Shown here: piece after piece, positions 1-64,000 of the stretch
Layout of the letters: the number at the start of each line of letters is the position of its first letter
Numbering within the stretch: position 1 is the first letter of the stretch
Assembly: GCF_018771565.1 (NCBI RefSeq)
Contig: NZ_CP076326.1
Location: 2,480,001 to 2,544,000, forward strand
DNA from: Thermoflexus hugenholtzii
Lineage (GTDB): Bacteria > Chloroflexota > Anaerolineae > Thermoflexales > Thermoflexaceae
Direction of reading: 5' to 3'
Length of the DNA stretch: 64,000 nt
Notes under the pieces: model-generated
Told to the model about the DNA's origin: nothing
The model's database searches: none
The model's input: the letters and a program-made list of their open reading frames with translations, nothing else
Made by a program: the position numbers and the translations under genes

Positions 1-1
1 T

Positions 2-424
2 TACCGCCGCCTGATGGTCCGGGTGGCGGAGGCCCTCACCCGCCGGGAGGGCGGGCTGGCCCTGGTGACCGGGGATTCCCTCGGGCAGGTGGCCTCCCAG
101 ACCCTGGAGAGCCTGTCCGTCATCGAGGACGCGGCGACCATGCCCATCCTGCGCCCGCTCATCGGGATGGACAAGGTCGAGATCATCGAGCGGGCGCGGG
201 CCATCGGGACCTATGAGCTCTCGATCATGCCCGGGGAGGATTGCTGCCAGTTCCTGATGCCGCCCCGGGTGATCACCCGGCCTGCCCTGGAGACCGTACG
301 GGAGATCGAAGCGCGGGTGCGGATGGAGGAGCTGGTCGCGCAGGCCCTGGAGCAAGCGATGCGGGTCCCGGCCTCCCGCGCCGCTCCGGCCCCGGTCCCA
401 GACCCGAAGGGCCTGGCCCCATGA
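2..424 (+). CDS. thiI: tRNA 4-thiouridine synthetase ThiI, C-terminal part (cut by window edge)
   Basis: The open frame enters from the left edge, so only the last 140 residues are visible. They match the adenylation (PP-loop) domain of ThiI, which activates U8 of tRNA for sulfur transfer and can feed thiamine thiazole synthesis. Diagnostic segments are VTGDSLGQVASQTL, PILRPLIGMDKVEII and GTYELS followed by PGEDCCQF. The protein ends about 60 residues after the Cys pair in an Ala/Pro-rich tail, with no rhodanese domain, so it is the short ThiI type that takes sulfur from a partner. The ATG at 14 is internal. rocD follows after 36 bases. Confidence 0.9.
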   Translation, partial: YRRLMVRVAEALTRREGGLALVTGDSLGQVASQTLESLSVIEDAATMPILRPLIGMDKVEIIERARAIGTYELSIMPGEDCCQFLMPPRVITRPALETVREIEARVRMEELVAQALEQAMRVPASRAAPAPVPDPKGLAP

Positions 425-460
425 AGGTGAGTCCCATCCTGATCCAACCAGGAGGCATCC

Positions 461-1678
461 ATGTCCGCTCAGACGCTGCTTCGCTCGATCGATTACATTG
501 AGATGGAGAACACCTACAGCGCCCCGAACTATCAGCCCATCGACGTGGTCATCGCATGGGCGGAAGGGGCCTGGGTGTATGATGTGGAGGGGCGCCGCTA
601 CCTGGACGCCCTGAGCGGCTACTCGGCCCTCAACCAGGGGCACCGACATCCCCGCATCATCCGGGCCCTGATTGAGCAGGCCCAGCGGGTGACGCTGACC
701 TCCCGAGCCTTCCGGAACGATCAGCTGGGGCCCTTCCTGAAGGAGCTCTGCGAGCTGCTCGGTTATGAGATGGCCCTGCCGATGAACACGGGGGCCGAGG
801 CGGTGGAGACCGCCATCAAGACCGCCCGCAAGTGGGGATACCGGGTGAAGGGAGTCCCTCGGGATCAGGCGGAGATCATCGTCTGCGAGGGGAACTTCCA
901 CGGCCGGACCACCACCATCATTAGCTTCTCCACGGTGCCGCAGTATCGGGAGGACTTCGGCCCTTACACGCCGGGCTTTGTGATCATCCCGTATGGGGAC
1001 GCGGAGGCCCTGGAGCGGGCCATCACCCCGAACACGGTGGCCTTCCTGGTGGAGCCCATCCAGGGGGAGGGCGGGGTGCGGGTGCCGCCGCCCGGCTATC
1101 TCGCCCGCGCCGCCGAGATCTGCCGGCGCCACAACGTCCTCTTCATCGCCGATGAGATCCAGACCGGCCTCGGACGGACCGGGAAGCTTCTGGCCTCGTG
1201 GTGGGAGGATGTGCAGCCGGATATGGTGATCCTGGGCAAGGCCCTGGGAGGCGGGGTGGTGCCCATCTCGGCCGTGGTCTCCCGTCGGGACATCCTGGGC
1301 GTCTTCCGGCCGGGGGATCACGGGAGCACCTTCGGCGGCAACCCCCTGGCCGCGGCCGTGGCCCGGGAGGCCCTGCGGGTGATCGTGGAGGAGGGTCTGC
1401 CGGAACGGGCGGCGGCCCTGGGGGAGCACGCCATGCAGCGGCTGCGGGCGATCCGGAGCCCGTATATCAAGGAGGTGCGCGGCCGCGGCCTGCTGATCGG
1501 GATCGAGCTCCATCCTGAAGCCGGCGGGGCCCGGCGCTTCGCCGAGGCCCTGAAGGAGCGGGGCGTGCTGGTCAAGGACACCCACGAGCATATCCTCCGC
1601 TTCGCCCCACCCCTGGTGATCTCCCCGGAGGACCTGGACTGGGCCCTGGATCAGATCCAGGCGGTGATGGAAGGCTGA
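461..1678 (+). CDS. rocD: Ornithine--oxo-acid aminotransferase
   Basis: A 405-residue class III PLP aminotransferase that converts ornithine and 2-oxoglutarate to glutamate semialdehyde and glutamate. Visible features are the N-terminal [14 protein letters not shown] segment typical of RocD, the [14 protein letters not shown] cofactor motif with D231, and the PLP lysine K260 in [23 protein letters not shown] is also present. Length is normal for the family. The start ATG lies behind AGGAGG. It follows thiI by 36 bases and ends before a 13-bp hairpin. Acetylornithine aminotransferase is the main alternative, but the N-terminus favours RocD. Confidence 0.9.
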
Positions 1679-1710
1679 GGGCCAGACGCCGATCCGTTCA
1701 TCGATGAACA

Positions 1711-1742
1711 GAAGGGGATGTCCCGATCAGGACATCCCCTTC
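1711..1742. terminator. Convergent terminator hairpin after rocD
   Basis: A perfect 13-bp stem (1711-1723 with 1730-1742) and a 6-base loop, followed on the plus strand by the pyrimidine-rich TTCTTCACTTC. It sits between rocD and a convergent minus-strand gene whose TGA lies in the loop, so it may serve both directions. The T tract is imperfect. Confidence 0.65.
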
Positions 1743-2149
1743 TTCTTCACTTCTGCCCCATCCCAGGCCCATCGGATGCCCCCGAGGATCCCGACGGTGA
1801 GAAGGAGGGTGAGCAGGCTGATCAGCAGGGCGAAGCCGTGGCTGCCGGCCGTGAAGGGGCTTCGCATCAGCAGCAGGCGGTGGACCCAGATGTGCGCCTG
1901 ATACAGGGCCATCGCCCCCAGGGCCCACCTCGAAGCCCGGCGCCCCCGGCGCCACCAGAGAACGGCCAGCCCCCCGAAGATCACGGCCCACAACCCGGCC
2001 GCCCCCGCCAGATAGCCCCACGGGCCGTGGATCCCTTCCTCGGCCCACGCCCGCGGGACCGCCAGCCCGTAATACAGGGCCCGCAGGGCGTTGAGCAGGG
2101 CGAAGTAGGCCAACCACAGCGCCCCCAGGGCGCGCCGCCGCGGGCTCAC
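1727..2149 (-). CDS. Small four-helix membrane protein of unknown function
   Basis: A 140-residue protein not recognised as a named family. It shows four hydrophobic stretches: about residues 9-30, 44-66, 75-92 and 105-125. The third carries an isolated His-rich patch (YQAHIWVHRLLL). Short basic loops (WRRGRRASR) and a KKKG tail suggest a polytopic inner-membrane protein. The start ATG overlaps the stop of the upstream dehydrogenase gene by 4 bases (ATGA), so the two are translationally coupled. Its last codons are inside the terminator hairpin. Confidence 0.6.
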   Translation of the reverse strand: MSPRRRALGALWLAYFALLNALRALYYGLAVPRAWAEEGIHGPWGYLAGAAGLWAVIFGGLAVLWWRRGRRASRWALGAMALYQAHIWVHRLLLMRSPFTAGSHGFALLISLLTLLLTVGILGGIRWAWDGAEVKKKGMS

Positions 2150-3198
2150 CGCCCCTCATCCATCCGGAAGACGATCTTGCCGAAGACCACCCCGCTCTCC
2201 AGCAGGCGATGCCCTTCCCGCACCCCCTCCTCCGTGAAGGGCAACACCCGGTCGATCACCGGCCGCAACCGGCCGGCGAAGACCAGCCCCATCACGGTCC
2301 GGAAATCATCCCGGGTCCCCATGGTGGACCCCAGGATGCTGATCTGCCGGGAGAACACATACCGGATGTCGAAATCCTCCGGGTTCGGGCCGGAGGTGGC
2401 CCCCACCACCAGCAGGCGCCCACCCGGCCGCAGACAGCGAATGCTCTTCATCCACGTGGCCTGCCCCACGTTGTCCACCACCACATCTACCCCCCGCCTC
2501 CCCGTCCACTGCCAGACCACGCGGGACCAGTCCGGCTCCTGGGAGCGATCGATGACGTGATCGGCGCCCAGGGCGCGAACCCGCTCCGCCTTCTCCGGGT
2601 TCGAAGCCACCACCACCACGCGGGCGCCCGCCAGCTTCGCGATCTGAAGGGCCGCGGTGTTCACCCCGCCCCCGGCCCCCACGATGAGCACATCCTCCCC
2701 GGGCCGTAGCCCGCCCCGGGTGATCAGCATGTGCCAGGCGGTGAGGAACACCAGGGAGGCCGCCGCCGCCTCCTCATAAGGGAAGCCCCCCGGCAGCTTC
2801 AAGACGTTGCGGGCCGGCACCACCACGTATTCCGCGTAGCCCCCTCGCACGTGCTCGCCCAGGATGGCCCCCCGGCGGCAGCGGTTGTCCTCCCCTCGCA
2901 GGCAGAACTCGCACTCCCCGCAGCTCAGGGTGGCGTTCACCACCACCCGATCCCCCACCTGAACCCCCGAGACCTCCGGGCCCACCTCGGTCACCACCCC
3001 CGCCACATCCGAGCCCGGGATGTGGGGCATCTCCAGCCGCAGGGCGGGGATCCCGCGCCGCACCCAGAGATCGAGATGGTTCATCGCGCAGGCGTGGACG
3101 CGGACCTGCACCTCCCCCGGCCCCGGATGGGGCGTGGGCAGCTCCGCCGCCTGCAACACCTCCGGACCCCCGTGCTGATAGAAGACGATGGCCTTCAT
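2146..3198 (-). CDS. Zinc-binding medium-chain dehydrogenase/reductase (alcohol dehydrogenase family)
   Basis: A 350-residue MDR-superfamily oxidoreductase. The GroES-like half holds CAMNHLDLWVRRG, where the Cys is the likely catalytic zinc ligand, and the structural-zinc cysteines CGECEFCLRGEDNRC. The Rossmann half has GAGGGVNTAALQIAK for NAD(P). The NHLDLWVRRG version is typical of zinc-dependent alcohol dehydrogenases near acyl-CoA and fatty-acid genes; the substrate cannot be read from sequence. No good ribosome site precedes the ATG at 3198. It lies 34 bases downstream of an acyl-CoA dehydrogenase gene and is probably cotranscribed with it. Confidence 0.8.
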   Translation of the reverse strand: MKAIVFYQHGGPEVLQAAELPTPHPGPGEVQVRVHACAMNHLDLWVRRGIPALRLEMPHIPGSDVAGVVTEVGPEVSGVQVGDRVVVNATLSCGECEFCLRGEDNRCRRGAILGEHVRGGYAEYVVVPARNVLKLPGGFPYEEAAAASLVFLTAWHMLITRGGLRPGEDVLIVGAGGGVNTAALQIAKLAGARVVVVASNPEKAERVRALGADHVIDRSQEPDWSRVVWQWTGRRGVDVVVDNVGQATWMKSIRCLRPGGRLLVVGATSGPNPEDFDIRYVFSRQISILGSTMGTRDDFRTVMGLVFAGRLRPVIDRVLPFTEEGVREGHRLLESGVVFGKIVFRMDEGR

Positions 3199-3232
3199 GG
3201 GTGGATCTGCCGCTCCCTGGAGGATGTCGCGT

Positions 3233-4429
<1,197 letters not shown>

Positions 4430-4505
4430 CGGAAACCTCCTTAAAGCTCAGGATGGACCCGATGTCCAGATCGAACACCACCGGGTCTGCTCTAACCCGC
4501 CTCCC

Positions 4506-5369
4506 TCACGCCGCGTACGTGTAGAACCCCTTCCCGCTCTTGCGGCCCAGCCAGCCGGCGGCCACCATGCGGCGCAGCAGAGGCGGGGCCGCGTAGCGCG
4601 GGTCCTTGAACTCCTCAAACATCGCGTCGGCGATGAAGAGCAACGTGTCCAATCCCACGAAGTCCATCAGGGTGAACGGCCCCATGGGGTGGTTCAGGCC
4701 CAGCCGGATCGCCGTGTCGATGTCCTCCATGGTCGCCACCCCCTCCTCGAGGAGCCGGATGGCGTCCAGGAGGTAGGGGATCAGCAGGCGGTTGACGATG
4801 AACCCCGGGCGGTCCTTGGAGATCACCACCGTCTTGTTCAGGCGCTCGGCCAGGGCCCGGCCCAGGGCCACCGTCTCCTCCGCCGTCTGCAGCCCGATGA
4901 CGATCTCCAGAAGCGGCATCACCGGGACCGGGTTGAAGAAATGGAAGCCGATGACTTTCTCCGGTCGCCGGGTGACGCTCCCCAGCTCGGTGATGGAGAG
5001 GGAGGAGGTGTTGCTGGCCAGGACGGCGTGAGGCGGGCAGATGCGATCCAGCTCCGCGAAGACCTGCTTCTTGGTCGGCATGTCCTCCACCACCGCTTCG
5101 ATGACCAGGTCGCAGGCGCCGAAGTCCTCCATCCGCAGGGTGCCCCGGATGCGCCCCCAGGCCGCCTCCATCTCGGCGGCGGCCAGCTTGCCCCGCTCCA
5201 CCGCCTTCGCCATCGAGGCCCGGATGCGGTCCAGCCCCTTGCGGAGGAGATCCTCGTTCACCTCCCGGACGATGACCTGAAAGCCGGCCCGGGCGCACAC
5301 CTCGGCGATCCCCGAGCCCATCAGGCCGCAACCCACCACGCCCACCGTTCGAACATCCTGCAGCGTCAT
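4506..5369 (-). CDS. 3-hydroxybutyryl-CoA dehydrogenase family protein
   Basis: A 287-residue NAD(P)-dependent 3-hydroxyacyl-CoA dehydrogenase that converts 3-hydroxyacyl-CoA and 3-oxoacyl-CoA. The Rossmann motif VGCGLMGSGIAEV is at the N-terminus, SNTSSLSITEL follows, then GFHFFNPVPVMPLLEIV with the catalytic His, and the C-terminal NHPMGPFTLMDFVGLD. I chose the ATG at 5369 because GGGAGG stands 7-8 bases upstream; the frame stays open further 5' only because the region is GC-rich. It lies between a thiolase and an acyl-CoA dehydrogenase on the same strand. Confidence 0.92.
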   Translation of the reverse strand: MTLQDVRTVGVVGCGLMGSGIAEVCARAGFQVIVREVNEDLLRKGLDRIRASMAKAVERGKLAAAEMEAAWGRIRGTLRMEDFGACDLVIEAVVEDMPTKKQVFAELDRICPPHAVLASNTSSLSITELGSVTRRPEKVIGFHFFNPVPVMPLLEIVIGLQTAEETVALGRALAERLNKTVVISKDRPGFIVNRLLIPYLLDAIRLLEEGVATMEDIDTAIRLGLNHPMGPFTLMDFVGLDTLLFIADAMFEEFKDPRYAAPPLLRRMVAAGWLGRKSGKGFYTYAA

Positions 5370-5410
5370 GGCGATCCTCCCCATCGTTGGGGTGCGTGAT
5401 CCGTTTTCCG

Positions 5411-5480
5411 GTAGGAGGGGCTTTCGCCCCGAACTTCCCATCTTCGATGACGCAAAGGTCGCAGCGGAAGCCGCTCCTAC
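5411..5480. repeat. Inverted REP-like doublet (REPIN-like element) at the thiolase stop codon
   Basis: Two about 24-base units face each other: 5411-5434 reads GTAGGAGGGGCTTTCGCCCC onward, and the reverse complement of 5457-5480 reads GTAGGAGCGGCTTCCGCTGC onward. They are near-copies with a handful of differences, and each is itself an imperfect palindrome, separated by 22 bases. The form matches REP doublets of other bacteria, which start GTAGGAGC. The TAG stop of the thiolase gene is the TAG inside the right unit. Confidence 0.7.
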
Positions 5481-6685
5481 GGCTCGAGCTCCACGGCCAT
5501 GGCCACGGCCTCCCCTCCGCCCAGGCACAGGGTGGCGATGCCCCGGCGCAGCCCGCGGTCCCGCAGGGCGTAGATCAGGGTGACTAGGATGCGGGCGCCG
5601 CTCGCCCCCACCGGGTGCCCGAGGGCGATCGCCCCCCCGTTCACGTTCACCCGGCTCCAGTCCCACCGGTATCCCTGCCGTTCCATGGCCCGGGCGTCGG
5701 CCAGGACCTGGGCGGCGAAGGCCTCGTTGATCTCGATGAGATCGACTTCCTCCCAGCGCCAGCCCACCCGCTCCAGGAGGCGAGGGATCGCCTTCGCCGG
5801 CGCGTAGAACAACCACTGCGGATCCACCGCCGCCTGGGCGTAGCCCACGATCCGAGCCAGGGGCGGGATCCCCAGGGCCTCCGCCTTCGCTCGGCTCATC
5901 ACCACCACCGCCGCCGCCCCATCGTTGAGCCCGGGGGAGTTCCCCGCCGTCACCCGCCCGTTGGGCCGGAAGGCCGGCTTGAGGCGGGCCAGGGCCTCCA
6001 TGGAGGTATCCCGCCGGGGGCCTTCATCCGTGTCCACCACCCGGGTGCCTCCCTTGCCGTCAGGGACCTCCACCGGGACGATCTCCGCCCGGAACCGGCC
6101 GGCGTCGATGGCGGCCACGGCTTTGCGATGGCTCTCCAGGGCGAAGGCGTCCATCTCCTCGCGGGTCACTTCGAACTGGTCAGCGATGAACTCAGCCAGC
6201 TCCCCCATCAGCACCTGGTTGAAGGGGCAGCGCAGGCCATCGGCGATCAGGCTGTCCTCCGCCTGGAGGTGACCGTAACGCATCCCCGCCCGCAATCGGA
6301 TCAGGTGCGGGGCGTTGCTCATGCTCTCCATCCCCCCGGCCACCACCACGTCTGCATCCCCCGCCTTCACCGCCTGGGCCGCCAGCATCACCGCCTTCAA
6401 CCCTGAGCCGCAGACCTTGTTGACCGTGACCGCCCCCACCTCGACGGGGATCCCGGCGGCGACCGCGGCCTGCCGGGCTGGGGCCATGCCACTGCCGGCC
6501 TGGACCACCTCCCCCATGATGACCTCGTCGATATGGGCAGGATCGACGCCCGCCCGACGGATGGCCTCGCGGATGGCCACGGCGCCCAGCTGGGGCGCCG
6601 GGAGGGGCGAGAGCGCCCCCAGCAGCTTCCCGATGGGCGTGCGCGCCGCCCCCACAATCACCGGATCCCGACCGTCTTTGCGCAT
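5477..6685 (-). CDS. Acetyl-CoA acetyltransferase (thiolase)
   Basis: A 402-residue thiolase. The nucleophilic cysteine is C92 in VNKVCGSGLKAV, the histidine is in [17 protein letters not shown], and the second cysteine is in LCLGGGEAVAM, so all catalytic residues are present. ATG 6685 is preferred over the in-frame ATG 10 codons upstream because GGAGGG precedes it directly. It leads a minus-strand cluster with hydroxyacyl-CoA and acyl-CoA dehydrogenases, so either thiolytic degradation or acetoacetyl-CoA formation is possible. The stop codon lies inside a REP-like unit. Confidence 0.93.
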   Translation of the reverse strand: MRKDGRDPVIVGAARTPIGKLLGALSPLPAPQLGAVAIREAIRRAGVDPAHIDEVIMGEVVQAGSGMAPARQAAVAAGIPVEVGAVTVNKVCGSGLKAVMLAAQAVKAGDADVVVAGGMESMSNAPHLIRLRAGMRYGHLQAEDSLIADGLRCPFNQVLMGELAEFIADQFEVTREEMDAFALESHRKAVAAIDAGRFRAEIVPVEVPDGKGGTRVVDTDEGPRRDTSMEALARLKPAFRPNGRVTAGNSPGLNDGAAAVVVMSRAKAEALGIPPLARIVGYAQAAVDPQWLFYAPAKAIPRLLERVGWRWEEVDLIEINEAFAAQVLADARAMERQGYRWDWSRVNVNGGAIALGHPVGASGARILVTLIYALRDRGLRRGIATLCLGGGEAVAMAVELEP

Positions 6686-6805
6686 GGCGATCCCTCCGTG
6701 AACAAGGCCTCTCATCCATCCCGCCCTGCCGGGGATCCCCCTCCCGGGCCAACGAACGATCGTTCCCCTCCGCCGGGATGCGCCTCCGCATCCGCTCCGT
6801 TCGGA

Positions 6806-7324
6806 TCAGGGATCTCCGGATGGCCGCTGAAGGGAGGAAGCCAGCTCTTCGAACAGCGGCCGGAGACGGCGATAGGTGTCGTCCAGCCATTCGGGGAGCA
6901 CGCGGGTGTTGCCGATGACCGGCATGAAATTCGTGTCCCCCGTCCAGCGGGGGACGACGTGGATATGGACGTGATCGGCCACCCCGGCGCCGGCGGGCCG
7001 GCCGATGTTGGCCCCGACGTTGAACCCCTCCGGCCGGTAGGCTTGACGAAGGGCCTTCAAGGAAAGGGCGACGAGCTGCATCACCTCCAGCATCGTCGGA
7101 GGGTCCAGATCCTCCAGGCTGGGCACGTGGGCGTAGGGGATGACCATCAGGTGGCCGTTATTGTAGGGGTATCGGTTGAGGGTCACATATGCGGTGCGCC
7201 CGCGAAGGAGGATGTGTTCCGCCTCGTCGGAACCGTCGACCTTCCGGCAAAAGATGCAACCCTGAGGCGCCTCGCCCTCCCCTTTCAGGTAAGCCATCCG
7301 CCAGGGGGTCCAGAGCCGTTCCAT
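6806..7324 (-). CDS. HIT-family nucleotide hydrolase/phosphorylase
   Basis: A 172-residue histidine-triad protein. The triad HVHIHVV is at residues 118-124, with the alpha-phosphate contact GFNVGANIGRPAGAG before it. An N-terminal pair C23/C26 (CIFC) belongs to the zinc-binding subgroup. Such proteins cleave or phosphorolyse dinucleoside polyphosphates such as Ap4A or adenylated intermediates; the WTPWRMAYL start resembles bacterial Ap4A-phosphorylase-like HIT proteins. The start is supported by GGAG and by an upstream sigma70-like promoter at 7356-7384, so it is transcribed separately. Confidence 0.88.
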   Translation of the reverse strand: MERLWTPWRMAYLKGEGEAPQGCIFCRKVDGSDEAEHILLRGRTAYVTLNRYPYNNGHLMVIPYAHVPSLEDLDPPTMLEVMQLVALSLKALRQAYRPEGFNVGANIGRPAGAGVADHVHIHVVPRWTGDTNFMPVIGNTRVLPEWLDDTYRRLRPLFEELASSLQRPSGDP

Positions 7325-7355
7325 CGTTGCTCCGCCTGAGGGCAGGTTCCCCCCC

Positions 7356-7384
7356 ATTTTATCCGTTTTGTCGGGGATCGACAA
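7356..7384 (-). promoter_or_regulatory. Sigma70-type promoter for the HIT gene
   Basis: On the minus strand TTGTCG (7379-7384) and TAAAAT (7356-7361) are separated by exactly 17 bases. Transcription would begin near 7349, about 25 bases before the HIT start codon. Confidence 0.6.
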
Positions 7385-7387
7385 AGC

Positions 7388-7411
7388 GGCCCGGCCCTGG
7401 ACGGCCGGGCC
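7388..7411. terminator. GC-rich hairpin between the sigma-factor operon and the HIT gene
   Basis: A 9-bp perfect stem (7388-7396 with 7403-7411) and a 6-base loop, next to the MITE-like element. In minus orientation it is followed by GCTTTGTC, a poor T tract, so it could end the sigma/DUF5667 transcript only weakly. Confidence 0.4.
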
Positions 7412-7418
7412 TTGTGAT

Positions 7419-7498
7419 GGGTGTGTCCCAAAATCGTAGGACAACTGCGAGCAGTTGTCCTACAAAGCAGCCAGGCCCGACAAAATTGGGACACACCC
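7419..7498. mobile_element. 80-bp MITE-like element with terminal inverted repeats and 8-bp target duplication
   Basis: The ends are inverted repeats: GGGTGTGTCCCAA at 7419-7431 and its exact complement at 7486-7498. The element is flanked by a direct repeat CTTGTGAT (7411-7418 and 7499-7506), read as a target-site duplication; a 9-base reading with an 79-bp element is possible because both sides are followed by G. Inside is a hairpin of 13 bp with a 2-base loop (7436-7463). No coding capacity is present, so it would depend on a transposase elsewhere. Eight- to nine-base duplications are typical of IS256- and ISL3-type transposases; which applies here is not known. Confidence 0.75.
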
Positions 7499-7536
7499 CT
7501 TGTGATGAGGATATGCAGCCGGAGAGAGCCTTACCT

Positions 7537-8514
7537 CTACCTTCCCGGAGAGCCTTTTGGGCCTTGATCTCCCGGCGGAGCGGAATCCTGGCCTCGGGGA
7601 GGGCCCGGAGTGTCTTTTTTCTCCTGGCCTGGAGGGGTGCGGACCGGGCGAGGCGTTTCTTTCTTCTCCTGGCCCGGTGGGGTGCGCGGCGCAGAAGGCG
7701 TCTCCTGTTTCTCCAGGCCCGGCGGGGTGTGGATTCGCTCCCGCAGGATCTCCGCCGTCGGCTCCGGCAGGACCGGCGTCTCCACCGACCGGGTCGGTTC
7801 GGGGATCCCCCCTTCGGGCCGGCCGAGGACCGGCGCCAGCCCGGCCCAGCGCTGGCGCGCGCGGGCCAGGGCGGAACGGACGTCCGGCGGGGCGACCGCT
7901 GCGGCCTCCTCCAGGAGGACGCCCTGACGCTCGTAGAGGGCGCGCAGCCGCGCCGCGGGCCCTGCGGGGCCTTCCGCCCCCAGACGGGCAGCCTCTTCCA
8001 GACGGGCCAAGCTCTCCTCGGCGAGGTCGGGGAGCCAGCGCCCCCGGGCGGCGCTCGCCTCGAACTCCGACCAGCGTCGCTCCGCCAGGTAGAGGGCCCG
8101 CTCCTCCGGCGACATCCCCAGGGTGACCAGACCTTCCACGGCCCGTTTGACCGGATACAGGGGCTCGCCGGGCAGGCTGGCCTCCGCCGCTCCCACCGCG
8201 CTCAAAAGGACCAGGATCAAGCCCAGGACGGCCACCAGCGCCCACGCCCAGCGGAAGACCGGCCGGGACGCCCGCGGGGCAGCCGCCCGCCGGGCTGCGC
8301 GGAGCTGCCCCTGACGGATCAGCCGTCGGCGCGCTGCGGGAGAGAGAGCCACCTCCTGGCCGCGCCGGAGCCAGAGGGCGGTCTCCAGAAGCGGGCGCAA
8401 CGGGACCGCCTCGGGGACTTCCCGCAGGAGCGTCTCCAGGTCCGCGCCCTGCTCCAGCCGGCGCAGACAGCGCTCCAGGATCTCGATCTCAAGCGCGTCT
8501 CGCTTCGGATCCAT
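7537..8514 (-). CDS. DUF5667-type single-pass membrane protein, putative regulator of the adjacent sigma factor
   Basis: A 325-residue protein. Residues 1-80 are a helical cytoplasmic part, 87-109 a membrane segment, and SLPGEPLYPVKRAVE just after it is the DUF5667 hallmark. Residues 120-230 are Ala/Glu-rich helices outside the membrane. The tail is Pro/Thr-rich with three 15-residue repeats (TPPGQEKKETP type). The start overlaps the stop of the ECF sigma gene (TGATG; a GTG one codon earlier is also possible), a coupling normal for a sigma factor and its membrane anti-sigma factor. That role is inferred from position and topology; no zinc motif of classical anti-sigma domains is seen. Confidence 0.75.
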   Translation of the reverse strand: MDPKRDALEIEILERCLRRLEQGADLETLLREVPEAVPLRPLLETALWLRRGQEVALSPAARRRLIRQGQLRAARRAAAPRASRPVFRWAWALVAVLGLILVLLSAVGAAEASLPGEPLYPVKRAVEGLVTLGMSPEERALYLAERRWSEFEASAARGRWLPDLAEESLARLEEAARLGAEGPAGPAARLRALYERQGVLLEEAAAVAPPDVRSALARARQRWAGLAPVLGRPEGGIPEPTRSVETPVLPEPTAEILRERIHTPPGLEKQETPSAPRTPPGQEKKETPRPVRTPPGQEKKDTPGPPRGQDSAPPGDQGPKGSPGR

Positions 8515-9068
8515 CACCGGATCTTCTCCAGATAACGGGCTAAGGCGCTCAGGGCGCGATGCTGGAGGGCCTTGACAGCGCCCACGGATTTCCCCATCGC
8601 CCGAGCCACTTCCTCCAGGCTCATCCCGACCAGGAAGCGCAGGACCACCACTTCCCGCTGCTCCTCGGTGAGCACCCGCAGCGCCCGCTGGATCATCTCC
8701 GAGACCGCGATCTCGTCCTCCGGGATGTCCTGGCTGATCTGCGGCCCCGTCTCCGTGTCCTCCAGCGCCACGAGGGGGCGCCGCCCCTGTCGTCGCCAGT
8801 GATCGATCAGACGGGCCCGGGCGATGCGGAACAGCCAGGCGCCGAAGGGAAGGCCCCGCTCCTCATACCGCGGCAGGTCCTCGATCATCTTGAGGAACAC
8901 ATCCGCGGTGAGATCCTCCGCCAGCTCGGCGTCGCCCACCCGGTAGAGCAGATAGCGGTAGACGCCATCGGCGTAATGCTGATACAGGGCCGCGATGGCC
9001 TCCGGATCTCCCTTCCGCGCCCGGGCGATCCAGCGTCGCTCTTCGGGATGAGGGGTGAGCAGGCCCAT
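8514..9068 (-). CDS. ECF-type RNA polymerase sigma factor
   Basis: A 184-residue sigma70-family protein of ECF architecture. Region 2 covers about residues 24-95 (YRYLLYRVGDAELAEDLTAD and FGAWLFRIARARLIDHWR). Region 4 covers about 128-178, with EEQREVVVLRFLVGMSLEEV leading into the helix-turn-helix. Region 3 is absent, as in all ECF factors. It is translationally coupled to the DUF5667 membrane protein. The region upstream holds a candidate self-recognised promoter and a divergent gene for an exported protein that could share control. GGAGGATGAGGG precedes the ATG. Confidence 0.9.
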   Translation of the reverse strand: MGLLTPHPEERRWIARARKGDPEAIAALYQHYADGVYRYLLYRVGDAELAEDLTADVFLKMIEDLPRYEERGLPFGAWLFRIARARLIDHWRRQGRRPLVALEDTETGPQISQDIPEDEIAVSEMIQRALRVLTEEQREVVVLRFLVGMSLEEVARAMGKSVGAVKALQHRALSALARYLEKIR

Positions 9069-9080
9069 CCCTCATCCTCC

Positions 9081-9111
9081 TATGAAACCGTCCGGAATGA
9101 AGCAAACGTCA
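9081..9111 (-). promoter_or_regulatory. Candidate ECF-type autoregulatory promoter
   Basis: Minus-strand TGACGTTT (9104-9111), then GGACGGTTTCAT about 11-16 bases on (9082-9093), just before the sigma gene's ribosome site. The layout resembles GC-containing -35/-10 pairs of ECF promoters, and no TTGACA/TATAAT pair is seen nearby. This is inference from one copy. Confidence 0.35.
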
Positions 9112-9296
9112 CGCGTATCTTCTCCGAACCCTGGAGCGGTTTATGATTTGGAAGATCCGCAGTCAGACCGCTCTGACCACTTCCGCCTGCGGATTGGAAC
9201 GGGCCGTCATCCGGTCCCGGGCCTCCTGTCGACCCGGAGGGCACCCGGGGCTGGAGCGGTGTTCGTTCTCCTACTCCCAAACCGGAGGGATCTGCG

Positions 9297-9875
9297 ATGC
9301 GACGAATCGTGATCGGGATGGTTGGCAATCTGTTGGGCATCGGGTTGGCCCTGGGCCTGGGGCTGGCGATGGCCCGGGGGGCCGGCGCGGCGGCGCCGGC
9401 GGAGGAGCCCACGCCCACACCGACGCCCACGCTCACCCCCACGGTGCCGGTGACCCGGATCCATCCGGTCGCCCTGGCCCTGGCCCGCTGGATCAGCCAG
9501 ACGTTTCCCACCTTCGGCCTCACGCCGACGATCTCCGTCACGGATCTGATGGGCCTCCACGCCCAGGGCTTCGGCTACGGCGAGATCGCCCGAGCGCTTC
9601 AGCTGGTCCTGGCCTCTCAGAGCGACGCCGATCCCACGAACGATCTCTCCCTGGAGCAGGCGCTCCAGCTGGGGCGCCAGGTCGGCTGGGGCCAGGCCTA
9701 TCGCATTTACGGCCTCCATCCGGGCGGCCGGGGCCTGGGCGTCATCATGCGCTCCGCCCGGTCCAGGGCCTTCGTCACGCCCACGCCGTCCCCCACCCCG
9801 GCGACGGGTTCGGGCTCCGCCTCTTCGAAGAAGCCGAACCCGAGCGGCAAGATGCCCAAAGGCCGGGGCCGGTGA
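9297..9875 (+). CDS. Exported protein of unknown function with Thr/Pro-rich segments
   Basis: A 192-residue protein, no family recognised. Residues 1-33 look like a signal peptide or membrane anchor ending in ARGAGAAAP. A TPTPTPTLTPT spacer follows. Residues 55-155 form an Ala/Gly/Leu-rich helical region (GYGEIARALQLVL and LEQALQLGRQVGWGQAYRIYG). The tail is Ser/Pro/Lys-rich (TPSPTP, then SGKMPKGRGR). The start follows GGAGGG. It is divergent from the ECF sigma operon with 228 bases between them, so it may be a target of that sigma factor. Confidence 0.6.
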   Translation: MRRIVIGMVGNLLGIGLALGLGLAMARGAGAAAPAEEPTPTPTPTLTPTVPVTRIHPVALALARWISQTFPTFGLTPTISVTDLMGLHAQGFGYGEIARALQLVLASQSDADPTNDLSLEQALQLGRQVGWGQAYRIYGLHPGGRGLGVIMRSARSRAFVTPTPSPTPATGSGSASSKKPNPSGKMPKGRGR

Positions 9876-9907
9876 GCCCCTCCGAGGCCATGGGCGGGCC
9901 TGTCCCC

Positions 9908-11590
9908 TCAAGGCTCCCGTCCGAACTGATGGGCCAGCTGGCCCAGCGGGAACCGCAACACCGTCGGCCGGCCGTGCGGGCAGGTCCAGGGCATGGCGCA
10001 TCGCTCCAGCGCCCGCACCAGATGCTGCATCTGCTCCATGCCGAGGACCTGCCCGGCCTTCACAGCGGCGCGCTTGCAGATGCTCCGGATCCAGCGGGCC
10101 TCTAAAGCCGCCTTCATCGGCCGTCGCGCTTCATGCAGGTCGAACAGGAGGTCCTGGATCACCGCCCGAATCGCTTCGGCGGAGAGGACGGCCGGGATGG
10201 CCCGCACGCGGACGGCGCGGGGGCCGAAGGGCTCGATCCAGAGCCCCAGCTCCCGCAACGTCTCCTGGTGTTCCTCCAGCAGGCTCCTTTCCTCTGGTGA
10301 GACCTCCAGCAGCACCGGTTGCAACAGCGGTTGGGCCGGGAGCGGCCCCTCCTGACGCCGGGCCATAAGCTCCTCATACAGCACCCGCTCGTGCGCCGCG
10401 TGCTGGTCCAGCAGGTAGAGGCCATCCGGCCCCTCGGCGACGATGTAGGTCGCCTGGAGCTGCCCGATCACCCGGAGCGGGGGAAGGCCGGCCTCCTCCC
10501 CGGATGGCTTCGGAAGGACATCTGCGGGCTCCCCGGGCGGGAGGGGACGGGCAGGCATCGAAACCGGCGCCATCGGGGAGGCGACGGACTGAAAGACGCG
10601 AGGAGCCGTCTGGCGGAGGGCTCGGTGGGCGGCGCGCTGGACCAGACGGAACACCCGATCCGGATCCCGGAAACGGACCTCGATCTTGGCCGGGTGAACG
10701 TTCACATCCACCGCATCGAGGGGAAGATCGATCCAGAGAAAGCTCCAGGGGAAGCGGCCGGCGGGGAGCAGGGTGTGATAGGCCCGCAGCACCGCCGCCG
10801 GGAGCATGCGGTCCTGCACCCAGCGTCCGTTCACGAAGAAGGCCATCTCCTGGCGGTCCGGGCGATCCATCCCCGGCGGGCTGATCCACCCCGAGATCCG
10901 CATCTCTTCGTCCGCTTCGTGCACCTCCAGGAGGGCTTCCGCCACCTCCGCCCCGTAGAGGGCGGCGAGGCGATGGCGGGGCTCGCGAGCGGCAGGGAGC
11001 GTCAGGGCCTCCCGCCGGTCATGCCGGAGGAAGAACGCGACCCTCGGGTAAGCCAGGGCGTAGCGGCTGATCCAGAGGTCGATGGCCCGCCGCTCCGCCC
11101 CTTCCCCCTTCAGGAACTTCCGGCGGGCCGGGGTGTTGAAGAACAGGTCCTCCACGATCATCTCCGTGCCCGGGGGGCGCGCCATGGGCCGCTGCTCCCG
11201 GATCTCTCCTCCTTCGATGCGAACATACGTGCCCAGCTCTTCCCCGACAGCCCGAGTCCGGCAGGTGACCCGGGCGACGGCGGCGATGGCGGCCAGGGCT
11301 TCGCCCCGGAACCCCAGGGTGGCGATGCGGAAGAGGTCCTCGGGCGCGGAGATCTTGCTGGTGGCGTGGCGGGCGAAGGCGAGGGCGACTTCCGCGGCCG
11401 GGATGCCACACCCGTCATCGGCGACCCGGATGCGCGAACGGCCGCCCCCCTCCGTCTCCACCTCGATCCGCGAGGCGCCGGCGTCCAGGGCGTTCTCCAC
11501 CAGCTCCTTAACCACCGAGGCCGGGCGCTCGATCACCTCCCCGGCCGCGATCTGAGCCACCAGCTCCGGGTCCAGCACCCGAATGGGCAT
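9908..11590 (-). CDS. mutL: DNA mismatch repair protein MutL (endonuclease type)
   Basis: A 560-residue MutL. The GHKL ATPase motifs are present: ELVENALDAG, VADDGCGIP, ATSKI and GFRGEALAAIAAVA. The C-terminal domain carries the endonuclease metal site DQHAAHERVLYEE starting at D395, and CPHGRPT at C537 near the end. This indicates a nicking MutL, as in bacteria without MutH/Dam-directed repair. Length is slightly short because of a compact Pro-rich linker. mutS is not in the window. The 3' end is 32 bases from the end of the convergent exported-protein gene. Confidence 0.95.
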   Translation of the reverse strand: MPIRVLDPELVAQIAAGEVIERPASVVKELVENALDAGASRIEVETEGGGRSRIRVADDGCGIPAAEVALAFARHATSKISAPEDLFRIATLGFRGEALAAIAAVARVTCRTRAVGEELGTYVRIEGGEIREQRPMARPPGTEMIVEDLFFNTPARRKFLKGEGAERRAIDLWISRYALAYPRVAFFLRHDRREALTLPAAREPRHRLAALYGAEVAEALLEVHEADEEMRISGWISPPGMDRPDRQEMAFFVNGRWVQDRMLPAAVLRAYHTLLPAGRFPWSFLWIDLPLDAVDVNVHPAKIEVRFRDPDRVFRLVQRAAHRALRQTAPRVFQSVASPMAPVSMPARPLPPGEPADVLPKPSGEEAGLPPLRVIGQLQATYIVAEGPDGLYLLDQHAAHERVLYEELMARRQEGPLPAQPLLQPVLLEVSPEERSLLEEHQETLRELGLWIEPFGPRAVRVRAIPAVLSAEAIRAVIQDLLFDLHEARRPMKAALEARWIRSICKRAAVKAGQVLGMEQMQHLVRALERCAMPWTCPHGRPTVLRFPLGQLAHQFGREP

Positions 11591-11727
11591 GCCCGCGCTC
11601 CACGCATGATCCAGGCCGAGCGTCCGCCGCGTATTCCGACGAAGGTATTCTGCTTCTCATCGCCGAGAGGCGCAACTCGCCCCCGACATTGGCGCGCTCT
11701 AAGGAGGTCTCTCGTGACGGCGCCTCG

Positions 11728-11767
11728 TAAAAAGCAGCGGGAGCCTCCGAACGGAGGCTCCCGCTGC
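11728..11767 (-). terminator. Rho-independent terminator of the cold-shock gene
   Basis: A 16-bp perfect GC-rich stem (11734-11749 with 11752-11767) with a minimal loop. On the minus strand it is followed at once by TTTTT (11729-11733). It lies 29 bases after the csp stop codon. Confidence 0.92.
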
Positions 11768-11795
11768 CCCGGGTCGGGTGGAGCCGGCACCGTGT

Positions 11796-12017
11796 TCACT
11801 CGGACAGGCGCACGACCTGCTCGGCCTGGAGGCCCTTGGGGGTCTCGCGGATGGTGAACTCCACCCGCTCGCCCTCCTCGAGGTTGCGGAACCCCTGGCC
11901 GACGATGGCCGTGTAGTGGACGAAGACGTCGCGGTCCCCTTCGTCCGGCCGGATGAAGCCGTACCCCTTGGTCCGGTTGAACCAGCGGACGGTGCCCTTG
12001 ACACGCTGACCAGCCAT
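11796..12017 (-). CDS. Cold-shock protein (CspA family)
   Basis: A 73-residue single OB-fold nucleic-acid chaperone. RNP1 is in [11 protein letters not shown] and RNP2 in DVFVHYTAI; the [10 protein letters not shown] start is canonical. It binds single-stranded RNA/DNA and opens structured mRNA. AAGGAG stands 8-9 bases upstream. It is monocistronic, between a strong terminator and a leader of about 230 bases from a strong promoter (12254-12281). The leader contains a terminator-like hairpin, suggesting control after initiation. Confidence 0.95.
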
Positions 12018-12161
12018 TGCTGCAACTCCTTAAGAAAGATTTTTGAAGCCCGCGAGGGGCGGACTCCCTGCTTCAGGTTGCGGAACGATCCGACCGGAAG
12101 AAGGGGATCCGAGGGAGGGAGGCGCGGCCTCGGGGGTGAGCAGGCGCCTGGGCTTCCAAAC

Positions 12162-12199
12162 AAAAAGCCGTCGGGCGAGTCCTGCGTTGACCCGACGGC
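12162..12199 (-). ncRNA. Terminator-like hairpin in the csp leader (attenuator or end of a short RNA)
   Basis: On the minus strand a 9-bp stem (12191-12199 with 12167-12175) and a 15-base loop are followed by TTTTTGTTTGG. It lies about 50-85 bases after the csp promoter and 145 bases before the csp start. It could release a short RNA of about 85-90 bases or attenuate csp. No known RNA family (6S, SRP) is recognised. Confidence 0.55.
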
Positions 12200-12253
12200 C
12201 AAACCCTCAGAACATCCCCCTCGCGCTCCGGTTCTGCGTTCCGATTCGCTTCT

Positions 12254-12281
12254 ATCATAATCGGATCGGGGATTTTGTCAA
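12254..12281 (-). promoter_or_regulatory. Strong sigma70 promoter of the csp transcript
   Basis: Minus-strand TTGACA (12276-12281, perfect) and TATGAT (12254-12259) with a 16-base spacer. Start of transcription is expected near 12247. Confidence 0.75.
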
Positions 12282-12295
12282 GTTTCGCCGGGGGC

Positions 12296-12323
12296 GTAGG
12301 GCAACTGCTCGCAGTTGCCCTCC
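12296..12323. repeat. Palindromic repeat copy (same hairpin as inside the MITE-like element)
   Basis: GTAGGGCAACTGC, a 2-base loop, then GCAGTTGCCCTCC. This is the same hairpin as 7436-7463, with compensatory changes (A to G in the left arm, T to C in the right) and one mismatch near the end. It lies between the csp and dnaX promoters. No terminal repeats or target duplication are visible here. Confidence 0.6.
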
Positions 12324-12358
12324 ATGTCCTGCGCCGGAGGCAGGGGCAGGGCGCTGCG

Positions 12359-12387
12359 TTGCCGGTTTCCCGCCCGTCGGTTATAAT
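12359..12387 (+). promoter_or_regulatory. Promoter for dnaX
   Basis: TTGCCG (12359-12364) and a perfect TATAAT (12382-12387) with 17 bases between. Transcription would start near 12394, about 30 bases before the dnaX ATG. Confidence 0.7.
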
Positions 12388-12424
12388 GGCGGCCAGACCG
12401 GCAGGACTCCGGAGCGTGCCGCCG

Positions 12425-13966
12425 ATGCCGTTGGCCCTCTACCGCAAGTGGCGCCCCCGACGGTTCGAGGAAGTGGTCGGCCAGGAGCATGTGACCCGCA
12501 CCCTGCGCAACGCCCTGCGCCTGGGTCGCATCGCGCACGCGTATCTGTTCGCCGGGCCGCGGGGGACCGGCAAGACCACCACGGCCCGCCTGCTGGCCAA
12601 GGCGGTCAACTGCCTGGCCGAAGCGGTGGAGGAGCGACCGTGCGATCGCTGCCGGATCTGCCAGGCGGTCAACGAAGGGCGCCTCATCGACCTGATCGAG
12701 ATCGACGCCGCCTCCAACCGGGGCATCGATGAGATCCGGGATCTGCGGGAGCGGGTTCGCTTCTCCCCCAGTGAGGCCCGGTATAAGGTCTACGTCATCG
12801 ATGAGGCCCATATGCTGACCACCGAGGCCTTCAACGCCCTCCTCAAAACCCTGGAGGAGCCTCCGCCGCACGTGATCTTCGTCCTGGCCACCACCGAGCC
12901 CCATCGGATCCCCGCCACGATCCTCTCCCGTTGTCAACGCTTCGATTTCCGCCGCCTGACGACGGCCGAGATCGTTCGGCGGCTGGAGGAGATCGTGGCC
13001 GCCGAGGGGCTCTCCGCCGAGCCGGAAGCCCTGGCCTGGATCGGGCGCCAGGCGGCCGGCAGCCTGCGGGACGCGGTGACCCTGCTGGATCAACTCGCCG
13101 CCGATGAAGAGCCCATCACGGTGGAGCGCGTGCAACGGACCCTGGGGGCCGGGCGCTGGGATCTGGTGGGGGAGATCGTGGAGGCCCTGAGCGAAGGGGA
13201 AACGGCCCGCGGGCTGACCCTCCTCGCCCGCGCCGTGGAGGAGGGCGCCCATCCGCCGCAGCTGGCCCGGCAGCTGGTGGAACACCTGCGTGCGGTCATG
13301 TGGCTGCAATGGGGGGATGCCAGCGGGGCGGATCTCCTGCCGGAGCAGCGCGCCGCGGCCCAGCGGCACGCCCGCGCCTTGCCCCCGGAGGTCCTCCCTC
13401 GTCTGATCCGCCTGTTCACGACCGCGGCGGCGGACTTCCGGAGCGCCTGGTCGCCGCAGCTCGCCCTGGAGCTGGCCTTCGTGGAGGCGGCCCTGGTCTG
13501 TCAGCAGGCCCGAGCGGCCCGGAGCGCCCCTCCTGTTCCTCCCGCTCCCTCGCCGGCGCCCGCGGCGGCGATCCCCGCGCCCCCTTCGCCCGCGCCTCCG
13601 GGCCCGGCCTCCCCGTCGGGGGGGCTGACCCTGGAGGCCCTCCGGGAGCGCTGGGCCAGCATCCTCAAGGCAGTGCGGGCTCAGAGCCTGCCCACTGAGG
13701 CGCTGCTGAAATCCTGCGCCCTCCATGCGGTGGAAGGCCACACCGTGGTCCTGGCCTGGCCCTCCGAGCTGCTGCGGGACAAGTTCCAGGATCCCCGGGC
13801 GAAGGCTCAGGCGCTGGTGGAGGACATCCTGAGCCACACCTTTGGGGTCCCGGTGACGATCCGCAACATCGTGGCCCGCAAGACCCCGCGCCGGCGCCCG
13901 GCGGCCGAGGATCCCCTGATCCGGCGGGCGGTGGAGGACCTGGGCGCCCAGGTGGAAGAGGAATGA
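12425..13966 (+). CDS. dnaX: DNA polymerase III subunit gamma/tau
   Basis: A 513-residue clamp-loader ATPase. Walker A GPRGTGKT is at residues 44-51. The zinc cysteines are C63, C73, C76 and C79, Walker B is VYVIDEAHML, and the SRC sensor/arginine finger is in ILSRCQRF. A Pro/Ala-rich linker (about 370-400) leads to a C-terminal domain. The ATG at 12425 is chosen because it begins the conserved LYRKWRP segment and lies about 30 bases from the promoter; the frame is open upstream but passes through the repeat. I saw no A-rich slippery site for a programmed gamma product. ybaB follows after 31 bases, the usual dnaX-ybaB pairing. Confidence 0.95.
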   Translation: MPLALYRKWRPRRFEEVVGQEHVTRTLRNALRLGRIAHAYLFAGPRGTGKTTTARLLAKAVNCLAEAVEERPCDRCRICQAVNEGRLIDLIEIDAASNRGIDEIRDLRERVRFSPSEARYKVYVIDEAHMLTTEAFNALLKTLEEPPPHVIFVLATTEPHRIPATILSRCQRFDFRRLTTAEIVRRLEEIVAAEGLSAEPEALAWIGRQAAGSLRDAVTLLDQLAADEEPITVERVQRTLGAGRWDLVGEIVEALSEGETARGLTLLARAVEEGAHPPQLARQLVEHLRAVMWLQWGDASGADLLPEQRAAAQRHARALPPEVLPRLIRLFTTAAADFRSAWSPQLALELAFVEAALVCQQARAARSAPPVPPAPSPAPAAAIPAPPSPAPPGPASPSGGLTLEALRERWASILKAVRAQSLPTEALLKSCALHAVEGHTVVLAWPSELLRDKFQDPRAKAQALVEDILSHTFGVPVTIRNIVARKTPRRRPAAEDPLIRRAVEDLGAQVEEE

Positions 13967-13997
13967 GATCCCCATCCTTTCGTTCAGGAGCCTGACG

Positions 13998-14333
13998 ATG
14001 ACCAAGACGCGTGGGTTGGGCAACCCGATGCAGATCCTCCAGCAGATCCAGCGGCTGCAGGAGGAGATGGTGAAAACGAAGGAGGCCCTCGCCCAGGAGA
14101 CCCTGACGGTGACGGCGGGCGGAGGGGCCATCACCATCGTGATCTCCGGCGATCAGCGGGTGCAATCCATCGCCATTGACCCCGCCCTGCTCTCCTCGGG
14201 GGATGTGGAGATGCTCCAGGACCTGCTGGTGGCGGCCATCAATCAGGCCATCGAGCGCTCTCAGGCCTATGCGGCGGAGCGGCTGAACGCCCTGGCCGGC
14301 CAGCTGGGCCTGAGCGGGCTGCTCGGCGCCTGA
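13998..14333 (+). CDS. YbaB/EbfC nucleoid-associated protein
   Basis: A 111-residue small helix-sheet-helix DNA-binding protein. It starts with a coiled N-terminal helix (ILQQIQRLQEEMVKTKEAL), then the beta-hairpin TLTVTAGGGAITIVISGDQ, then VQSIAIDPALL and a C-terminal helix. Such proteins bind DNA as tweezers-like dimers. The conserved position behind dnaX supports the call; recR, usually next, is displaced about 2 kb downstream. AGGAG precedes the ATG. Confidence 0.92.
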   Translation: MTKTRGLGNPMQILQQIQRLQEEMVKTKEALAQETLTVTAGGGAITIVISGDQRVQSIAIDPALLSSGDVEMLQDLLVAAINQAIERSQAYAAERLNALAGQLGLSGLLGA

Positions 14334-14359
14334 CGCTCTCCCTCCGCCGGTGGCTCCCG

Positions 14360-15490
14360 ATGCGCCTGGAAACCCTGGCCGTCCACGCAGGATCCCGCAG
14401 CGACCCGGCCACCGGAGCGGTGGCTCCCCCGCTTTATCTCTCCACCACCTTCGAGCGGGCCGCGGATGGGAGCTATCCGCACGGATGGATCTACGTCCGC
14501 CATGGCAACCCGAACCGGGCGGCCCTGGAGGAGGCCATGGCCGCCCTGGAGGGAGGCGCGACGGCCCTGGCCTTCGCCTCCGGTTCGGCGGCGGCCTTCG
14601 CCGTCTTCCAGGCCCTCTCCCCCGGGGACCGGGTGGTGATCTCGAAGGATCTTTACCACGGCCTGGCCCGGCTGTTCCGGGAGATCCTCCCCGCCTGGGG
14701 CCTGCGGGTGGAGTTCGTCGATCTCACCGATCCTGCAGCCGTCGAGGAAGCCCTGCGGACGCCCGCCCGGCTGGTGTGGGTGGAGACGCCCTCCAACCCG
14801 ATGCTGCGGATCACCGACATCGCCTGGGTGGCCGACCGGGCCCACGCGGCCGGGGCATGGTGTTTCTGCGACAACACCGCCGCCACGCCGATCCTCCAGC
14901 GGCCGCTGGCCCTGGGCGCCGACGGCGTGGTGCATTCCGCAACCAAGTATCTGGGCGGTCACGGGGACGTCATGGGCGGGGTGGTGGTGCTGCGGGAGGA
15001 GAACGCCTTCGCCCGGCGGCTGCGGGAGATCCAGATCACCGGCGGAGCGGTTCTGTCGCCTTTCGAGTGCTGGCTGATCCTGCGCGGCCTGCGGACGCTC
15101 CCCTATCGGATGCGGGCCCATTCGGAGAACGCCATGCGGGTGGCGGAGTTCCTGGCCCGGCATCCGGCGGTGAAAGCAGTGCACTACCCCGGCCTCCCGG
15201 ATCACCCGGGCCACGCCATCGCGGCCCGTCAGATGACAGCCTTCGGAGGGCTGCTTTCTTTTCAGGTGTGGGGAGGCCGGGAGGCAGCCTTGCGGGTGGC
15301 CGGTCGGGTGCGGCTGTTCACCCGGGCGACCAGCTTCGGAGGGCCCGAAAGCCTGATCGAGCACCGGGCCTCCATAGAGGGCCCCGGGACCTCCACGCCG
15401 GAGGACCTTCTGCGCCTCTCTATCGGCCTGGAGCACCCCGACGACCTCATCGAGGATCTGGACCAGGCGCTGGTGGCGGAAACTCATTAG
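14360..15490 (+). CDS. Cystathionine gamma-synthase/lyase-type PLP enzyme
   Basis: A 376-residue Cys/Met-metabolism PLP enzyme. The PLP lysine is in HSATKYLGGH, the phosphate contact in FASGSAAAFAV, and WVETPSNPMLRITDI and FGGPESLIEHRAS are family motifs. It performs gamma-elimination or replacement on homoserine- or cysteine-derived substrates: cystathionine synthase, lyase, methionine gamma-lyase or O-acylhomoserine sulfhydrylase. Sequence alone does not separate these. It lies 26 bases after ybaB and may be the third gene of the dnaX transcript. Confidence 0.88.
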   Translation: MRLETLAVHAGSRSDPATGAVAPPLYLSTTFERAADGSYPHGWIYVRHGNPNRAALEEAMAALEGGATALAFASGSAAAFAVFQALSPGDRVVISKDLYHGLARLFREILPAWGLRVEFVDLTDPAAVEEALRTPARLVWVETPSNPMLRITDIAWVADRAHAAGAWCFCDNTAATPILQRPLALGADGVVHSATKYLGGHGDVMGGVVVLREENAFARRLREIQITGGAVLSPFECWLILRGLRTLPYRMRAHSENAMRVAEFLARHPAVKAVHYPGLPDHPGHAIAARQMTAFGGLLSFQVWGGREAALRVAGRVRLFTRATSFGGPESLIEHRASIEGPGTSTPEDLLRLSIGLEHPDDLIEDLDQALVAETH

Positions 15491-15540
15491 AAAGGGTCGG
15501 GCTATAATGGTGAATGAAGAATTCGATAAGAGGAGGCCCC

Positions 15541-15780
15541 ATGAATCCAGAGCGACGGGAGCTTGCTCCAGGCATTGAAGCGAACCCGGAGGTGGTCAGC
15601 GGGGCCCCGGTGCTGCAAGGGACCCGCATCCCGGTGTGGGCAGTCCTTCGCGCCGTCGCCGATCTGGGGAGCATTGAGGAAGCGGCCCAGGCGTATGAAG
15701 TTCCTTCGGACCGGATTCGGCAGGCTCTTTATTATGCGGCGGACTTGCTGGAGGAAATCCGCGTGGGTATCCTGGCTTGA
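15541..15780 (+). CDS. DUF433 protein, putative antitoxin
   Basis: A 79-residue DUF433 protein with VSGAPVLQGTRIPVWAVL, then a helix-turn-helix region (GSIEEAAQAYEVPSDRIRQAL). DUF433 proteins are small DNA-binding antitoxin candidates. The start at 15541 has AGGAGG directly upstream; a -10-like TATAAT at 15503-15508 means longer starts would fall near the promoter. The stop overlaps the start of the DUF5615 gene (TGATG), the usual arrangement for this pair. Confidence 0.85.
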   Translation: MNPERRELAPGIEANPEVVSGAPVLQGTRIPVWAVLRAVADLGSIEEAAQAYEVPSDRIRQALYYAADLLEEIRVGILA

Positions 15781-16127
15781 TGCATCTGCTCATCGATCAG
15801 AACATCCCGCCTCGCGTGGCGGATGAGCTGTCTGCCCTGGGCTACTCTGTGGATCACGTGAGCCGTGTCGAGCTGGCACAAGCCAGCGATCCGGAGATCA
15901 TCCGGTTCGCGCTCCAGCGCGGGATGACCTTGGTCACCCAGGATCTGGGGCTGGCCCTTTGGATGCCCCACCCGCATTTCGGATTGCTTATACTTCGCCG
16001 CATTCCTATTCCCAGAATGGCCGCTTCCATCGCAGAAACCCTTCAGGATTTGAACACGAAGGGGATCTCGCTCCAGAATCGCATTGTAATGATTGAGCCT
16101 GGACGCTATCGGGTTCGCATGCGTTAA
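15780..16127 (+). CDS. DUF5615 PIN-like protein, putative toxin nuclease
   Basis: A 115-residue Mut7-C/PIN-like protein. LLIDQNIPPRVADEL holds the first acidic residue, DHVSRVELAQASDPEII and LVTQDLGLALW the others expected for a metal-dependent RNase fold. It is translationally coupled to the DUF433 gene, and together they form a candidate type II toxin-antitoxin unit. Activity is not shown by sequence alone. Confidence 0.82.
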   Translation: MHLLIDQNIPPRVADELSALGYSVDHVSRVELAQASDPEIIRFALQRGMTLVTQDLGLALWMPHPHFGLLILRRIPIPRMAASIAETLQDLNTKGISLQNRIVMIEPGRYRVRMR

Positions 16128-16319
16128 AAAGGCGAGGGTAAGAACTTCAGCGTTACGCTTGGAGCCCCTCTCTCCGATACAGACATAACTTCTATGAACA
16201 CTCTATGGACACGAAGCGAGATCTGGCCTCAGGGGGGATCCGACAATCCGGCAGTTCTCGCTTCTGCTTTCCTTACAGGCTTGCTTGGGCTGCAAAGCGA
16301 TCGGGACTTGGCCTTGCAG

Positions 16320-16328
16320 TGTTATGAT
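16320..16328 (+). promoter_or_regulatory. Extended -10 promoter candidate for recR-asnS
   Basis: TGTTATGAT is an extended -10 (TGn plus TATGAT) about 30 bases before the recR ribosome site. No good -35 is seen. The rest of 16128-16366 shows no convincing gene. Confidence 0.4.
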
Positions 16329-16366
16329 GATCATTCGCATCAGGGTTGTCGTTTAGGAGAGCTCCC

Positions 16367-16978
16367 ATGCGACCTTTCACGGCGATCGCGCCGCCGCCGA
16401 TGGCGCGGCTGATCGAGGCGCTGGTGAAGCTGCCCGGGATCGGGCCGAAGACCGCCTCCCGGCTGGCCTTCTATTTGCTCCGGGCCCCCGAGGAGGAGGT
16501 GCTGGCCCTGGCGGAGGCCCTTCGCAACCTCAAGCAGCAAACCCGCCTGTGTGAGATCTGCTTCCACATCACCGACGAGAGCCCCTGCGCCATCTGTCGG
16601 GACGAGCGGCGGGATCACGGGCTGATCTGTGTGGTGGAGGAGCCCCTGGACGTGCTGGCCATCGAGCGCACCGGCGAATACACGGGGGTCTATCACGTGC
16701 TGCACGGGGTGATCTCCCCCATGGATGGCGTCGGGCCGGAAGACCTGCGCATCCGCGAACTGGTCGAACGGGTGCGGCGGGAGGCCCCTCGGGAGGTGAT
16801 CCTGGCCACCAACCCCAGCCTGGAGGGAGAGAACACGGCCGTGTATATCCACCGCCTCCTGGCCCCTCTGGGCGTGCGGGTGACCCGCCTGGCCCGGGGC
16901 CTGCCGGTGGGCGGGGATCTGGACTACGCCGATGAGATCACCCTGGTTCGGGCGCTCCAGGGCCGTCAGGAGATGTGA
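16367..16978 (+). CDS. recR: Recombination mediator RecR
   Basis: A 203-residue protein that loads RecA at gaps with RecO. Residues 12-30 form the helix-hairpin-helix ([12 protein letters not shown]). A zinc finger has C62, C65, C74 and C77 ([16 protein letters not shown]). The Toprim domain begins [14 protein letters not shown], and a C-terminal Walker-like segment [18 protein letters not shown] completes it. ATG 16367 has AGGAG upstream. The asnS start lies 32 bases after the stop. Confidence 0.95.
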
Positions 16979-17010
16979 AAGCGGCACTCCCCGATCGGGA
17001 GGTTCCATTC

Positions 17011-18348
17011 GTGGCCACGCTGATGCGCATCGAGCGGATCGCGGACTACGTGGGCGCGGAAGTGACCGTGCGGGGGTGGCTCTACAACAAGACCGACAAG
17101 GGCCGCCTCTACTTCCTGCTGGTGCGGGACGGCACGGGCATCGTCCAGTGCGTGGTCTCCATGCGGGATGTCCCGCCGGAGACCTTCGAGGCCGCGCGAC
17201 GGGTGACCCAGGAGTCCTCCCTGATCGTGACCGGGACCGTCCGCCAGGACGCCCGGGCGCCCGGCATCCCCGGAGGGTATGAGATCGCGGTTCGGGAGAT
17301 CCAGATCGTCCACCTGGCCCAGGATTACCCCATCGGCCCGAAGGAGCACGGCGTTGAGTTCCTGATGGACCACCGGCACCTGTGGTTGCGGTCCTCCCGC
17401 CAGTGGGCGATCCAGCGCATCCGGGCCACGGTGATCCGGGCCATCCGGGACTGGCTGGACGGCCAGGGGTTCCTGAACGTGGACACGCCGCTGCTGACGG
17501 CCACGGCGGCGGAGGGGACGACCACGCTGTTCCCGGTGGACTACTTCGGCGAGCGGCTGTATCTGGCCCAGACCGGCCAGCTGTATAACGAGGCCAACAT
17601 CTTCGCCTTCGGCCGGGTGTATTGTTTCGGCCCGGCCTTCCGGGCGGAGCGCTCCAAGACCCGGCGGCACCTGCTGGAGTTCTGGATGGTGGAGCCGGAG
17701 ATGGCCTTCTGCACCTTCGAGGAGATGCTGGAGATCGCGGAGCAGCTGGTCGCTTACGTGGTGGCGCGGGTGCTGGAGGAGCGCCGCAACGAGCTGCGGG
17801 TGCTGGAGCGCGACACCGCCCCGCTGGAGAAGGTGGTCCCGCCGTTCCCACGCCTCACCTACGATGAGGCGGTCCGTCTGCTGAACGAGTGGGCGGAGGA
17901 GGCGACGGATCCGGAGCGGAAGGCGGCCTTGCGGATCGAATGGGGGGAGGATTTCGGGGCTCCTCACGAGACGGCCCTTTCGCTGCACTTCGAGAAGCCG
18001 GTCTTCGTCACCCACTATCCGGCGGCGGTGAAGGCGTTTTACATGCAGCCGGACCCTCAGCGGCCGGAGGTGGTGCGCTGCGCGGATCTGCTGGCCCCGG
18101 AGGGCTACGGGGAGATCATCGGGGGGAGCGAGCGGATCGCGGATTACGACCTTCTGCTGCAGCGGATCCGGGAGCACAACCTGCCGGTGGAAGAATATCA
18201 GTGGTATCTGGATCTGCGTCGCTACGGATCAGTGCCCCACAGCGGCTTCGGGCTGGGCATCGAGCGGACGGTGGCCTGGATCTGCCACCTGGACCACATC
18301 CGCGAGGCCATCGCCTTCCCGCGGATGCTCTACCGCTACCGGCCGTGA
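17011..18348 (+). CDS. asnS: Asparaginyl-tRNA synthetase
   Basis: A 445-residue class IIb synthetase. An N-terminal OB fold (about 10-105, with [22 protein letters not shown]) binds the anticodon. The class II core has motif 2 [15 protein letters not shown] and motif 3 [23 protein letters not shown] is typical of AsnRS. The GTG at 17011 is chosen because GGGAGG lies 8 bases upstream; an earlier GTG overlapping the recR stop has no ribosome site, and the ATG at 17023 is a third option. Confidence 0.9.
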
Positions 18349-18479
18349 TCAGGGGAAGGGCCTGCCTCCTCCTTGCCCCCCGGGCTGCTCCCATCCGGAT
18401 CCTCCCCGGAAGGGAGAAGGTGATCCCCCCACCGCACCCGAGCGGTCCTGCCGAGAGGCAACCGCCCGGGGTGGGCCGT

Positions 18480-19442
18480 TTACCCGGCTGAGGAGGAGGC
18501 CCCGGCGCGCACGTGGCAGGCCACGAAGTGGCCGGCCTCCACCTCCGTGAGCTCCGGGGCGCGCCGGGCGCAGATCTCCTGGGCGATGGGACACCGCGGG
18601 TAATACACACACCCGAAGGCCCCCGACAGGACAGCCGAACGCTCAACCCGATGAGAAGTCGCCCCCCATCGCCCATCGATACGCGGGATGGACTCCATCA
18701 GCATTTCCGTATAGGGATGGAGGGGCCGGGCGTAGATCCGTTCGGTGGCTCCCATCTCCACGACGCGTCCCCGGTAGAGGACGATGGAGCGATCACTGAT
18801 GTAATAGCCCAGGGAGAGATCGTGGGTGATGAACAGGATGGAGAGGCCCCGCTCCCGCAGATCCCCCAGCAGGTTCAGCACGTCGATTCGCGTTGAGGCG
18901 TCCAGCATGCTGATGATCTCATCGGCCACCAGCAGGCGGATGTCCAGCAGAAGGGCTCGCGCGATCAGGAAGCGCTGCAGCTGCCCCCCGCTGAGCTGGT
19001 GGGGGTATTTGCCCAGCACGTCAGAGGGGTTCAGGCCGACAGCCCGCAGCGCCTCCTCCACCCGCTGCTCCCACGCCGAGCGTCGAATGCGAGGATAGAA
19101 CTCCTCCCGGATGAGGGCGAACACGCGATCGGCCTTGAAGATCGGGTTGTAGGAGGCGAAGGGATCCTGGAACACCCCCTGCACTTGGCGATAGTAATCC
19201 TTTAGAGTGGGGCCGCGCAGGGAGAAGATATCTTTCCCCTCGAAGCGGATCACCCCGGAGGTGGGGCGGAAGAGGCGGAGGATCATCTTGCCGATGGTGG
19301 TCTTGCCGCTCCCGCTCTCCCCGATCAGGGCCACGATCTCCCGCTCCCCGATCTCGAAGCTGACCTCGGAGACTGCGATGAGCTTGCGGAGGCCCAGGGC
19401 CCCGGTTCGGTAGACCTTGGTCACGTTCTCCAGGGCGAGCAT
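18480..19442 (-). CDS. Oligopeptide/oligosaccharide ABC transporter ATPase (OppF type)
   Basis: A 320-residue ABC ATPase with Walker A GESGSGKTTIGK, signature LSGGQLQRFLIARALL, Walker B LLVADEIISMLD and the switch His in LFITHDLSLGYYIS. A C-terminal oligopeptide-transporter extension contains CVYYPRCPIAQEIC, where the cysteines may hold an Fe-S cluster as in other OppD/F proteins. It is the last gene of the minus-strand transporter operon, 2 bases after the OppD-type gene. Proximity to a LacI regulator and a beta-glucosidase argues for oligosaccharide rather than peptide import. Confidence 0.88.
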   Translation of the reverse strand: MLALENVTKVYRTGALGLRKLIAVSEVSFEIGEREIVALIGESGSGKTTIGKMILRLFRPTSGVIRFEGKDIFSLRGPTLKDYYRQVQGVFQDPFASYNPIFKADRVFALIREEFYPRIRRSAWEQRVEEALRAVGLNPSDVLGKYPHQLSGGQLQRFLIARALLLDIRLLVADEIISMLDASTRIDVLNLLGDLRERGLSILFITHDLSLGYYISDRSIVLYRGRVVEMGATERIYARPLHPYTEMLMESIPRIDGRWGATSHRVERSAVLSGAFGCVYYPRCPIAQEICARRAPELTEVEAGHFVACHVRAGASSSAG

Positions 19443-19444
19443 GG

Positions 19445-20395
19445 TCAGATCTCCCGCCAGCAGGCAACGAAGTGTCCGGGCTCCACCTCCACGAAGGGCG
19501 GAGGCTCCTGACATCGCTCGAAGGCAAGGGGACATCGGTCCCGGAATCGACAGCCGGGCGGGGGGTCCAGAAGCGGGGGCGGGGATCCCGGGATCCCCTT
19601 CAGGCGCTCCACTCGCTGCCGCGCGCCGACCCGGGGCAGGGAGGCGATCAACATCCGGGTGTAAGGATGGCGAGGGGATCGAAAGATCGCCTCCACGGGG
19701 GCTTTCTCGGCCAGCTGGCCTGCATACATGACCAGGATGGTGTCGGCGATCTGATAGAGGATAGACATGTCGTGGGTGATAAAGATCGTGCTTCGCACGA
19801 AGCCGCGGTTGCGGAATTCGACGATCATCTCGCAGACGGCCCGCTGCGTGGACACATCCAGGGCGGAGGTGATCTCATCGGCGATCAGCAGCGAGGGATT
19901 GAGCAGCGTCGAGATCACCATCACCACCCGCTGGCGCATGCCTCCGGACAGCTCGAAGGGATAGCGATTCAGGACCTCCGGGGAGAGCTGGACCAGGTCC
20001 AGCCTTCGCTGAAGCTCCGGCAGGATCTGCCGGAAATCGATCCCCCGCGTGGCGAGCAGGTCCGCGATCAGCGGACCGATGCGGCGGGTGGGGTTCAGGG
20101 CGTTCATCGCGTATTGAGGGATGATCGAGATATGGCGGAAGCGGAACTCGTTCATCCGATCCATGTCCCAGATGGGAAGCTCCCGCCCGTCCAGGAAAAC
20201 GTGGCCTTCAATGTAGGCCATGGGAGGTTTCAGATAGATCAGGCTGTGACCCAGGGTCGTCTTCCCGCAGCCCGATTCCCCGGCCAGCCCCATGATCTCC
20301 CCGTCGCCGACAGAGAAGGTAGCCCCTTCCACCGCGTGGACGTAGCCGCGGAGGGTGCGGTAGTAGATGCGGAGGTTCTCAACGCGAAGGGCCAT
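19445..20395 (-). CDS. Oligopeptide/oligosaccharide ABC transporter ATPase (OppD type)
   Basis: A 316-residue ABC ATPase with Walker A GESGCGKTTLGH, Q-loop SIIPQYAMNALNP, signature LSGGMRQRVVMVISTLL and Walker B LLIADEITSALD. The C-terminal OppD/F domain has CRFRDRCPLAFERC. It partners the OppF-type protein to power the two permeases. ATG 20395 follows GAGGTG; a long 5' open frame into the permease gene is not coding. It lies 8 bases after the upstream permease stop. Confidence 0.88.
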   Translation of the reverse strand: MALRVENLRIYYRTLRGYVHAVEGATFSVGDGEIMGLAGESGCGKTTLGHSLIYLKPPMAYIEGHVFLDGRELPIWDMDRMNEFRFRHISIIPQYAMNALNPTRRIGPLIADLLATRGIDFRQILPELQRRLDLVQLSPEVLNRYPFELSGGMRQRVVMVISTLLNPSLLIADEITSALDVSTQRAVCEMIVEFRNRGFVRSTIFITHDMSILYQIADTILVMYAGQLAEKAPVEAIFRSPRHPYTRMLIASLPRVGARQRVERLKGIPGSPPPLLDPPPGCRFRDRCPLAFERCQEPPPFVEVEPGHFVACWREI

Positions 20396-20403
20396 GGCCC
20401 ACC

Positions 20404-21252
20404 TCACAGCTCCCGCAATTTGGGGTTGAAAACCTCGTCCAGGCCTACGTTCATCACATAGAGGGCACCGACGATGGCGGTGATGGCCGCGCCGGGCGGG
20501 ATCAGCCACCACCACATCCCCAGCGGGAGGGCGGCCCATAGCACCGCGTTGTTCATCATCAGGCCGAGGGAGATCCCCTGGGTGGGCCCCAGGCCGATGA
20601 AATCCAGGGTGGCTGCAATGAGAACGGCCCCGCCGAACTGAAGGATGAAGGTCATGAAAAGATAGGACAGCATGTTCGGCGCGATCTCGTAGAACATAAT
20701 CTTCCACGAGCTCCGCCCGCTCATGCGAGCGAGATCCACAAACTCCCGGGCGCGCAGGGAAAAAGTCTGAGCGCGGATGGCCCGGGCGGCCCACGGCCAG
20801 GCGGTGCACCCGATGAAGAGGCTCTCCACCAGGATCCCACGCACCGTAAGATAGGCGGCGATGATGATCAGGACGGCCAGGGTGGGCAGGATGAGGACGA
20901 TGTTTGTGAACATATTGAGGATCTCATCCACCATCCCCCCGCGGTAGCCGGCCAGCAACCCGATGCACACCCCGAGCAAGGTCCCGATCCCCCCGCCCAG
21001 AAGCCCCACGATAAAAGTGGCCCGGAGCCCATGCACGAATTGGGAGTAAACATCCTGACCGAACGTGGTCGTGCCCAGCCAGTATTCCCGGGAAGGGGGA
21101 TGAGCGGGTGGCCCCACATACGCGTTCGGATCGTGGCGGGCAAACAGCGGTCCCACGATCGCCAGGATCACAAACAGCGCCAGGATCAGCACACCCACGC
21201 GCACCTTGGTGTTACGCCAGGCGAAATACAGGAGCTCCGATCGGGATCCCAT
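20404..21252 (-). CDS. ABC transporter permease (OppC/DppC type)
   Basis: A 282-residue inner-membrane permease with about six helices, beginning with WRNTKVRVGVLILALFVILA. LGTTTFGQDVYSQFVHGLR is the conserved N-terminal OppC segment. The EAA-like coupling loop is AREFVDLARMSGRSSWKIMF. It forms a heterodimer with the OppB-type product 3 bases upstream and couples to the two ATPases. Confidence 0.88.
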   Translation of the reverse strand: MGSRSELLYFAWRNTKVRVGVLILALFVILAIVGPLFARHDPNAYVGPPAHPPSREYWLGTTTFGQDVYSQFVHGLRATFIVGLLGGGIGTLLGVCIGLLAGYRGGMVDEILNMFTNIVLILPTLAVLIIIAAYLTVRGILVESLFIGCTAWPWAARAIRAQTFSLRAREFVDLARMSGRSSWKIMFYEIAPNMLSYLFMTFILQFGGAVLIAATLDFIGLGPTQGISLGLMMNNAVLWAALPLGMWWWLIPPGAAITAIVGALYVMNVGLDEVFNPKLREL

Positions 21253-21255
21253 GGC

Positions 21256-22242
21256 TCACTCCCCCACCATCCCCAGGCGGGTGCGCGGATCCACCAGGAT
21301 GTAAACGATGTCGATGATGAGATTCGCCACCAGGACGCCGGTGATGATAAACAGGAAGCATCCCTGAAGGAGGAAGTAGTCCTGGTTCAGGACGGCCTGC
21401 AGGATCAGATAGCCGGTTCCCGGGTAAGCGAAGGCGATCTCCGTGGCCACAGCGCCCGCGACGATGGCCCCCAGCTGCAGGGCAAGGCCGGTGATCTGAG
21501 GCAACACCGCATTGCGGAAGGCATACCGGCGGATCAGGCGCTGGGGCGCCCCCAGGGCGCTGAGGTAGCGGGAGTAATCCGCCTCCAGCTCGTAGATGAT
21601 CATGTTCCGCATCCCGATGGCCCATCCCCCGAACATGACCAGAAACAGGGAGAGGAAGGGAAGGGTCCAGTGCCAGAGCAAGTCTCGGATGAAGACCCAC
21701 GAGAGATGAGGCCGGATGTTGTAGCCGTAGGCGCCGGAGATGGGGAAGAGGCCGGCGACCTGCCCCAGGGACCAGGCGAGCAACAGCGCCAGCCACATGT
21801 AAGGCGTCGCGGTCAGGATATAGGCGAGGGGGAGGACGGTGTTGTCAAGCCATCGCACGCGCGCGGCCATGGCCCCCACCTGGTTGCCCAGGACCCAGCT
21901 CAGAAGGATGGCCGGCAGGAGCAGGAGAAGGTCATAGGGAACGGCCCGGGCGATCACCGAGATCACCGGCTGGGGGAACAGCCAGATACTAACGCCCAGA
22001 TCGCCCCGGAACAGGGCGATCCAGAAATTGAGATATTGCCGCCAGAGAGGGAGATCCAGCTGGAACGCCTGGATGTAATAGCTTCGCACCACCTCCGCTG
22101 CATCCGCCCGCAACGCCATGCGGGAGACCATGATGTCCACCGGGTTGCCGGGCATCAGGCGAGGGATCAACCAGTCAATGGTGACGGCGAAGAAGAAAGT
22201 CAGCAGATAAACGAACAGCTTACGCCCCAGATACCGGATCAC
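21256..22242 (-). CDS. ABC transporter permease (OppB/DppB type)
   Basis: A 328-residue permease. MIRYLGRKLFVYLLTFFFAV is the typical first helix and LIPRLMPGNPVD the conserved periplasmic start. The coupling loop is ADYSRYLSALGAPQRLIRRY, and it ends with the usual VYILVDPRTRLG. It starts the permease-ATPase block. Between it and the binding-protein gene lie a frameshifted unknown gene and a strong hairpin. Confidence 0.88.
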   Translation of the reverse strand: MIRYLGRKLFVYLLTFFFAVTIDWLIPRLMPGNPVDIMVSRMALRADAAEVVRSYYIQAFQLDLPLWRQYLNFWIALFRGDLGVSIWLFPQPVISVIARAVPYDLLLLLPAILLSWVLGNQVGAMAARVRWLDNTVLPLAYILTATPYMWLALLLAWSLGQVAGLFPISGAYGYNIRPHLSWVFIRDLLWHWTLPFLSLFLVMFGGWAIGMRNMIIYELEADYSRYLSALGAPQRLIRRYAFRNAVLPQITGLALQLGAIVAGAVATEIAFAYPGTGYLILQAVLNQDYFLLQGCFLFIITGVLVANLIIDIVYILVDPRTRLGMVGE

Positions 22243-22264
22243 AGCTTCCCCCGCTCTTCAAGGT

Positions 22265-22748
22265 TCATCCGGCCCTCGCGTTCGGGCGCGGGATGATCCG
22301 GCTGAGGGCCGCCTTCGCGTTCCTCAGACGACCCCGAATGATCTCCTCCGCGTTCTCCGGACATGGGAGGAGATCCCATCCAATCCGGCCAAACACCGTG
22401 CTCGGGCGATCCTTCAGGTCCTCCAGAGCGAAAAACTCAAAAGACTGCTGGCATAAGAAGAAGAGGAAGCGATCCAGGCTGCTGATCATCCAGATCCCGA
22501 CAGGCGTGAAGGGCCGCAAGACCTCCATCGCGCGGAAGGTGAGGACTCACGGGGAGCCGATCTCCATTGACGTCGGAGGCCACGCGGTGAACGATCCGCT
22601 CCACCCGCTCAGGCCAGGCATTCGACCACGTCAGGTAGGTGACGCGGACCTCGACACGCTCCCGGCGCCCGAAGGTCTCCAGGGAACGCTCCAGCGCCTT
22701 TCGGAACGCTTCCCCACGGTCGATCACCGCGCACTCCACGACGGCCAT
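22265..22748 (-). pseudogene. Unknown protein gene interrupted by a frameshift
   Basis: Two frames together look like one protein. The first, from ATG 22748, reads MAVVECAVIDRGEAFRKALE and continues through VEVRVTYLTWSNAWPERVER and ASDVNGDRL near 22565. The second continues from about 22545 in another frame as TFRAMEVLRPFTPVGIWM and RFLFFLCQQSFEFFALEDL and ends at 22265. Each half has normal amino-acid make-up, but no single frame spans both; the second frame meets TGA upstream. I do not recognise the family. It lies inside the transporter operon between binding protein and permease, so an intact version may exist in relatives. A base-call error is also possible. Confidence 0.5.
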
Positions 22749-22786
22749 CCCCGCCCCCGACTCCAGATCTCCGCCTTCCCGGGATC

Positions 22787-22821
22787 CCCCGGGGCCCCGA
22801 GCTGGGCTCGGGGCCCCGGGG
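22787..22821. terminator. Strong hairpin after the binding-protein gene
   Basis: A perfect 15-bp GC stem (22787-22801 with 22807-22821), 5-base loop, 32 bases after the binding-protein stop on the minus strand. It lacks a T tract. It is likely to protect the upstream mRNA or reduce read-through so that binding protein exceeds permease. Confidence 0.55.
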
Positions 22822-22852
22822 AACGGAAACTTCTGCATCCGGAATCAGACTC

Positions 22853-24646
22853 CTACTTCTTGGCGGGCTTCAGCTCCGTGAGCATCAAGATGGCTCCCAT
22901 ATTCCAGTAGCCCCGCCAGGTGCACGGCGGATACTTCGGCGCGCCCTCCGCCGCCGACGGCCAGCCCGTCCAGTAGGTCGTATTCCACTGGGCCCACAGG
23001 CCGTTATACCACAGCGGGATGGCCGGCATCTCCTGCAGCTGGATCCGCTGGATTTGGGCGATGACCTGCTTCATCCGGGCCTCATCGGTCACCGGGACGC
23101 GGTCCAGCTCATCCACCAGGTCGAAGACCTGCTGGTTGGCATAGCGGCCGAAGTTGCCGTCGCTCATCTTGTCGGTGATCGGATGGCGGAACAGCCACTG
23201 GTAGAAGGTCCACGGCGTGTTGCTCATCTGGGAGCCGAAGTTGTTGATGGCCGTGTCGAAGGTGCCGCCTGTCAGCTGGTCCCAGTAGGCGCCGAAGTCC
23301 GGGAAGTCGGCCTGGAGGTTGATGCCGACGGCCTGGGCGCTGCTGGCGATCACCTTGGCCGCCTCCATCCAGTCCGTCCACCCGTTGGGGACGATGACCT
23401 TGAGCTGGATGGGCGAGCCGTCGGGGGCCTCCACGAAGCCATCCCCGTTGACGTCCTTGTAACCGGCCTGGGCCAGGATCTGCTTGGCGCGGTTGGGATC
23501 ATAGGAGAAGCCGAGCTGCTGGACGACCCCCTGGTCCACGAAGCGCTCCCAGACCGGCAGCAAGCCGGTGGGGTTGGCCTTCTGGACGATGTTGCCGTAG
23601 ACGCGGTTGACGATCTCGTCGACGTTGATGGCGTAGGCCAGGGCCTTGCGGAAGTTGGCATCGTCCATCGGCTTCTTCTTGAGGTTCATAAAGAGGAAGG
23701 CGGTGTTGGCGGCCAGCATGAAGGGCGGCTTGTCATACCACGTCTTGATCCCATAGCCGCCCTGGACCAGGGTGGCGATGCCCGGGAGGAAGTTGTTGCT
23801 CAGGTCCACCTCGCCCTTGAGCACCAGGCCGAGGGCCACGTTGTTGCTGGGATTCACGATGTCCACAATGTAGCGTGGGGCCACCGACTTGCCCAGGAGC
23901 TTGATCCCCCACCAGTTGTCGTTGCGCTTCCACACCACGCGGTCCTCCGAGTGAGCCTCATAGAGGTAGGGGCCCGAGCACAGCGGCGGCACGTTCTGGC
24001 CGTTGACGATCTCCTGGGCCGAGCGGCCCTCCCAGGCGTGTTTGGGGACAATGGCCACGGAGTAGAGCAGGTTGCTCCAGGCCTGATGATGGACTTCCTT
24101 GAAGGCGAAGCGGGCGGTGACGTCGTCCACCGCCTCCACCTTCTCCAGGTAGTCCCAGAGCGGCTTGTAGTAGACACCGTCCAGCTTGCCCAGCTCGAAG
24201 GTATAGGCCACGTCCTGGGCGGTCATGGGTTTGCCATCGGCCCAGGTGATCCCCTTGCGAAGCTTGACCTCGTAGACCTTGTCGCTGGTCCAGTTCCCGC
24301 TCTCGGCCAGCCAGGGGATGTATTCGTTCTTCAGCGGGTTATAGAGGAACAGCGTTTCGTAACACAGGCCGATGGTGCCCATCGCGTAGGTGCCGGGCTG
24401 GAGCGGATTCCAGTTAGAGGGCGGACCCCACTGGGTGCCGCTGGTATACAGCGTCTCTTCGCGTGGATACACCACCGCTGCGGGAGCCGGGGTTGGAGTG
24501 GGAGCGGGTGTGGGCGCCGCAGGGGCCTGGGTGGCGGGAGGAGCCGCTGTCGGACTCGGCGGAGGAGTCGGCGTCCCACCACAGGCGGCCAGGACCAAGG
24601 AGGCAATCACCCATCCGCAGAGGAGCAACCAGACTTTGCGTTTCAT
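22853..24646 (-). CDS. ABC transporter substrate-binding lipoprotein (family 5, SBP_bac_5)
   Basis: A 597-residue extracytoplasmic binding protein. The signal peptide ends in the lipobox LVLAACGG (Cys near residue 22). A Pro/Thr/Ala spacer runs to about residue 55. The family 5 core has LRKGITWADGKPMTAQDVAYTF and DDANFRKALAYAINVDEIV. Family 5 proteins bind peptides but also, in thermophiles, cello- and xylo-oligosaccharides; the LacI regulator and GH116 enzyme next door favour a beta-glucoside. AGGAGGAAG precedes ATG 24646. A LacI-type operator lies 149 bases upstream, overlapping the promoter region (TTGACA at 24839-24844 on the minus strand). Confidence 0.9.
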   Translation of the reverse strand: MKRKVWLLLCGWVIASLVLAACGGTPTPPPSPTAAPPATQAPAAPTPAPTPTPAPAAVVYPREETLYTSGTQWGPPSNWNPLQPGTYAMGTIGLCYETLFLYNPLKNEYIPWLAESGNWTSDKVYEVKLRKGITWADGKPMTAQDVAYTFELGKLDGVYYKPLWDYLEKVEAVDDVTARFAFKEVHHQAWSNLLYSVAIVPKHAWEGRSAQEIVNGQNVPPLCSGPYLYEAHSEDRVVWKRNDNWWGIKLLGKSVAPRYIVDIVNPSNNVALGLVLKGEVDLSNNFLPGIATLVQGGYGIKTWYDKPPFMLAANTAFLFMNLKKKPMDDANFRKALAYAINVDEIVNRVYGNIVQKANPTGLLPVWERFVDQGVVQQLGFSYDPNRAKQILAQAGYKDVNGDGFVEAPDGSPIQLKVIVPNGWTDWMEAAKVIASSAQAVGINLQADFPDFGAYWDQLTGGTFDTAINNFGSQMSNTPWTFYQWLFRHPITDKMSDGNFGRYANQQVFDLVDELDRVPVTDEARMKQVIAQIQRIQLQEMPAIPLWYNGLWAQWNTTYWTGWPSAAEGAPKYPPCTWRGYWNMGAILMLTELKPAKK

Positions 24647-24794
24647 GGCACTTCCTCCTGTTAAGATAGGGTGGCCAGAACCGGATGGCCACTGGATGCC
24701 CTCGCGGGACGAGAGGGATCGGATCCGGCGGCAGGACCCATCTCCAAGAGGATCGGCCTGGGTGCCAGCGGAACCTTCCCCATTCGCCCCCGTT

Positions 24795-24810
24795 TTGGGA
24801 GCGCTCCCAA
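24795..24810. promoter_or_regulatory. LacI-family operator 1, upstream of the transporter operon
   Basis: TTGGGAGCGCTCCCAA is a perfect 16-bp palindrome with the central CG typical of LacI/PurR-family sites. It lies downstream of a minus-strand TTGACA (24839-24844), where bound repressor would block the transporter promoter. No convincing -10 was found, so the exact start is uncertain. A second palindrome ATGCTTAGCAT (24815-24825) sits beside it. Confidence 0.75.
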
Positions 24811-24901
24811 TATCATGCTTAGCATATCCATCTGGTTTTGTCAAGAGGGGCCCTTACCAGGGGTTCGCTTCATTGGACCTCTCTATGCAAAGCAGCTCGG
24901 A

Positions 24902-24930
24902 TTGACAGAAAGGTCGATTCTGGCTATGAT
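24902..24930 (+). promoter_or_regulatory. Sigma70 promoter of the LacI-family gene and GH116 gene
   Basis: Perfect TTGACA (24902-24907), a 17-base spacer and TATGAT (24925-24930). The start is expected near 24937. Confidence 0.8.
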
Positions 24931-24987
24931 AGACTCCGTAGGACCTGAGCGCAGCACGCCGGAGGAGCCGAACCTTCCAGCATATTT

Positions 24988-25001
24988 TGAGAGCGCTCTC
25001 A
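24988..25001. promoter_or_regulatory. LacI-family operator 2, in the regulator's own leader
   Basis: TGAGAGCGCTCTCA is a perfect 14-bp palindrome sharing the GAGCGCTC core with operator 1. It lies about 50 bases after the regulator's transcription start and next to its ribosome site, so autoregulation is likely. The centres of the two operators are 192 bases apart, which would allow looping. Confidence 0.75.
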
Positions 25002-25013
25002 GGGGAGGGGACG

Positions 25014-26057
25014 ATGGGATATACCCTGGAGGAGATCGCGCGGCTGGCGGGGGTCTCCCGCTCCACGGTGTCGCGGGTGATCAATCAGCATCCGAACGTG
25101 CGCCCGGAGGTCCGCGAGCGGGTCTGGCGGGTCATCCGGGAGGTGGGCTATTACCCCCACGCGGCCGCCCGCAACCTGGTCACCCGCCGCAGCCAGATCG
25201 TCGGCGTGGTGATCCCTGAGACGCTGCCCAAGGTGTTTGGCGATCCGTATTTCCCGGTCGTGCTCCATGCGATCTCCGAAGCGCTGGCCGAGCGCGGATA
25301 CCTTCTGGTGCTCTCCCTGCTCACCCCGCAGCAGGAGGAGGACTTCTATCGGCGGGCCCTGCGCGGGCGGGTGGTGGACGGGATCATCGTGGTCTCCGCC
25401 CGGACCACCGATCCCCTGATCGCCCGGGCCTACCGGGAAGGCCTGCCCGTGGTGAGCATCGGGCGCTATCCCGAGGAGCCGAACGTCAGCTATGTGGACG
25501 TGGACAACGTGGAGGGCGCCCGGGTGGCCACGGAGCATCTCCTCCGCCTGGGGCGGCGTCGGGTCGCCACGATCGCCGGCCCCCAGACGATGGCCCCGGG
25601 CGTGGATCGCCTTGAGGGATACCGGATCGCCATGCAGGCGTGGGGCATCCACCCTCCCCCGGAGTGGATCGCCGAGGGGGATTTCACAGAGGCAGGCGGA
25701 TACATCGCGATGCGTCGCCTGCTCCCGGCACACCCCGACGCGGTGTTCGTGGCCAGCGATCTGATGGCCGTGGGCGCATTGAAGGCCATCCGCGAGGCCG
25801 GCCTGCGGGTTCCCGATGACATCGCCCTGGTCGGCTACGACGACGTGGAGCTGGCCCGCTACACCGACCCGCCCCTTACGACGGTCCGCCAGCCCATCGC
25901 GGAGCTCGGTCGGGTTGCGGTCCGACTCCTCCTGCGCCAGCTGGAGGAAGGCGCTCGTGATCCCCAACGGGTGATCCTGCCGACGGAGCTGGTGATCCGC
26001 ACCTCGTGTGGGGCATTGCGAACCTTCAGCCCATCCCCTTCGAAACCGGCGATCTGA
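25014..26057 (+). CDS. LacI-family transcriptional regulator of the oligosaccharide locus
   Basis: A 347-residue regulator. The N-terminal helix-turn-helix is TLEEIARLAGVSRSTVSRVI with hinge helix GYYPHAAARNLVTRRS. The periplasmic-binding-like effector domain includes VDVDNVEGARVATEHLL and VPDDIALVGYDDVELARYTD. ATG 25014 has GGGGAGGGG upstream and starts the conserved HTH; a longer start would overlap operator 2. GH116 follows after 18 bases in the same transcript, and the binding protein and transporter are divergent. The expected effector is a glucoside or its product. Confidence 0.92.
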   Translation: MGYTLEEIARLAGVSRSTVSRVINQHPNVRPEVRERVWRVIREVGYYPHAAARNLVTRRSQIVGVVIPETLPKVFGDPYFPVVLHAISEALAERGYLLVLSLLTPQQEEDFYRRALRGRVVDGIIVVSARTTDPLIARAYREGLPVVSIGRYPEEPNVSYVDVDNVEGARVATEHLLRLGRRRVATIAGPQTMAPGVDRLEGYRIAMQAWGIHPPPEWIAEGDFTEAGGYIAMRRLLPAHPDAVFVASDLMAVGALKAIREAGLRVPDDIALVGYDDVELARYTDPPLTTVRQPIAELGRVAVRLLLRQLEEGARDPQRVILPTELVIRTSCGALRTFSPSPSKPAI

Positions 26058-26075
26058 CCGGAACAGGAGGCTCTC

Positions 26076-28442
26076 ATGACCGCAACGCCAGCGCTTCTTC
26101 CCACGGAGATCCCCCCGCGGGCGTGGCGCCGGCCCATCGGGTCGCCGCTGGAGAACCCCGGCCGCTCGATGACGATCCCCCACCTCAGCATCGATGATGG
26201 CTACTGGCAAGGGGCTCCACTGGGAGGGATCGGGGCGGGGACCATCGGCCGCACCTATCGAGGGGACTTCGCCCGCTGGCATCTGGATCCAAGGCAACAC
26301 CGCTACGAGCCGCGGCCCGCTTGCATGTTCTCTGTTTTCGTGGAGGGCCCCGAAGGCGCCCTGGCCCAGGCCCTGTGGACGGAGGCGCCCGCCCGCGGGC
26401 TGGAGGCCTGGCGATGGCGGTATCCGGTCGGAGCCGGGTTCTACGCGGCCCTCTACCCCCGCTCGTGGTTCATCTATCAGTGGGATCGCCTTCCCATCCG
26501 GCTAGCTGTTGAGCAGTTCTCCCCTGTGATCCCGCATAACTACCGCGAGAGCAGCTACCCGGTCGCCGTGTTCCTGTGGTCCGTCGAGAATCCTACCGCC
26601 CAGCCCCTCACGGTGGGCCTTCTGTTCACCTGGGAGAACCTCCTGGGAGGAGGCGATGAGAAGACGCCGAAGGGGCGGCTCCATCGGATCCAGCGGGCGA
26701 CGCGCGGAGACGCCCGGATGATGGGGATTGAGCTCGTGGGGGGAGAGGGCCCGGTCCGGGAGCCCGGGGACGGATCGTGGGCCCTGGCGGCGCTGGCGAT
26801 GCCGGGGATGGAGATCAGCTACCGCCTCGTCTTCCGAACGGATGGAGACGGCGCGGATCTCTGGGAGGACTTCGCCGCTGACGGCCGCCTGGAGTGCGAT
26901 GGCGAGACCGTTATGGTCCCGGACGGCGTCCCGGTCGGGACGGGTCTGGCCGTAACCCTTCGCCTGGAGCCGGGGGAGCGGCGGATGGTGCCGATGGCCC
27001 TGGCATGGGATCTGCCCCTGGTGGAGTTCGGCGCCGGAGATCGCTGGCACCGCCGCTACACCCGCTTCTTCGGAACCTCCGGGCGGAACGCATGGCGGAT
27101 CGCCCAGGAGGCCCTGGATCGCTATGCCGACTGGCGGGAGCAGATCCGGGCCTGGCAGCAACCCCTCTGGACGGACCCCGACGTGCCGGACTGGTATCCG
27201 GTCGCGCTGTTCAACGAACTCTACTTCATCGCAGATGGCGCCACCGTGTGGGTGGTGGATCCGAAGGACCCGGATGGGATCGGCCATTTCGCCCAGATCG
27301 AGTGCTATGACTATCCGTTCTACGAAACCCTGGATGTGCGTTTTTACGGCTCCTTCCCCCTGCTGATGCTCTGGCCGGAGCTGGAGAAGGCGGTGATGCG
27401 GGATTTCATCGCCACAGTCCCCCAGGTCGACCTCACCCTGCGGACCATCGAATCCAGCGGATCTCAGGCGCCCCGCAAGCTGGCGGGGGCCCTTCCCCAC
27501 GATCTGGGCTCGCCGTCCGAGGCCCCATGGCGACTGCCGAACGCCTATTCCTTCCAGGACCCCAACATCTGGAAGGATCTGAACAGCAAGTTCGTTCTGC
27601 TGCTGTATCGGGACTATGTGTTCACCGGTGACCGGACCCTGATCGAGGACGGATGGCCCGCGGTGCGGATGGCTCTGGACTACCTCAAGCTCTTCGATCG
27701 CGATGGGGATGGGCTGCCCGAGAACGAAGGGGTCCCGGATCAGACGTATGACACATGGTCGATGCGAGGGCCGAGCGCTTACTGCGGGGGGCTGTGGCTG
27801 GCGGCCCTGGAGGCAGCCGTTCGGATGGCGGATCTGGTAGGGGACGAGGAGGCTCGGGCCCGCTACGAGGACTGGCTGCGGCGGGGCCGGGCGTCTTTTG
27901 AGGCCGCCCTCTGGAACGGGCGGTATTATCGCTACGATGCTCTCAGCCCCCATCGTGAGAGCATCATGGCCGATCAGCTGGCCGGCCAATGGTATGCCGA
28001 TCTGGTTGGGCTTCCTCCGATCGTTCCGGAATCCCACTCGGAGCAGGCGCTCCGGACCGTTTACGAATACAACGTGATGCGCTTTGCCGGAGGGCGGATG
28101 GGGGCGGTGAACGGGATGCGGCCGGACGGCTCGGTGGACACCTCCAGCAATCAGTCGGCGGAGGTGTGGGTGGGGGTGACTTACGCGGTGGCCTCGGCGA
28201 TGTGGTTACGGGGGCTGGAGGCGGAGGCCTGGCGGACCGCCTGGGGGGCCTATCGGGTGACCTATGAGGAGAAAGGCTACTGGTTCCGGACGCCGGAGGC
28301 GTGGGATGCGGAGGGCAACTTTCGGGCCAGCATGTATATGCGTCCGGGGGCGATCTGGGCCATCGAGTGGGCGCGCCGTCGATGGGCGGGCCGACCGCCC
28401 GCAAGGCAAACGAATGGAGCAGCCGAACACCTCCCCCGATGA
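26076..28442 (+). CDS. GH116 family beta-glucosidase/glucosylceramidase-like enzyme
   Basis: A 788-residue glycoside hydrolase related to GBA2-type non-lysosomal glucosylceramidase and to archaeal and thermophilic GH116 beta-glucosidases. The N-terminal beta-sandwich begins with APLGGIGAGTIGRTYRGDF. The (alpha/alpha)6 domain holds FNELYFIADGATVWV, where E381 is the expected nucleophile, and DQTYDTW (D555-D559), where the acid/base Asp is expected. GPSAYCGGLWLAALEAAV and RMGAVNGMRPDG follow. No signal peptide is seen, so it should act on imported oligosaccharides in the cytoplasm. It lies 18 bases downstream of the LacI-type regulator. Confidence 0.88.
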   Translation: MTATPALLPTEIPPRAWRRPIGSPLENPGRSMTIPHLSIDDGYWQGAPLGGIGAGTIGRTYRGDFARWHLDPRQHRYEPRPACMFSVFVEGPEGALAQALWTEAPARGLEAWRWRYPVGAGFYAALYPRSWFIYQWDRLPIRLAVEQFSPVIPHNYRESSYPVAVFLWSVENPTAQPLTVGLLFTWENLLGGGDEKTPKGRLHRIQRATRGDARMMGIELVGGEGPVREPGDGSWALAALAMPGMEISYRLVFRTDGDGADLWEDFAADGRLECDGETVMVPDGVPVGTGLAVTLRLEPGERRMVPMALAWDLPLVEFGAGDRWHRRYTRFFGTSGRNAWRIAQEALDRYADWREQIRAWQQPLWTDPDVPDWYPVALFNELYFIADGATVWVVDPKDPDGIGHFAQIECYDYPFYETLDVRFYGSFPLLMLWPELEKAVMRDFIATVPQVDLTLRTIESSGSQAPRKLAGALPHDLGSPSEAPWRLPNAYSFQDPNIWKDLNSKFVLLLYRDYVFTGDRTLIEDGWPAVRMALDYLKLFDRDGDGLPENEGVPDQTYDTWSMRGPSAYCGGLWLAALEAAVRMADLVGDEEARARYEDWLRRGRASFEAALWNGRYYRYDALSPHRESIMADQLAGQWYADLVGLPPIVPESHSEQALRTVYEYNVMRFAGGRMGAVNGMRPDGSVDTSSNQSAEVWVGVTYAVASAMWLRGLEAEAWRTAWGAYRVTYEEKGYWFRTPEAWDAEGNFRASMYMRPGAIWAIEWARRRWAGRPPARQTNGAAEHLPR

Positions 28443-28458
28443 GCGCCGGGCCAGCACC

Positions 28459-29333
28459 TTAAGGGGCGAATTCGACCGTGATTTGATCCGGATCCACCCC
28501 TGCCGCGCGAGCGATGCGAACGGCGTTATGGATACAGTCCTTCGCGCTAAGATGAACCTCAATATGCCAGCCCTCGCTCAGGGGGCGGGACTCCCGCAGA
28601 CGATTCGGGTCCTTTTGGATCAGGGCTCCCAGCGGAAGCTGACCCGATGCTTGCAACCGGGGGAGCGCCCATCGGGCGACCGCGACCAGCAGCGCTCGCC
28701 AAGAACCCACCGAATGAACCTCCCCATCCGGAAAGCGCACGGATCGGGGGGCTGCTGCGGAGGCTTCCGACGTTGCTCTAACTGCCCCAGGGGGATGCTC
28801 CGAAGCCCTGTCGAGACTGCGGGAGCAGCGGGAGGTTGCGCGGGGAGGGATATGAGGAGGGGAGGTGCCGGCTCCACGGAGGGCATCGCAGGCCGCCAGA
28901 GGGCCATCAGCTTTCGAGCGGCATCACCGGGACCTTCACTCATCAATTCAATGCGGAAAACCTCCCTGCCCCCCATTTCCCTCAAATCATGAAGCTCCCA
29001 GCGATTGCCATCCGTGATGACGTAAAAGGGGACTTTCATCCTCCAGCAGTAACGGAAGCCCTCCTCCCGAGCTTGATCGATGGCTCCCCTCAGGGGTTTC
29101 GCCTCCACCATAATGAGGGGCTGGCCTTCATGCTTGAGCGCATAGTCCGGGCGACCGGTCTCCAACCGGAACTCGGGCTCCACCGCATCCGGGTCCTCCG
29201 TGTCCCAGCCCAAAGCCCGCAGGATGGGATCGACGAGGGCATACCGGGTCAGCATTTCATTGTTTCGCAGCGCATCCCCGTGCTTTTGAATCCGCGCCCG
29301 CACCTTCTGAATGACCTCGAACAACGCTTCCAT
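28459..29333 (-). pseudogene. HsdR N-terminal-like nuclease-domain gene with a frameshift in the linker
   Basis: The first frame (ATG 29333, behind GGGAGG) encodes a type I restriction R-subunit N-terminal-like domain: LTRYALVDPILRALGWD, then GRPDYALKHEGQPLIMVEAK with the D...ExK nuclease residues, then YVITDGNRWELHD. After a Pro-rich linker the protein-like sequence continues in another frame as RFPDGEVHSVGSWRALLVA through GWHIEVHLSAKD, ending at 28459. Both frames are open over about 28740-28880. A G6 run at 28746-28751 (C6 on the coding strand) is the simplest site; one extra base there restores a single 290-residue protein. It may be a true mutation, a base-call error or, less likely, programmed slippage. 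Confidence 0.6.
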
Positions 29334-29769
29334 TGCCAACCTCCCGCTCGAGGCTGAAGGCAGCTTCGACAGTCTTGCCCACGCCCACATCGTCGGCGAT
29401 GAGCAGGCGGACCGGGTCCAGTCGCAGGGCCATCCTCAGGGGGACAAGCTGATCGGTCCGGGGCCGGACGGAGATGCGCCCCAGAGAACGGAAGGGCGTC
29501 GCCCCCTCCCGCAGCAGGAGCCGGGCCGCCTGCCAGAGCAAGCGCACGCTCTGGACGTCCGCGACCTGGCGTGCATCCGGAAGGGGGAACCGGGAGGGTT
29601 CCACCCGCTCGGTCGGGAGCGTATACCCGAGCAGGTCGCAGAGCCGGCGGTGGACGGCCAGGGCCTCATCGCTGGTTCCCGTCAGGGGTCGGAGTCGGAG
29701 GACCTCATCTTCGGCGGCGATGAGCACCCAGTCCCGATTGCGGAAGCGGACGATCGCGCCCGGCTGCAT
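29257..29769 (-). pseudogene. N-terminal fragment of a SNF2-type helicase (DISARM DrmD-like)
   Basis: From ATG 29769 (behind GGGAGGAG) the sequence matches the start of large SNF2/DEAD-like helicases found with restriction or DISARM genes: GAIVRFRNRDWVLI, VQSVRLLWQAARLLLREGA, FRSLGRISVRPR and LRLDPVRLLIADDVGVGKTVEA with Walker A. Directly after motif I the similarity stops; 30 unrelated residues follow and the frame ends at 29257, overlapping the next gene's start at 29333. Normal proteins of this type have 800 or more further residues, so a deletion near 29345-29365 has removed the helicase body. Confidence 0.6.
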
Positions 29770-29909
29770 CCGCTCCTCCCGCGTGGGGTGCCGCACAAAT
29801 CATGCGCAGACTATCCGTGTGAAGAACGCCCCGTCGCACAGATCCCTCTCGTTGAATTATACGGGGTATAATGGCTTTCAGAGGAATTCTGGCTTTGATG
29901 GAGGCGGGG

Positions 29910-30476
29910 ATGGGGATCCGGCTGGATCTGCTGCATCGGGTGACGGATGAGGAGCTGCGCGAGCTTTCCGAACGCAACCCCGGCTATCAGTTCGAACGCA
30001 CCGCCGACGGGAGGCTCCTCGTGACCCCCACCGGACTGGCAAGCGGACGACGCAGCGGAGAAGTCTTCGGGCAGCTTCGGGAGTGGAACCGTCGGACCCG
30101 TTTGGGGGTGGTTTTCGATTCCTCCACGGGTTTCCGGCTTCCGGATGGGTCCTTGCTTTCTCCGGACGCCTCGTGGGTGCGACGGGAGCGGTGGGAAGCC
30201 CTCAGTCCCCAGCAGCGAGAAGGATTCGGCCCCTTCTGCCCCGACGCCGTCTTCGAAGTCCGCTCCGCCTCCCAAAGCCTGGAAGAACTCCGAGAAAAAA
30301 TGAAAACCTACCTGGCCAACGGCGCCCGCCTGGGCGTGCTGATCGACCCCTACCGGCAAGCCGTGGAAATCTACCGCCCCGGCGCCCCGGTGGAGCGATA
30401 CGAAGGAGTCCAGCAGGTGCCCCTGGACCCCGAGCTCCCCGGCTTCACCCTGGAACTGGAGCCCCTCTTCGAGTGA
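29910..30476 (+). CDS. Uma2-family (DUF820) putative endonuclease
   Basis: A 188-residue PD-(D/E)XK-fold protein with RVTDEELRELSERNPGYQFE, then SPDASWV and CPDAVFEVRSAS carrying the acidic/nuclease residues, and YLANGARLGVLIDPYRQAVE. Uma2 proteins are common in multicellular or thermophilic bacteria; their role is unknown. ATG 29910 is chosen because GGAGG lies 5 bases before it, while the first in-frame ATG (29871) overlaps a -10-like TATAAT at 29867-29872. It is divergent from the helicase fragment. Confidence 0.82.
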   Translation: MGIRLDLLHRVTDEELRELSERNPGYQFERTADGRLLVTPTGLASGRRSGEVFGQLREWNRRTRLGVVFDSSTGFRLPDGSLLSPDASWVRRERWEALSPQQREGFGPFCPDAVFEVRSASQSLEELREKMKTYLANGARLGVLIDPYRQAVEIYRPGAPVERYEGVQQVPLDPELPGFTLELEPLFE

Positions 30477-30537
30477 GGGGCTCGCCGGCGCCCCCGTCCC
30501 TCCCGAGCGGACCCCTGAAGGCCGAACGCGTTCCACA

Positions 30538-30601
30538 AGGGCCCTCTCCATCCGGCAGGCCAGGGCTTCCGAAAGGAAGATGCCCGGATGGAGAGGGCCC
30601 T
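30538..30601. terminator. Long convergent hairpin between Uma2 and thiolase genes
   Basis: Arms 30538-30555 and 30584-30601 are perfect 18-base complements around a 28-base loop that holds its own small hairpin. It sits between two convergent stop codons and probably terminates both ways, although no T tract follows. Confidence 0.6.
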
Positions 30602-30632
30602 CTCGATCCTTCGTCGCTCCCTGCCCCGGCGC

Positions 30633-31811
30633 TCAGAGCATCTCGAAGATCCCCGCCGCCCCCATCCCGCCGCCGATGCACATGGTGACCATGCCGTAGC
30701 GGCCGCCGCGGCGGCGCAGCTCGTGGAGGATCTGGACGGTCAGCTTGGCCCCCGTGCAGCCCAGGGGGTGCCCCAGGGCGATGGCCCCGCCGTTGACGTT
30801 CACCCGCTCCACATCCATCTCCAGCTGGCGGATCACCGCCAGAGCCTGGGCGGCGAAGGCTTCGTTGAGCTCGATCAGATCGATGTCCTCCAGGCGCAAC
30901 CCCGCCATCCGCAGGGCCTTGGGGATCGCCTCCACCGGGCCGATGCCGAACAAATCCGGCGGGACGCCGGCTACGGCGAAGGAGACGAAGCGGGCGATGG
31001 GCCGCAGGCCCAGGGCCTCCGCCCGCCGGCGCTCCATGACCACCACCGCCGCCGCCCCGTCGCTCATCTGAGAGGAGTTCCCTGCGGTCACCACGCCCCC
31101 GTTCTTGAAGGCCGGAGGCAATTTCGCCAGCGCCTCCATCGAGGTGTCCCGCCGCGGCCCCTCATCGACCTCAAAGATCACCTTCCGGCGCACGGCCCGG
31201 CCGTCCTCCCCCGGCTCGGCCACCTCCACCTCCAGAGGGACGATCTCCTCCTTGAACTTGCCGGCGTCAATGGCGGCGATGGCCCGCTGATGGCTGCGCA
31301 GGGAGAACGCGTCCGCGTCCTCCCGGGAGATGCCGAACCGCTCCGCCAGCCGCTCCGTCCCCAGCCCCATGCTGATGAACACCTCCGGCCAGGCGACCGC
31401 CAGCTCCGGGTCCGGCCGCAGGGTGAAGCCGGTCATGGGCACCAGGGACATGGACTCCACCCCTCCGGCGATGATGATCTCCGCCCCGCCGGTCATGATG
31501 CGCTCCGCCGCCAGGGCGATGGCCTGCAATCCGGAGGAGCAGAACCGGTTGATGGTCATGGCCGGGACGCTCACCGGGAGCCCGGCTTTCAGGGCGGCGA
31601 TGCGCGCGATGTTGAGGCCCTGATGGCCCTCCGGCATCGCGCAGCCCAGGATCACATCGTCCACCATCGCCGGCTCCACCCCTGGAGCCCGCCGCAGGGC
31701 CTCGGCGATAACCGCCGCCGCCAGGGCCTCCGGACGGGTGGTCCGCAGGGTTCCCTTCTTCGCCTTCCCGACCGCCGTTCGCACGCCCGCGACGATCACC
31801 GCTTCCCGCAT
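30633..31811 (-). CDS. Acetyl-CoA C-acyltransferase (FadA-like thiolase)
   Basis: A 392-residue thiolase with nucleophile C91 in [28 protein letters not shown] with the catalytic His, and [13 protein letters not shown] with the second Cys. It is closer to beta-oxidation thiolases than the enzyme at 5.5-6.7 kb. The gene follows the HAD-crotonase gene by 32 bases on the same strand, giving the fadBA-like pair for the last three steps of the cycle. Confidence 0.93.
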
Positions 31812-31843
31812 CGGAGCCTCCCGGTTCAGGCTGGATTCGGGGC

Positions 31844-34264
31844 TTAATTTCGCAGGATCTTCCCGGTTTGCAGGAAGTGCCAGATCCGCTCCTGGGTCTT
31901 GGGCTCACCGCACAGGGAGAGGAAGGCCTCCCGCTCCAGGTCCAGGAAGTGCTCCTCATCCACCCACATGGGCTCGGGGTGGTCGCCCCCGCAGAGCACA
32001 TAAGCCAGCTTCTCCCCAATCTTGGCGTCGTGTTCGCTGATGTAGCGCGCCTCCCGCATCTGCCAGACGCCGATGCGCAGCGCAGCCAGCAGATCCCGCC
32101 CGGCGGCATAGAGCTTCGCCTTCGCCGGAGGACGATAGCCGGACTCCGCCAGGTGCAGCACCTCGCGCTTGGCCTCGTGGAGCAGGAAATCGGGGTTCAT
32201 CACGATGCGGTCCGCCTCGCTCAGGAAGCCGAAGGCCCGTCCCTCCTCAGCGCTGGTGGCCACCTTCGCCATACCGATGGTCTCGAAGATCCGCCGCAGG
32301 AAGGGAAGCGGATCGGCGTTCTCCGTCTGCATGGCGGGGGTGAGCACGCGCCGGATCATCTCCTTGCACCCGCCGCCGGCCGGGATCAGGCCCACCCCAA
32401 CCTCCACCAGTCCGATGTAGGTCTCCGCCGAGGCCACCATGCGGGCCCCGTGCATGGCCACCTCCGCGCCGCCGCCCAGGGTCATCCCGAAGGGAGCGGT
32501 GACGATGGGCTTGTGGAAGTAGCGCATGGTCATCATCAGGCGCTGCATCGCCCGGACGCCCTGGTCGATGGCCTCGAACATCCCCTGCTGGGCGGAGACG
32601 CCGATCACGAAGACGTTGGCCCCGGCGCAGAAATGCTCCCCCTGGTTGCCGATGACCATCCCCACCCAGTCCTCCCGATCCAGCCGCTCCAGCGCCCGCT
32701 CCATCATGGCGAAGATGTCGGGGTCCAGGGCGTTGGCCTTGGTGTGGAACTCCAGGCAGAGGACACCGTCGCCCAGGTCGATCAGGCTGGCGCTGGGGTT
32801 GCGCTCCAGGACGCGCCCCTCGCTTTTGAGCTCCCGGAGGACGATCACCCGGGGATGGGGCTCCAGCCGACGGTAAGCCCGCTCCCGGAAGTCGTAATAG
32901 CCCACGATCCGCCCGTTCTCATACTGATAGAAAGTCCGGCCCCCGGCCGCCAGGAAGTCCTTCACCCATTCCGCCACCGGCCAGCCCCGGGCCTCGATGC
33001 GGGCGACGGTCTCCGCCACCCCCAGGGCGTCCCACGTCTCGAAGGGGCCCAGCTCGTAGTTGAAGCCCCACTTCATGGCGTTGTCCACCGCCACGATGTC
33101 GTCGGCGACCTCCGGGGCCACATAGGCGGCGTAGGCCAGGTGGAAATCCAGGACGTCCCGGACGAACTGCCCGGCCCGATCCTCCTGGGCGGCCATGAAG
33201 CGCAGCCGCTCCCGCAGATCCTCCATCTTCAACGCCTTGCCCACCGACTCCCAGCGGGGCTTCTTCGGGGGCTCATAGTCCAGGGTCTGCAGGTTCAGCG
33301 GCCAGTATTGGGCGCCCTCAGGGGTCTCCACCTTCTTGTAGAAGCCCTGGCCGGCCTTGTTCCCCAGCCAGCCCCGCTCGATCATCGCCGCCATGACCTG
33401 GTTCATCGGGGAATCCTGGACCAGGGCGACGAAGGGGTCATGGCGCAGGGCGGCCATGCTGTGCTGCCCGACGTAGGCCGCCACATCCAGGCCCACCAGG
33501 TCCAGCAGGCGGAAATGGGCGGTCTTGGGCCGGCCGATCAGCGGGCCCATCAGGGCGTCCACTTCCTCCACGGTGTAACCCTGTTCGATGGTGTATTTGC
33601 CCACGAAGGCCCCGGAGAGGAAGCCGATGCGGTTGGCGATGAAGTTAGGGGTGTCCTTCGCTCGCACCACCCGCTTGCCCAGGCGGAGCTCCAGAAGGCG
33701 CTCCAGGGCGTCCAGGACCTCAGGCTTCGTGGCGGGGCCCGGGATCAGCTCCACCAGCTTCAGGTAGCGCGGGGGGTTGAAGAAGTGAGTACCGGCGAAA
33801 TGGGCCAGGAACTCGGGGGAGCGCCCGGCGCCGATCTCCCGCAGGGGGAGCCCGGAGGTGTTCGTGGTGACGATGGCCTCCGGCTTGCGCACCGCCTCGA
33901 TCCGGGCCATCACCTCCCGCTTCACCGCCAGGTCCTCCACCACCGCCTCGATGATCCAGTCCGCCTCCCGCAGCCGATCCCAGTGATCCTCCGTGTTCCC
34001 GATCCGGATCAGGCGGGCCCGGTCCTCCACGAAGAAAGCGGCCGGCTTCGCCTTCTTCGCCCGCTCCAGCCCCGCCCGGACGATCCGGTTGCGGACCTCC
34101 GGGTGGTCCAGGGTGAGCCCCTTCGCCTCCTCCTCCGGAGTGAGGGATTTGGGGGGGATATCCAGCAGGTCCACCGCAAAGCCGGCGTTAGCCAGATGGG
34201 CCGCGATGGCCGCGCCCATCGTCCCCGCACCGATCACCGCCACCCGTCGGATGGTGTAACCCAT
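31844..34264 (-). CDS. 3-hydroxyacyl-CoA dehydrogenase/enoyl-CoA hydratase fusion
   Basis: An 806-residue bifunctional beta-oxidation protein. The N-terminal NAD domain starts [21 protein letters not shown], with [19 protein letters not shown] for substrate and catalytic His. The hydroxyacyl-CoA dehydrogenase C-terminal part runs to about 430. The enoyl-CoA hydratase/isomerase domain follows, with [12 protein letters not shown] near residue 550, [14 protein letters not shown] near 595 and [15 protein letters not shown]. The order (dehydrogenase first) is that of FadN-type proteins, opposite to E. coli FadB. ATG 34264 has GGGAGG upstream. Confidence 0.92.
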
Positions 34265-34328
34265 CGCAACCTCCCTGCGAAGATATTCCGCAAATCGTTG
34301 GGACAACGCCTTATGGGATGCCAGGAAA

Positions 34329-35177
34329 TCATGCTCCCCGCAGGATCCGCCTCAACCATTCCCGGACCAGCGCCGCGGTCTCCTCGGGCCGCTCCATCGG
34401 GAAGAGATGCCCTCCGGGGATCACCGCGAAGTGCGCGTCGGGCTTCAGACGGCGGAAACGGGCCTCGGCGTCCGCGGTGAAGATGTCCGTGGATGCGCCC
34501 CGCACCACCAGCGTGGGGACCGGGATGTGGGGGACGAACCGCCAGGCGTCGTGGGGGAAGTTCACGAAGATATGGACCTCCCACTCGGGGGGATAGGCCA
34601 GCACGACCTGGCCGTCCGAAGCGGGAAGGAGACCTTCCTCCAGGTAGCCTTCGAAGGCCTCGGGATGCCAGGCGGCGAACAGCGGGCGGGATCGCAGGTG
34701 GGCCGCGGCGGCCTCCCGGCTGGGCCAGGCCCGCCGGCGGCGCCGGGCGCGCCGGGCCAGGGGATGCAGGCGGGGCCCCAGACCCAACCACCGGATGATC
34801 CGGAACAGCGTCAGCACCTTCGGATCCATCAGCACGGGGTCCATCAGGACGATGGCCGAGAAGAGCTCCGGGCGCCGGACGGCGGCGACCATCGTGATCA
34901 CCCCGCCCATGGAATGGCCGATCCCGACCACCCCCCGCCACCCCCGGGCCTCAAAGGCGGCGATCAGGTCGTCCGCCAGGGTATACCAGGTCACCCCGCG
35001 TTCCGGCCCGGGCCGCTCCGGCCACAGCGGGCGGGGGAGAAGGCTCACCCCGTGGCCAACCTCCCTTAGGGCGCGCATGAACGGGCGATAGCAGGCGGGC
35101 GGGAACCCATTGGCCACCGCCAGATGGAGAAGCGGCCCTTCCCCTCCGAAATCCCGCAGAAGCCCGTCCTCCCTCAT
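34329..35177 (-). CDS. Alpha/beta hydrolase
   Basis: A 282-residue alpha/beta-fold hydrolase with the nucleophile elbow GIGHSMGGVITM, a cap region rich in Arg (ARRARRRRRAWPSREAAAAH), the acid segment PTLVVRGASTDIFT and the His in IPGGHLFPMERPEE. Substrate unknown; neighbours suggest an ester or thioester near acyl-CoA metabolism. The start overlaps the stop of the upstream hydrolase gene by 4 bases. Confidence 0.82.
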   Translation of the reverse strand: MREDGLLRDFGGEGPLLHLAVANGFPPACYRPFMRALREVGHGVSLLPRPLWPERPGPERGVTWYTLADDLIAAFEARGWRGVVGIGHSMGGVITMVAAVRRPELFSAIVLMDPVLMDPKVLTLFRIIRWLGLGPRLHPLARRARRRRRAWPSREAAAAHLRSRPLFAAWHPEAFEGYLEEGLLPASDGQVVLAYPPEWEVHIFVNFPHDAWRFVPHIPVPTLVVRGASTDIFTADAEARFRRLKPDAHFAVIPGGHLFPMERPEETAALVREWLRRILRGA

Positions 35178-36043
35178 CCCAGCACTTCCTCCACAAAGGC
35201 GCGCACGAGGCGATCCCGCTCAGGGTGATGCCCCAGCACGATGGTGTAGTGGGTGGTGTTCGGGACCTCCACGACGCGGACCTGGGGGATGACCTCCCGC
35301 AGCAGGCCCTCCTCGGCCTCGGTGAAGAAGCGGTCGTGAGGCCCGAAGGTGCCTACAGGCGCTTTCAGGAGGAGGGCCGGGCAGCGGATCCGCCCGGCAT
35401 ACCCGTGCAGGCGCTCGTTCCAGATCGCCCCCAGCTCCATGGCCTCCTGAGCCCCCAGCCGGGAAGGGAACTTCACCCGCACCCGGCCGTCCGGCTCGCG
35501 GATCAACCCGGCCTCCAGGATCGGCATCAGGCGCTCGTCGAACGGCTGGAGGAAGGGCATCGAGCGGACCAGCTCCCGGAAGGCCTCCAGGGAGGGCAGC
35601 TCCTCCACGCGGGCGTTCAGCACCTGATTCAGGGATTCGGAGAACGCCCGGGAGGGGAGCGGCCCTCCATCGAACAGGATCAGTCCTCGAACCCGATGTG
35701 GGTGCTCTGCGGCGACGGCCAGGCTGAGCATCGCGCCCAGGGAGTGACCCATGAGCAGCGCCCCTTCCGGGGCCAGGGCCTCCAGCACCGCGGCGATATC
35801 CCGCAGGTGGGCCTCCAGGCCGTAGGCCTGGGGATCCTCGGGCTGCTCGCTCTCCCCCCGGCCCCGCAGGTCCATGCTCAGGACCCGGTAAGGGGGGTTC
35901 AGGGCCGGGATCAGCGGGAGGAACGTCTCCGCGTAGCCTGTCAGGCCGTGGAGGGCCAGGATCGTCCCCTTCTCCCCCGGCCACTCCAGAACGCGCAACC
36001 GCACCTCACCGGACACCCAGCACGTCCGCGGCGCCACGGTCAT
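35174..36043 (-). CDS. Alpha/beta hydrolase
   Basis: A 289-residue alpha/beta hydrolase with ILALHGLTGYAETF (oxyanion loop), LSMDLRGRGESEQP, nucleophile motif LLMGHSLGAMLSLA and the final His in EVPNTTHYTIVLGHH. ATG 36043 is chosen because GGAGG is 5 bases upstream; it lies within the 3' end of the nucleotidyltransferase gene, an overlap of 38 bases in a different frame. It is translationally coupled to the following hydrolase and resembles it only distantly. Confidence 0.8.
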   Translation of the reverse strand: MTVAPRTCWVSGEVRLRVLEWPGEKGTILALHGLTGYAETFLPLIPALNPPYRVLSMDLRGRGESEQPEDPQAYGLEAHLRDIAAVLEALAPEGALLMGHSLGAMLSLAVAAEHPHRVRGLILFDGGPLPSRAFSESLNQVLNARVEELPSLEAFRELVRSMPFLQPFDERLMPILEAGLIREPDGRVRVKFPSRLGAQEAMELGAIWNERLHGYAGRIRCPALLLKAPVGTFGPHDRFFTEAEEGLLREVIPQVRVVEVPNTTHYTIVLGHHPERDRLVRAFVEEVLG

Positions 36044-36461
36044 TGGTGCCTCCGTCATTGGAGCTCTGGGATCCGCCCGAACACAGCTCGATCCCGAATT
36101 CCTCGATCGCCTGACGCAGGGAGTCGCTGGCCATGTCCCAGTCGATGAGATCCACCGGGCGCTCCCGGATGATGTCCTCCACGGCCGCCCAGGCTTTCCA
36201 GAAATCCTCTGGGGGAAGGCCCTCCACGGCCATGTCCACATCGGAGTCCGGGTCGAACCAGGCCGCGTGGGCCAGGGAGCCGAAGAGCCACACCCGCCGG
36301 GCCCCGAACTGCTCTTTGAGCGCCCGCGCGGCCTCCCGGGCGCGACTTAGCAGGCGAGCGCGCTCCTCCGGATCGATGGCGATCGTCGGCCGCGGCCGCC
36401 GCCGGGCCGCCTCGAGGTAAGGCTTCCAGCCCTCCGGTCCGAGCTCCCGGGCGGTGGGCAT
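36006..36461 (-). CDS. MNT-type nucleotidyltransferase-domain protein
   Basis: A 151-residue Pol-beta-superfamily minimal nucleotidyltransferase. The motif GSLAHAAWFDPDSDVDMAVEG contains the paired acidic metal ligands, and RPVDLIDWDMASDSLRQAIEE provides the third acid. Such proteins act as antitoxin-like adenylyltransferases with HEPN partners, but no HEPN gene is adjacent. The Ser/Gly/Asn-rich C-terminus runs into the following hydrolase gene. GGAGG precedes the ATG. Confidence 0.78.
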   Translation of the reverse strand: MPTARELGPEGWKPYLEAARRRPRPTIAIDPEERARLLSRAREAARALKEQFGARRVWLFGSLAHAAWFDPDSDVDMAVEGLPPEDFWKAWAAVEDIIRERPVDLIDWDMASDSLRQAIEEFGIELCSGGSQSSNDGGTNDRGAADVLGVR

Positions 36462-36526
36462 CGGGTTTCCTCCGCAATCGGTTTCACCCCGGGCGGGTCC
36501 AATCAATACGCTGTGCTGCGGAACGA

Positions 36527-37297
36527 TTACGCCAGCCCGCCGGTCAGGGAGAGCCCGCCGTCCACGACGTAGACCGCTCCGGTGATGAAATCGGCGGCGG
36601 GAGAGACCAGGAACAGGGCCAGCCGGGCGACCTCCTCCGGCTCCCCGAAGCGCCCCTGGGGGGTGGCCCGCAGGATGCGTTCGGCGATCTCCGGCGTGCT
36701 CCAGAGGAGCTCGCTGAAGCGGGTGCGGATCACCCCGGGGGCGATGGCGTTCACCTGGATGCGATCCGGGGCCAGCTCCAGGGCCAAAAGCTGCGTGAGC
36801 ATGATCACCCCGGCCTTGGAGATCCCGTAAAGCCCCATCCCGGGGGAGGGGCGCAGCCCGGCCACGGAGGCGATGTTGAGGATCTTGCCCCGCCCCTGGG
36901 CCCGCATCACCGGGACCACCGCCTTGGCCATCCGCCAGTAGCCCAGGAGGTTCACCTCCAGGATCTTCTGCCACTGGCCCTCATCGGCCTCCAGGGTGGG
37001 GCCGAAATGGGGGTTGGTGGCCGCGTTGTTGACCAGGATGTCCACCCGCCCGAAGGCCTTCACTGTCTCCTCCACCAGCCGCTCGACCTCCGCCATGCGG
37101 CCGGTGTGAGCCGGCACCGCCAGGGCCTCCCCGCCGAGGGCGCGGATCTCCTCCACGACCGGGGCCAGGTTCTCCGCCCGGCGGCTGGAGAGCACGACCT
37201 TCGCGCCCGCCTCGGCCAGGGCCCGGGCGATGGCCCGCCCGATCCCCCGTGACGCCCCGGTGACGATGGCCACCTGCTCCCGCAGATCGATCCGCAT
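36527..37297 (-). CDS. Short-chain dehydrogenase/reductase (FabG-like)
   Basis: A 256-residue classical SDR with the cofactor motif TGASRGIGRAIA, ILVNNAATNPH, the catalytic Ser in NIASVAGL and YGISKAG (Tyr/Lys pair), and the C-terminal ITGAVYVVDGGLSL. The SRRAENL stretch after beta-2 suggests NADP use. The likely substrate is a 3-oxoacyl thioester or a related alcohol/ketone; the cluster of acyl-CoA genes supports this. Confidence 0.88.
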   Translation of the reverse strand: MRIDLREQVAIVTGASRGIGRAIARALAEAGAKVVLSSRRAENLAPVVEEIRALGGEALAVPAHTGRMAEVERLVEETVKAFGRVDILVNNAATNPHFGPTLEADEGQWQKILEVNLLGYWRMAKAVVPVMRAQGRGKILNIASVAGLRPSPGMGLYGISKAGVIMLTQLLALELAPDRIQVNAIAPGVIRTRFSELLWSTPEIAERILRATPQGRFGEPEEVARLALFLVSPAADFITGAVYVVDGGLSLTGGLA

Positions 37298-37312
37298 CCG
37301 AAGCCTGCCTCC

Positions 37313-37606
37313 TCACGTCCTCTGTTTAGATCCTGAAGGCCGCTTACGAGGCCGACGGTGAGAGGGAACCGGATAGACCCACGCGTCCACGTGCTCGCTG
37401 ATCGCCGGCCCTTTGCGGCGGCTCCGTCCCGCGCCCACCAGCTCCCAGAAGGGGCTTTCGTCCAACGGCCGCCAGGCTTGATGAGCCCGCAGCGTCTCGA
37501 TCGCCTCCCGGATCAGCGCGGAGACGGAAACGCCCCGCCGCCTCGCCTCCTGACGCAACCATTGATGCTGAGTTTCTTCCAGGAAGACGGTGATCCGACG
37601 GGCCAT
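37313..37606 (-). CDS. CopG/ribbon-helix-helix protein, putative antitoxin
   Basis: A 97-residue protein starting with the ribbon RRITVFLEETQHQWLRQEA and helices RGVSVSALIREAIETLR, as in MetJ/Arc-type DNA-binding antitoxins. The C-terminal half is basic and includes HVDAWVYPVP, which may bind a missing toxin. No toxin gene is adjacent (the next gene is the SDR), so it is an orphan. ATG 37606 follows GGGGGAAAG. Confidence 0.75.
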   Translation of the reverse strand: MARRITVFLEETQHQWLRQEARRRGVSVSALIREAIETLRAHQAWRPLDESPFWELVGAGRSRRKGPAISEHVDAWVYPVPSHRRPRKRPSGSKQRT

Positions 37607-37733
37607 CTTTCCCCCAAGCAAAGAAGCCGACTCTATCTTATCAGCCGGGAGCCATACCGGATGCTCCGGCCCCGGAATGAGCAGGGTGCTCCCGGTCCGC
37701 CTGAGGGGCGCGGCCTCCTTTCCCTGCTTCCGC

Positions 37734-38990
37734 TCACTTCAGCTCACGGCTGGTCAGGCCGAGCACGCGGCGGGCGACGATGAGGGTGTTGATCTGGCCG
37801 GTCCCCTCGTAGAGGTCGTTGATCTTGGCGTCCCGCATCCACTTCTCCACGAGATAGCGGGTGGAGTAGCCCAGCGGCCCCAGGATCTCCACGGCTTTGT
37901 AGGTGATCCAGGTCACCGCCTTGCCGGCCTTCACCTTGGCCATAGAGGCCTCCAGGGCGTTGGGCTTCCCCTGATCCAGCATCCAGCCGGCCCGCAGGGT
38001 GAGCAGCCAGGCCGCCTTGTGCATGGCCTCCATCTCCATCACGTCCCGCTCGATGGCCGTCAGCTGATGGCGAGGGAGGCCGTAGCGGATGCGGATCCCC
38101 TCCTTCTCCAGGACCTCCTTGGTGAACTCGATGGCGGCGCGGGCGATGCCCAGGGCGCCGGCGGCCACCACCGGCCGGGAGGCATCGAAGGTCACCATCA
38201 CGCCCTTGAACCCGTCGGTGCGCGCCGTGTCCAGGATCTCCGGGCTGCCCAGGATGTTGTCGAGGGGGATGCGGGCGTTGTCGAAGCGGATGGCCGCCGT
38301 GTCGCTGGCCCGGATGCCCAGCTTGCGCTCCCGCTTGGTGATGCTCACGCCGGGCGTGCCCGCCTCCACCACGAAGGGTTTGATCCCGGCCCGCCCCGCC
38401 GTCTTGTCGATGGTCGCCCAGACCACGACGATCCCCTCGGAGGCTTCCAGGGCCAGATACCCGTTGGTGATGAAGATCTTCTCCCCGTTGAGCACCCAGT
38501 GATCGTCCTCCCGTTTGGCCGTGGTCTGGATGGCCGAGACGTCGGAGCCGGCGCCGGGCTCGGTCACGGCCATGGCCCCCCACTTGGGGCCGCCCTCGGT
38601 GTAGCGCTTGAGGAAGCGGACCTTCTGCTCCGGCGTGCCCACCGCGTTGATGGAGTAGCCGGCCAGGCCGGGTCCGGGCATGCACAGATAAAGGCCGGCG
38701 TCGCCCCAGGTCAGCATCTCCACCAGGAAGATCATGCGCAGGTTGTCGTAGCGCGGCCCCTCGCGCTTCTTCTCCGCTGGCTGCTCCCCGGCCAGCTGCC
38801 GCTCCGCCCGCCGCACGATGCGGATCCAGTCCTGCTGCACGATGGGCCACATGGTGTTGACGAAGTCCCAGGGGATCTCGTGCTCGTGCTCGTCGTAGTA
38901 GCGGGCGTTCGGCCGCATCAGCTGCTCGGCCACCATCCGAGCCATCTCACGCTGTTGCTGGATCTCCTCCGGGATCTCAAAGCTGATCAT
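37734..38990 (-). CDS. Acyl-CoA dehydrogenase
   Basis: A 418-residue acyl-CoA dehydrogenase with AMAVTEPGAGSDVSAIQT, KIFITNGYLALE and the catalytic Glu in DLYEGTGQINTLIVARR. An N-terminal region (QLMRPNARYYDEHEHEIPWD) and an insertion EKKREGPRYDN distinguish it from the enzyme at 3.2-4.4 kb. It lies 55 bases after a second acyl-CoA dehydrogenase gene, forming a pair with different substrate ranges or a heteromer. Confidence 0.9.
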   Translation of the reverse strand: MISFEIPEEIQQQREMARMVAEQLMRPNARYYDEHEHEIPWDFVNTMWPIVQQDWIRIVRRAERQLAGEQPAEKKREGPRYDNLRMIFLVEMLTWGDAGLYLCMPGPGLAGYSINAVGTPEQKVRFLKRYTEGGPKWGAMAVTEPGAGSDVSAIQTTAKREDDHWVLNGEKIFITNGYLALEASEGIVVVWATIDKTAGRAGIKPFVVEAGTPGVSITKRERKLGIRASDTAAIRFDNARIPLDNILGSPEILDTARTDGFKGVMVTFDASRPVVAAGALGIARAAIEFTKEVLEKEGIRIRYGLPRHQLTAIERDVMEMEAMHKAAWLLTLRAGWMLDQGKPNALEASMAKVKAGKAVTWITYKAVEILGPLGYSTRYLVEKWMRDAKINDLYEGTGQINTLIVARRVLGLTSRELK

Positions 38991-39045
38991 GCGTCACCTC
39001 CCTCCGGAAGACCGACAGAGTCATCAGCGATCCTCCGCCAGCTCC

Positions 39046-40137
39046 TCACACCATCACCAGCCCCTCCAGCATGGGGAGGCCGCGGGCGTTGCGCAGCCAC
39101 ATCTCCACCGGATGATCCCGGATGTAGCCGTGGCCACCCAGGGTCTGCACCGCCCCGTCCGTCACCCGCAGGGCCATATCGTCGGCGAAGAGCTTGGCCA
39201 GATACGCCTCCCGGGCGACGTCCTCCCCGCGGTCCAGCTTCCATGCGGCCTCCCAGACCATCAGGCGCGCGGCGTCGATGTCGATGGCCATCTCCGCGAT
39301 CATGAAGGCGATGGCCTGGCGATGGGCGATGGGCTCGCCGAACTGCACCCGCTGCTTGGCGTAATCCCGGGCGTATTCAAAAGCCCCCCGCGCCAGCCCC
39401 ACGGCCAGGGCCGCCAGGGCCACCCGCGACCGCTCCAGCAGCCGCTCCATCGAGATCCCCTCCTCGCCTCCGATCCGCTGACAGCGCGGGATCCGGCAGC
39501 CCTCCAGGACCACCTCATAAGTGGGCAGGGCCCGGATCCCCGCGTAACGGTCCCGCTCCTTCACCGTCAGCCCCGGCGTCCCCGGCTCCACGAGGAAGGC
39601 CTGGGTGCGCCCGTCCTCGCTGGCGTAGACCAGGAGCAGCTCCGCCTCCGCCCCGAAGGGGACCCCGATCTTGGTCCCATGGAGCACGTATTCCTCCCCC
39701 TCCCGGCGGGCGGTGGTCCGGAGATGGAGGGGATCGAAGAGGAAGCTCGGCTCGATCAAGGCCGCCGCCGCCCGGACGAAGCGCTCCCCGCAGAAACGAG
39801 GCAGATATGTCCGCTTCTGCTCCTCGGTCCCATACAGCAGGATGGGGAGGGCGACCGCGTGGGGCGCCAGCAGGTAGAGGGCAAGGGTGAAATCCCCCCA
39901 GCCCAGCTCCTCCAGGGCCAGCACGCTGGTCAGCGCCGAGGGCTCGCCGAAGCCCCCATACGCTTCGGGGATCATACTGGGCAACAGCCCGATGGACCAT
40001 CCCCGCGCGATCACATCCTCCGGGACCTGACCGGTCTCATCGCTCTCCCGGGCCACCCGGCGCAGGTGCTCCTCGGCGAAGGCCCGGACCGTCTGGATCA
40101 GCATCCGCTGTTCATCCGTCGGCTCGAACGCAATCAT
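39046..40137 (-). CDS. Acyl-CoA dehydrogenase family protein
   Basis: A 363-residue protein of the acyl-CoA dehydrogenase fold with IPEAYGGFGEPSALTSVLALEELG, YAKQRVQFGEPIAHRQAIAF and LGGHGYIRDHPVEMWLRNARG. A Glu is kept in the C-terminal LPMLEGL at the place of the usual catalytic base. The second conserved motif is changed: FVRAAAALIEPS replaces the AMTEPGAGSD type, so FAD/substrate contacts may differ. ATG 40137 follows GGGAGGG. Paired with the typical dehydrogenase downstream, it may be the divergent subunit of a heteromeric enzyme. Confidence 0.82.
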   Translation of the reverse strand: MIAFEPTDEQRMLIQTVRAFAEEHLRRVARESDETGQVPEDVIARGWSIGLLPSMIPEAYGGFGEPSALTSVLALEELGWGDFTLALYLLAPHAVALPILLYGTEEQKRTYLPRFCGERFVRAAAALIEPSFLFDPLHLRTTARREGEEYVLHGTKIGVPFGAEAELLLVYASEDGRTQAFLVEPGTPGLTVKERDRYAGIRALPTYEVVLEGCRIPRCQRIGGEEGISMERLLERSRVALAALAVGLARGAFEYARDYAKQRVQFGEPIAHRQAIAFMIAEMAIDIDAARLMVWEAAWKLDRGEDVAREAYLAKLFADDMALRVTDGAVQTLGGHGYIRDHPVEMWLRNARGLPMLEGLVMV

Positions 40138-40252
40138 CGTCCGTTCCCTCCCGGGAGCCGGCGGGGGCGAGGAGGGATCCGCCCGCCGCCCGGCTCCCCA
40201 CATCGATTCGGTGCTTCCCATTCGCTCAGGGCGCGGCTGGAGGCCACGCCCG

Positions 40253-42493
40253 CTATTCGCGCAAGGCCCGCAGGCCGATCAGCAACGTGAAATCCCCTTC
40301 CCACCGCAGCTTGCCGGTGGCGAAAGCCACCTGGCCGTCCAGCTCCCCGCGCTGCATCGAGCTGTAATCCGTGGCGCTCATGCGCAGGGTCCCGGTCGGC
40401 TCCGCCGCCCCGTTGTAGATGGCCGTCGCCCGCCACAGGGTGCCGTCCGGCCGCTCCAGCTCCAGATGCACCGTCCCCTTCACCCGCTGCAGGGCCTCGA
40501 ACCGGCGCCGGGAGCGGAAGGCCAGGTAGGGCGGCTCCCCGAGGTAGAGGCGTCCGGCCAGGACCTCCCGGAACTCCTCCGTCCCCATGCTCAGCTCCAC
40601 GTGGGGCGTCTCGTCGGTCTCCCCCTCGATCACTGTCAGGCGCTTCCCGTCCTCCACCCGCAGGGTGAACACCTCCTCCCCCACGCGGTAACGAACTCGG
40701 AGCACCGTCCCCTCCATCCCCTCGGGGGGCGTGGCGGACGCCGCCTCGAAGAGCCGGGGGACCCATTCGGTGAAGAAGGCGCGGATGGAGACGTCGGGGG
40801 GCACTGTGACCGGGGGCGGCGGCGCCGCAGGGGCAGCCTCCCGCAGCACCCGGCGGAGCACTTTCCCGACCATTGACTTCGGCAGGGAATCCCGGAACTC
40901 GATCTCCCGGGGGACCTTGTAGGGGGCCAGGTTCCGCCGACAGTGCTCCAGGATCTCCGCCTCGGAGGCCTGGGCTCCCGGCCGGAGGACCACGTAGGCC
41001 TTCACCGCCTCACCGCGGTAAGGATCCGGCACCCCCACCACCGCCGCCTCCAGGACGGCCGGATGGGCGTAGAGGACCTCCTCCACCTCCCGCGGGTAGA
41101 CGTTGAAGCCGCCGGTGAGGATCATGTCCTTCTTGCGGTCGACGATGTAGAAGTAGCCGTCCTCGTCCATCCGGGCGATGTCCCCCGTGTAAAGCCAGCC
41201 GTCCCGCAGGGTCTGGGCGGTCTCCTCCGGCCGGTTCCAGTAGCCCTTCATCACCTGAGGTCCCCGGATCACCAGCTCCCCAATCTCCCCGGGCGCCAGC
41301 TCCCGGGTCCCCGTCTCCACGTCCACGATGCGCGCGTCCGTGTCCGGGATGGGGAGGCCGACGCTGCCCAGCTTCTTCAGGTTCATGATGGGGTTGATGT
41401 GGGTGATGGGCGAGGCCTCCGTGAGGCCGTAGCCTTCGATGAAGGTGCCGGAGGAGAAGCGGGCGAACTGCTGGATCACCTCCACGGGAAGGGGGGCGGC
41501 CCCGCTGTTGCAGAGGCGGATGGAGCCCAGGCCGGACTCGGCCGCCCGGGGGTGGTTGAGGAGGGCGATATACATCGTCGGCACCGCGGGGAGGAAGGTC
41601 GGCTGATAGGTCCGGATGGCGTTCAGCGCCTCCTCCACATCAAAGCGGGGGAGCAGGATGAAAGACGCCCCGTTGAACATCCCCACGTTCATCAGGGAGG
41701 TCATGCCGAAGGAGTGGAAGAGGGGGAGCACCACCAGATAGCGTTCCTCCCCACGGCGGACGAACTCCCGGGCCCAGACGTAGGCCTGGATCACGTTGGC
41801 GAAGAGATTGAAATGGGTGAGCATCACCCCTTTCGGCAGGCCGGTGGTGCCGCCGGTGTAGGGGAGGACCGCCACGTCCTCCAGCGGGTTCACCGGCGGC
41901 TGGAAGAAGCGCTCCCCTGCCCGTTCCATCAGCTCCGTCCACCGATACAGGCCGGGGCCGACCGGGGTTTCCGTGCTCATCCCCTGGGCCCGGACCCGCT
42001 CGAGGTAGATGGGGCGGACGGGCTCCGGCATGTAGTCCTGGAGGCCGGCGAAGATCACGAGCTCCGGCCCGGCCTGCTCCCGCACCGCCATGACCTTGGG
42101 CGCCATGGTGTCCAGGGCGATCAGGGCCCGCATCCCGCTGTCTTCCACCACGTAGCGGAGCTCCCGCTCCACATAGAGGGGGTTCAGGGGAACCACCACG
42201 GCGCCCAGTCGGAGGATGGCGTAGAAGGCGATGAAGAACTGGGGGCAGTTCGGGAGCATGATCCCAACTCGATCCCCCGGCCGGATCCCCAGGGCGTCCA
42301 GGGCGGTGGCCAGACGGACGGAGTGAGCCCGCAGGTCCCGATAGCTCATCTCCGCGCCGTAGAAGATCGTTGCCGTGCGCTCCCCATACTGGTTCGCGGC
42401 GAAGTCCATGAGGGCGCTCAGGGGCTGCCGGGGGTAGGTCAGGGAGCGCGGCACCCAGAAATCATAGAAGCGATGCCATCGCCGCTCCTCCAT
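40253..42493 (-). CDS. Long-chain acyl-CoA synthetase with C-terminal SCP2-like domain
   Basis: A 746-residue fusion. Residues 1-540 are an acyl-CoA synthetase: AMP-binding motif YTGGTTGLPKGVMLTH near 212-227, GYGLTEASPITH, DGWLYTGDIARMDEDGYFY near 430-448, and the C-terminal Lys in LPKSMVGKVLRRVLRE. Residues about 570-746 resemble a sterol-carrier/lipid-binding (SCP2) domain (VRYRVGEEVFTLRVEDGKR, LSMGTEEFREVLAGRL) and a tail. The fused domain may hold the fatty acid or its CoA ester. ATG 42493 has GGAGGAGG upstream. A free SCP2 gene is next upstream. Confidence 0.88.
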   Translation of the reverse strand: MEERRWHRFYDFWVPRSLTYPRQPLSALMDFAANQYGERTATIFYGAEMSYRDLRAHSVRLATALDALGIRPGDRVGIMLPNCPQFFIAFYAILRLGAVVVPLNPLYVERELRYVVEDSGMRALIALDTMAPKVMAVREQAGPELVIFAGLQDYMPEPVRPIYLERVRAQGMSTETPVGPGLYRWTELMERAGERFFQPPVNPLEDVAVLPYTGGTTGLPKGVMLTHFNLFANVIQAYVWAREFVRRGEERYLVVLPLFHSFGMTSLMNVGMFNGASFILLPRFDVEEALNAIRTYQPTFLPAVPTMYIALLNHPRAAESGLGSIRLCNSGAAPLPVEVIQQFARFSSGTFIEGYGLTEASPITHINPIMNLKKLGSVGLPIPDTDARIVDVETGTRELAPGEIGELVIRGPQVMKGYWNRPEETAQTLRDGWLYTGDIARMDEDGYFYIVDRKKDMILTGGFNVYPREVEEVLYAHPAVLEAAVVGVPDPYRGEAVKAYVVLRPGAQASEAEILEHCRRNLAPYKVPREIEFRDSLPKSMVGKVLRRVLREAAPAAPPPPVTVPPDVSIRAFFTEWVPRLFEAASATPPEGMEGTVLRVRYRVGEEVFTLRVEDGKRLTVIEGETDETPHVELSMGTEEFREVLAGRLYLGEPPYLAFRSRRRFEALQRVKGTVHLELERPDGTLWRATAIYNGAAEPTGTLRMSATDYSSMQRGELDGQVAFATGKLRWEGDFTLLIGLRALRE

Positions 42494-42533
42494 GGCCACC
42501 TCCTCCACACTCCGCTTCAACCCGAGGTCCGGG

Positions 42534-42863
42534 TCAGCCGATGCGGAAGAACGAGGTGAGACGGGTAGCCAGCATCATGTTGCCGCTGACCTTGAGCTTG
42601 CCGCTCATGAAGGCCTTCATCGCATCCAGCTTCCCGGTGGCGATGTCCACGAAATCCCGGGCGTCCATGGTGAGGGTGACGTCGGCCTTCTCCGCCTTCC
42701 CCTCGTGGACCGTGCAGGTCCCCTCGGAGATCACCAGATACCAGTCGCCGCCGCCCTCCCCGGTGAGGGAATACTGGATGGTGGCGCTCACGCCCTGGGC
42801 CTTGTCCGGCTGGAAGGCCTCGGGCATCCGCAAGATCACATCCCGCGCCGTCAGCTCGCTCAT
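42534..42863 (-). CDS. SCP2 sterol-binding domain protein
   Basis: A 109-residue single-domain lipid carrier: TARDVILRMPEAFQPDKA, SATIQYSLTGEGGGDWYLVI, DVTLTMDARDFVDIATGKLD and KAFMSGKLKVSGNMMLATRL are the standard SCP2 segments. ATG 42863 has AGGAGG 5 bases upstream. The frame stays open for 72 codons before it, with protein-like sequence (see the next entry), so a larger fusion product cannot be excluded. It precedes the acyl-CoA synthetase gene by 40 bases. Confidence 0.88.
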   Translation of the reverse strand: MSELTARDVILRMPEAFQPDKAQGVSATIQYSLTGEGGGDWYLVISEGTCTVHEGKAEKADVTLTMDARDFVDIATGKLDAMKAFMSGKLKVSGNMMLATRLTSFFRIG

Positions 42864-43079
42864 GGGAACCTCCTTCCGAGAAGAGGGTGAGGATCGCCCG
42901 ATGTCGGGCTGCCGAACCCAATCCCAGAGACACCGGAGGAGATGGAGCTCGTCGCCGAAGGGCCGGACCTCCCCGGTGCGGAGGTCGGAGATCTCGCCCC
43001 GCAACCGGCCCTCGGCGCGGGACTCCTCCAGCCAGACCCGCACCACGAACGAAGCCGCCCGCGCCCCCTGCCGCCCCAT
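42864..43079 (-). other. Possible in-frame 72-codon domain upstream of the SCP2 start
   Basis: The open frame before ATG 42863 reads SFVVRVWLEESRAEGRLRGE and ISDLRTGEVRPFGDELHLLR, resembling small bacterial proteins of the form FVVR-W-G-V--SGE-F--LDEL. It may be a separate small gene whose stop has been lost, making a fusion, or a leader coding region. The remaining 43080-43283 shows only a possible -10 (TAGAAT near 43218) ahead of the MoxR gene. Confidence 0.35.
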
Positions 43080-43283
43080 CGCCTCCTCAACGCTCCGCGA
43101 TCTGCACGCACGAGTTTATTCCCGAAAAGTTCAGAAGAGGTTCAGAAACCACCCCTCGCCTTCCTCGGATTTGTGAATACTGGCACAGAGCGAGGTTCGC
43201 CGGTTTTCGATGAGGGGATTAGAATAAGCGGTAAGGCCGGGGCGGGCGGCTGTCTGACTTTGCCGGCGGTTCGGGAGGGGGTC

Positions 43284-44231
43284 ATGGTCTCTTCGATTGA
43301 GGAGGTCCGGGAACGGCTGGCGGCTCAGCAATACATCGCCTCCGATGAGATCGCCACCACGGTTTTCCTGGCCGAACGGCTGGGCAAGCCCGTGCTGATT
43401 GAGGGCCCCGCCGGGGTGGGCAAGACGGAGCTGGCCAAGGCCTGGGCCGCGGCCACGGGGCGCCCCCTCATCCGCCTGCAGTGCTATGAGGGGCTGGATG
43501 AGACCAAGGCCCTTTACGAGTGGGAATACGCCAAGCAGATGCTCTACACCCAGCTGCTGCGGGACAAGCTCAACGCGGTCCTGGCCGATGCCGCCACCCT
43601 CCGGGAGGCCGCCGACCGCATCGCCCAGGAGGAGGACGTCTTCTTCTCCCTGCGCTTCCTGCTGCCCCGACCCCTGCTCAAAGCCATCCTCTCCGACGAG
43701 CCGGTGGTCCTCCTCATCGACGAGATCGACCGCGCCGACGCCGAGTTCGAGGCCTTCCTCCTGGAGGTCCTCAGCGACTTCCAGGTCAGCGTCCCCGAGC
43801 TGGGGACCTTGCGGGCCAAGCATGTCCCGACCGTCTTCCTCACCAGCAACAACACCCGGGAGCTGAGCGAAGCCCTCAAGCGGCGCTGTCTTTATCTGTT
43901 CATCGATTACCCGTCCCTGGAGCAGGAGCTGGCCATCGTGCGGCTGAAGGTGCCCGAGCTGGCCCCTCAGCTGGCCCGGCAGGTGGTGGAGCTGGTGCAG
44001 CGTCTGCGCCGCCTGGATCTCAAAAAGCAGCCCAGCATCAGCGAGACCCTGGATTGGGCCCGGGCCCTGGTGGCCCTGAACGCCCAGCACCTGGACCGCA
44101 AGACCCTGGAGAGCACGCTCACGGTCCTCCTCAAGCACGAGGCCGACCTCCAGCGGGGCCGCCGCCTGCTGAACGGCGGCGAGGAGGCCCGGCGGCCCCG
44201 CCGTGCCCCGCCGTGGGCCAGCGACTCCTGA
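43284..44231 (+). CDS. MoxR-family AAA ATPase
   Basis: A 315-residue AAA+ ATPase with Walker A GPAGVGKT (41-48), Walker B VVLLIDEIDRADAEFEAFLLE, sensor 1 TVFLTSNNTRELSEALKRRC and the second domain ending in a Gly/Arg-rich tail. It is closest to the CoxD/MoxR type that helps insert metals or mature enzymes, usually beside a von Willebrand (CoxE-like) partner. None is adjacent here; the next gene is convergent ctaG. GGGAGGGGG precedes ATG 43284, and the frame upstream is not conserved. Confidence 0.88.
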   Translation: MVSSIEEVRERLAAQQYIASDEIATTVFLAERLGKPVLIEGPAGVGKTELAKAWAAATGRPLIRLQCYEGLDETKALYEWEYAKQMLYTQLLRDKLNAVLADAATLREAADRIAQEEDVFFSLRFLLPRPLLKAILSDEPVVLLIDEIDRADAEFEAFLLEVLSDFQVSVPELGTLRAKHVPTVFLTSNNTRELSEALKRRCLYLFIDYPSLEQELAIVRLKVPELAPQLARQVVELVQRLRRLDLKKQPSISETLDWARALVALNAQHLDRKTLESTLTVLLKHEADLQRGRRLLNGGEEARRPRRAPPWASDS

Positions 44232-44250
44232 GCCCGGGAACCGGGGCCGT

Positions 44251-45018
44251 TCAGGCCCGGGCTTCTTCTTTTCCGAACCAGCGGAAGAACACCACGGTCA
44301 GGGCGCCCAGGTAGATCAGCGCGCCCGGCACCCACATGAAGAGCCCCGCCAGCCGCTGGTCCTCCAGAGAGGACGGCGCGCACACCTCAAAGCCCAGGGC
44401 GGAGGGGTTGTAAATCCGGGTGTCCGGGAACGTGAACAGAGCGCCTAACAAGGTGGTCGGCATGGCCAGGAAGAACAGATAGAGGACTTGGCCGGGCTCG
44501 GAGAGGCGGGGCCAAGCCGGGGTCGGGCTCAGCACCGGCCCCCAGGCCAGCATCGCGGCGAGCAGGAACAGGAACTGCTTGAGGGCCCAGAGGGCCACGC
44601 TGCGGGAGGACACCTCGAAGAGGGCCGGCGTGTGCCAGGCGAAGAAGATCAGGTTGGCGGCCAGATAGGCCGGGATCGGCCGGATGAGCCGGCGGCCCGC
44701 CCCAGCCAGGGGAGGCCACCGGACCAGGGGGCGGAAGAAGGGCTCCGGCAGGCCCATCCAGAGCAGGGGGGCAGCCAGGCCGGTCAAGGCCACGAACTGG
44801 GCCATGTTGACGGTGAACCGGAGATCCGGGCCCAGCAGCAGCGGGGACGGGATGAAGCCGAAGGCAGCCCAGCCCAGGCCGAGCAGGAACCATCCGAGAT
44901 GGGCCCGCCGCCGGGCCGCCGGCAGCTGCTCATACACCCCCGCGATCCCCAAGAAATACGCCCCCAGGGCCGTTAGGATCCCCACCCCCAGGATGGGCGC
45001 CACCGCTTCCCAGGTCAT
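44251..45018 (-). CDS. CtaG-type cytochrome c oxidase assembly protein (caa3_CtaG)
   Basis: A 255-residue membrane protein with about seven helices. LTGLAAPLLWMGLPEPFFRP, NLIFFAWHTPALFEVSSRS and the late GALFTFPDTRIYNPSALG followed by LEDQRLAGLFMWVPGALIYL match the CtaG family thought to deliver copper to heme-copper oxidases. The conserved His of AWHTP is present. No oxidase gene lies in the window. ATG 45018 has GGAGG upstream. A terminator for the upstream gene lies about 70 bases before it, so it needs its own promoter. Confidence 0.82.
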   Translation of the reverse strand: MTWEAVAPILGVGILTALGAYFLGIAGVYEQLPAARRRAHLGWFLLGLGWAAFGFIPSPLLLGPDLRFTVNMAQFVALTGLAAPLLWMGLPEPFFRPLVRWPPLAGAGRRLIRPIPAYLAANLIFFAWHTPALFEVSSRSVALWALKQFLFLLAAMLAWGPVLSPTPAWPRLSEPGQVLYLFFLAMPTTLLGALFTFPDTRIYNPSALGFEVCAPSSLEDQRLAGLFMWVPGALIYLGALTVVFFRWFGKEEARA

Positions 45019-45090
45019 CCCCTGCCTCCGACGCACGCGTGTTTGAGTTTATTGTAAGCAACGCGCCACGCTCATGCCTCATGCGCGAGG

Positions 45091-45131
45091 AAAAACAGAG
45101 GCTGGGAAGGCTCGCAACGCTTCCCAGCCTC
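45091..45131 (-). terminator. Rho-independent terminator of the LysM/M23 gene
   Basis: A perfect 12-bp stem (45120-45131 with 45098-45109), 10-base loop, followed on the minus strand by TGTTTTT. It lies 30 bases after the stop codon. Confidence 0.88.
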
Positions 45132-45160
45132 ATCCTTTAGATCCGAGAGGCGACGCTGAA

Positions 45161-46405
45161 CTACGGAAGCGCGCGCCAGGGGTTCACGAAGCCGCCGGGT
45201 CCCCGGATCTCGAAGTGCAGGTGCGGCCCGGTGGAACGCCCGGTGGAGCCCACCAGGCCGATGGTCGCCCCCTTGGCCACCTGCTGCCCGCAACCGACGA
45301 AGATCGCGCTGAGGTGCGCGTAGTACGTCTGATAACCGTTCCCGTGGTCCAGAACGATCAAGTTGCCGTAGCCAACGGTGCTCCAGCCGGCGTAAACCAC
45401 GGTGCCGGCGTCCGCCGCATAGACCGGATCGCCCAGGCGGCCGGCGAAATCCACCCCCGGATGGTAGGCGGTGAAATCGTAGCCGGACCGCCAGCGGCTG
45501 TTAACCGGCCAGATGAAACTTCCCGTGCCCAGCGGGGGAACCTGCACGCTGGGGCAGGCCCCCGAGGGCAGCCGCTTGCCGCCCGCCACCACCACATAGG
45601 CCTGACGGGGCGGGGTCCACCCCGCGAAGGGACGCGTGCCGCCCGGCACGATCAGCATCTGGCCCACCTGGGGCTCCCCGCCGTCCTGCAAGCCGTTCCA
45701 CTCCGCGTTGCGGATAGCCTCCGGGCTCACGTTGTATTTCTGGGCGATGGCCTCCAGGGTCTCCCCCTCTTTGACCACATGAAGCACGCCATCCACCGGC
45801 GGGATGTTCAGGACCTGGCCGATCTCCAGCATGTGGGGATCATCCTGGAGGACATCGTAGTTTGCCCAGAGGATGGTCTCAGGCCGCAGCTTGAACTTCT
45901 CCGCGATGCCGAAGAGGGTGTCGCCGGACTGGACGGTGTAGGTGATGATGCCCCTCCGGGGACGTTCCGGGATCTCGGTGTGGAGATCCACCTGGCGGAT
46001 CAGCAAGGCCGGGCTGTTCCGACGGGTTCCGCCCAGATAGGCGGATCGACGGAGCAGGGCCTGCAGCACCTCAGGGGAAGCCGGCTGAGCCGAGGCGGCC
46101 TGAGGGAGGCGCACCGGCTGGAACAGCCAGGCCGGAGCCGCACGGCCCTGGACGAGGCCCAGATAGACCAGGCCCACCGCCAGGACCAGTCCCACGTGCC
46201 GGCTGTAATGGGTCCACAAATCGAGGGCGAACGCCCCCGCTCTCCGGATCGGCTCCTGCAGCCGGGCGGCCCATCCTTCCAGCCAGGCCCGCGCCCAGGA
46301 ACCTACTCGCGACATCCACTCTGTATCCTCAATTGCGCGACGTTGCGGACGGCCCTCAATCCTCCCCCGTCGAGGGGACCTTGGCACCGAGGAGTGGGAA
46401 CTCAT
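45161..46405 (-). CDS. Membrane-anchored LysM and M23 peptidase protein
   Basis: A 414-residue protein: a basic cytoplasmic N-terminus, a membrane helix at 70-87, LysM repeats at about 155-202 and 207-253, and an M23 lysostaphin-type domain at about 313-405. The zinc ligands are H315 and D319 (HPGVDFAG) and H397 (HLHFE), with H364 as general base, so it should be an active cell-wall or glycan-bridge endopeptidase or a Gram-type equivalent. ATG 46405 has AGGAGG 9 bases upstream; ATG 46315 is a shorter option with a weaker site. It is followed by a strong terminator. Confidence 0.88.
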   Translation of the reverse strand: MSSHSSVPRSPRRGRIEGRPQRRAIEDTEWMSRVGSWARAWLEGWAARLQEPIRRAGAFALDLWTHYSRHVGLVLAVGLVYLGLVQGRAAPAWLFQPVRLPQAASAQPASPEVLQALLRRSAYLGGTRRNSPALLIRQVDLHTEIPERPRRGIITYTVQSGDTLFGIAEKFKLRPETILWANYDVLQDDPHMLEIGQVLNIPPVDGVLHVVKEGETLEAIAQKYNVSPEAIRNAEWNGLQDGGEPQVGQMLIVPGGTRPFAGWTPPRQAYVVVAGGKRLPSGACPSVQVPPLGTGSFIWPVNSRWRSGYDFTAYHPGVDFAGRLGDPVYAADAGTVVYAGWSTVGYGNLIVLDHGNGYQTYYAHLSAIFVGCGQQVAKGATIGLVGSTGRSTGPHLHFEIRGPGGFVNPWRALP

Positions 46406-46580
46406 CCCTCGGATCCTCCTGTGTGGGGGAGGGCGAGATGGCGGCTTTCCTCCCCCGCGGATGGAAGGCCCTCAGCCTTCCCTCCCGCCCGGGTCCGAGC
46501 GGGTTGCCCCCATTATAGGGGATCCCCCCTCCCCCCGCAAGCCATGGTTGTGAAAATCAAAACAAACGAGAGGGCTTCCG

Positions 46581-47057
46581 CTACCGAATCGGGCGGAAGC
46601 CTTGAAGGTCCAGGAGGCTGCCGACCCGCTCCGGGGCCGGGCGGAAGACGGCTTCCACCCGCATGCCGACGGCCCAGGGGGTTCCCTCATCCAGCAGGTC
46701 GTGGATGAAGAGGGCGTCGGCTCCATCCAGGCGGATCAGGCCGAGGGTGCGGGGATGCGCCAGCCGGCTCCCGTCCGGGGCGAGATACACCCGCGTCCAT
46801 GAGAGGAGCGTCCCCTGCGGGCCCACCTCCACCCATGCCCCCTCGTCCAGCCCACCCAGGCAGCGCTCACAGAAACGGCGGGCCGGAACGTAGGTATATT
46901 GACAACGGGGGCAGCGGGTCCCGTAGATCTTGCCGGCCTGCAGGCCGCGCAGCCAGCGCTCCCCGGCCACCCCTGCGGTGTAGACCCCCTCCAGCCGGAT
47001 CGTGCCGTGCCAGGCGCGGGCGTCCCGGGCATGAAGGATCCGTTCGATGAGCGCCAT
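46581..47057 (-). CDS. DUF35 zinc-ribbon/OB-fold protein
   Basis: A 158-residue DUF35 protein. The rubredoxin-like zinc ribbon has CPRCQYTYVPARRFCERC with four cysteines, and the OB fold follows (GTLLSWTRVYLAPDG and VGMRVEAVFRP). DUF35 proteins bind acyl-CoA and form complexes with thiolase-fold enzymes, for example in archaeal acetoacetyl-CoA/HMG-CoA synthesis and in steroid side-chain aldolases. It is the last of three genes: thiolase-like, DUF35, DUF35. AGGAGG precedes the ATG; the stop of the first DUF35 gene is 11 bases upstream. Confidence 0.88.
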   Translation of the reverse strand: MALIERILHARDARAWHGTIRLEGVYTAGVAGERWLRGLQAGKIYGTRCPRCQYTYVPARRFCERCLGGLDEGAWVEVGPQGTLLSWTRVYLAPDGSRLAHPRTLGLIRLDGADALFIHDLLDEGTPWAVGMRVEAVFRPAPERVGSLLDLQGFRPIR

Positions 47058-47068
47058 CAGGGCCTCCT

Positions 47069-47593
47069 TCAGGCTTCCAGGGGTCGGAAATACCGGATGT
47101 CGGTGATCGCGCCCTCCCGCTCGTGCGGCGGCTTCCAGACCGCTTGAACCCGCATGCCGACCCGGACCCGCTGGAGGATCTCCTCGAGGGTCTGCCCGAC
47201 CTCCCCCAGCTTGTGCAGAATCCCCATCCCGGGGGAGGCGCCATCGATGGCGATGACGGCAGGGACCTCCGGGACCTCCAGGCGGCGCATGTCCCAGGAG
47301 ATGGTGCACACCGAGAAGGTGATCACCGTGCCGGTATCGGCCAGGGGGACCCATTCGTCGGTGGGGCGGAAGCACTGCTCGCAGAACATGCGGGGCGGGA
47401 TCATCACCCGGCCGCAGGATCGGCAGCGCCGGCCGATCAGCCGGCCGTTCTTCAGCTCGGCCAGGAAGCGCCCCACCGCCACCCCGGTGTCCCAGGCGTA
47501 TTCGCCCCGCAACGGCGCCCGGGTGGTGAGCACCCGTCCCTGTTCGATGTCCTCCGGCCGGAGGCCGGTGGTGGGGTAGACCCAGCGCTCCAT
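47069..47593 (-). CDS. DUF35 zinc-ribbon/OB-fold protein
   Basis: A 174-residue DUF35 protein with zinc cysteines in CRSCGRVMIPPRMFCEQC and an OB fold (GTVITFSVCTISW, MRVQAVWKPP). Its N-terminal 45 residues (MERWVYPTTGLRPEDIEQGR) are longer than in the neighbour and may contact the thiolase-like protein. It starts 15 bases after the thiolase-like gene. Two DUF35 genes beside one thiolase-like gene suggest a heteromeric complex. Confidence 0.88.
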   Translation of the reverse strand: MERWVYPTTGLRPEDIEQGRVLTTRAPLRGEYAWDTGVAVGRFLAELKNGRLIGRRCRSCGRVMIPPRMFCEQCFRPTDEWVPLADTGTVITFSVCTISWDMRRLEVPEVPAVIAIDGASPGMGILHKLGEVGQTLEEILQRVRVGMRVQAVWKPPHEREGAITDIRYFRPLEA

Positions 47594-47608
47594 GGGGCTT
47601 TCCTCCTC

Positions 47609-48775
47609 TCAGATTCCCAGGATGATCACCGTGCCGACCTGCATCAGATCCCCCCAGGCCTGGGCCAGGCCCCGTCGGGGCTGGCCGGGCACCTGGCGCT
47701 TGCCGGCCTCCCCCCGGAGCTGCCAGAAGATCTCGGCCACCTTCATCAGGCCGGCGGCCGCGATAGGGTTCCCGACCCCCAGGAGCCCCCCGGAGGGCGT
47801 GACCGGCATGTCCCCGTCCCGGTTGGCGATCCCGAGGGCGATCAGCTCAGCGGCCTTCCCGCGATCCGCCAGCAGCAGCCCCTCCAGGTGATGCAGCTCC
47901 TTATAATCGAAGGGATCATAGGGCTCCACGATGTGGATCTCCTTGCGGGGCTCCTTGATGCCGGCCATCGCGTAGGCCTTGCGGGCGGCTTCTTCCACAT
48001 ACGTGGGGTAGGAGAGGTCCCGGTTGGTCCAGTATTGGGTGTCCAGGGACCAGCCCACGCCTTCCACCCAGACCGGCTTGTTCGTCACCCGCCGGGCCAC
48101 ATGCTCGGCGGCCATCACGATAGCCACCGCCCCGTCGCTGGTCGGGGAGACGTCCAGCCGCTGCACCGGCCAGGCCAGCACCTCTGAGTTCAGCACATCC
48201 TCCACCGTGATGTTCGGATCGCCCAGCTGGGCCGCCGGATGGTCGGCCGCGTTGCGCTTGTTCTTCACCGCCACCATCGCGATGTCCCGCTTCGTGAGCC
48301 CGTATTTCGTCATATATGCGTTCATCTCGAGGGCGAAGATCCACAGGAGGTTGGGGCCCAGGGGGCGCTCCAGGGTGTGATCGAAGATGTAATTGAAGGC
48401 CGCCTGCGGGTGCGGGTGGCAGGAGGACATCTTCTCCTCACACACCACCAGCACCGTGTCGAACATCCCGCTGGCGATGTGATACCAGCCCTGGATGGCG
48501 GCGAAGACCCCGGTCCCGCCGCCCACGTAACCCCGGATGGTGGGCTTGCCCCAGGCGCCTGCCCCCGGGCTCAGATACTCCACCTTCATATGGACCCCAT
48601 CGAAGGCATCGGGGGCGGAGCCCAGCACGACCGCGTCGATCTGATCCAGGGTCATCTCGCAAGACTCCAGGGCCTTGTGGGCGGCCTCCCAGGCCAGCTC
48701 CGGGCCGGTCTCCAGGGCCCGGCGCACGAACTTGGTCATCCCCGCACCGACGATGGCCACTCGCCGTCCCGCCAT
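47609..48775 (-). CDS. Thiolase-fold protein lacking the catalytic cysteine (SCP-x/Ltp2-like)
   Basis: A 388-residue thiolase-superfamily protein. Where active thiolases have VCGSG, it has V84-GGGTG, so the nucleophile is absent. The NEAF motif is replaced by YDPFDYKELHHLEGL, and the GHPxGxxG histidine by GVGNPIAAAG. It cannot be a normal thiolase. The nearest functional precedent is Ltp2-type retro-aldolases, which also lack the Cys and work with DUF35 partners; two DUF35 genes follow immediately. Substrate is unknown. Confidence 0.85.
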   Translation of the reverse strand: MAGRRVAIVGAGMTKFVRRALETGPELAWEAAHKALESCEMTLDQIDAVVLGSAPDAFDGVHMKVEYLSPGAGAWGKPTIRGYVGGGTGVFAAIQGWYHIASGMFDTVLVVCEEKMSSCHPHPQAAFNYIFDHTLERPLGPNLLWIFALEMNAYMTKYGLTKRDIAMVAVKNKRNAADHPAAQLGDPNITVEDVLNSEVLAWPVQRLDVSPTSDGAVAIVMAAEHVARRVTNKPVWVEGVGWSLDTQYWTNRDLSYPTYVEEAARKAYAMAGIKEPRKEIHIVEPYDPFDYKELHHLEGLLLADRGKAAELIALGIANRDGDMPVTPSGGLLGVGNPIAAAGLMKVAEIFWQLRGEAGKRQVPGQPRRGLAQAWGDLMQVGTVIILGI

Positions 48776-48804
48776 TTGGCCTTACCTCCTCGGGCAGATC
48801 CGCA

Positions 48805-49197
48805 TCACCAGAGGGTTTCCACCAGGCCGGAGCGCCGGATGATCTCATCGTAGGTGACCAGAACCGCCTCATAGCGCCGGGCGATGGCCACGATCACCCG
48901 GTCGTGCAGGTCCTCGATCTCCGGCAGCTCCCGCACCAGCGCCAACAGGTTGAGGTCCAGGGGCACCACCTCGAATCTCCCCCCGCCGAGCAGCGTGGCC
49001 AGGACGGCCTCCCAGAGGGGCGGGATCAGCTCCTTCTCCTCGATCCGGATCAGCTCCAACAGGACAACGATGGGGATCAGCCCTCTGGCCTCCCCTCGCT
49101 CGATCTCCCGGAAAGCCTGCCGGGCCGCCGGGCTGAGCCGCTCATCCCGCGTGAGATACCAGATCAGGGCGTGAGTATCCAGAACGTACGTTCTCAC
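48805..49197 (-). CDS. PIN-domain ribonuclease, putative toxin
   Basis: A 130-residue PIN protein with the first Asp in TYVLDTHALIWYLT, a Glu in VVLLELIRIEEKEL and further acids in EIEDLHDRVIVAIAR, then VLVTYDEII. The GTG at 49197 overlaps the upstream gene's stop (GTGA), showing translational coupling with a small helical partner. VapC-like type II toxin is the likely role. Confidence 0.85.
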   Translation of the reverse strand: MRTYVLDTHALIWYLTRDERLSPAARQAFREIERGEARGLIPIVVLLELIRIEEKELIPPLWEAVLATLLGGGRFEVVPLDLNLLALVRELPEIEDLHDRVIVAIARRYEAVLVTYDEIIRRSGLVETLW

Positions 49198-49418
49198 AGG
49201 AGCCTCGGTTTCGGCGGGATCAGATCCTCCCACTCTTCATGCCACCGGGCCTGGATCTCCCGTCGCACCTGGCGCACGAGCTCCGGGTCCACCCGCTGGC
49301 CGGAGAAGGAGGGAAGATGGCGGCGGTGAGCGGCCAGGATGAAGCGCAGCACGTGCTTGAGCATCAGGACCTCGTTCTCCAGCTGCTCCAGCCTTCCGCG
49401 TAGCTCCTCCGGATGCAT
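49194..49418 (-). CDS. Small helical protein, putative antitoxin of the PIN toxin
   Basis: A 74-residue protein with a leading coiled-coil helix (ELRGRLEQLENEVLMLKHVL), a basic middle and a tail WHEEWEDLIPPKPRLL that may dock on the PIN domain. It has no clear DNA-binding fold. GGAGG precedes ATG 49418; the longer frame upstream is GC-driven. Overlap with the PIN gene is the main evidence for its role. Confidence 0.65.
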   Translation of the reverse strand: MHPEELRGRLEQLENEVLMLKHVLRFILAAHRRHLPSFSGQRVDPELVRQVRREIQARWHEEWEDLIPPKPRLL

Positions 49419-49609
49419 GGGCACCTCCGGCCGATCGCGGGGAAGTTCATCCCGCGGCGCGGGGAACCTCTCCCCCTCCTCCCGGCGGCGGACCGTTCGA
49501 GGCGCCGCCCCGATGCTTCTGGCCCGGCCACAGGGAGGCATGGCGGGTCGGCTCGAAGGGCCGGCGTTCACCGACAAGCGTTCCGGGGACATCCGGGCAA
49601 GGCCCATCG

Positions 49610-50776
49610 TCAGGGCTCCCGACTCAGGATGGCCACCGCGCCGGTAGCGGTGGGCAGCCCGCGCCAGGAGGCCACCAGGGCCGTGCCGGCGTGCGGGATC
49701 TGCCGGGGACCGGCCTCCCCGCGCAGCTGGAGCACCGCTTCCAGCAGCCGGGCCAGCCCGGAGGCGTCCAGGAGATGGCCTTCCCCCAGACACCCGCCGG
49801 AGGGGTTCACCGGCAACTCCCCCCCGATTTCGGTCGCCCCCTCGGCCGTCCACCATCCGGCCTCCCCGGGACGGCAGAGGCCCAGGGCTTCCAGGTGCTG
49901 GAGCTCTTTATAGGCGAATGTGTCGTCGATCTCCACCAGATCGAAGGCCCGGCGGGGCGAACGGATCCCGGCCTGCTGATAGGCGATCTCGGCCGCCCGG
50001 CGGAGGTAACGGGCGCCCTCCCAATCCCGCCCCTCCAGGGTGTAGGAGTCGGTCGCCCATCCGATCCCGCGGATCCAGATCGCCCGGTCGGTCAGGGAGC
50101 GGGCGATATCCCCCCGCGCCAGGACGATCACCACGCATCCGTCGGCCGGCTCGGCGGCCATCAGGCGGGTGAGGGGCTCAGCCAGGGGCTCGCTCCTCAG
50201 CACATCTTCGACGGTGAGATCCGCCGGGAAGGCGGCGCGGGGGTTGCGCATGGCGTTGCGCCGGTTCTTGACCACCACCCGAGCCACATGCTCCAGAGGG
50301 GTGCGCGTGGCCTCCAGGTAGCGGCGCATCTCCAGCCCGGCGATGAAGAGGGGGTGGGCATCCAGGGGGCGCTGGAAGACCGGGTCCATGGCCAGGGCGG
50401 TGATCTGGGGGAGGTTCTGGATGTTGCTGGCCTTGCTGTGGGATTCGACGGCCAGGATGCGGGCGGCCCCCGCGGCGATCTGCATCACCCCCGCGGCCAG
50501 GGCCTGGAGGCCGTCGCCGGCGATGGTATGCACCGATTTCAGCACCGCCCCCATCTGGTCCGGGACGTATTCGTCGCTGATGGCGATGCCCTCGTGGAAG
50601 TCCTCCTCCGCGGTGACCAGGCCGTCCAGGTCCCGGCGGGGATGGATCCCTGCGTCGGCGTAGGCCATGGCCGCGGCCTCGAACATCATCTCCCGGAAGG
50701 AGAGGTCGGGGGTGATCGATCGGAAGCCGCTCCAGCCCACCCCGACGATGGCCACCTCGCTCATCAGGCGTCCCAT
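49610..50776 (-). CDS. Thiolase-fold protein lacking the catalytic cysteine (second copy)
   Basis: A 388-residue protein related to the one at 47.6-48.8 kb. The VCGSG loop reads I85-AGDG, so the nucleophilic Cys is Ala. NEAF is replaced by DDTFAYKELQHLEALGL and the last motif by NPSGGCLGEGHLLDASG. Both proteins share the YKELxHLE segment, so they form one subfamily and may heterodimerise with each other and with the DUF35 proteins. GGAGG supports GTG/ATG choice at 50776; ATG 50764 is possible. The PIN module separates the two genes. Confidence 0.82.
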   Translation of the reverse strand: MGRLMSEVAIVGVGWSGFRSITPDLSFREMMFEAAAMAYADAGIHPRRDLDGLVTAEEDFHEGIAISDEYVPDQMGAVLKSVHTIAGDGLQALAAGVMQIAAGAARILAVESHSKASNIQNLPQITALAMDPVFQRPLDAHPLFIAGLEMRRYLEATRTPLEHVARVVVKNRRNAMRNPRAAFPADLTVEDVLRSEPLAEPLTRLMAAEPADGCVVIVLARGDIARSLTDRAIWIRGIGWATDSYTLEGRDWEGARYLRRAAEIAYQQAGIRSPRRAFDLVEIDDTFAYKELQHLEALGLCRPGEAGWWTAEGATEIGGELPVNPSGGCLGEGHLLDASGLARLLEAVLQLRGEAGPRQIPHAGTALVASWRGLPTATGAVAILSREP

Positions 50777-50810
50777 CCGCAGCCTCCGCCGTGAGGATCC
50801 AGTACGAGAA

Positions 50811-50840
50811 TCCCCGGGCCGGGCGATCCCGGCCCGGGGA
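50811..50840. terminator. Hairpin after the second ABC operon
   Basis: A perfect 13-bp stem (50811-50823 with 50828-50840) and CGAT loop, 18 bases after the permease stop on the minus strand. Followed by TTCTCG, not a true T tract. Confidence 0.6.
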
Positions 50841-50857
50841 GTATGGGAGAGCTCCCT

Positions 50858-51883
50858 TTACTGCGTGCCCCGCATCCGCGGGTCCAGGGCGTCCCGCAGG
50901 CCGTCCCCCAGGAAGTTGAAAGCGAACATGGTGATGGCCAGGGCGAGGGCGGGGGCCAGGGCCTGGTTGGGATAGGTGCGGATCGCCTGGGCGCCCTGGG
51001 AGATCATCAGCCCCCAGCTGGGGGTCGGCGGGTTCACCCCGAGGCCGATGAAGCTCAGGAAGGCCTCGGTGGTGATGTAGGAGGGGATGGCCAGGGTCTC
51101 GGCCACGATCAGGGGGCCGATGATGTTGGGCAGGATGTGGCGGAACATAATGCGCAGGTGCCCCGCCCCGATGGCCCGGGCGGCCTCGATGAACTCCTTC
51201 TCCCGGACCGAGAGGACCTGCCCCCGGGCCAGGCGGGCCATGTTCTCCCAGGCCGTCAGCCCGATGCCCACGAAGATAAACAACATCCCCCCGAAGGCAG
51301 CGTCGATCTTATACATCTGGATCCGGATGGCGTCCCAGACCGAGCGGGCCTCCTGGGGCACCTGACGGAAGAACACCATCAACAGGATGATGAACAGCAA
51401 CCCCGGGAAAGCATAGAGAACATCCACCAGACGCATCATGATGTTATCCAGCCGCCCGCCGAAGTAGCCCGAGATCAGACCGTAGGTGGTCCCCACGATG
51501 AGGCTGATCAGCGGCCCCACGAAGGCCACCGTCAGGGACACCCGGGTCCCGTAGATGATGCGGCTGAAGAGGTCCCGCCCCACGTAGTCCGCTCCCAGCA
51601 GATAGCGGTCGCTGATCCGCGCGTAGGGCTGCATAAAGGGGAAGACCTTCACCATCCAGGCCGGGACCTTATCCCGGTCGGTCAGCACCTGCTTGTCGTA
51701 GGGATAGGGAGCGATGAGGGGTGCGAAGATCGCCACCAGGACGAGCAGGATGACGATCCCCGCCCCGACCATGGCTGCCCGGTTGCGGGAGAGCCGATAG
51801 AGGGCGTCCTCCCAGAACCCCACCGGCCGACGGGTGGGAACCGCGAGGGCCTCTGCCCCTCGACGCATCGCCTGCGTCGCCAT
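50858..51883 (-). CDS. ABC transporter permease (DppC/OppC type)
   Basis: A 341-residue permease with an extended N-terminus, first helix VGAGIVILLVLVAIFAPLIA, the segment LLGADYVGRDLFSRIIYGTR, the coupling loop EFIEAARAIGAGHLRIMFRH and C-terminal FNFLGDGLRDALDPRMRG. It is the last gene of a binding protein-DppB-DppC operon that lacks its own ATPases, so it must use ATPases encoded elsewhere. Confidence 0.9.
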   Translation of the reverse strand: MATQAMRRGAEALAVPTRRPVGFWEDALYRLSRNRAAMVGAGIVILLVLVAIFAPLIAPYPYDKQVLTDRDKVPAWMVKVFPFMQPYARISDRYLLGADYVGRDLFSRIIYGTRVSLTVAFVGPLISLIVGTTYGLISGYFGGRLDNIMMRLVDVLYAFPGLLFIILLMVFFRQVPQEARSVWDAIRIQMYKIDAAFGGMLFIFVGIGLTAWENMARLARGQVLSVREKEFIEAARAIGAGHLRIMFRHILPNIIGPLIVAETLAIPSYITTEAFLSFIGLGVNPPTPSWGLMISQGAQAIRTYPNQALAPALALAITMFAFNFLGDGLRDALDPRMRGTQ

Positions 51884-51904
51884 CGTCCACCTCGCTTCTC
51901 AAGA

Positions 51905-52906
51905 TCAGGTGTAACGGATCCGCGGATCCAGGAAGGCGTAGGTGATGTCAACAACCAGGTTGGCGATCACCAGGAAAATGGCGTAGATCAAAATGGTCCC
52001 CATGATCACCGGGTGATCCCGGTTGGTGATGCTGGTGACGAAGTAACGGCCGAGCCCCGGGATGCCGAAGATCGTCTCCGTCACGAAGGTCCCGGTCACC
52101 AGGGCGGCGAAGAGGGGACCGAGCACCGTGACCACCGGGATGAGGGAGTTCCGAAGGGCGTGGCGGACGATGACCAGGCGCTCGGCGAGGCCTTTCGCCC
52201 GGGCGGTGCGGATGTAGTCCTCCCGGATCACCTGGAGCAAACTGGCCCGGGTGAGGCGGGCGATGAGGGCGGAGCTGGCCAGCCCCAGGGCGATGGAGGG
52301 CATGATGGCGTGCGCCGGGGTCCCCCACCCCGTCGGCGGCAGCCACTTCAGCCACACCCCGAAGACCGAGACCAGGATCGGGCCCAATACGATCACCGGC
52401 ACCGAGACCCCGAAGATCGCCAGGCTCATCCCGAAGTAATCCAGGAAGGTGTTCTGGTTCAGGGCGGCCAGGATGCCCAGGGGGATCCCGATGCCTACGG
52501 CCACCAGCAGGGCGTAGACGCCCAGCTCAAAGGACACCGGCAGGTTCTGGCGGATGATGTCGTTGACGGAGCGGCTGCGGGAGGAATAGGACGGGCCCAG
52601 GTTGATCCAGAGGAAATAGCCCGGCCCGATCTTCCAGCGGATCAGCGCGTCCTCCTGGAGAGAGGTCGGCAAAGTGGGGGAATATCGGGGGACCAGGAGG
52701 TCGCGCATGTAGTAAAGATACTGGATCACCACCGGCTTATCGAGATGATATTTGGCCTCGATGTTCGCCCGGATCTCCGGAGGGAGCGGCTTCTCCCGGT
52801 CGAAGGGCCCTCCGGGCACCGCGTGCATGAGGGCGAAGGTGATCACCGTGATCACCCACAGCACCAAGAGGTTCCATAGCATCCGCCGCACGATGTAACG
52901 GAGCAT
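51905..52906 (-). CDS. ABC transporter permease (DppB/OppB type)
   Basis: A 333-residue permease: IVRRMLWNLLVLWVITVITF first helix, HAVPGGPFDREKPLPPEI conserved periplasmic region, coupling loop EDYIRTARAKGLAERLVIVRH and ending DITYAFLDPRIRYT. It lies 21 bases before the DppC-type gene and 176 bases after the binding-protein gene; that gap has two hairpins. Confidence 0.9.
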   Translation of the reverse strand: MLRYIVRRMLWNLLVLWVITVITFALMHAVPGGPFDREKPLPPEIRANIEAKYHLDKPVVIQYLYYMRDLLVPRYSPTLPTSLQEDALIRWKIGPGYFLWINLGPSYSSRSRSVNDIIRQNLPVSFELGVYALLVAVGIGIPLGILAALNQNTFLDYFGMSLAIFGVSVPVIVLGPILVSVFGVWLKWLPPTGWGTPAHAIMPSIALGLASSALIARLTRASLLQVIREDYIRTARAKGLAERLVIVRHALRNSLIPVVTVLGPLFAALVTGTFVTETIFGIPGLGRYFVTSITNRDHPVIMGTILIYAIFLVIANLVVDITYAFLDPRIRYT

Positions 52907-52968
52907 CTCCCCTCACTCCTGAGACGGAGTTCCGTTCGGCTGAGCTCCGGATCGATCTCCTCTTCCCG

Positions 52969-53069
52969 AAAACAGGGGAGGCCGGCAAGGGTCCTCTCCC
53001 CCGGCCTCCCCTGTTATACCTCATGTCGGCTCGTTTGAACAGGAGGGGGCGGCGCGCCGCCCCCTCCTG
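52969..53069 (-). terminator. Two tandem hairpins between binding protein and permease genes
   Basis: The first (minus-strand order) is a 15-bp perfect palindrome 53040-53069 with no loop bases. The second pairs 52971-52985 with 53001-53015 (15 bp) and is followed by TTTT on the minus strand. Together they probably stop most transcripts after the binding-protein gene. Confidence 0.65.
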
Positions 53070-53082
53070 CCGGCGTCAAGGC

Positions 53083-54828
53083 TCACTGCTGGATGTCCCA
53101 CTTCTCGATGTGCTCCAGGCCGCCCAGCACCGAGAAGGTGCGCTTCACATACGGCTTGGTGACCGTGACGCGGGTGTACCAGTAGATGGGGATGATGGCC
53201 GCGTCCTTGGCCACCAGGATGTCCTCGGCCTGGGCGTAGAGCTCTCGGGCCTTGTTCTCATCGGTCTCCCGCAGGGCCTGATCGACCAGGCGGTCGAACT
53301 CCGGATTCCCCCACTTCGTGTGGTTGTTGTCGGAGGTGGAGTAGAACACATCCTTCAGGAAGTTGCTGGCGTGGGGGTAATCCTGGCACCAGCCCAGCCG
53401 CCAGACCTGCGGCGGGTCGGTCTGGAGGGTCTTCAGGTAGACCTTCCACTCCTGGGTCTCCAGCTTCACGTCAACGCCCAGGACCTCCTTCCACATCTGC
53501 TGGATGGCCTCGGCGATCTTGATGTGGCCCTCCACCTGGTTGACCATCAGGGTGATCGGCGGCAGGTTCTTCACATCGCCGCCATACTTCTCCTTGAGGA
53601 CCTCCTGGAAGAGCTGCTTGGCCCGCTCAGGGTCATACTTCACGCCCAGGTTGGGATGGGTCTGGAGGGTGGGCGCCGCCTGCAGACCGGGCCGGGAGAA
53701 CCACTGGGCCGGCTCCTGGCCGCCCTTGGTCACGTTCTCCACGATGGCCTTGCGGTCCACGGCCAGGGAGAAGGCCAGGCGCATGCGGGCATCATCGAAG
53801 GGCGGCTTGGTGACGTTGAAGCCGTAGTAGTAGGTGCACAGGATCGGCGCGATCTTCAGCTCCTGGGAGAGCTTGGGATCGGCCTTCACCCGGTCGATCT
53901 CCGAGAGAGGCACGCCCGCCACATCCAGGTTGCCGGCCTCATACTCAGCGAAGGCCGGGGACTCATCCAGCATGCGGAAGACGATCTCCTCGATCTTCGG
54001 CTTGGGCACGCTGGGGATGTTGTCGGGCCAGAAGGGGTTGGCCACCATCACGATGTGGCTGTCGTGCACCCACTCCTTCATCACATAGGGCCCATAGGAG
54101 TGGTAAGCGCCGGTCTCCGTCCAGCGCTCGCCCTTCTCCTCGATCAGCCACTTGGGCTCCGCCCGCAGCATCCACAGGCCGGCGATGTTGGCGAAGAAGC
54201 CTACGGGCTCCTTCAGGGTGAACTGGATCGTGTAGTCGTCGATCACCTTGATGCCGACCTTCTCCGGCTCGGTGATGGTCCCCTCGTTGAACTCCTTGGC
54301 GCCCTCAATGAAGAAGGCCGGCACGTAGGCGTATTCGCCGCCGGTCTTGGGATCCAGGGTGCGGATGGCCCCATAGTAGAAGTCGTGGGCGGTCACGTAA
54401 CGGACGTTGCCCTTTTCATCCTTAACCTGCTCCACCTCCTGGCCGTTCCAGCGCACCCACGGGATGCCCTTGCGCAGGTAGAAGGTCCACACCTTGCCGT
54501 CCGGCGAGACCTCCCAGCGCTCCGCCATCCCGGGCTCCACCGCCGCCGTCTCCTCGTTCTGGCGGGTCAGGCCCACAAAGGCCAGCTCGATGATCTGGAT
54601 CGAAGAGGTGTCCGTCGCCAGGGAGGGATCCAGGGTCGGGACGTCACCGGGGCCCAGGTTCAGGCGGAGGACCTTACGAGGAACCGGCGTCGGGGTGACG
54701 ACCTTCTCGACGACCTTCTCTTTCTCGATCACCTGCGGGGTTGGCGTGGCCGCCGGGGCGCAGGCCGAGAGCACCAGGCCCACCAGGGCGACCAGCGAGA
54801 GCCACCACCAAGCACGTGAGCGGTTCAT
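53083..54828 (-). CDS. ABC transporter peptide-binding lipoprotein (family 5)
   Basis: A 581-residue binding protein. Signal peptide with lipobox VLSACAP, a short Thr/Pro spacer, then the OppA-like core: LGPGDVPTLDPSLATDTSS, YLRKGIPWVRWNGQEVEQVKD, AFSLAVDRKAIVENVTKGG and PIYWYTRVTVTKPYV. This is the E. coli OppA-type branch, so peptide uptake is likely. GGAGGAGG precedes the ATG, and a strong promoter is at 54941-54969. Confidence 0.9.
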   Translation of the reverse strand: MNRSRAWWWLSLVALVGLVLSACAPAATPTPQVIEKEKVVEKVVTPTPVPRKVLRLNLGPGDVPTLDPSLATDTSSIQIIELAFVGLTRQNEETAAVEPGMAERWEVSPDGKVWTFYLRKGIPWVRWNGQEVEQVKDEKGNVRYVTAHDFYYGAIRTLDPKTGGEYAYVPAFFIEGAKEFNEGTITEPEKVGIKVIDDYTIQFTLKEPVGFFANIAGLWMLRAEPKWLIEEKGERWTETGAYHSYGPYVMKEWVHDSHIVMVANPFWPDNIPSVPKPKIEEIVFRMLDESPAFAEYEAGNLDVAGVPLSEIDRVKADPKLSQELKIAPILCTYYYGFNVTKPPFDDARMRLAFSLAVDRKAIVENVTKGGQEPAQWFSRPGLQAAPTLQTHPNLGVKYDPERAKQLFQEVLKEKYGGDVKNLPPITLMVNQVEGHIKIAEAIQQMWKEVLGVDVKLETQEWKVYLKTLQTDPPQVWRLGWCQDYPHASNFLKDVFYSTSDNNHTKWGNPEFDRLVDQALRETDENKARELYAQAEDILVAKDAAIIPIYWYTRVTVTKPYVKRTFSVLGGLEHIEKWDIQQ

Positions 54829-54940
54829 CGCACCTCCTCCTTTTAGCCTTGAGATGACTGACTTCTCCGCAGCGGGGCCAGCGCTGATCTCACGCCGAGC
54901 TCGAAGGCCGCTCCCCCTCCGTTCGGGCTCTGCGTTATTA

Positions 54941-54969
54941 GTTATAACCACCTCCGGCCGTTTTGACAA
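54941..54969 (-). promoter_or_regulatory. Sigma70 promoter of the peptide-transporter operon
   Basis: Minus-strand TTGTCA (54964-54969) and TATAAC (54941-54946) with a 17-base spacer, about 107 bases before the translation start. Confidence 0.72.
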
Positions 54970-55027
54970 GAGGGGCCGGATCCCCGCTCCGGGCGCCGGG
55001 GGATGGCCTGGCTCCCCCACTTACCTT

Positions 55028-55042
55028 CATACCGGTGGTATG
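55028..55042 (+). promoter_or_regulatory. Candidate CsoR operator
   Basis: CATACCGGTGGTATG is a palindrome (6-bp arms around GGT) 36 bases before the csoR-like start. CsoR-family sites are G/C-tract palindromes of the ATACC...GGTAT form, so autoregulation is plausible. No clear -35/-10 was found beside it. Confidence 0.5.
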
Positions 55043-55077
55043 CTGGAAGAAGACCCTGATCGCCATCAGGAGGCCGG

Positions 55078-55434
55078 ATGCCCCGACGACCCTCATCGCG
55101 CCGCAAACCGACCCGGGACGCCCTCCTCCGGACGACCGGAGGGCCGCAGGTGCAGGTGTATCTCACGCCCGAACAGGAGCGCGCCTTAGACGCCCGCCTG
55201 GCGCGCATCGAAGGGCACCTGGCCGCCGTCCGGCGGATGCTGGCCGAGCACCAGGACTGCAACAGCCTGCTGGTGCAGCTGGCGGCGGTCAAGTCCGCCC
55301 TCAACCAAGCCATCCTGATGCTCCTGGAAAGCCATATGGAGGCCTGTATCATCGCCTGCGCCATGGACGCGGAGAGCCGCTCCGCCCTGGAGGGCCTGAA
55401 GGAGGCCATGGCCATCGTCCTGCGCAAGACATGA
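55078..55434 (+). CDS. CsoR-family metal-sensing repressor
   Basis: A 118-residue DUF156 protein made of three helices. The Cu(I) ligand set is complete: C61, H86 and C90, with the spacing 25 and 4 that equals C36-H61-C65 of the M. tuberculosis CsoR. An extra C94 is present. The extended basic N-terminus (about 30 residues) is unusual. It starts behind AGGAGG and is followed after 21 bases by the NfeD-protease fusion gene, so the two are probably cotranscribed. Copper is the best guess; related sensors bind nickel, sulfide or formaldehyde. Confidence 0.85.
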   Translation: MPRRPSSRRKPTRDALLRTTGGPQVQVYLTPEQERALDARLARIEGHLAAVRRMLAEHQDCNSLLVQLAAVKSALNQAILMLLESHMEACIIACAMDAESRSALEGLKEAMAIVLRKT

Positions 55435-55455
55435 GGCGATGAGGCGGAAACCCGC

Positions 55456-57033
55456 ATGGACCTTTTGCAGCTGCTCTGGGGCTGGCTGGCGGATCCAAAT
55501 GTCGCGTATCTCCTTCTGGTCGGCGGGATCCTGGCCGCCGTCGCCGCGTGGAGCATCCCGGGGACCGGGCTGGCAGAGGGCCTGGCCGTGCTCTTGCTGG
55601 GCCTGGCTGTGATCGGCCTGCTCCGGCTGCCCGTGAGCGCGGCCGGCCTCCTGCTGATCCTGCTGGGCTCCCTTCTTTTCCTGGGGGAGCTCTACCTCCA
55701 GAGCGGGGGATATCTGGGGCTCTCCGGGGCCCTGGCCATGAGCCTGGGCGGCCTGTTCCTGCTGCCGCCCGGCACCGGGCAACGCGTGGCCCCGGCGATC
55801 CTCATAGGGACCGCCCTAACAGGAGCGGCCGCCTCTTTCGGCCTGGCGCACCTGATGCGTCAGATGGGCCGGCGCCCTCCCCTTCAGTCCCCGGAGCGCC
55901 TGATCGGGGCGGAGGGGATCGCCCAGACGGATCTGGATCCCGAGGGAACCGTCTGGGTGCGGGGAGAAACGTGGACCGCCCGGGCTGTTGGGGAACGGAT
56001 CGCGGCCGGCGAGCGGGTTCGGGTCATGGCGGTGCAGGGGCTCCGCCTGCAGGTCACCCGGGTCGCACCGCCTCCGGAAGCCGGCGAGCCGTCCGCCGAC
56101 GCGCCGGATCCCGTTCCAGGGTCCATCGGGCCGACCGGCATCGGCGGGGCGATGGCCGTCCTCCTCTCCGTGCACTTCCTGGCTTTTCTGGGGTCCGGCT
56201 TCCCTCCGAACTCCCAGACCTCTGCCCCGGGGGAGGCCCTGGAAGCCATCCGCCAGCTCTCGGAACGGCTGGCCGCCCGGCCGATCGGCGAGCAGGTGGT
56301 CTTCGCCGTTCCTCTCGCCTTGATCCCAATTGCCACAGGAGCCCTCCTCGCGCTCCTCCTGCAGCTGCGGGATCGACGTTTCCTCTCCCGGATCCTGAGC
56401 TTCGCCTTGCTCGCCTCCTTCGGGGCAGCGCTTTTCTTCGCCCTGCACGAGCTGCTCTCCGCGCTGCTCGCGGCTCCCCCGCCGGTCTGGGCGGATCTCG
56501 TGCTGGGAGGACTGACCGTAGGCCTGATCCGGGAGGGACGGCGGCGCTCCTCCTGGGCCCTTTCGAACCTGATGGGTCTCCTGGCCTGCAGCGGGGCCGT
56601 CATCTACCTGGGATCTCTGCTTCCCCCGCCGGCCGCTGCGGCCCTGCTTCTGATCATGATCCTCTACGACGTGCTGGCCGTGCACGTCCTGGGGCATATG
56701 CAGCAGCTGGCCCGCTGGGCCTTCGAGGAGCGCCTTCCCATGCTGTTCATCATCCCGCTGGAGATCCCCCGCGCGAAGACCCAAGGGCCCATCCTGGCCA
56801 TGGGGTTCGGGGATGCCGTCCTGCCCGCCGTGCTGACGCTCTCCGCCTTGCGGGAACATCCTGCCCCGTGGCCGGCGATCGGAACGCTGATCGGCATCCT
56901 GGCGGGGCAGCTGCTCCTGACCGCCCGGCTGAGCGCCCGGCGACAGGTCCAGGCCGGGCTGCCGTTCCTGGCCGGAGGAGCGCTCCTGGGCTACAGCTTG
57001 GGATATCTTCTGAGCGCCGGCGGATTCGGGTAA
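55456..57033 (+). CDS. NfeD membrane/OB-fold domain fused to presenilin-like GxGD intramembrane aspartyl protease
   Basis: A 525-residue polytopic protein with two parts. Residues 1-205 match the rear half of long-form NfeD: five helices between 15 and 133 (AYLLLVGGILAAV, AAGLLLILLGSLLFLGELYL), then the OB fold at 149-203 (LIGAEGIAQTDLDPEGTVWV, GERIAAGERVRVMAV). The ClpP-like serine protease domain that usually precedes them is absent. Residues about 225-525 match presenilin/signal-peptide-peptidase homologues, closest in style to archaeal forms: catalytic Asp D405 in LYDVLAVHVLGHMQ, second Asp D453 in GxGD (MGFGDAVLPAVL), and P503-F504-L505 in QAGLPFLAGGALLGY at the PAL position. About nine helices fit that fold. 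It follows csoR by 21 bases. The fusion is not one I recognise as described. Confidence 0.82.
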   Translation: MDLLQLLWGWLADPNVAYLLLVGGILAAVAAWSIPGTGLAEGLAVLLLGLAVIGLLRLPVSAAGLLLILLGSLLFLGELYLQSGGYLGLSGALAMSLGGLFLLPPGTGQRVAPAILIGTALTGAAASFGLAHLMRQMGRRPPLQSPERLIGAEGIAQTDLDPEGTVWVRGETWTARAVGERIAAGERVRVMAVQGLRLQVTRVAPPPEAGEPSADAPDPVPGSIGPTGIGGAMAVLLSVHFLAFLGSGFPPNSQTSAPGEALEAIRQLSERLAARPIGEQVVFAVPLALIPIATGALLALLLQLRDRRFLSRILSFALLASFGAALFFALHELLSALLAAPPPVWADLVLGGLTVGLIREGRRRSSWALSNLMGLLACSGAVIYLGSLLPPPAAAALLLIMILYDVLAVHVLGHMQQLARWAFEERLPMLFIIPLEIPRAKTQGPILAMGFGDAVLPAVLTLSALREHPAPWPAIGTLIGILAGQLLLTARLSARRQVQAGLPFLAGGALLGYSLGYLLSAGGFG

Positions 57034-57048
57034 GCTCCCGCGAGATGG

Positions 57049-57077
57049 TTGCCGAATCGCCCCGGATGTGGTAGGAT
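57049..57077 (+). promoter_or_regulatory. Promoter of the rpsF operon
   Basis: TTGCCG (57049-57054) and TAGGAT (57072-57077) with a 17-base spacer, about 70 bases before the rpsF GTG. Confidence 0.6.
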
Positions 57078-57093
57078 ACCCTCCGGCTTTGCG

Positions 57094-57136
57094 CCTTTCC
57101 GCTCCCGCCCCGAGCGGGGGCAAACCCGTGGAAAGG
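57094..57136 (+). promoter_or_regulatory. Candidate S6:S18 autoregulatory leader structure
   Basis: An outer stem (57094-57100 with 57130-57136) and an inner stem (57104-57108 with 57114-57118) enclose an asymmetric loop with AAACCCG, which contains the CCG seen in known S6:S18 leader motifs. The outer stem runs into the ribosome site AGGAGG (57134-57139). Position upstream of rpsF fits autogenous control. Confidence 0.45.
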
Positions 57137-57147
57137 AGGTCATTTCC

Positions 57148-57462
57148 GTGCTGATCCAGCCTGCGCCGCGCATTCGACCTTATGAGCTGATGGTGGTCCT
57201 GGATCCGGATCTCAGCCCGGAGCAGCTGGACCAGACCATCGAGCGCATCAAAGGGGTGATCACCTCGAACGGTGGGCAGATCCAGGAGGTCATCCCCTGG
57301 GGTCGCCGCCGTTTCTGTTACCCCATTCGCAAGAAGATGGAAGGGCATTATGTCCTCATGCGGGCGGAGATGCCCGCGCCGGCGACCGCCTCCCTGGAGC
57401 GCACGCTGCGCATCACCGAAGAGGTGCTCCGCCACCTCCTGGTCCGTCTGGATGAGGATTGA
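57148..57462 (+). CDS. rpsF: 30S ribosomal protein S6
   Basis: A 104-residue bS6: RPYELMVVLDPDLSPEQLDQ, GGQIQEVIPWGRRRFCYPI (the S18 contact), and EGHYVLMRAEMPAPA then LRITEEVLRHLLVRLDED. The GTG at 57148 is chosen: AGGAGGT lies 8 bases upstream and S6 proteins start at this point. It begins the rpsF-ssb-rpsR operon and binds S18. Confidence 0.95.
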   Translation: MLIQPAPRIRPYELMVVLDPDLSPEQLDQTIERIKGVITSNGGQIQEVIPWGRRRFCYPIRKKMEGHYVLMRAEMPAPATASLERTLRITEEVLRHLLVRLDED

Positions 57463-57514
57463 ATGGGGGCGAGGCCGTCTCGTGGATCCGGAGAGAAGAG
57501 AAGGGAAGGGCTCC

Positions 57515-57913
57515 ATGCGTGGGCTGAACAAGGTGATGATCATCGGCCAGGTTGGGCGGGATCCGGAGATGCGGTTCACCCCTAACGGGCGCCCTGTGAC
57601 GACGTTCCCGGTGGCCACCACCCGCACCTGGATCGCCAGCAACGGCGATCGGCGGGAGGAGACGGAATGGTTCAACGTCGTGGCCTGGGGTGGACTGGCG
57701 GAGGTCTGCAAGCAGCGCCTGCGCAAAGGCATGTATGTCTATGTGGAAGGGCGCCTGCAGACCCGGGGATGGGAGGACGCGGAGGGCCGCCGGCACTATC
57801 GGACGGAGCTGGTGGCCAATGAGATGATCGTGCTGGGGGAAGGTCAAGCCGGCTCGCCATCCTTCGCAGAGGAGGCGGGCGAGGAGGAGAACGCGGAGGA
57901 GTTCCCCTTTTAA
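57515..57913 (+). CDS. ssb: Single-stranded DNA-binding protein
   Basis: A 132-residue SSB: OB fold with NKVMIIGQVGRDPEMRFTPN, TEWFNVVAWGGLAEVCKQRL and KGMYVYVEGRLQTRGWED. The acidic tail ends EEFPF, the hydrophobic tip that recruits partner proteins. It lies between rpsF and rpsR, the usual bacterial order. AAGGG precedes the ATG. Confidence 0.95.
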   Translation: MRGLNKVMIIGQVGRDPEMRFTPNGRPVTTFPVATTRTWIASNGDRREETEWFNVVAWGGLAEVCKQRLRKGMYVYVEGRLQTRGWEDAEGRRHYRTELVANEMIVLGEGQAGSPSFAEEAGEEENAEEFPF

Positions 57914-58013
57914 GCGGGGGATGGATTCGCCAGATCTTTATGCTGGCCGCGAAGAAGATCGCCGGGCATGACCGCGCCCGGGGATGCCCAGATCGCATGG
58001 AAGGAGGTTCGCC

Positions 58014-58373
58014 TTGACGGAAGATCGGAAGGAGATCGAAACACCACGCGCGGAGGCGGTGGAAGCGGCGGTGGAGAGCGCCGCCCCGGCTCCGGCGCCC
58101 GCGGCCCCGGCGAAGGCCGCGCCGACGCGCCGCTACGCGCAGCCACCCCGGCTGTGCTATTTCTGTGTCGAGCGGGTGGCCATCGATTACAAGAACGTCG
58201 ATCTGCTGCGCCGGTTCGTGAACGATCGCGCGCGCATCAAGCCGCGCCGACAGACCGGCACCTGCGCCAAGCATCAGCGACGCCTCTCCGTGGCCATCAA
58301 GCGGGCGCGCCATCTGGGGCTCCTGCCCTTCACCGCCGAGCACGTCCGCAAGTATGGCTGGGGCGGTCCCTGA
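58014..58373 (+). CDS. rpsR: 30S ribosomal protein S18
   Basis: A 119-residue bS18. The core has C48/C51 in [20 protein letters not shown], then [19 protein letters not shown] with the other zinc ligands (C and H), so it is the zinc-binding type. About 40 residues at the N-terminus are Ala/Pro/Glu-rich and unusual for S18, which is normally near 75-80 residues. The TTG at 58014 is preferred because AAGGAGG lies 7 bases upstream. rplI (L9), often next, is missing; a foldase gene follows a terminator instead. Confidence 0.92.
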
Positions 58374-58423
58374 ACGCCTGCGGAAGCCCGGGGCCCCATG
58401 GGCCCTCCGGCATCTCCGGCATG

Positions 58424-58461
58424 CTCCCCCGGCCGCGCGACCGAGCGCCGGGCCGGGGGAG
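58424..58461 (+). terminator. Terminator after rpsR
   Basis: An 11-bp GC stem (58424-58434 with 58451-58461) and a 16-base loop, followed by TTTATGG on the plus strand. It ends the ribosomal operon before the foldase gene. Confidence 0.6.
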
Positions 58462-58500
58462 TTTATGGGTGCATCCTCCGAGCGCTCCTGAGGCGAGGGT

Positions 58501-59709
58501 ATGGCCCGGAAACCGAGCAGCATCAACCGCAAGGCCCTCTCCCGGGCGGAACAGGAAGCTCGCCTGCAGCGGATTCTTCTGCTCGCCGCCGGCGGGGTCG
58601 TCCTGCTCGCCCTGCTGATCATCGTAGGGGGATGGGTTTATGAGCAGGCCATCTGGCCGGAACAGCCGGTGGCGACTGTGGACGGCCAGCCCATCTCAAC
58701 CCGGGAGTTCCAGAAGCGATTCCGGTTCGCGCGGGCCGCGTTGCAACAGCAGGCCGCTTTCCTTCAGCAGGAGATCGCGGCGCTGGACCCCAACGATCCC
58801 ACCCAGGGCACCATCGCGGCCATCTACCGGCAGCAGCTGAACCAGATCAACCTGCAGCTCGAGGACCCCGTGGTCCTGGGCCGGGCGGTCCTCCAGCAGA
58901 TGATCGACGAGCGGCTGATCCGCCAGGAGGCCGAACGGCGGGGGATCCGGGTTTCGCCGGAGGCGGTGGACCGGGAGATCGAGCGGCGCTTCGGGTTTTT
59001 CCGGGAAACGCCCACGCCGGCGGCCTCCCCGACACCCCCGGCCACCCCTCCCGTTGGGACCGTCCTCACCGGCACCCCTACGGCGACCCCATTTCCCACG
59101 CCCACGCCGATGTCGGAAGCCAGCTTCCGGGCCCTTTACGCGGCGCGGCTCAAGCAATGGGGGGAGCTGGGGATCACGGAGGCGGACTACCGGGCCATGG
59201 TGGAGGCCGATTTGCTGGAGCAGCAGCTCCGGGAGGCCTTCGCCCGGGAGGTGCCGACCCACGAGGAGCAGGTGAACGTCCGTCTGATCACCGCGGAGAC
59301 CCCGGAGCTGGCCGGCGAGCTGCGCCGTCGGATTGAGCGCGAGGGGTTCGATCCGGTATTTGAGGAGGTGAAGGCGGGCAAGGTGGTGAGCGCCACCGCC
59401 CTGGATGCGGGCTGGACCCCGGTGGGCGGGCTGGGGCCGCTATATGGGGCGGAGCTGGAGAAGATCGTCTTCGCCACGCCGGTTCTTTCGACGACCCCGG
59501 TGATCACCTCGCCCTTGGGTTTTCACATCGCCTTCGTGGCCGGCCGCGAGGATCGGGAGCTGGCGCCCGGCTATCTGCAGGCCCGCCAGCAACAGGCCTT
59601 CGAGGACTGGCTCCAGCGCCAGCGCAACGATCCGACCCGCGTTCGCTATTTCGACTGGCAGAACCGCATCCCCCGCCAGAGCCTCAGGGGGACGGACTCC
59701 CGGCGGTAG
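58501..59709 (+). CDS. Membrane-anchored SurA/PrsA-like peptidyl-prolyl isomerase family protein
   Basis: A 402-residue protein with a membrane anchor at about 25-47 after a basic start, then a SurA N-terminal-like chaperone region (VATVDGQPISTREFQKRFRF, ARAVLQQMIDERLIRQEAERR). A Thr/Pro linker (TPTPAASPTP to TPFPTPTP) separates it from a parvulin-like domain: VNVRLITAETPELAGELRR, FDPVFEEV, DAGWTPVGGLGP and ITSPLGFHIAFVAGRED. Many such proteins are chaperones for exported proteins; isomerase activity is uncertain because the parvulin motifs are loose. Confidence 0.82.
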   Translation: MARKPSSINRKALSRAEQEARLQRILLLAAGGVVLLALLIIVGGWVYEQAIWPEQPVATVDGQPISTREFQKRFRFARAALQQQAAFLQQEIAALDPNDPTQGTIAAIYRQQLNQINLQLEDPVVLGRAVLQQMIDERLIRQEAERRGIRVSPEAVDREIERRFGFFRETPTPAASPTPPATPPVGTVLTGTPTATPFPTPTPMSEASFRALYAARLKQWGELGITEADYRAMVEADLLEQQLREAFAREVPTHEEQVNVRLITAETPELAGELRRRIEREGFDPVFEEVKAGKVVSATALDAGWTPVGGLGPLYGAELEKIVFATPVLSTTPVITSPLGFHIAFVAGREDRELAPGYLQARQQQAFEDWLQRQRNDPTRVRYFDWQNRIPRQSLRGTDSRR

Positions 59710-59842
59710 AAGCGGGCCTCTCCGGCAAGAAGGTGCGGATTGAAATCCCCTCCTTCGGCCGCATCATCGATCGCCACGCCCTCCGCGATATGCCGGGCGG
59801 TCACGGTGGTTTCCAGGAAACGAATGGAGAAGGCCGGAGAGC

Positions 59843-59875
59843 AAAACGCCCCGGGTCCCCAAGGCCCGGGGCGTT
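59843..59875 (-). terminator. Terminator of the tRNA operon
   Basis: Minus-strand 11-bp stem (59865-59875 with 59845-59855), then TTTTGC. It lies 12 bases past the tRNA-Cys end. Confidence 0.78.
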
Positions 59876-59886
59876 GCGTGGAGCAG

Positions 59887-59958
59887 AGGCGGCGGTGGGA
59901 ATCGAACCCACGTCTGGGGTTTTGCAGACCCCCGCCTGGGCCACTCGGCTACGCCGCC
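59887..59958 (-). tRNA. tRNA-Cys (GCA)
   Basis: A 72-base cloverleaf: 7-bp acceptor GGCGGCG/CGCCGCC, anticodon GCA in CTGCAAA, TTC-type T loop (GTTCGATTC) and U73, which is normal for tRNA-Cys. CCA is not encoded. Confidence 0.93.
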
Positions 59959-59962
59959 ACAG

Positions 59963-60035
59963 AGCGGGCGACGGGACTCGAACCCGCGACCTCCTCCATG
60001 GCAAGGAGGCGCTCCACCAGCTGAGCTACGCCCGC
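59963..60035 (-). tRNA. tRNA-Gly (GCC)
   Basis: A 73-base cloverleaf: acceptor GCGGGCG/CGCCCGC, D arm with AGCTCAGCTGGT, anticodon GCC in TTGCCAT, T loop GTTCGAGTC and U73. CCA is not encoded. It lies 4 bases upstream of tRNA-Cys. Confidence 0.93.
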
Positions 60036-60041
60036 CTGTAG

Positions 60042-60114
60042 TGCCGAGAGGCGGAGTCGAACCGCCGACCCCCCGGTTTTCAGCCGGGTGCTCTACCAAC
60101 TGAGCTATCTCGGC
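60042..60114 (-). tRNA. tRNA-Phe (GAA)
   Basis: A 73-base cloverleaf: acceptor GCCGAGA/TCTCGGC, D arm AGCTCAGTTGGT, anticodon GAA in CTGAAAA, T loop GTTCGACTC and A73. CCA is not encoded. First gene of the Phe-Gly-Cys operon. Confidence 0.94.
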
Positions 60115-60129
60115 CCTTTCCACAAAGAA

Positions 60130-60158
60130 TATGTAACACGGGTGGGGAGGTTTGTCAA
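60130..60158 (-). promoter_or_regulatory. Promoter of the tRNA operon
   Basis: Minus-strand perfect TTGACA (60153-60158), 17-base spacer and TACATA (60130-60135), about 10 bases before tRNA-Phe. Confidence 0.65.
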
Positions 60159-60212
60159 GGTTCCCCGCCCGATGCCCTGAGGAGAAGGGGCGGCCGGACC
60201 CCTGGACGGGGA

Positions 60213-62000
60213 TCAGGCCGCGCTTACCTCCTCCCGGACGAAGCATTCGAGGATGTCGCCCACGGCGAAGTCGTGGAATCCCTCCAGCCCGACGCCGCAC
60301 TCATACCCGGCCCGCACCTCGGTCACATCGTCCTTATAGCGCTTAAGGGAAGCGATGCGGCCCTCATGGATCTTCTGGCCCCCTCGCAGGACCCGCACCA
60401 GGGCGTTGCGGCGGATCTCCCCGTCCCGGACGTAGCAGCCGGCGACCTGGCCGCCCTTCACCTTGAAGACCTGGCGGACCTCTGCGTGGCCGAGGATCCG
60501 CTCCTGGATGGTGGGAGCCAGCATCCCCTTCAGGGCCTTCTCCAGATCCTCCTCGATGTGATAGATCACGGAATACACCCGGATGTCCACCCCTTCGCTC
60601 TCAGCCAGTCGTTTCGCGGCCGCGTCCACCGGGACATTGAACCCGATGATGATGGCGTCCGAGGCCGCGGCCAGGGTCACATCCGAAACGCTGATCTCAC
60701 CGGCGTCGGCGTGGAGGATGTTCAGCTGAAGCTGATCTTTAGCGTGCCGCTCCACCAGCCGCTGTAGAAGGCCCACGATGGGCTCGATGGAGCCCTGAAC
60801 GTCCGTCTTGATGATCACATTGAACTCCCGGACCTTCCCGGCCTGCATCCGGCGGTAAAGGTCCTCCAGGCTCATCCGCCGGACCTGGCGCTGGCGCTGG
60901 CGCTCCGCCGCCCGGCGCTCGGCGAGCTCCCGGGCCTGGCGCTCGCTCTCCACCACCTCGAACAGATCTCCCGCCTCTGGCACGTCCGAGAGCCCCAGCA
61001 CCTCCACCGGGGTGGAGGGCGGCGCCTTCTTCAGCGGGCGGCCGCGGTCATCGAACATCGCGCGGACGCGACCGTAGGTCGCGCCGGCCACGATGATGTC
61101 GCCCTGCTTCAGGGTGCCGTTCTGGACCAGGAGGGTGGCCACCGGCCCCCGCCGGTCGACCCGGGCGTCGATCACCGTGCCCACCGCCGGGCGGTCCGGG
61201 TTCGCTTTGATCTCCCGGGTCTCGGCCACCAGCAGGATCGCCTCCAGCAGGTCCTCGATGCCGATGCGCTGCTTGGCCGAGACCTTCACCACGATGGTGT
61301 CGCCGCCATACTCCTGAGGGACCAAGCCGAGCTCGGCGAGCTGGCTCATGACCCGTTCGACGTTGGCCGTGGGCTTGTCGATCTTGTTGAGGGCCACGAT
61401 GATCGGCAGGCGGGCGGCCCGGGCGTGGGCCAGGGCCTCCCGGGTCTGGGGCATCACCCCATCGTCGGCAGCCACCACCAGCACCGCGATGTCCGTGACC
61501 TGGGCGCCCCGGGCCCGCATCTGGGTGAAGGCCTCGTGGCCCGGCGTGTCCAGGAAAGTGATCTTGCGCCCGTTGTATTCCACCTGATAGGCGCCAATGC
61601 GCTGGGTGATCTGCCCCACCTCCTGGGCCGCTACGTTGGTGCGCCGGATGGCATCCAGCAGGGCGGTCTTCCCGTGATCCACATGCCCGAGGACCACCAC
61701 CACCGGCGGCCGCGGCTTGAGCTTGGAGGGATCCTCCCCGGCGTAGAGGCGTTGCCATAGCAGCGAAGGGCCTTCCTCCTCCACCGCCTCGGGAGGGCGC
61801 TGCTCCCGGGGCTCAAAGCCGAACTCGTGGGCCACCAGGGCAGCGGTCTCGTAATCGATGCGCTGATTGATGCTGGCCATGATGCCGTTGTGCATCAGGA
61901 CCTTGATGACATCGATGGGGCTGACCGACATCAAGGCGGCCAGCTCGCGCACCGTGATGGTCGCCGGGATCTCGATCTCCTTCCGACCGTTCTGCCGCAT
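60213..62000 (-). CDS. infB: Translation initiation factor IF-2
   Basis: A 595-residue IF-2, a short form without the long N-terminal extension of enterobacteria. The IF2_N part is [20 protein letters not shown], the GTPase has GHVDHGKT (105-112), DTPGHEAF and NKIDKP, followed by domains II-IV ending [20 protein letters not shown]. The start follows AAAGGAGGAGGGG. Upstream ylxR is 208 bases away, with hairpins in between. Confidence 0.95.
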
Positions 62001-62030
62001 CCCCTCCTCCTTTCATAAGCCCTGAATCGC

Positions 62031-62143
62031 GCCCGGCCCCTTCGAGGGCCGGGCCATGCGGTGATCTCCGTCATCCAGCCGGTCCGCTCCTCACGGAACA
62101 CCGGCACGAAAACCGGCACGGTGGCCCAGGCCGACCGTGCCGG
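62031..62143 (-). terminator. Two hairpins between ylxR and infB
   Basis: The one nearer ylxR pairs 62134-62143 with 62113-62122 (10 bp) and is followed by TTTTCG on the minus strand; the second pairs 62046-62054 with 62031-62039 (9 bp). They may end the ylxR transcript or attenuate infB. Confidence 0.5.
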
Positions 62144-62208
62144 CGGATCCGGGAGGCCTCACAAGCCGGGGAGCGCCCGGCTCGCGCGATGCCCCGCTCC
62201 GGGTCACA

Positions 62209-62493
62209 TCAATCCTCTTCCTCCGGCAGGGTCGAGGCGTAGGCCACCAGGGCCATCCGATCCTCCTCCGGCATCGCCTCGATCCGCAGGGCATGCTCCA
62301 GGCGCCCGTCCTTCAGAGCGCGCTCCCAGCAGGAACGACGGGGGTGCAGATACGCCCCCCGACCGGATTTCTTGCCGGTGGGATCGATCTGCACGCGGCC
62401 CTCCGGCGTGCGGACGATGCGGATCATCTCCCGCTTCGCCTGCACCTGCCGGCAGCCCACGCATGTGCGCTGTGGGATGTGTTTCCGGACCAT
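62209..62493 (-). CDS. ylxR: YlxR-family RNA-binding protein
   Basis: A 94-residue DUF448 protein: PQRTCVGCRQVQAKREMIRI with the CxGC segment and KKSGRGAYLHPRRSCWERAL with the conserved GRGAY. YlxR proteins bind RNA or DNA and usually sit between nusA and infB; here infB is downstream. Upstream is a Uma2 gene, so the usual nusA is not directly adjacent. Confidence 0.92.
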   Translation of the reverse strand: MVRKHIPQRTCVGCRQVQAKREMIRIVRTPEGRVQIDPTGKKSGRGAYLHPRRSCWERALKDGRLEHALRIEAMPEEDRMALVAYASTLPEEED

Positions 62494-62529
62494 CGCGCTC
62501 CGCTCCGGATCGCGCCGATCTCCATCCGC

Positions 62530-63123
62530 TCATGATGTGAAGATCCGATCCACCCCGATCTCAAACCCCTCCAGCAGCCGGGAGCGAGCCCGCTGGCCTG
62601 ACCCCCACTTCCCAACGAGCTCATACGCGCCGCTTTCCAGCCCGTAGATCTCCACGGTTCGGGCCTCCGGGTCCACGATCCAGTATTCCCGCACCCCCGC
62701 CCGGGCATACTCCACAAACTTCTCCACCCGATCCGTCCGACGGGTGGCCGGGGAGGTCACCTCCACTACGAGATCGGGAACCCCGCAGGCCTGCTCTCCG
62801 ATGCGATCCATGTGCTCGCGAGCGATGAAAAAGACGTCCGGCTCCCGGATCTTGCCCGCCCACAATCGGACGGGGAGGGGAGCGAAGCGCACTACACCCA
62901 ACCGGCGTTCCTGCACAAAGGCATGGAGGGCCAGGAAGATGTTCTGCAACGCCGTCTGATGGCTGTATGTCGGGTGCGGCGGCACCACCAGCCTCCCCTC
63001 CGAGAGCTCCACGATCCGATTGCGCTCCGGGAGCATGAAGTATTCCTCCTCCGTCCACTGTCCCGGAGGAGGATAAAGCTCCGCCACCTCAATCGTCCGC
63101 GCCCGCTTCCCCAGGCCTTTCAT
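62530..63123 (-). CDS. Uma2-family (DUF820) putative endonuclease
   Basis: A 197-residue Uma2 protein: [32 protein letters not shown] and [18 protein letters not shown] with the nuclease-fold acids, then [20 protein letters not shown]. It is more typical of the family than the copy at 29.9 kb, only distantly related to it. It is inserted between ylxR and the acidic protein gene. The role of the family is unknown. Confidence 0.85.
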
Positions 63124-63286
63124 TCCGGCGCCTTCCCGGCCTTCTCGCGCTCACACCCCCGAAAGGATCCGCGTCAAGCACGCCGCCGCAGGCGGCAAGA
63201 GATCCGGCTCCCGCACCACGTCTAAGAGCCCCCGAAGAGGAGGATGAGCTCCTTCTGCGGACCCACCACCACAACCCGCATGGGCC

Positions 63287-64000
63287 TTACTCCTCCAGCC
63301 AGTCCCGCACCCGGCCGCCGCGCATGCGTCGCAACCAGGTCTCATCCTCGAAGTCCACCTCGTAGCGGACCCGCCGGCGCTCCTTCGCCTTCCCCGCCTT
63401 CTTCCGCCGGCGGCGTTCCTCTTCCTCTTTCTCCTCATCTTCGTCCGCATCCTCTCCCAGCACCGCTTCGGCTTCAACCTCCACTTCCACCCCACCCGGT
63501 TCGGGTTCGGGGACCCCGAAGGGCTCCGGGAGCGCCTCCGGGACGGAGAGCGCTTCGGCAGGCTCCGGGGTCGCCTCCCGGGCGTCCGGAGCGGGCTCCG
63601 GGAGGACGACCGGCTCCGGCTCTGAAGCGGAGGCCGCCTGCACCGCGACCGGTTCCGGCTCCGGGGACGGGGCGGCCTCTGCGACCGCCTCCGGGAGCTC
63701 CTCGGCGGCCGCGGGAGCGGGCTCCAGGGCCTCTGCCGCCGGCGGGGCCTCGACCCGGGCCTCCTTCTGGGCCTTGCGGCGAGCCCGTTCGGCCTCCCGC
63801 CGGGCCATATAGGCCTGGTAGGCGGCCTCCAGGAAGGTCCGGGCATCCCGGAGCTCCTCGGCCGTCCAGGTGAGGTTGGGCTGCGCTTTATGGCGGGCCA
63901 GCGCCTCCTGCATCGCCGGGATCAGGCGGGCCGCCTCGCCCATGCGCTCCCGCAGCTCGGGGTCTTCCACCCGCGGCAGCCACTGCTCCAGGGCCTCGGT
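63287..64000 (-). CDS. Acidic low-complexity protein, N-terminus cut by window edge
   Basis: The frame runs off the right edge, so at least 237 residues are visible. First a helical, amphipathic region (ERMGEAARLIPAMQEALARH, ARTFLEAAYQAYMARREAER). Then a long Glu/Pro/Ala-rich stretch (PEPEPV and EPAEAL repeats), a very acidic and then basic segment (EDADEDEEKEEEERRRRKK) and a final VDFEDETWLRRMRGG. It is not recognised. The position where nusA is normally found may be coincidental; the visible part has no S1 or KH motif. Confidence 0.55.
   Translation of the reverse strand, partial: TEALEQWLPRVEDPELRERMGEAARLIPAMQEALARHKAQPNLTWTAEELRDARTFLEAAYQAYMARREAERARRKAQKEARVEAPPAAEALEPAPAAAEELPEAVAEAAPSPEPEPVAVQAASASEPEPVVLPEPAPDAREATPEPAEALSVPEALPEPFGVPEPEPGGVEVEVEAEAVLGEDADEDEEKEEEERRRRKKAGKAKERRRVRYEVDFEDETWLRRMRGGRVRDWLEE

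Follow-up and report, generated by a model that had tools for sequence, protein, structure and literature searches.

An 80-bp MITE with putative ISKra4-type ends and an internal, independently dispersed palindrome in Thermoflexus hugenholtzii

A repeat-bounded insertion lies between two host genes in the window analyzed here (64,000 nt of Thermoflexus hugenholtzii contig NZ_CP076326.1, positions 2,480,001 to 2,544,000). The features of the locus, with their basis in brackets, are as follows.

6806-7324, minus strand: downstream host gene with a HIT domain (context)
7411-7418, unstranded: left target copy, 8 bp, CTTGTGAT (present once in the G004 empty site)
7419-7498, plus strand: 80-bp MITE copy with three differences from the family consensus (copy search and consensus)
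7419-7431, plus strand: left terminal inverted repeat GGGTGTGTCCCAA (computed repeat arms)
7419-7437, plus strand: 19 bp identical to the putative right IS end of Thermoflexus sp. 629H.11, L208 and L211 (end comparison)
7436-7463, unstranded: 28-bp perfect palindrome GTAGGACAACTGC-GA-GCAGTTGTCCTAC, which is dispersed outside the element as well (arms and genome counts)
7465-7477, plus strand: 13-bp stretch continuing the right IS end, AAGCGGCCAGGCC in the consensus and with one change here (end comparison)
7475-7498, minus strand: 24 bp identical, in the inward direction, to the left IS end of L199 (629H.11), with a 22-bp match to the left end of Roseiflexus L186 (end comparison)
7486-7498, minus strand: right terminal inverted repeat (computed repeat arms)
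7499-7506, unstranded: right target copy, CTTGTGAT (direct repeat and empty site)
7537-8517, minus strand: host gene with a weak DUF5667 match (E 0.0013, below the Pfam cut-off), its stop codon 38 bp from the element (context)

The ORF at 7537-8517 is preceded by an ECF sigma gene. A preliminary description of this locus had put the element just downstream of an ECF sigma/DUF5667 operon; its position past the stop codon and the sigma gene agree with this, whereas the DUF5667 assignment stays below the cut-off. A sigma-70-like promoter match (9/12) is found on the minus strand at 7356-7384, before the HIT gene, and the element is 34 bp upstream of it, as against 13-17 bp for the promoter-targeting elements covered in the available text of PMC3942029. 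Elsewhere in the window (approximately 5410-5480), a second dispersed repeat family, GTAGGAGCGGCTT...GCCGCGACC..., was seen by eye, and also occurs in L089 (830-1000) and L157 (840-970), that is, in the T. hugenholtzii genome and in G006.

The stretch 7411-7506 is made up of exactly 8 + 80 + 8 bases (target copy, element, target copy). Its terminal arms (7419-7431 and 7486-7498) pair at 13/13 positions, or 18/22 when extended, and its internal arms (7436-7448 and 7451-7463) pair at 13/13 around the 2-nt center GA; the coordinates, 80-bp body, 13-base inverted ends and internal hairpin of the preliminary description were right to the base. The direct repeat as read is 10 nt long (CCTTGTGATG). 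However, the true target duplication is 8 nt of this, as shown by the empty site in G004. The element has the properties of a MITE: it is 80 bp long (below approximately 500 bp) without a transposase gene, has terminal inverted repeats and a target duplication, occurs in many dispersed copies, and has ends in common with the IS ends of relatives (22-24 bp plus 19 bp), although those IS copies are decayed or incomplete. It is like bacterial MITEs such as Nezha and Chunjie, as presented in the available text of PMC10969869, in being short and non-coding, with inverted ends, a duplication and many, mostly intergenic copies, but differs from them in that most of its body is a second palindrome with a dispersal of its own.

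A 1,051-bp query across the insertion site was searched in nine genomes of the genus. In G004, the left (96%) and right (94%) flanks adjoin, overlapping by exactly 8 bases, and the element is absent, the joined site (G004:C32) reading ...GGGCCTTGTGATCAGG..., with one GGGCCTTGTGAT followed by CAGGATATG. G006 likewise is without the element at the orthologous site, which is more diverged, and in the remaining genomes of the genus the flanks align only partly near the site, so that these genomes are left out of account. Because G004 holds an exact empty site with one CTTGTGAT, the insertion at 7419-7498 is proven, or as good as certain; the 8-base direct repeats claimed earlier are confirmed as a target duplication, and the proposed check for empty sites in relatives came out positive. 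The insertion was also described as recent, which can be assessed in part: the copy has 3/80 differences from the consensus and is absent in the nearest relative searched. When 12 G004 and G006 loci were tried for shared insertions, nine gave rows, and five (three G004, two G006) matched T. hugenholtzii flanks at element positions, in a test biased towards sharing, as the T. hugenholtzii stretches compared were mostly element-bearing. The shared insertions, together with the empty site, indicate that the family includes both old and lineage-specific insertions.

Inside the window, the ends are not in excess (two matches at up to two mismatches, 1.5 expected), and a search of the whole genome (G000, one contig of 3.32 Mb) was therefore needed. 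There, GGGTGTGTCCCAA with at most one mismatch is found at 98 sites, versus four for the reversed control. A search with the element gave 84 matching pieces, many of them the palindrome on the opposite strand (92 candidates at first look, 40 scored). Pairing of ends gave 53 rows, and after five of odd length or overlapping were dropped, at least 48 full-length copies remained (75 or 78-80 bp, with up to four end mismatches in total), so the genome search for ends proposed in the preliminary description turned out positive. The 48 copies are 0 to 9 of 80 positions from the consensus, 21 on the plus and 27 on the minus strand, and their center dinucleotides are TC (30), GA (12), TT (4) and AA (2); two of the three consensus differences of the window copy are its center GA in place of TC. 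Target duplications of 7-9 bp flank 40/48 copies (24 exact 8 bp, 11 with 7/8, four exact 9 bp and one exact 7 bp) and are absent from 8/48, whereas shuffled flank pairs show a mean of 0.86 and a maximum of five (1000 shuffles). The empty site, the copies and the duplications in 40/48 together support the transposase-driven insertion of a MITE, as first described. Hairpin propensity at the target sites gave a p of 0.014 in one untuned test; it was given no weight, nor was the split of copies between convergent and divergent gene pairs, which depends on a crude gene caller. No description of this MITE family was found in the literature searched, which consisted of open-licence papers.

Folded as RNA, the element reaches -44.2 kcal/mol (z -8.6, 200 shuffles). 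This very stable fold, its location 38 bp past a stop codon and the placement of copies mostly between genes (38/44 by a crude gene caller, with six inside genes and 4/48 not placed; an initial version of this caller makes the window approximately 82% coding) would suit a structure kept as a regulatory RNA element or a terminator of the sigma-factor operon, the repeats being incidental. However, the element is wholly absent at the G004 orthologous site, which speaks against an ancestral role, a search for an intrinsic terminator-like site at this position found none, and copies stand at dozens of genome positions, making this explanation very unlikely.

Unpaired ends (up to one mismatch) were followed as candidates for a full IS in the T. 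hugenholtzii genome, and those examined resemble diverged, truncated or hairpin-less relatives of the MITE, or a mosaic. The mosaic occupies approximately 500 bp between two end copies (G000:C1:3010979-3011479, L089 580-1080), contains repeats of the GTAGGAGCGGCTT family and has no recognizable transposase. A frame to its right (L089 1122-1679) looked by eye like a transposase tail, and gave nothing with Pfam.

Beyond this genome, full MITE copies are present in G004 and G006. Some part of the element was matched in 14/100 genomes searched (T. hugenholtzii included), mostly the inner palindrome alone, and the 22-base right end at up to two mismatches in 16/396 genomes of the class (T. hugenholtzii included; reversed control 0). 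A pattern of left end plus leader matched only G085 (1/396 of the class); since it required AGTAA, it was bound to miss the GGTAA of the 629H.11 end, and its zero counts are of little value. Scanning named genomes produced 43 stretches, among which are some from Thermoflexus RSWP15 and 629H.11, from Ca. Thermoflexus japonica and from Roseiflexus sp. 629F.7. In other lineages, the ends of the element surround different bodies (72 to 430 bp), of which several have 7/8 or 8/8 bases duplicated and others none. Among the side findings are longer MITEs (217-245 bp) that have these ends and bodies made of other palindromes (L159, L164, L168, L184 and others, in G369/RSWP15 and Chloroflexi 626A.7), and in L130 and L164 the GTAGGACAACTGC palindrome occupies the place of unrelated sequence in L143. 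Copies without the palindrome also occur: a 48-bp copy in G006 (L157 2283-2330) with 8/8 bases duplicated, a 53-bp copy in G006 with 2/8, and a 50-bp copy in the T. hugenholtzii genome at 1983516. A pair of ends 1.67 kb apart in G006:C244, considered as an IS, instead belongs to two short elements of 53 and 48 bp with an apparent host gene between them.

The best candidate relatives of the parent IS come from other lineages. L186, from Roseiflexus sp. 629F.7, is a decayed 1,143-bp stretch between perfect ends with a 7/8 target duplication. It has two reading frames offset by -1, interrupted by a further in-frame stop, and its second frame matches the NCBIfam ISKra4 transposase model NF033572 (E 1.8e-10, 40.5 against a cut-off of 205 bits, approximately 80/422 positions), while Pfam gave nothing on this frame. 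A related C-terminal half of this transposase is found in G002 (53% identity, E 1e-21), as a gene remnant that stops 13 bp inside a perfect GGGTGTGTCCCAA. The L186 fragment matched in 4/20 genomes, itself included, with G002 the best, and among relatives of the Roseiflexus genome 6/60 matched, that genome included, the others weakly (best 6e-9). NF033572 matched in 4/19 genomes examined; G004 and G006 are not among them, though both carry the MITE, and in the T. hugenholtzii genome neither NF033572 nor the L186 fragment found an ISKra4 transposase. The proposed search for an IS with the same ends was successful in relatives, which have the ends with putative ISKra4-type transposase genes, but no such transposase was found in T. 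hugenholtzii itself. Of the two absences that were to count together against the MITE, of further copies and of transposase ends in the genome, the first does not occur, so the pair does not hold as a whole, and the MITE reading is supported.

The 629H.11 IS is known from contig ends, without its transposase; these ends are called ISKra4-type because they resemble L186. With the MITE consensus they agree over 24 bp on the left (L199) and 19 bp on the right (L208 and L211), the match of L186 to the MITE is 22 bp, past the 13-bp core, and the left ends of L199 and L186 align through the leader into AGGAGGTG, a ribosome-binding-like stretch. The right-end sequence AAGCGGCCAGGCC resumes in the MITE beyond the palindrome. 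From these shared stretches, the MITE reads as fused IS ends, apparently in the order right end, palindrome, rest of the right end, left end, and an ISKra4-type source is very likely.

Elements related to Mutator have 8- or 9-bp duplications and inverted repeats of 18-39 bp that carry a terminal C, and p-MULT 4 is present in Chloroflexi, according to the available text of PMC3942029; the duplication length and the terminal C of the inverted repeats are both seen here. As in the ISKra4 family (ISMich2, ISKra4 and ISAzba1 groups), the ends have terminal GGG/CCC, the inverted repeats are approximately 22 bp and the duplications 8 bp or sometimes 9 bp; the transposase fragment of the putative parent matches NF033572, though below its cut-off, and its two frames are offset by -1, as in the ISMich2 group in the same portion of that paper. 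The differences are that the window element is non-coding and 80 bp, and that the parent copies are decayed or incomplete.

Both an 8-bp duplication and GGG ends also occur outside ISKra4. This favors a MITE of another IS family with 8-bp duplications (IS256, ISL3, IS1595, IS6 and the like), as does the failure of both transposase searches to find a parent in the T. hugenholtzii genome. Against such an origin, which is improbable, two putative ISKra4-type transposase genes from two lineages, neither of them intact, lie inside the same ends, and the end match runs past the 13-bp core to 22-24 bp. The feature at 7411-7506 is interpreted, with high probability, as a single insertion event in which a non-autonomous MITE derived from an ISKra4-type IS (Mutator-like, p-MULT 4) entered this site. 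The MITE would have formed by fusion of approximately 24 bp of left end and approximately 32 bp of right end of the IS, the 28-bp palindrome being lodged in the right-end part. A transposase acting in trans, probably an ISKra4-type enzyme rather than a different one, would have bound the GGGTGTGTCCCAA ends, inserted the 80 bp and duplicated 8 bp of target; the enzyme may have come from an element that this genome has since lost or that never became fixed in it, and the palindrome may be a passenger that is not needed for transposition.

The inner palindrome has its own distribution. At up to two mismatches it is found 70, 45, 59, 0, 18 and 49 times in G000, G001, G002, G003, G004 and G005, and 13, 1, 41, 13, 108 and 0 times in G006, G008, G025, G081, G369 and G396, with none for the reversed control. 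G001, G005 and G025 have zero matches to the 22-base right end, and G002 has three. In T. hugenholtzii there are 82 palindrome sites (up to three mismatches), and 58 of the 78 taken are within 70 bp of an end, while 20 are not. A stand-alone variant without inverted ends, GTAGGGCAACTGC-TC-GCAGTTGCCCTCC, is seen in the window at 12297-12324, and 20 or more further sites of this stand-alone kind exist in the genome, a large part of them having the same GGGCAACTGC arm. Among 41 stand-alone copies from G001, G002, G005 and G025 (40 stretches, drawn from the best matches and not at random), 0/41 lie within 80 bp of an end (three mismatches allowed), and their flanks show no steady target duplication. 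In one orthologous pair (94% over 990 bp), the center is TC in G005 (L278 480-510) and GA in G002 (L293 490-525), this swap being the only change in the near flanks, which looks like an in-place inversion of the center. The palindrome is an independent dispersed repeat, REP-like, since copies are found in genomes with few or no ends, 41/41 copies lack ends, MITE copies without the palindrome exist and the center is inverted.

Being a short palindrome in many copies without a consistent target duplication, it resembles a REP. The available text of PMC3733652 describes GTAG-tagged REPs, reported in Chloroflexi too and some of them inside longer palindromes, and these are likewise short, GTAG-starting and high in copy. 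They differ in that the GTAG here is paired within a perfect 28-bp palindrome with ends alike (GTAG/CTAC), and in that a tyrosine transposase does not follow the palindrome: Y1_Tnp (PF01797) genes were found in none of G001, G002, G004 and G005 (45, 59, 18 and 49 palindromes), in assemblies that are incomplete, and once each in G003 and G008 (0 and 1 palindromes). PF01797 thus does not track copy number as an associated REP tyrosine transposase should, with incomplete assemblies as the qualification. The GTAG start and the dispersal of the palindrome on its own could suggest that the whole family spread as a REP by such a transposase, the outer repeats being secondary. However, this is scarcely credible given the 8-bp duplications at the outer ends, the duplicated hairpin-less copy in L157 and the distribution of Y1_Tnp genes.

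The finding is a new family of MITEs, very probably of the ISKra4 kind, with a REP-like palindrome; it is not a new class. Tentatively, and with some doubt, the palindrome may be a second, self-standing Anaerolineae element that is not spread by a tyrosine transposase and whose center inverts in place, the MITE family having been born when it landed in an ISKra4-type IS end and was subsequently moved to dozens of positions. The family gives a thermophilic Chloroflexota lineage a countable MITE with a proven empty site, very probably tied to an ISKra4-type (Mutator-like) IS. The nesting of the palindrome makes carrier transposition and palindrome spread distinguishable as two processes, and genomes with the palindrome and without the carrier are natural controls for REP-like movement without a tyrosine transposase. 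If the palindrome is indeed self-standing, the way in which a palindrome spreads by itself, with neither duplications nor a partner transposase, would become testable in these genomes.
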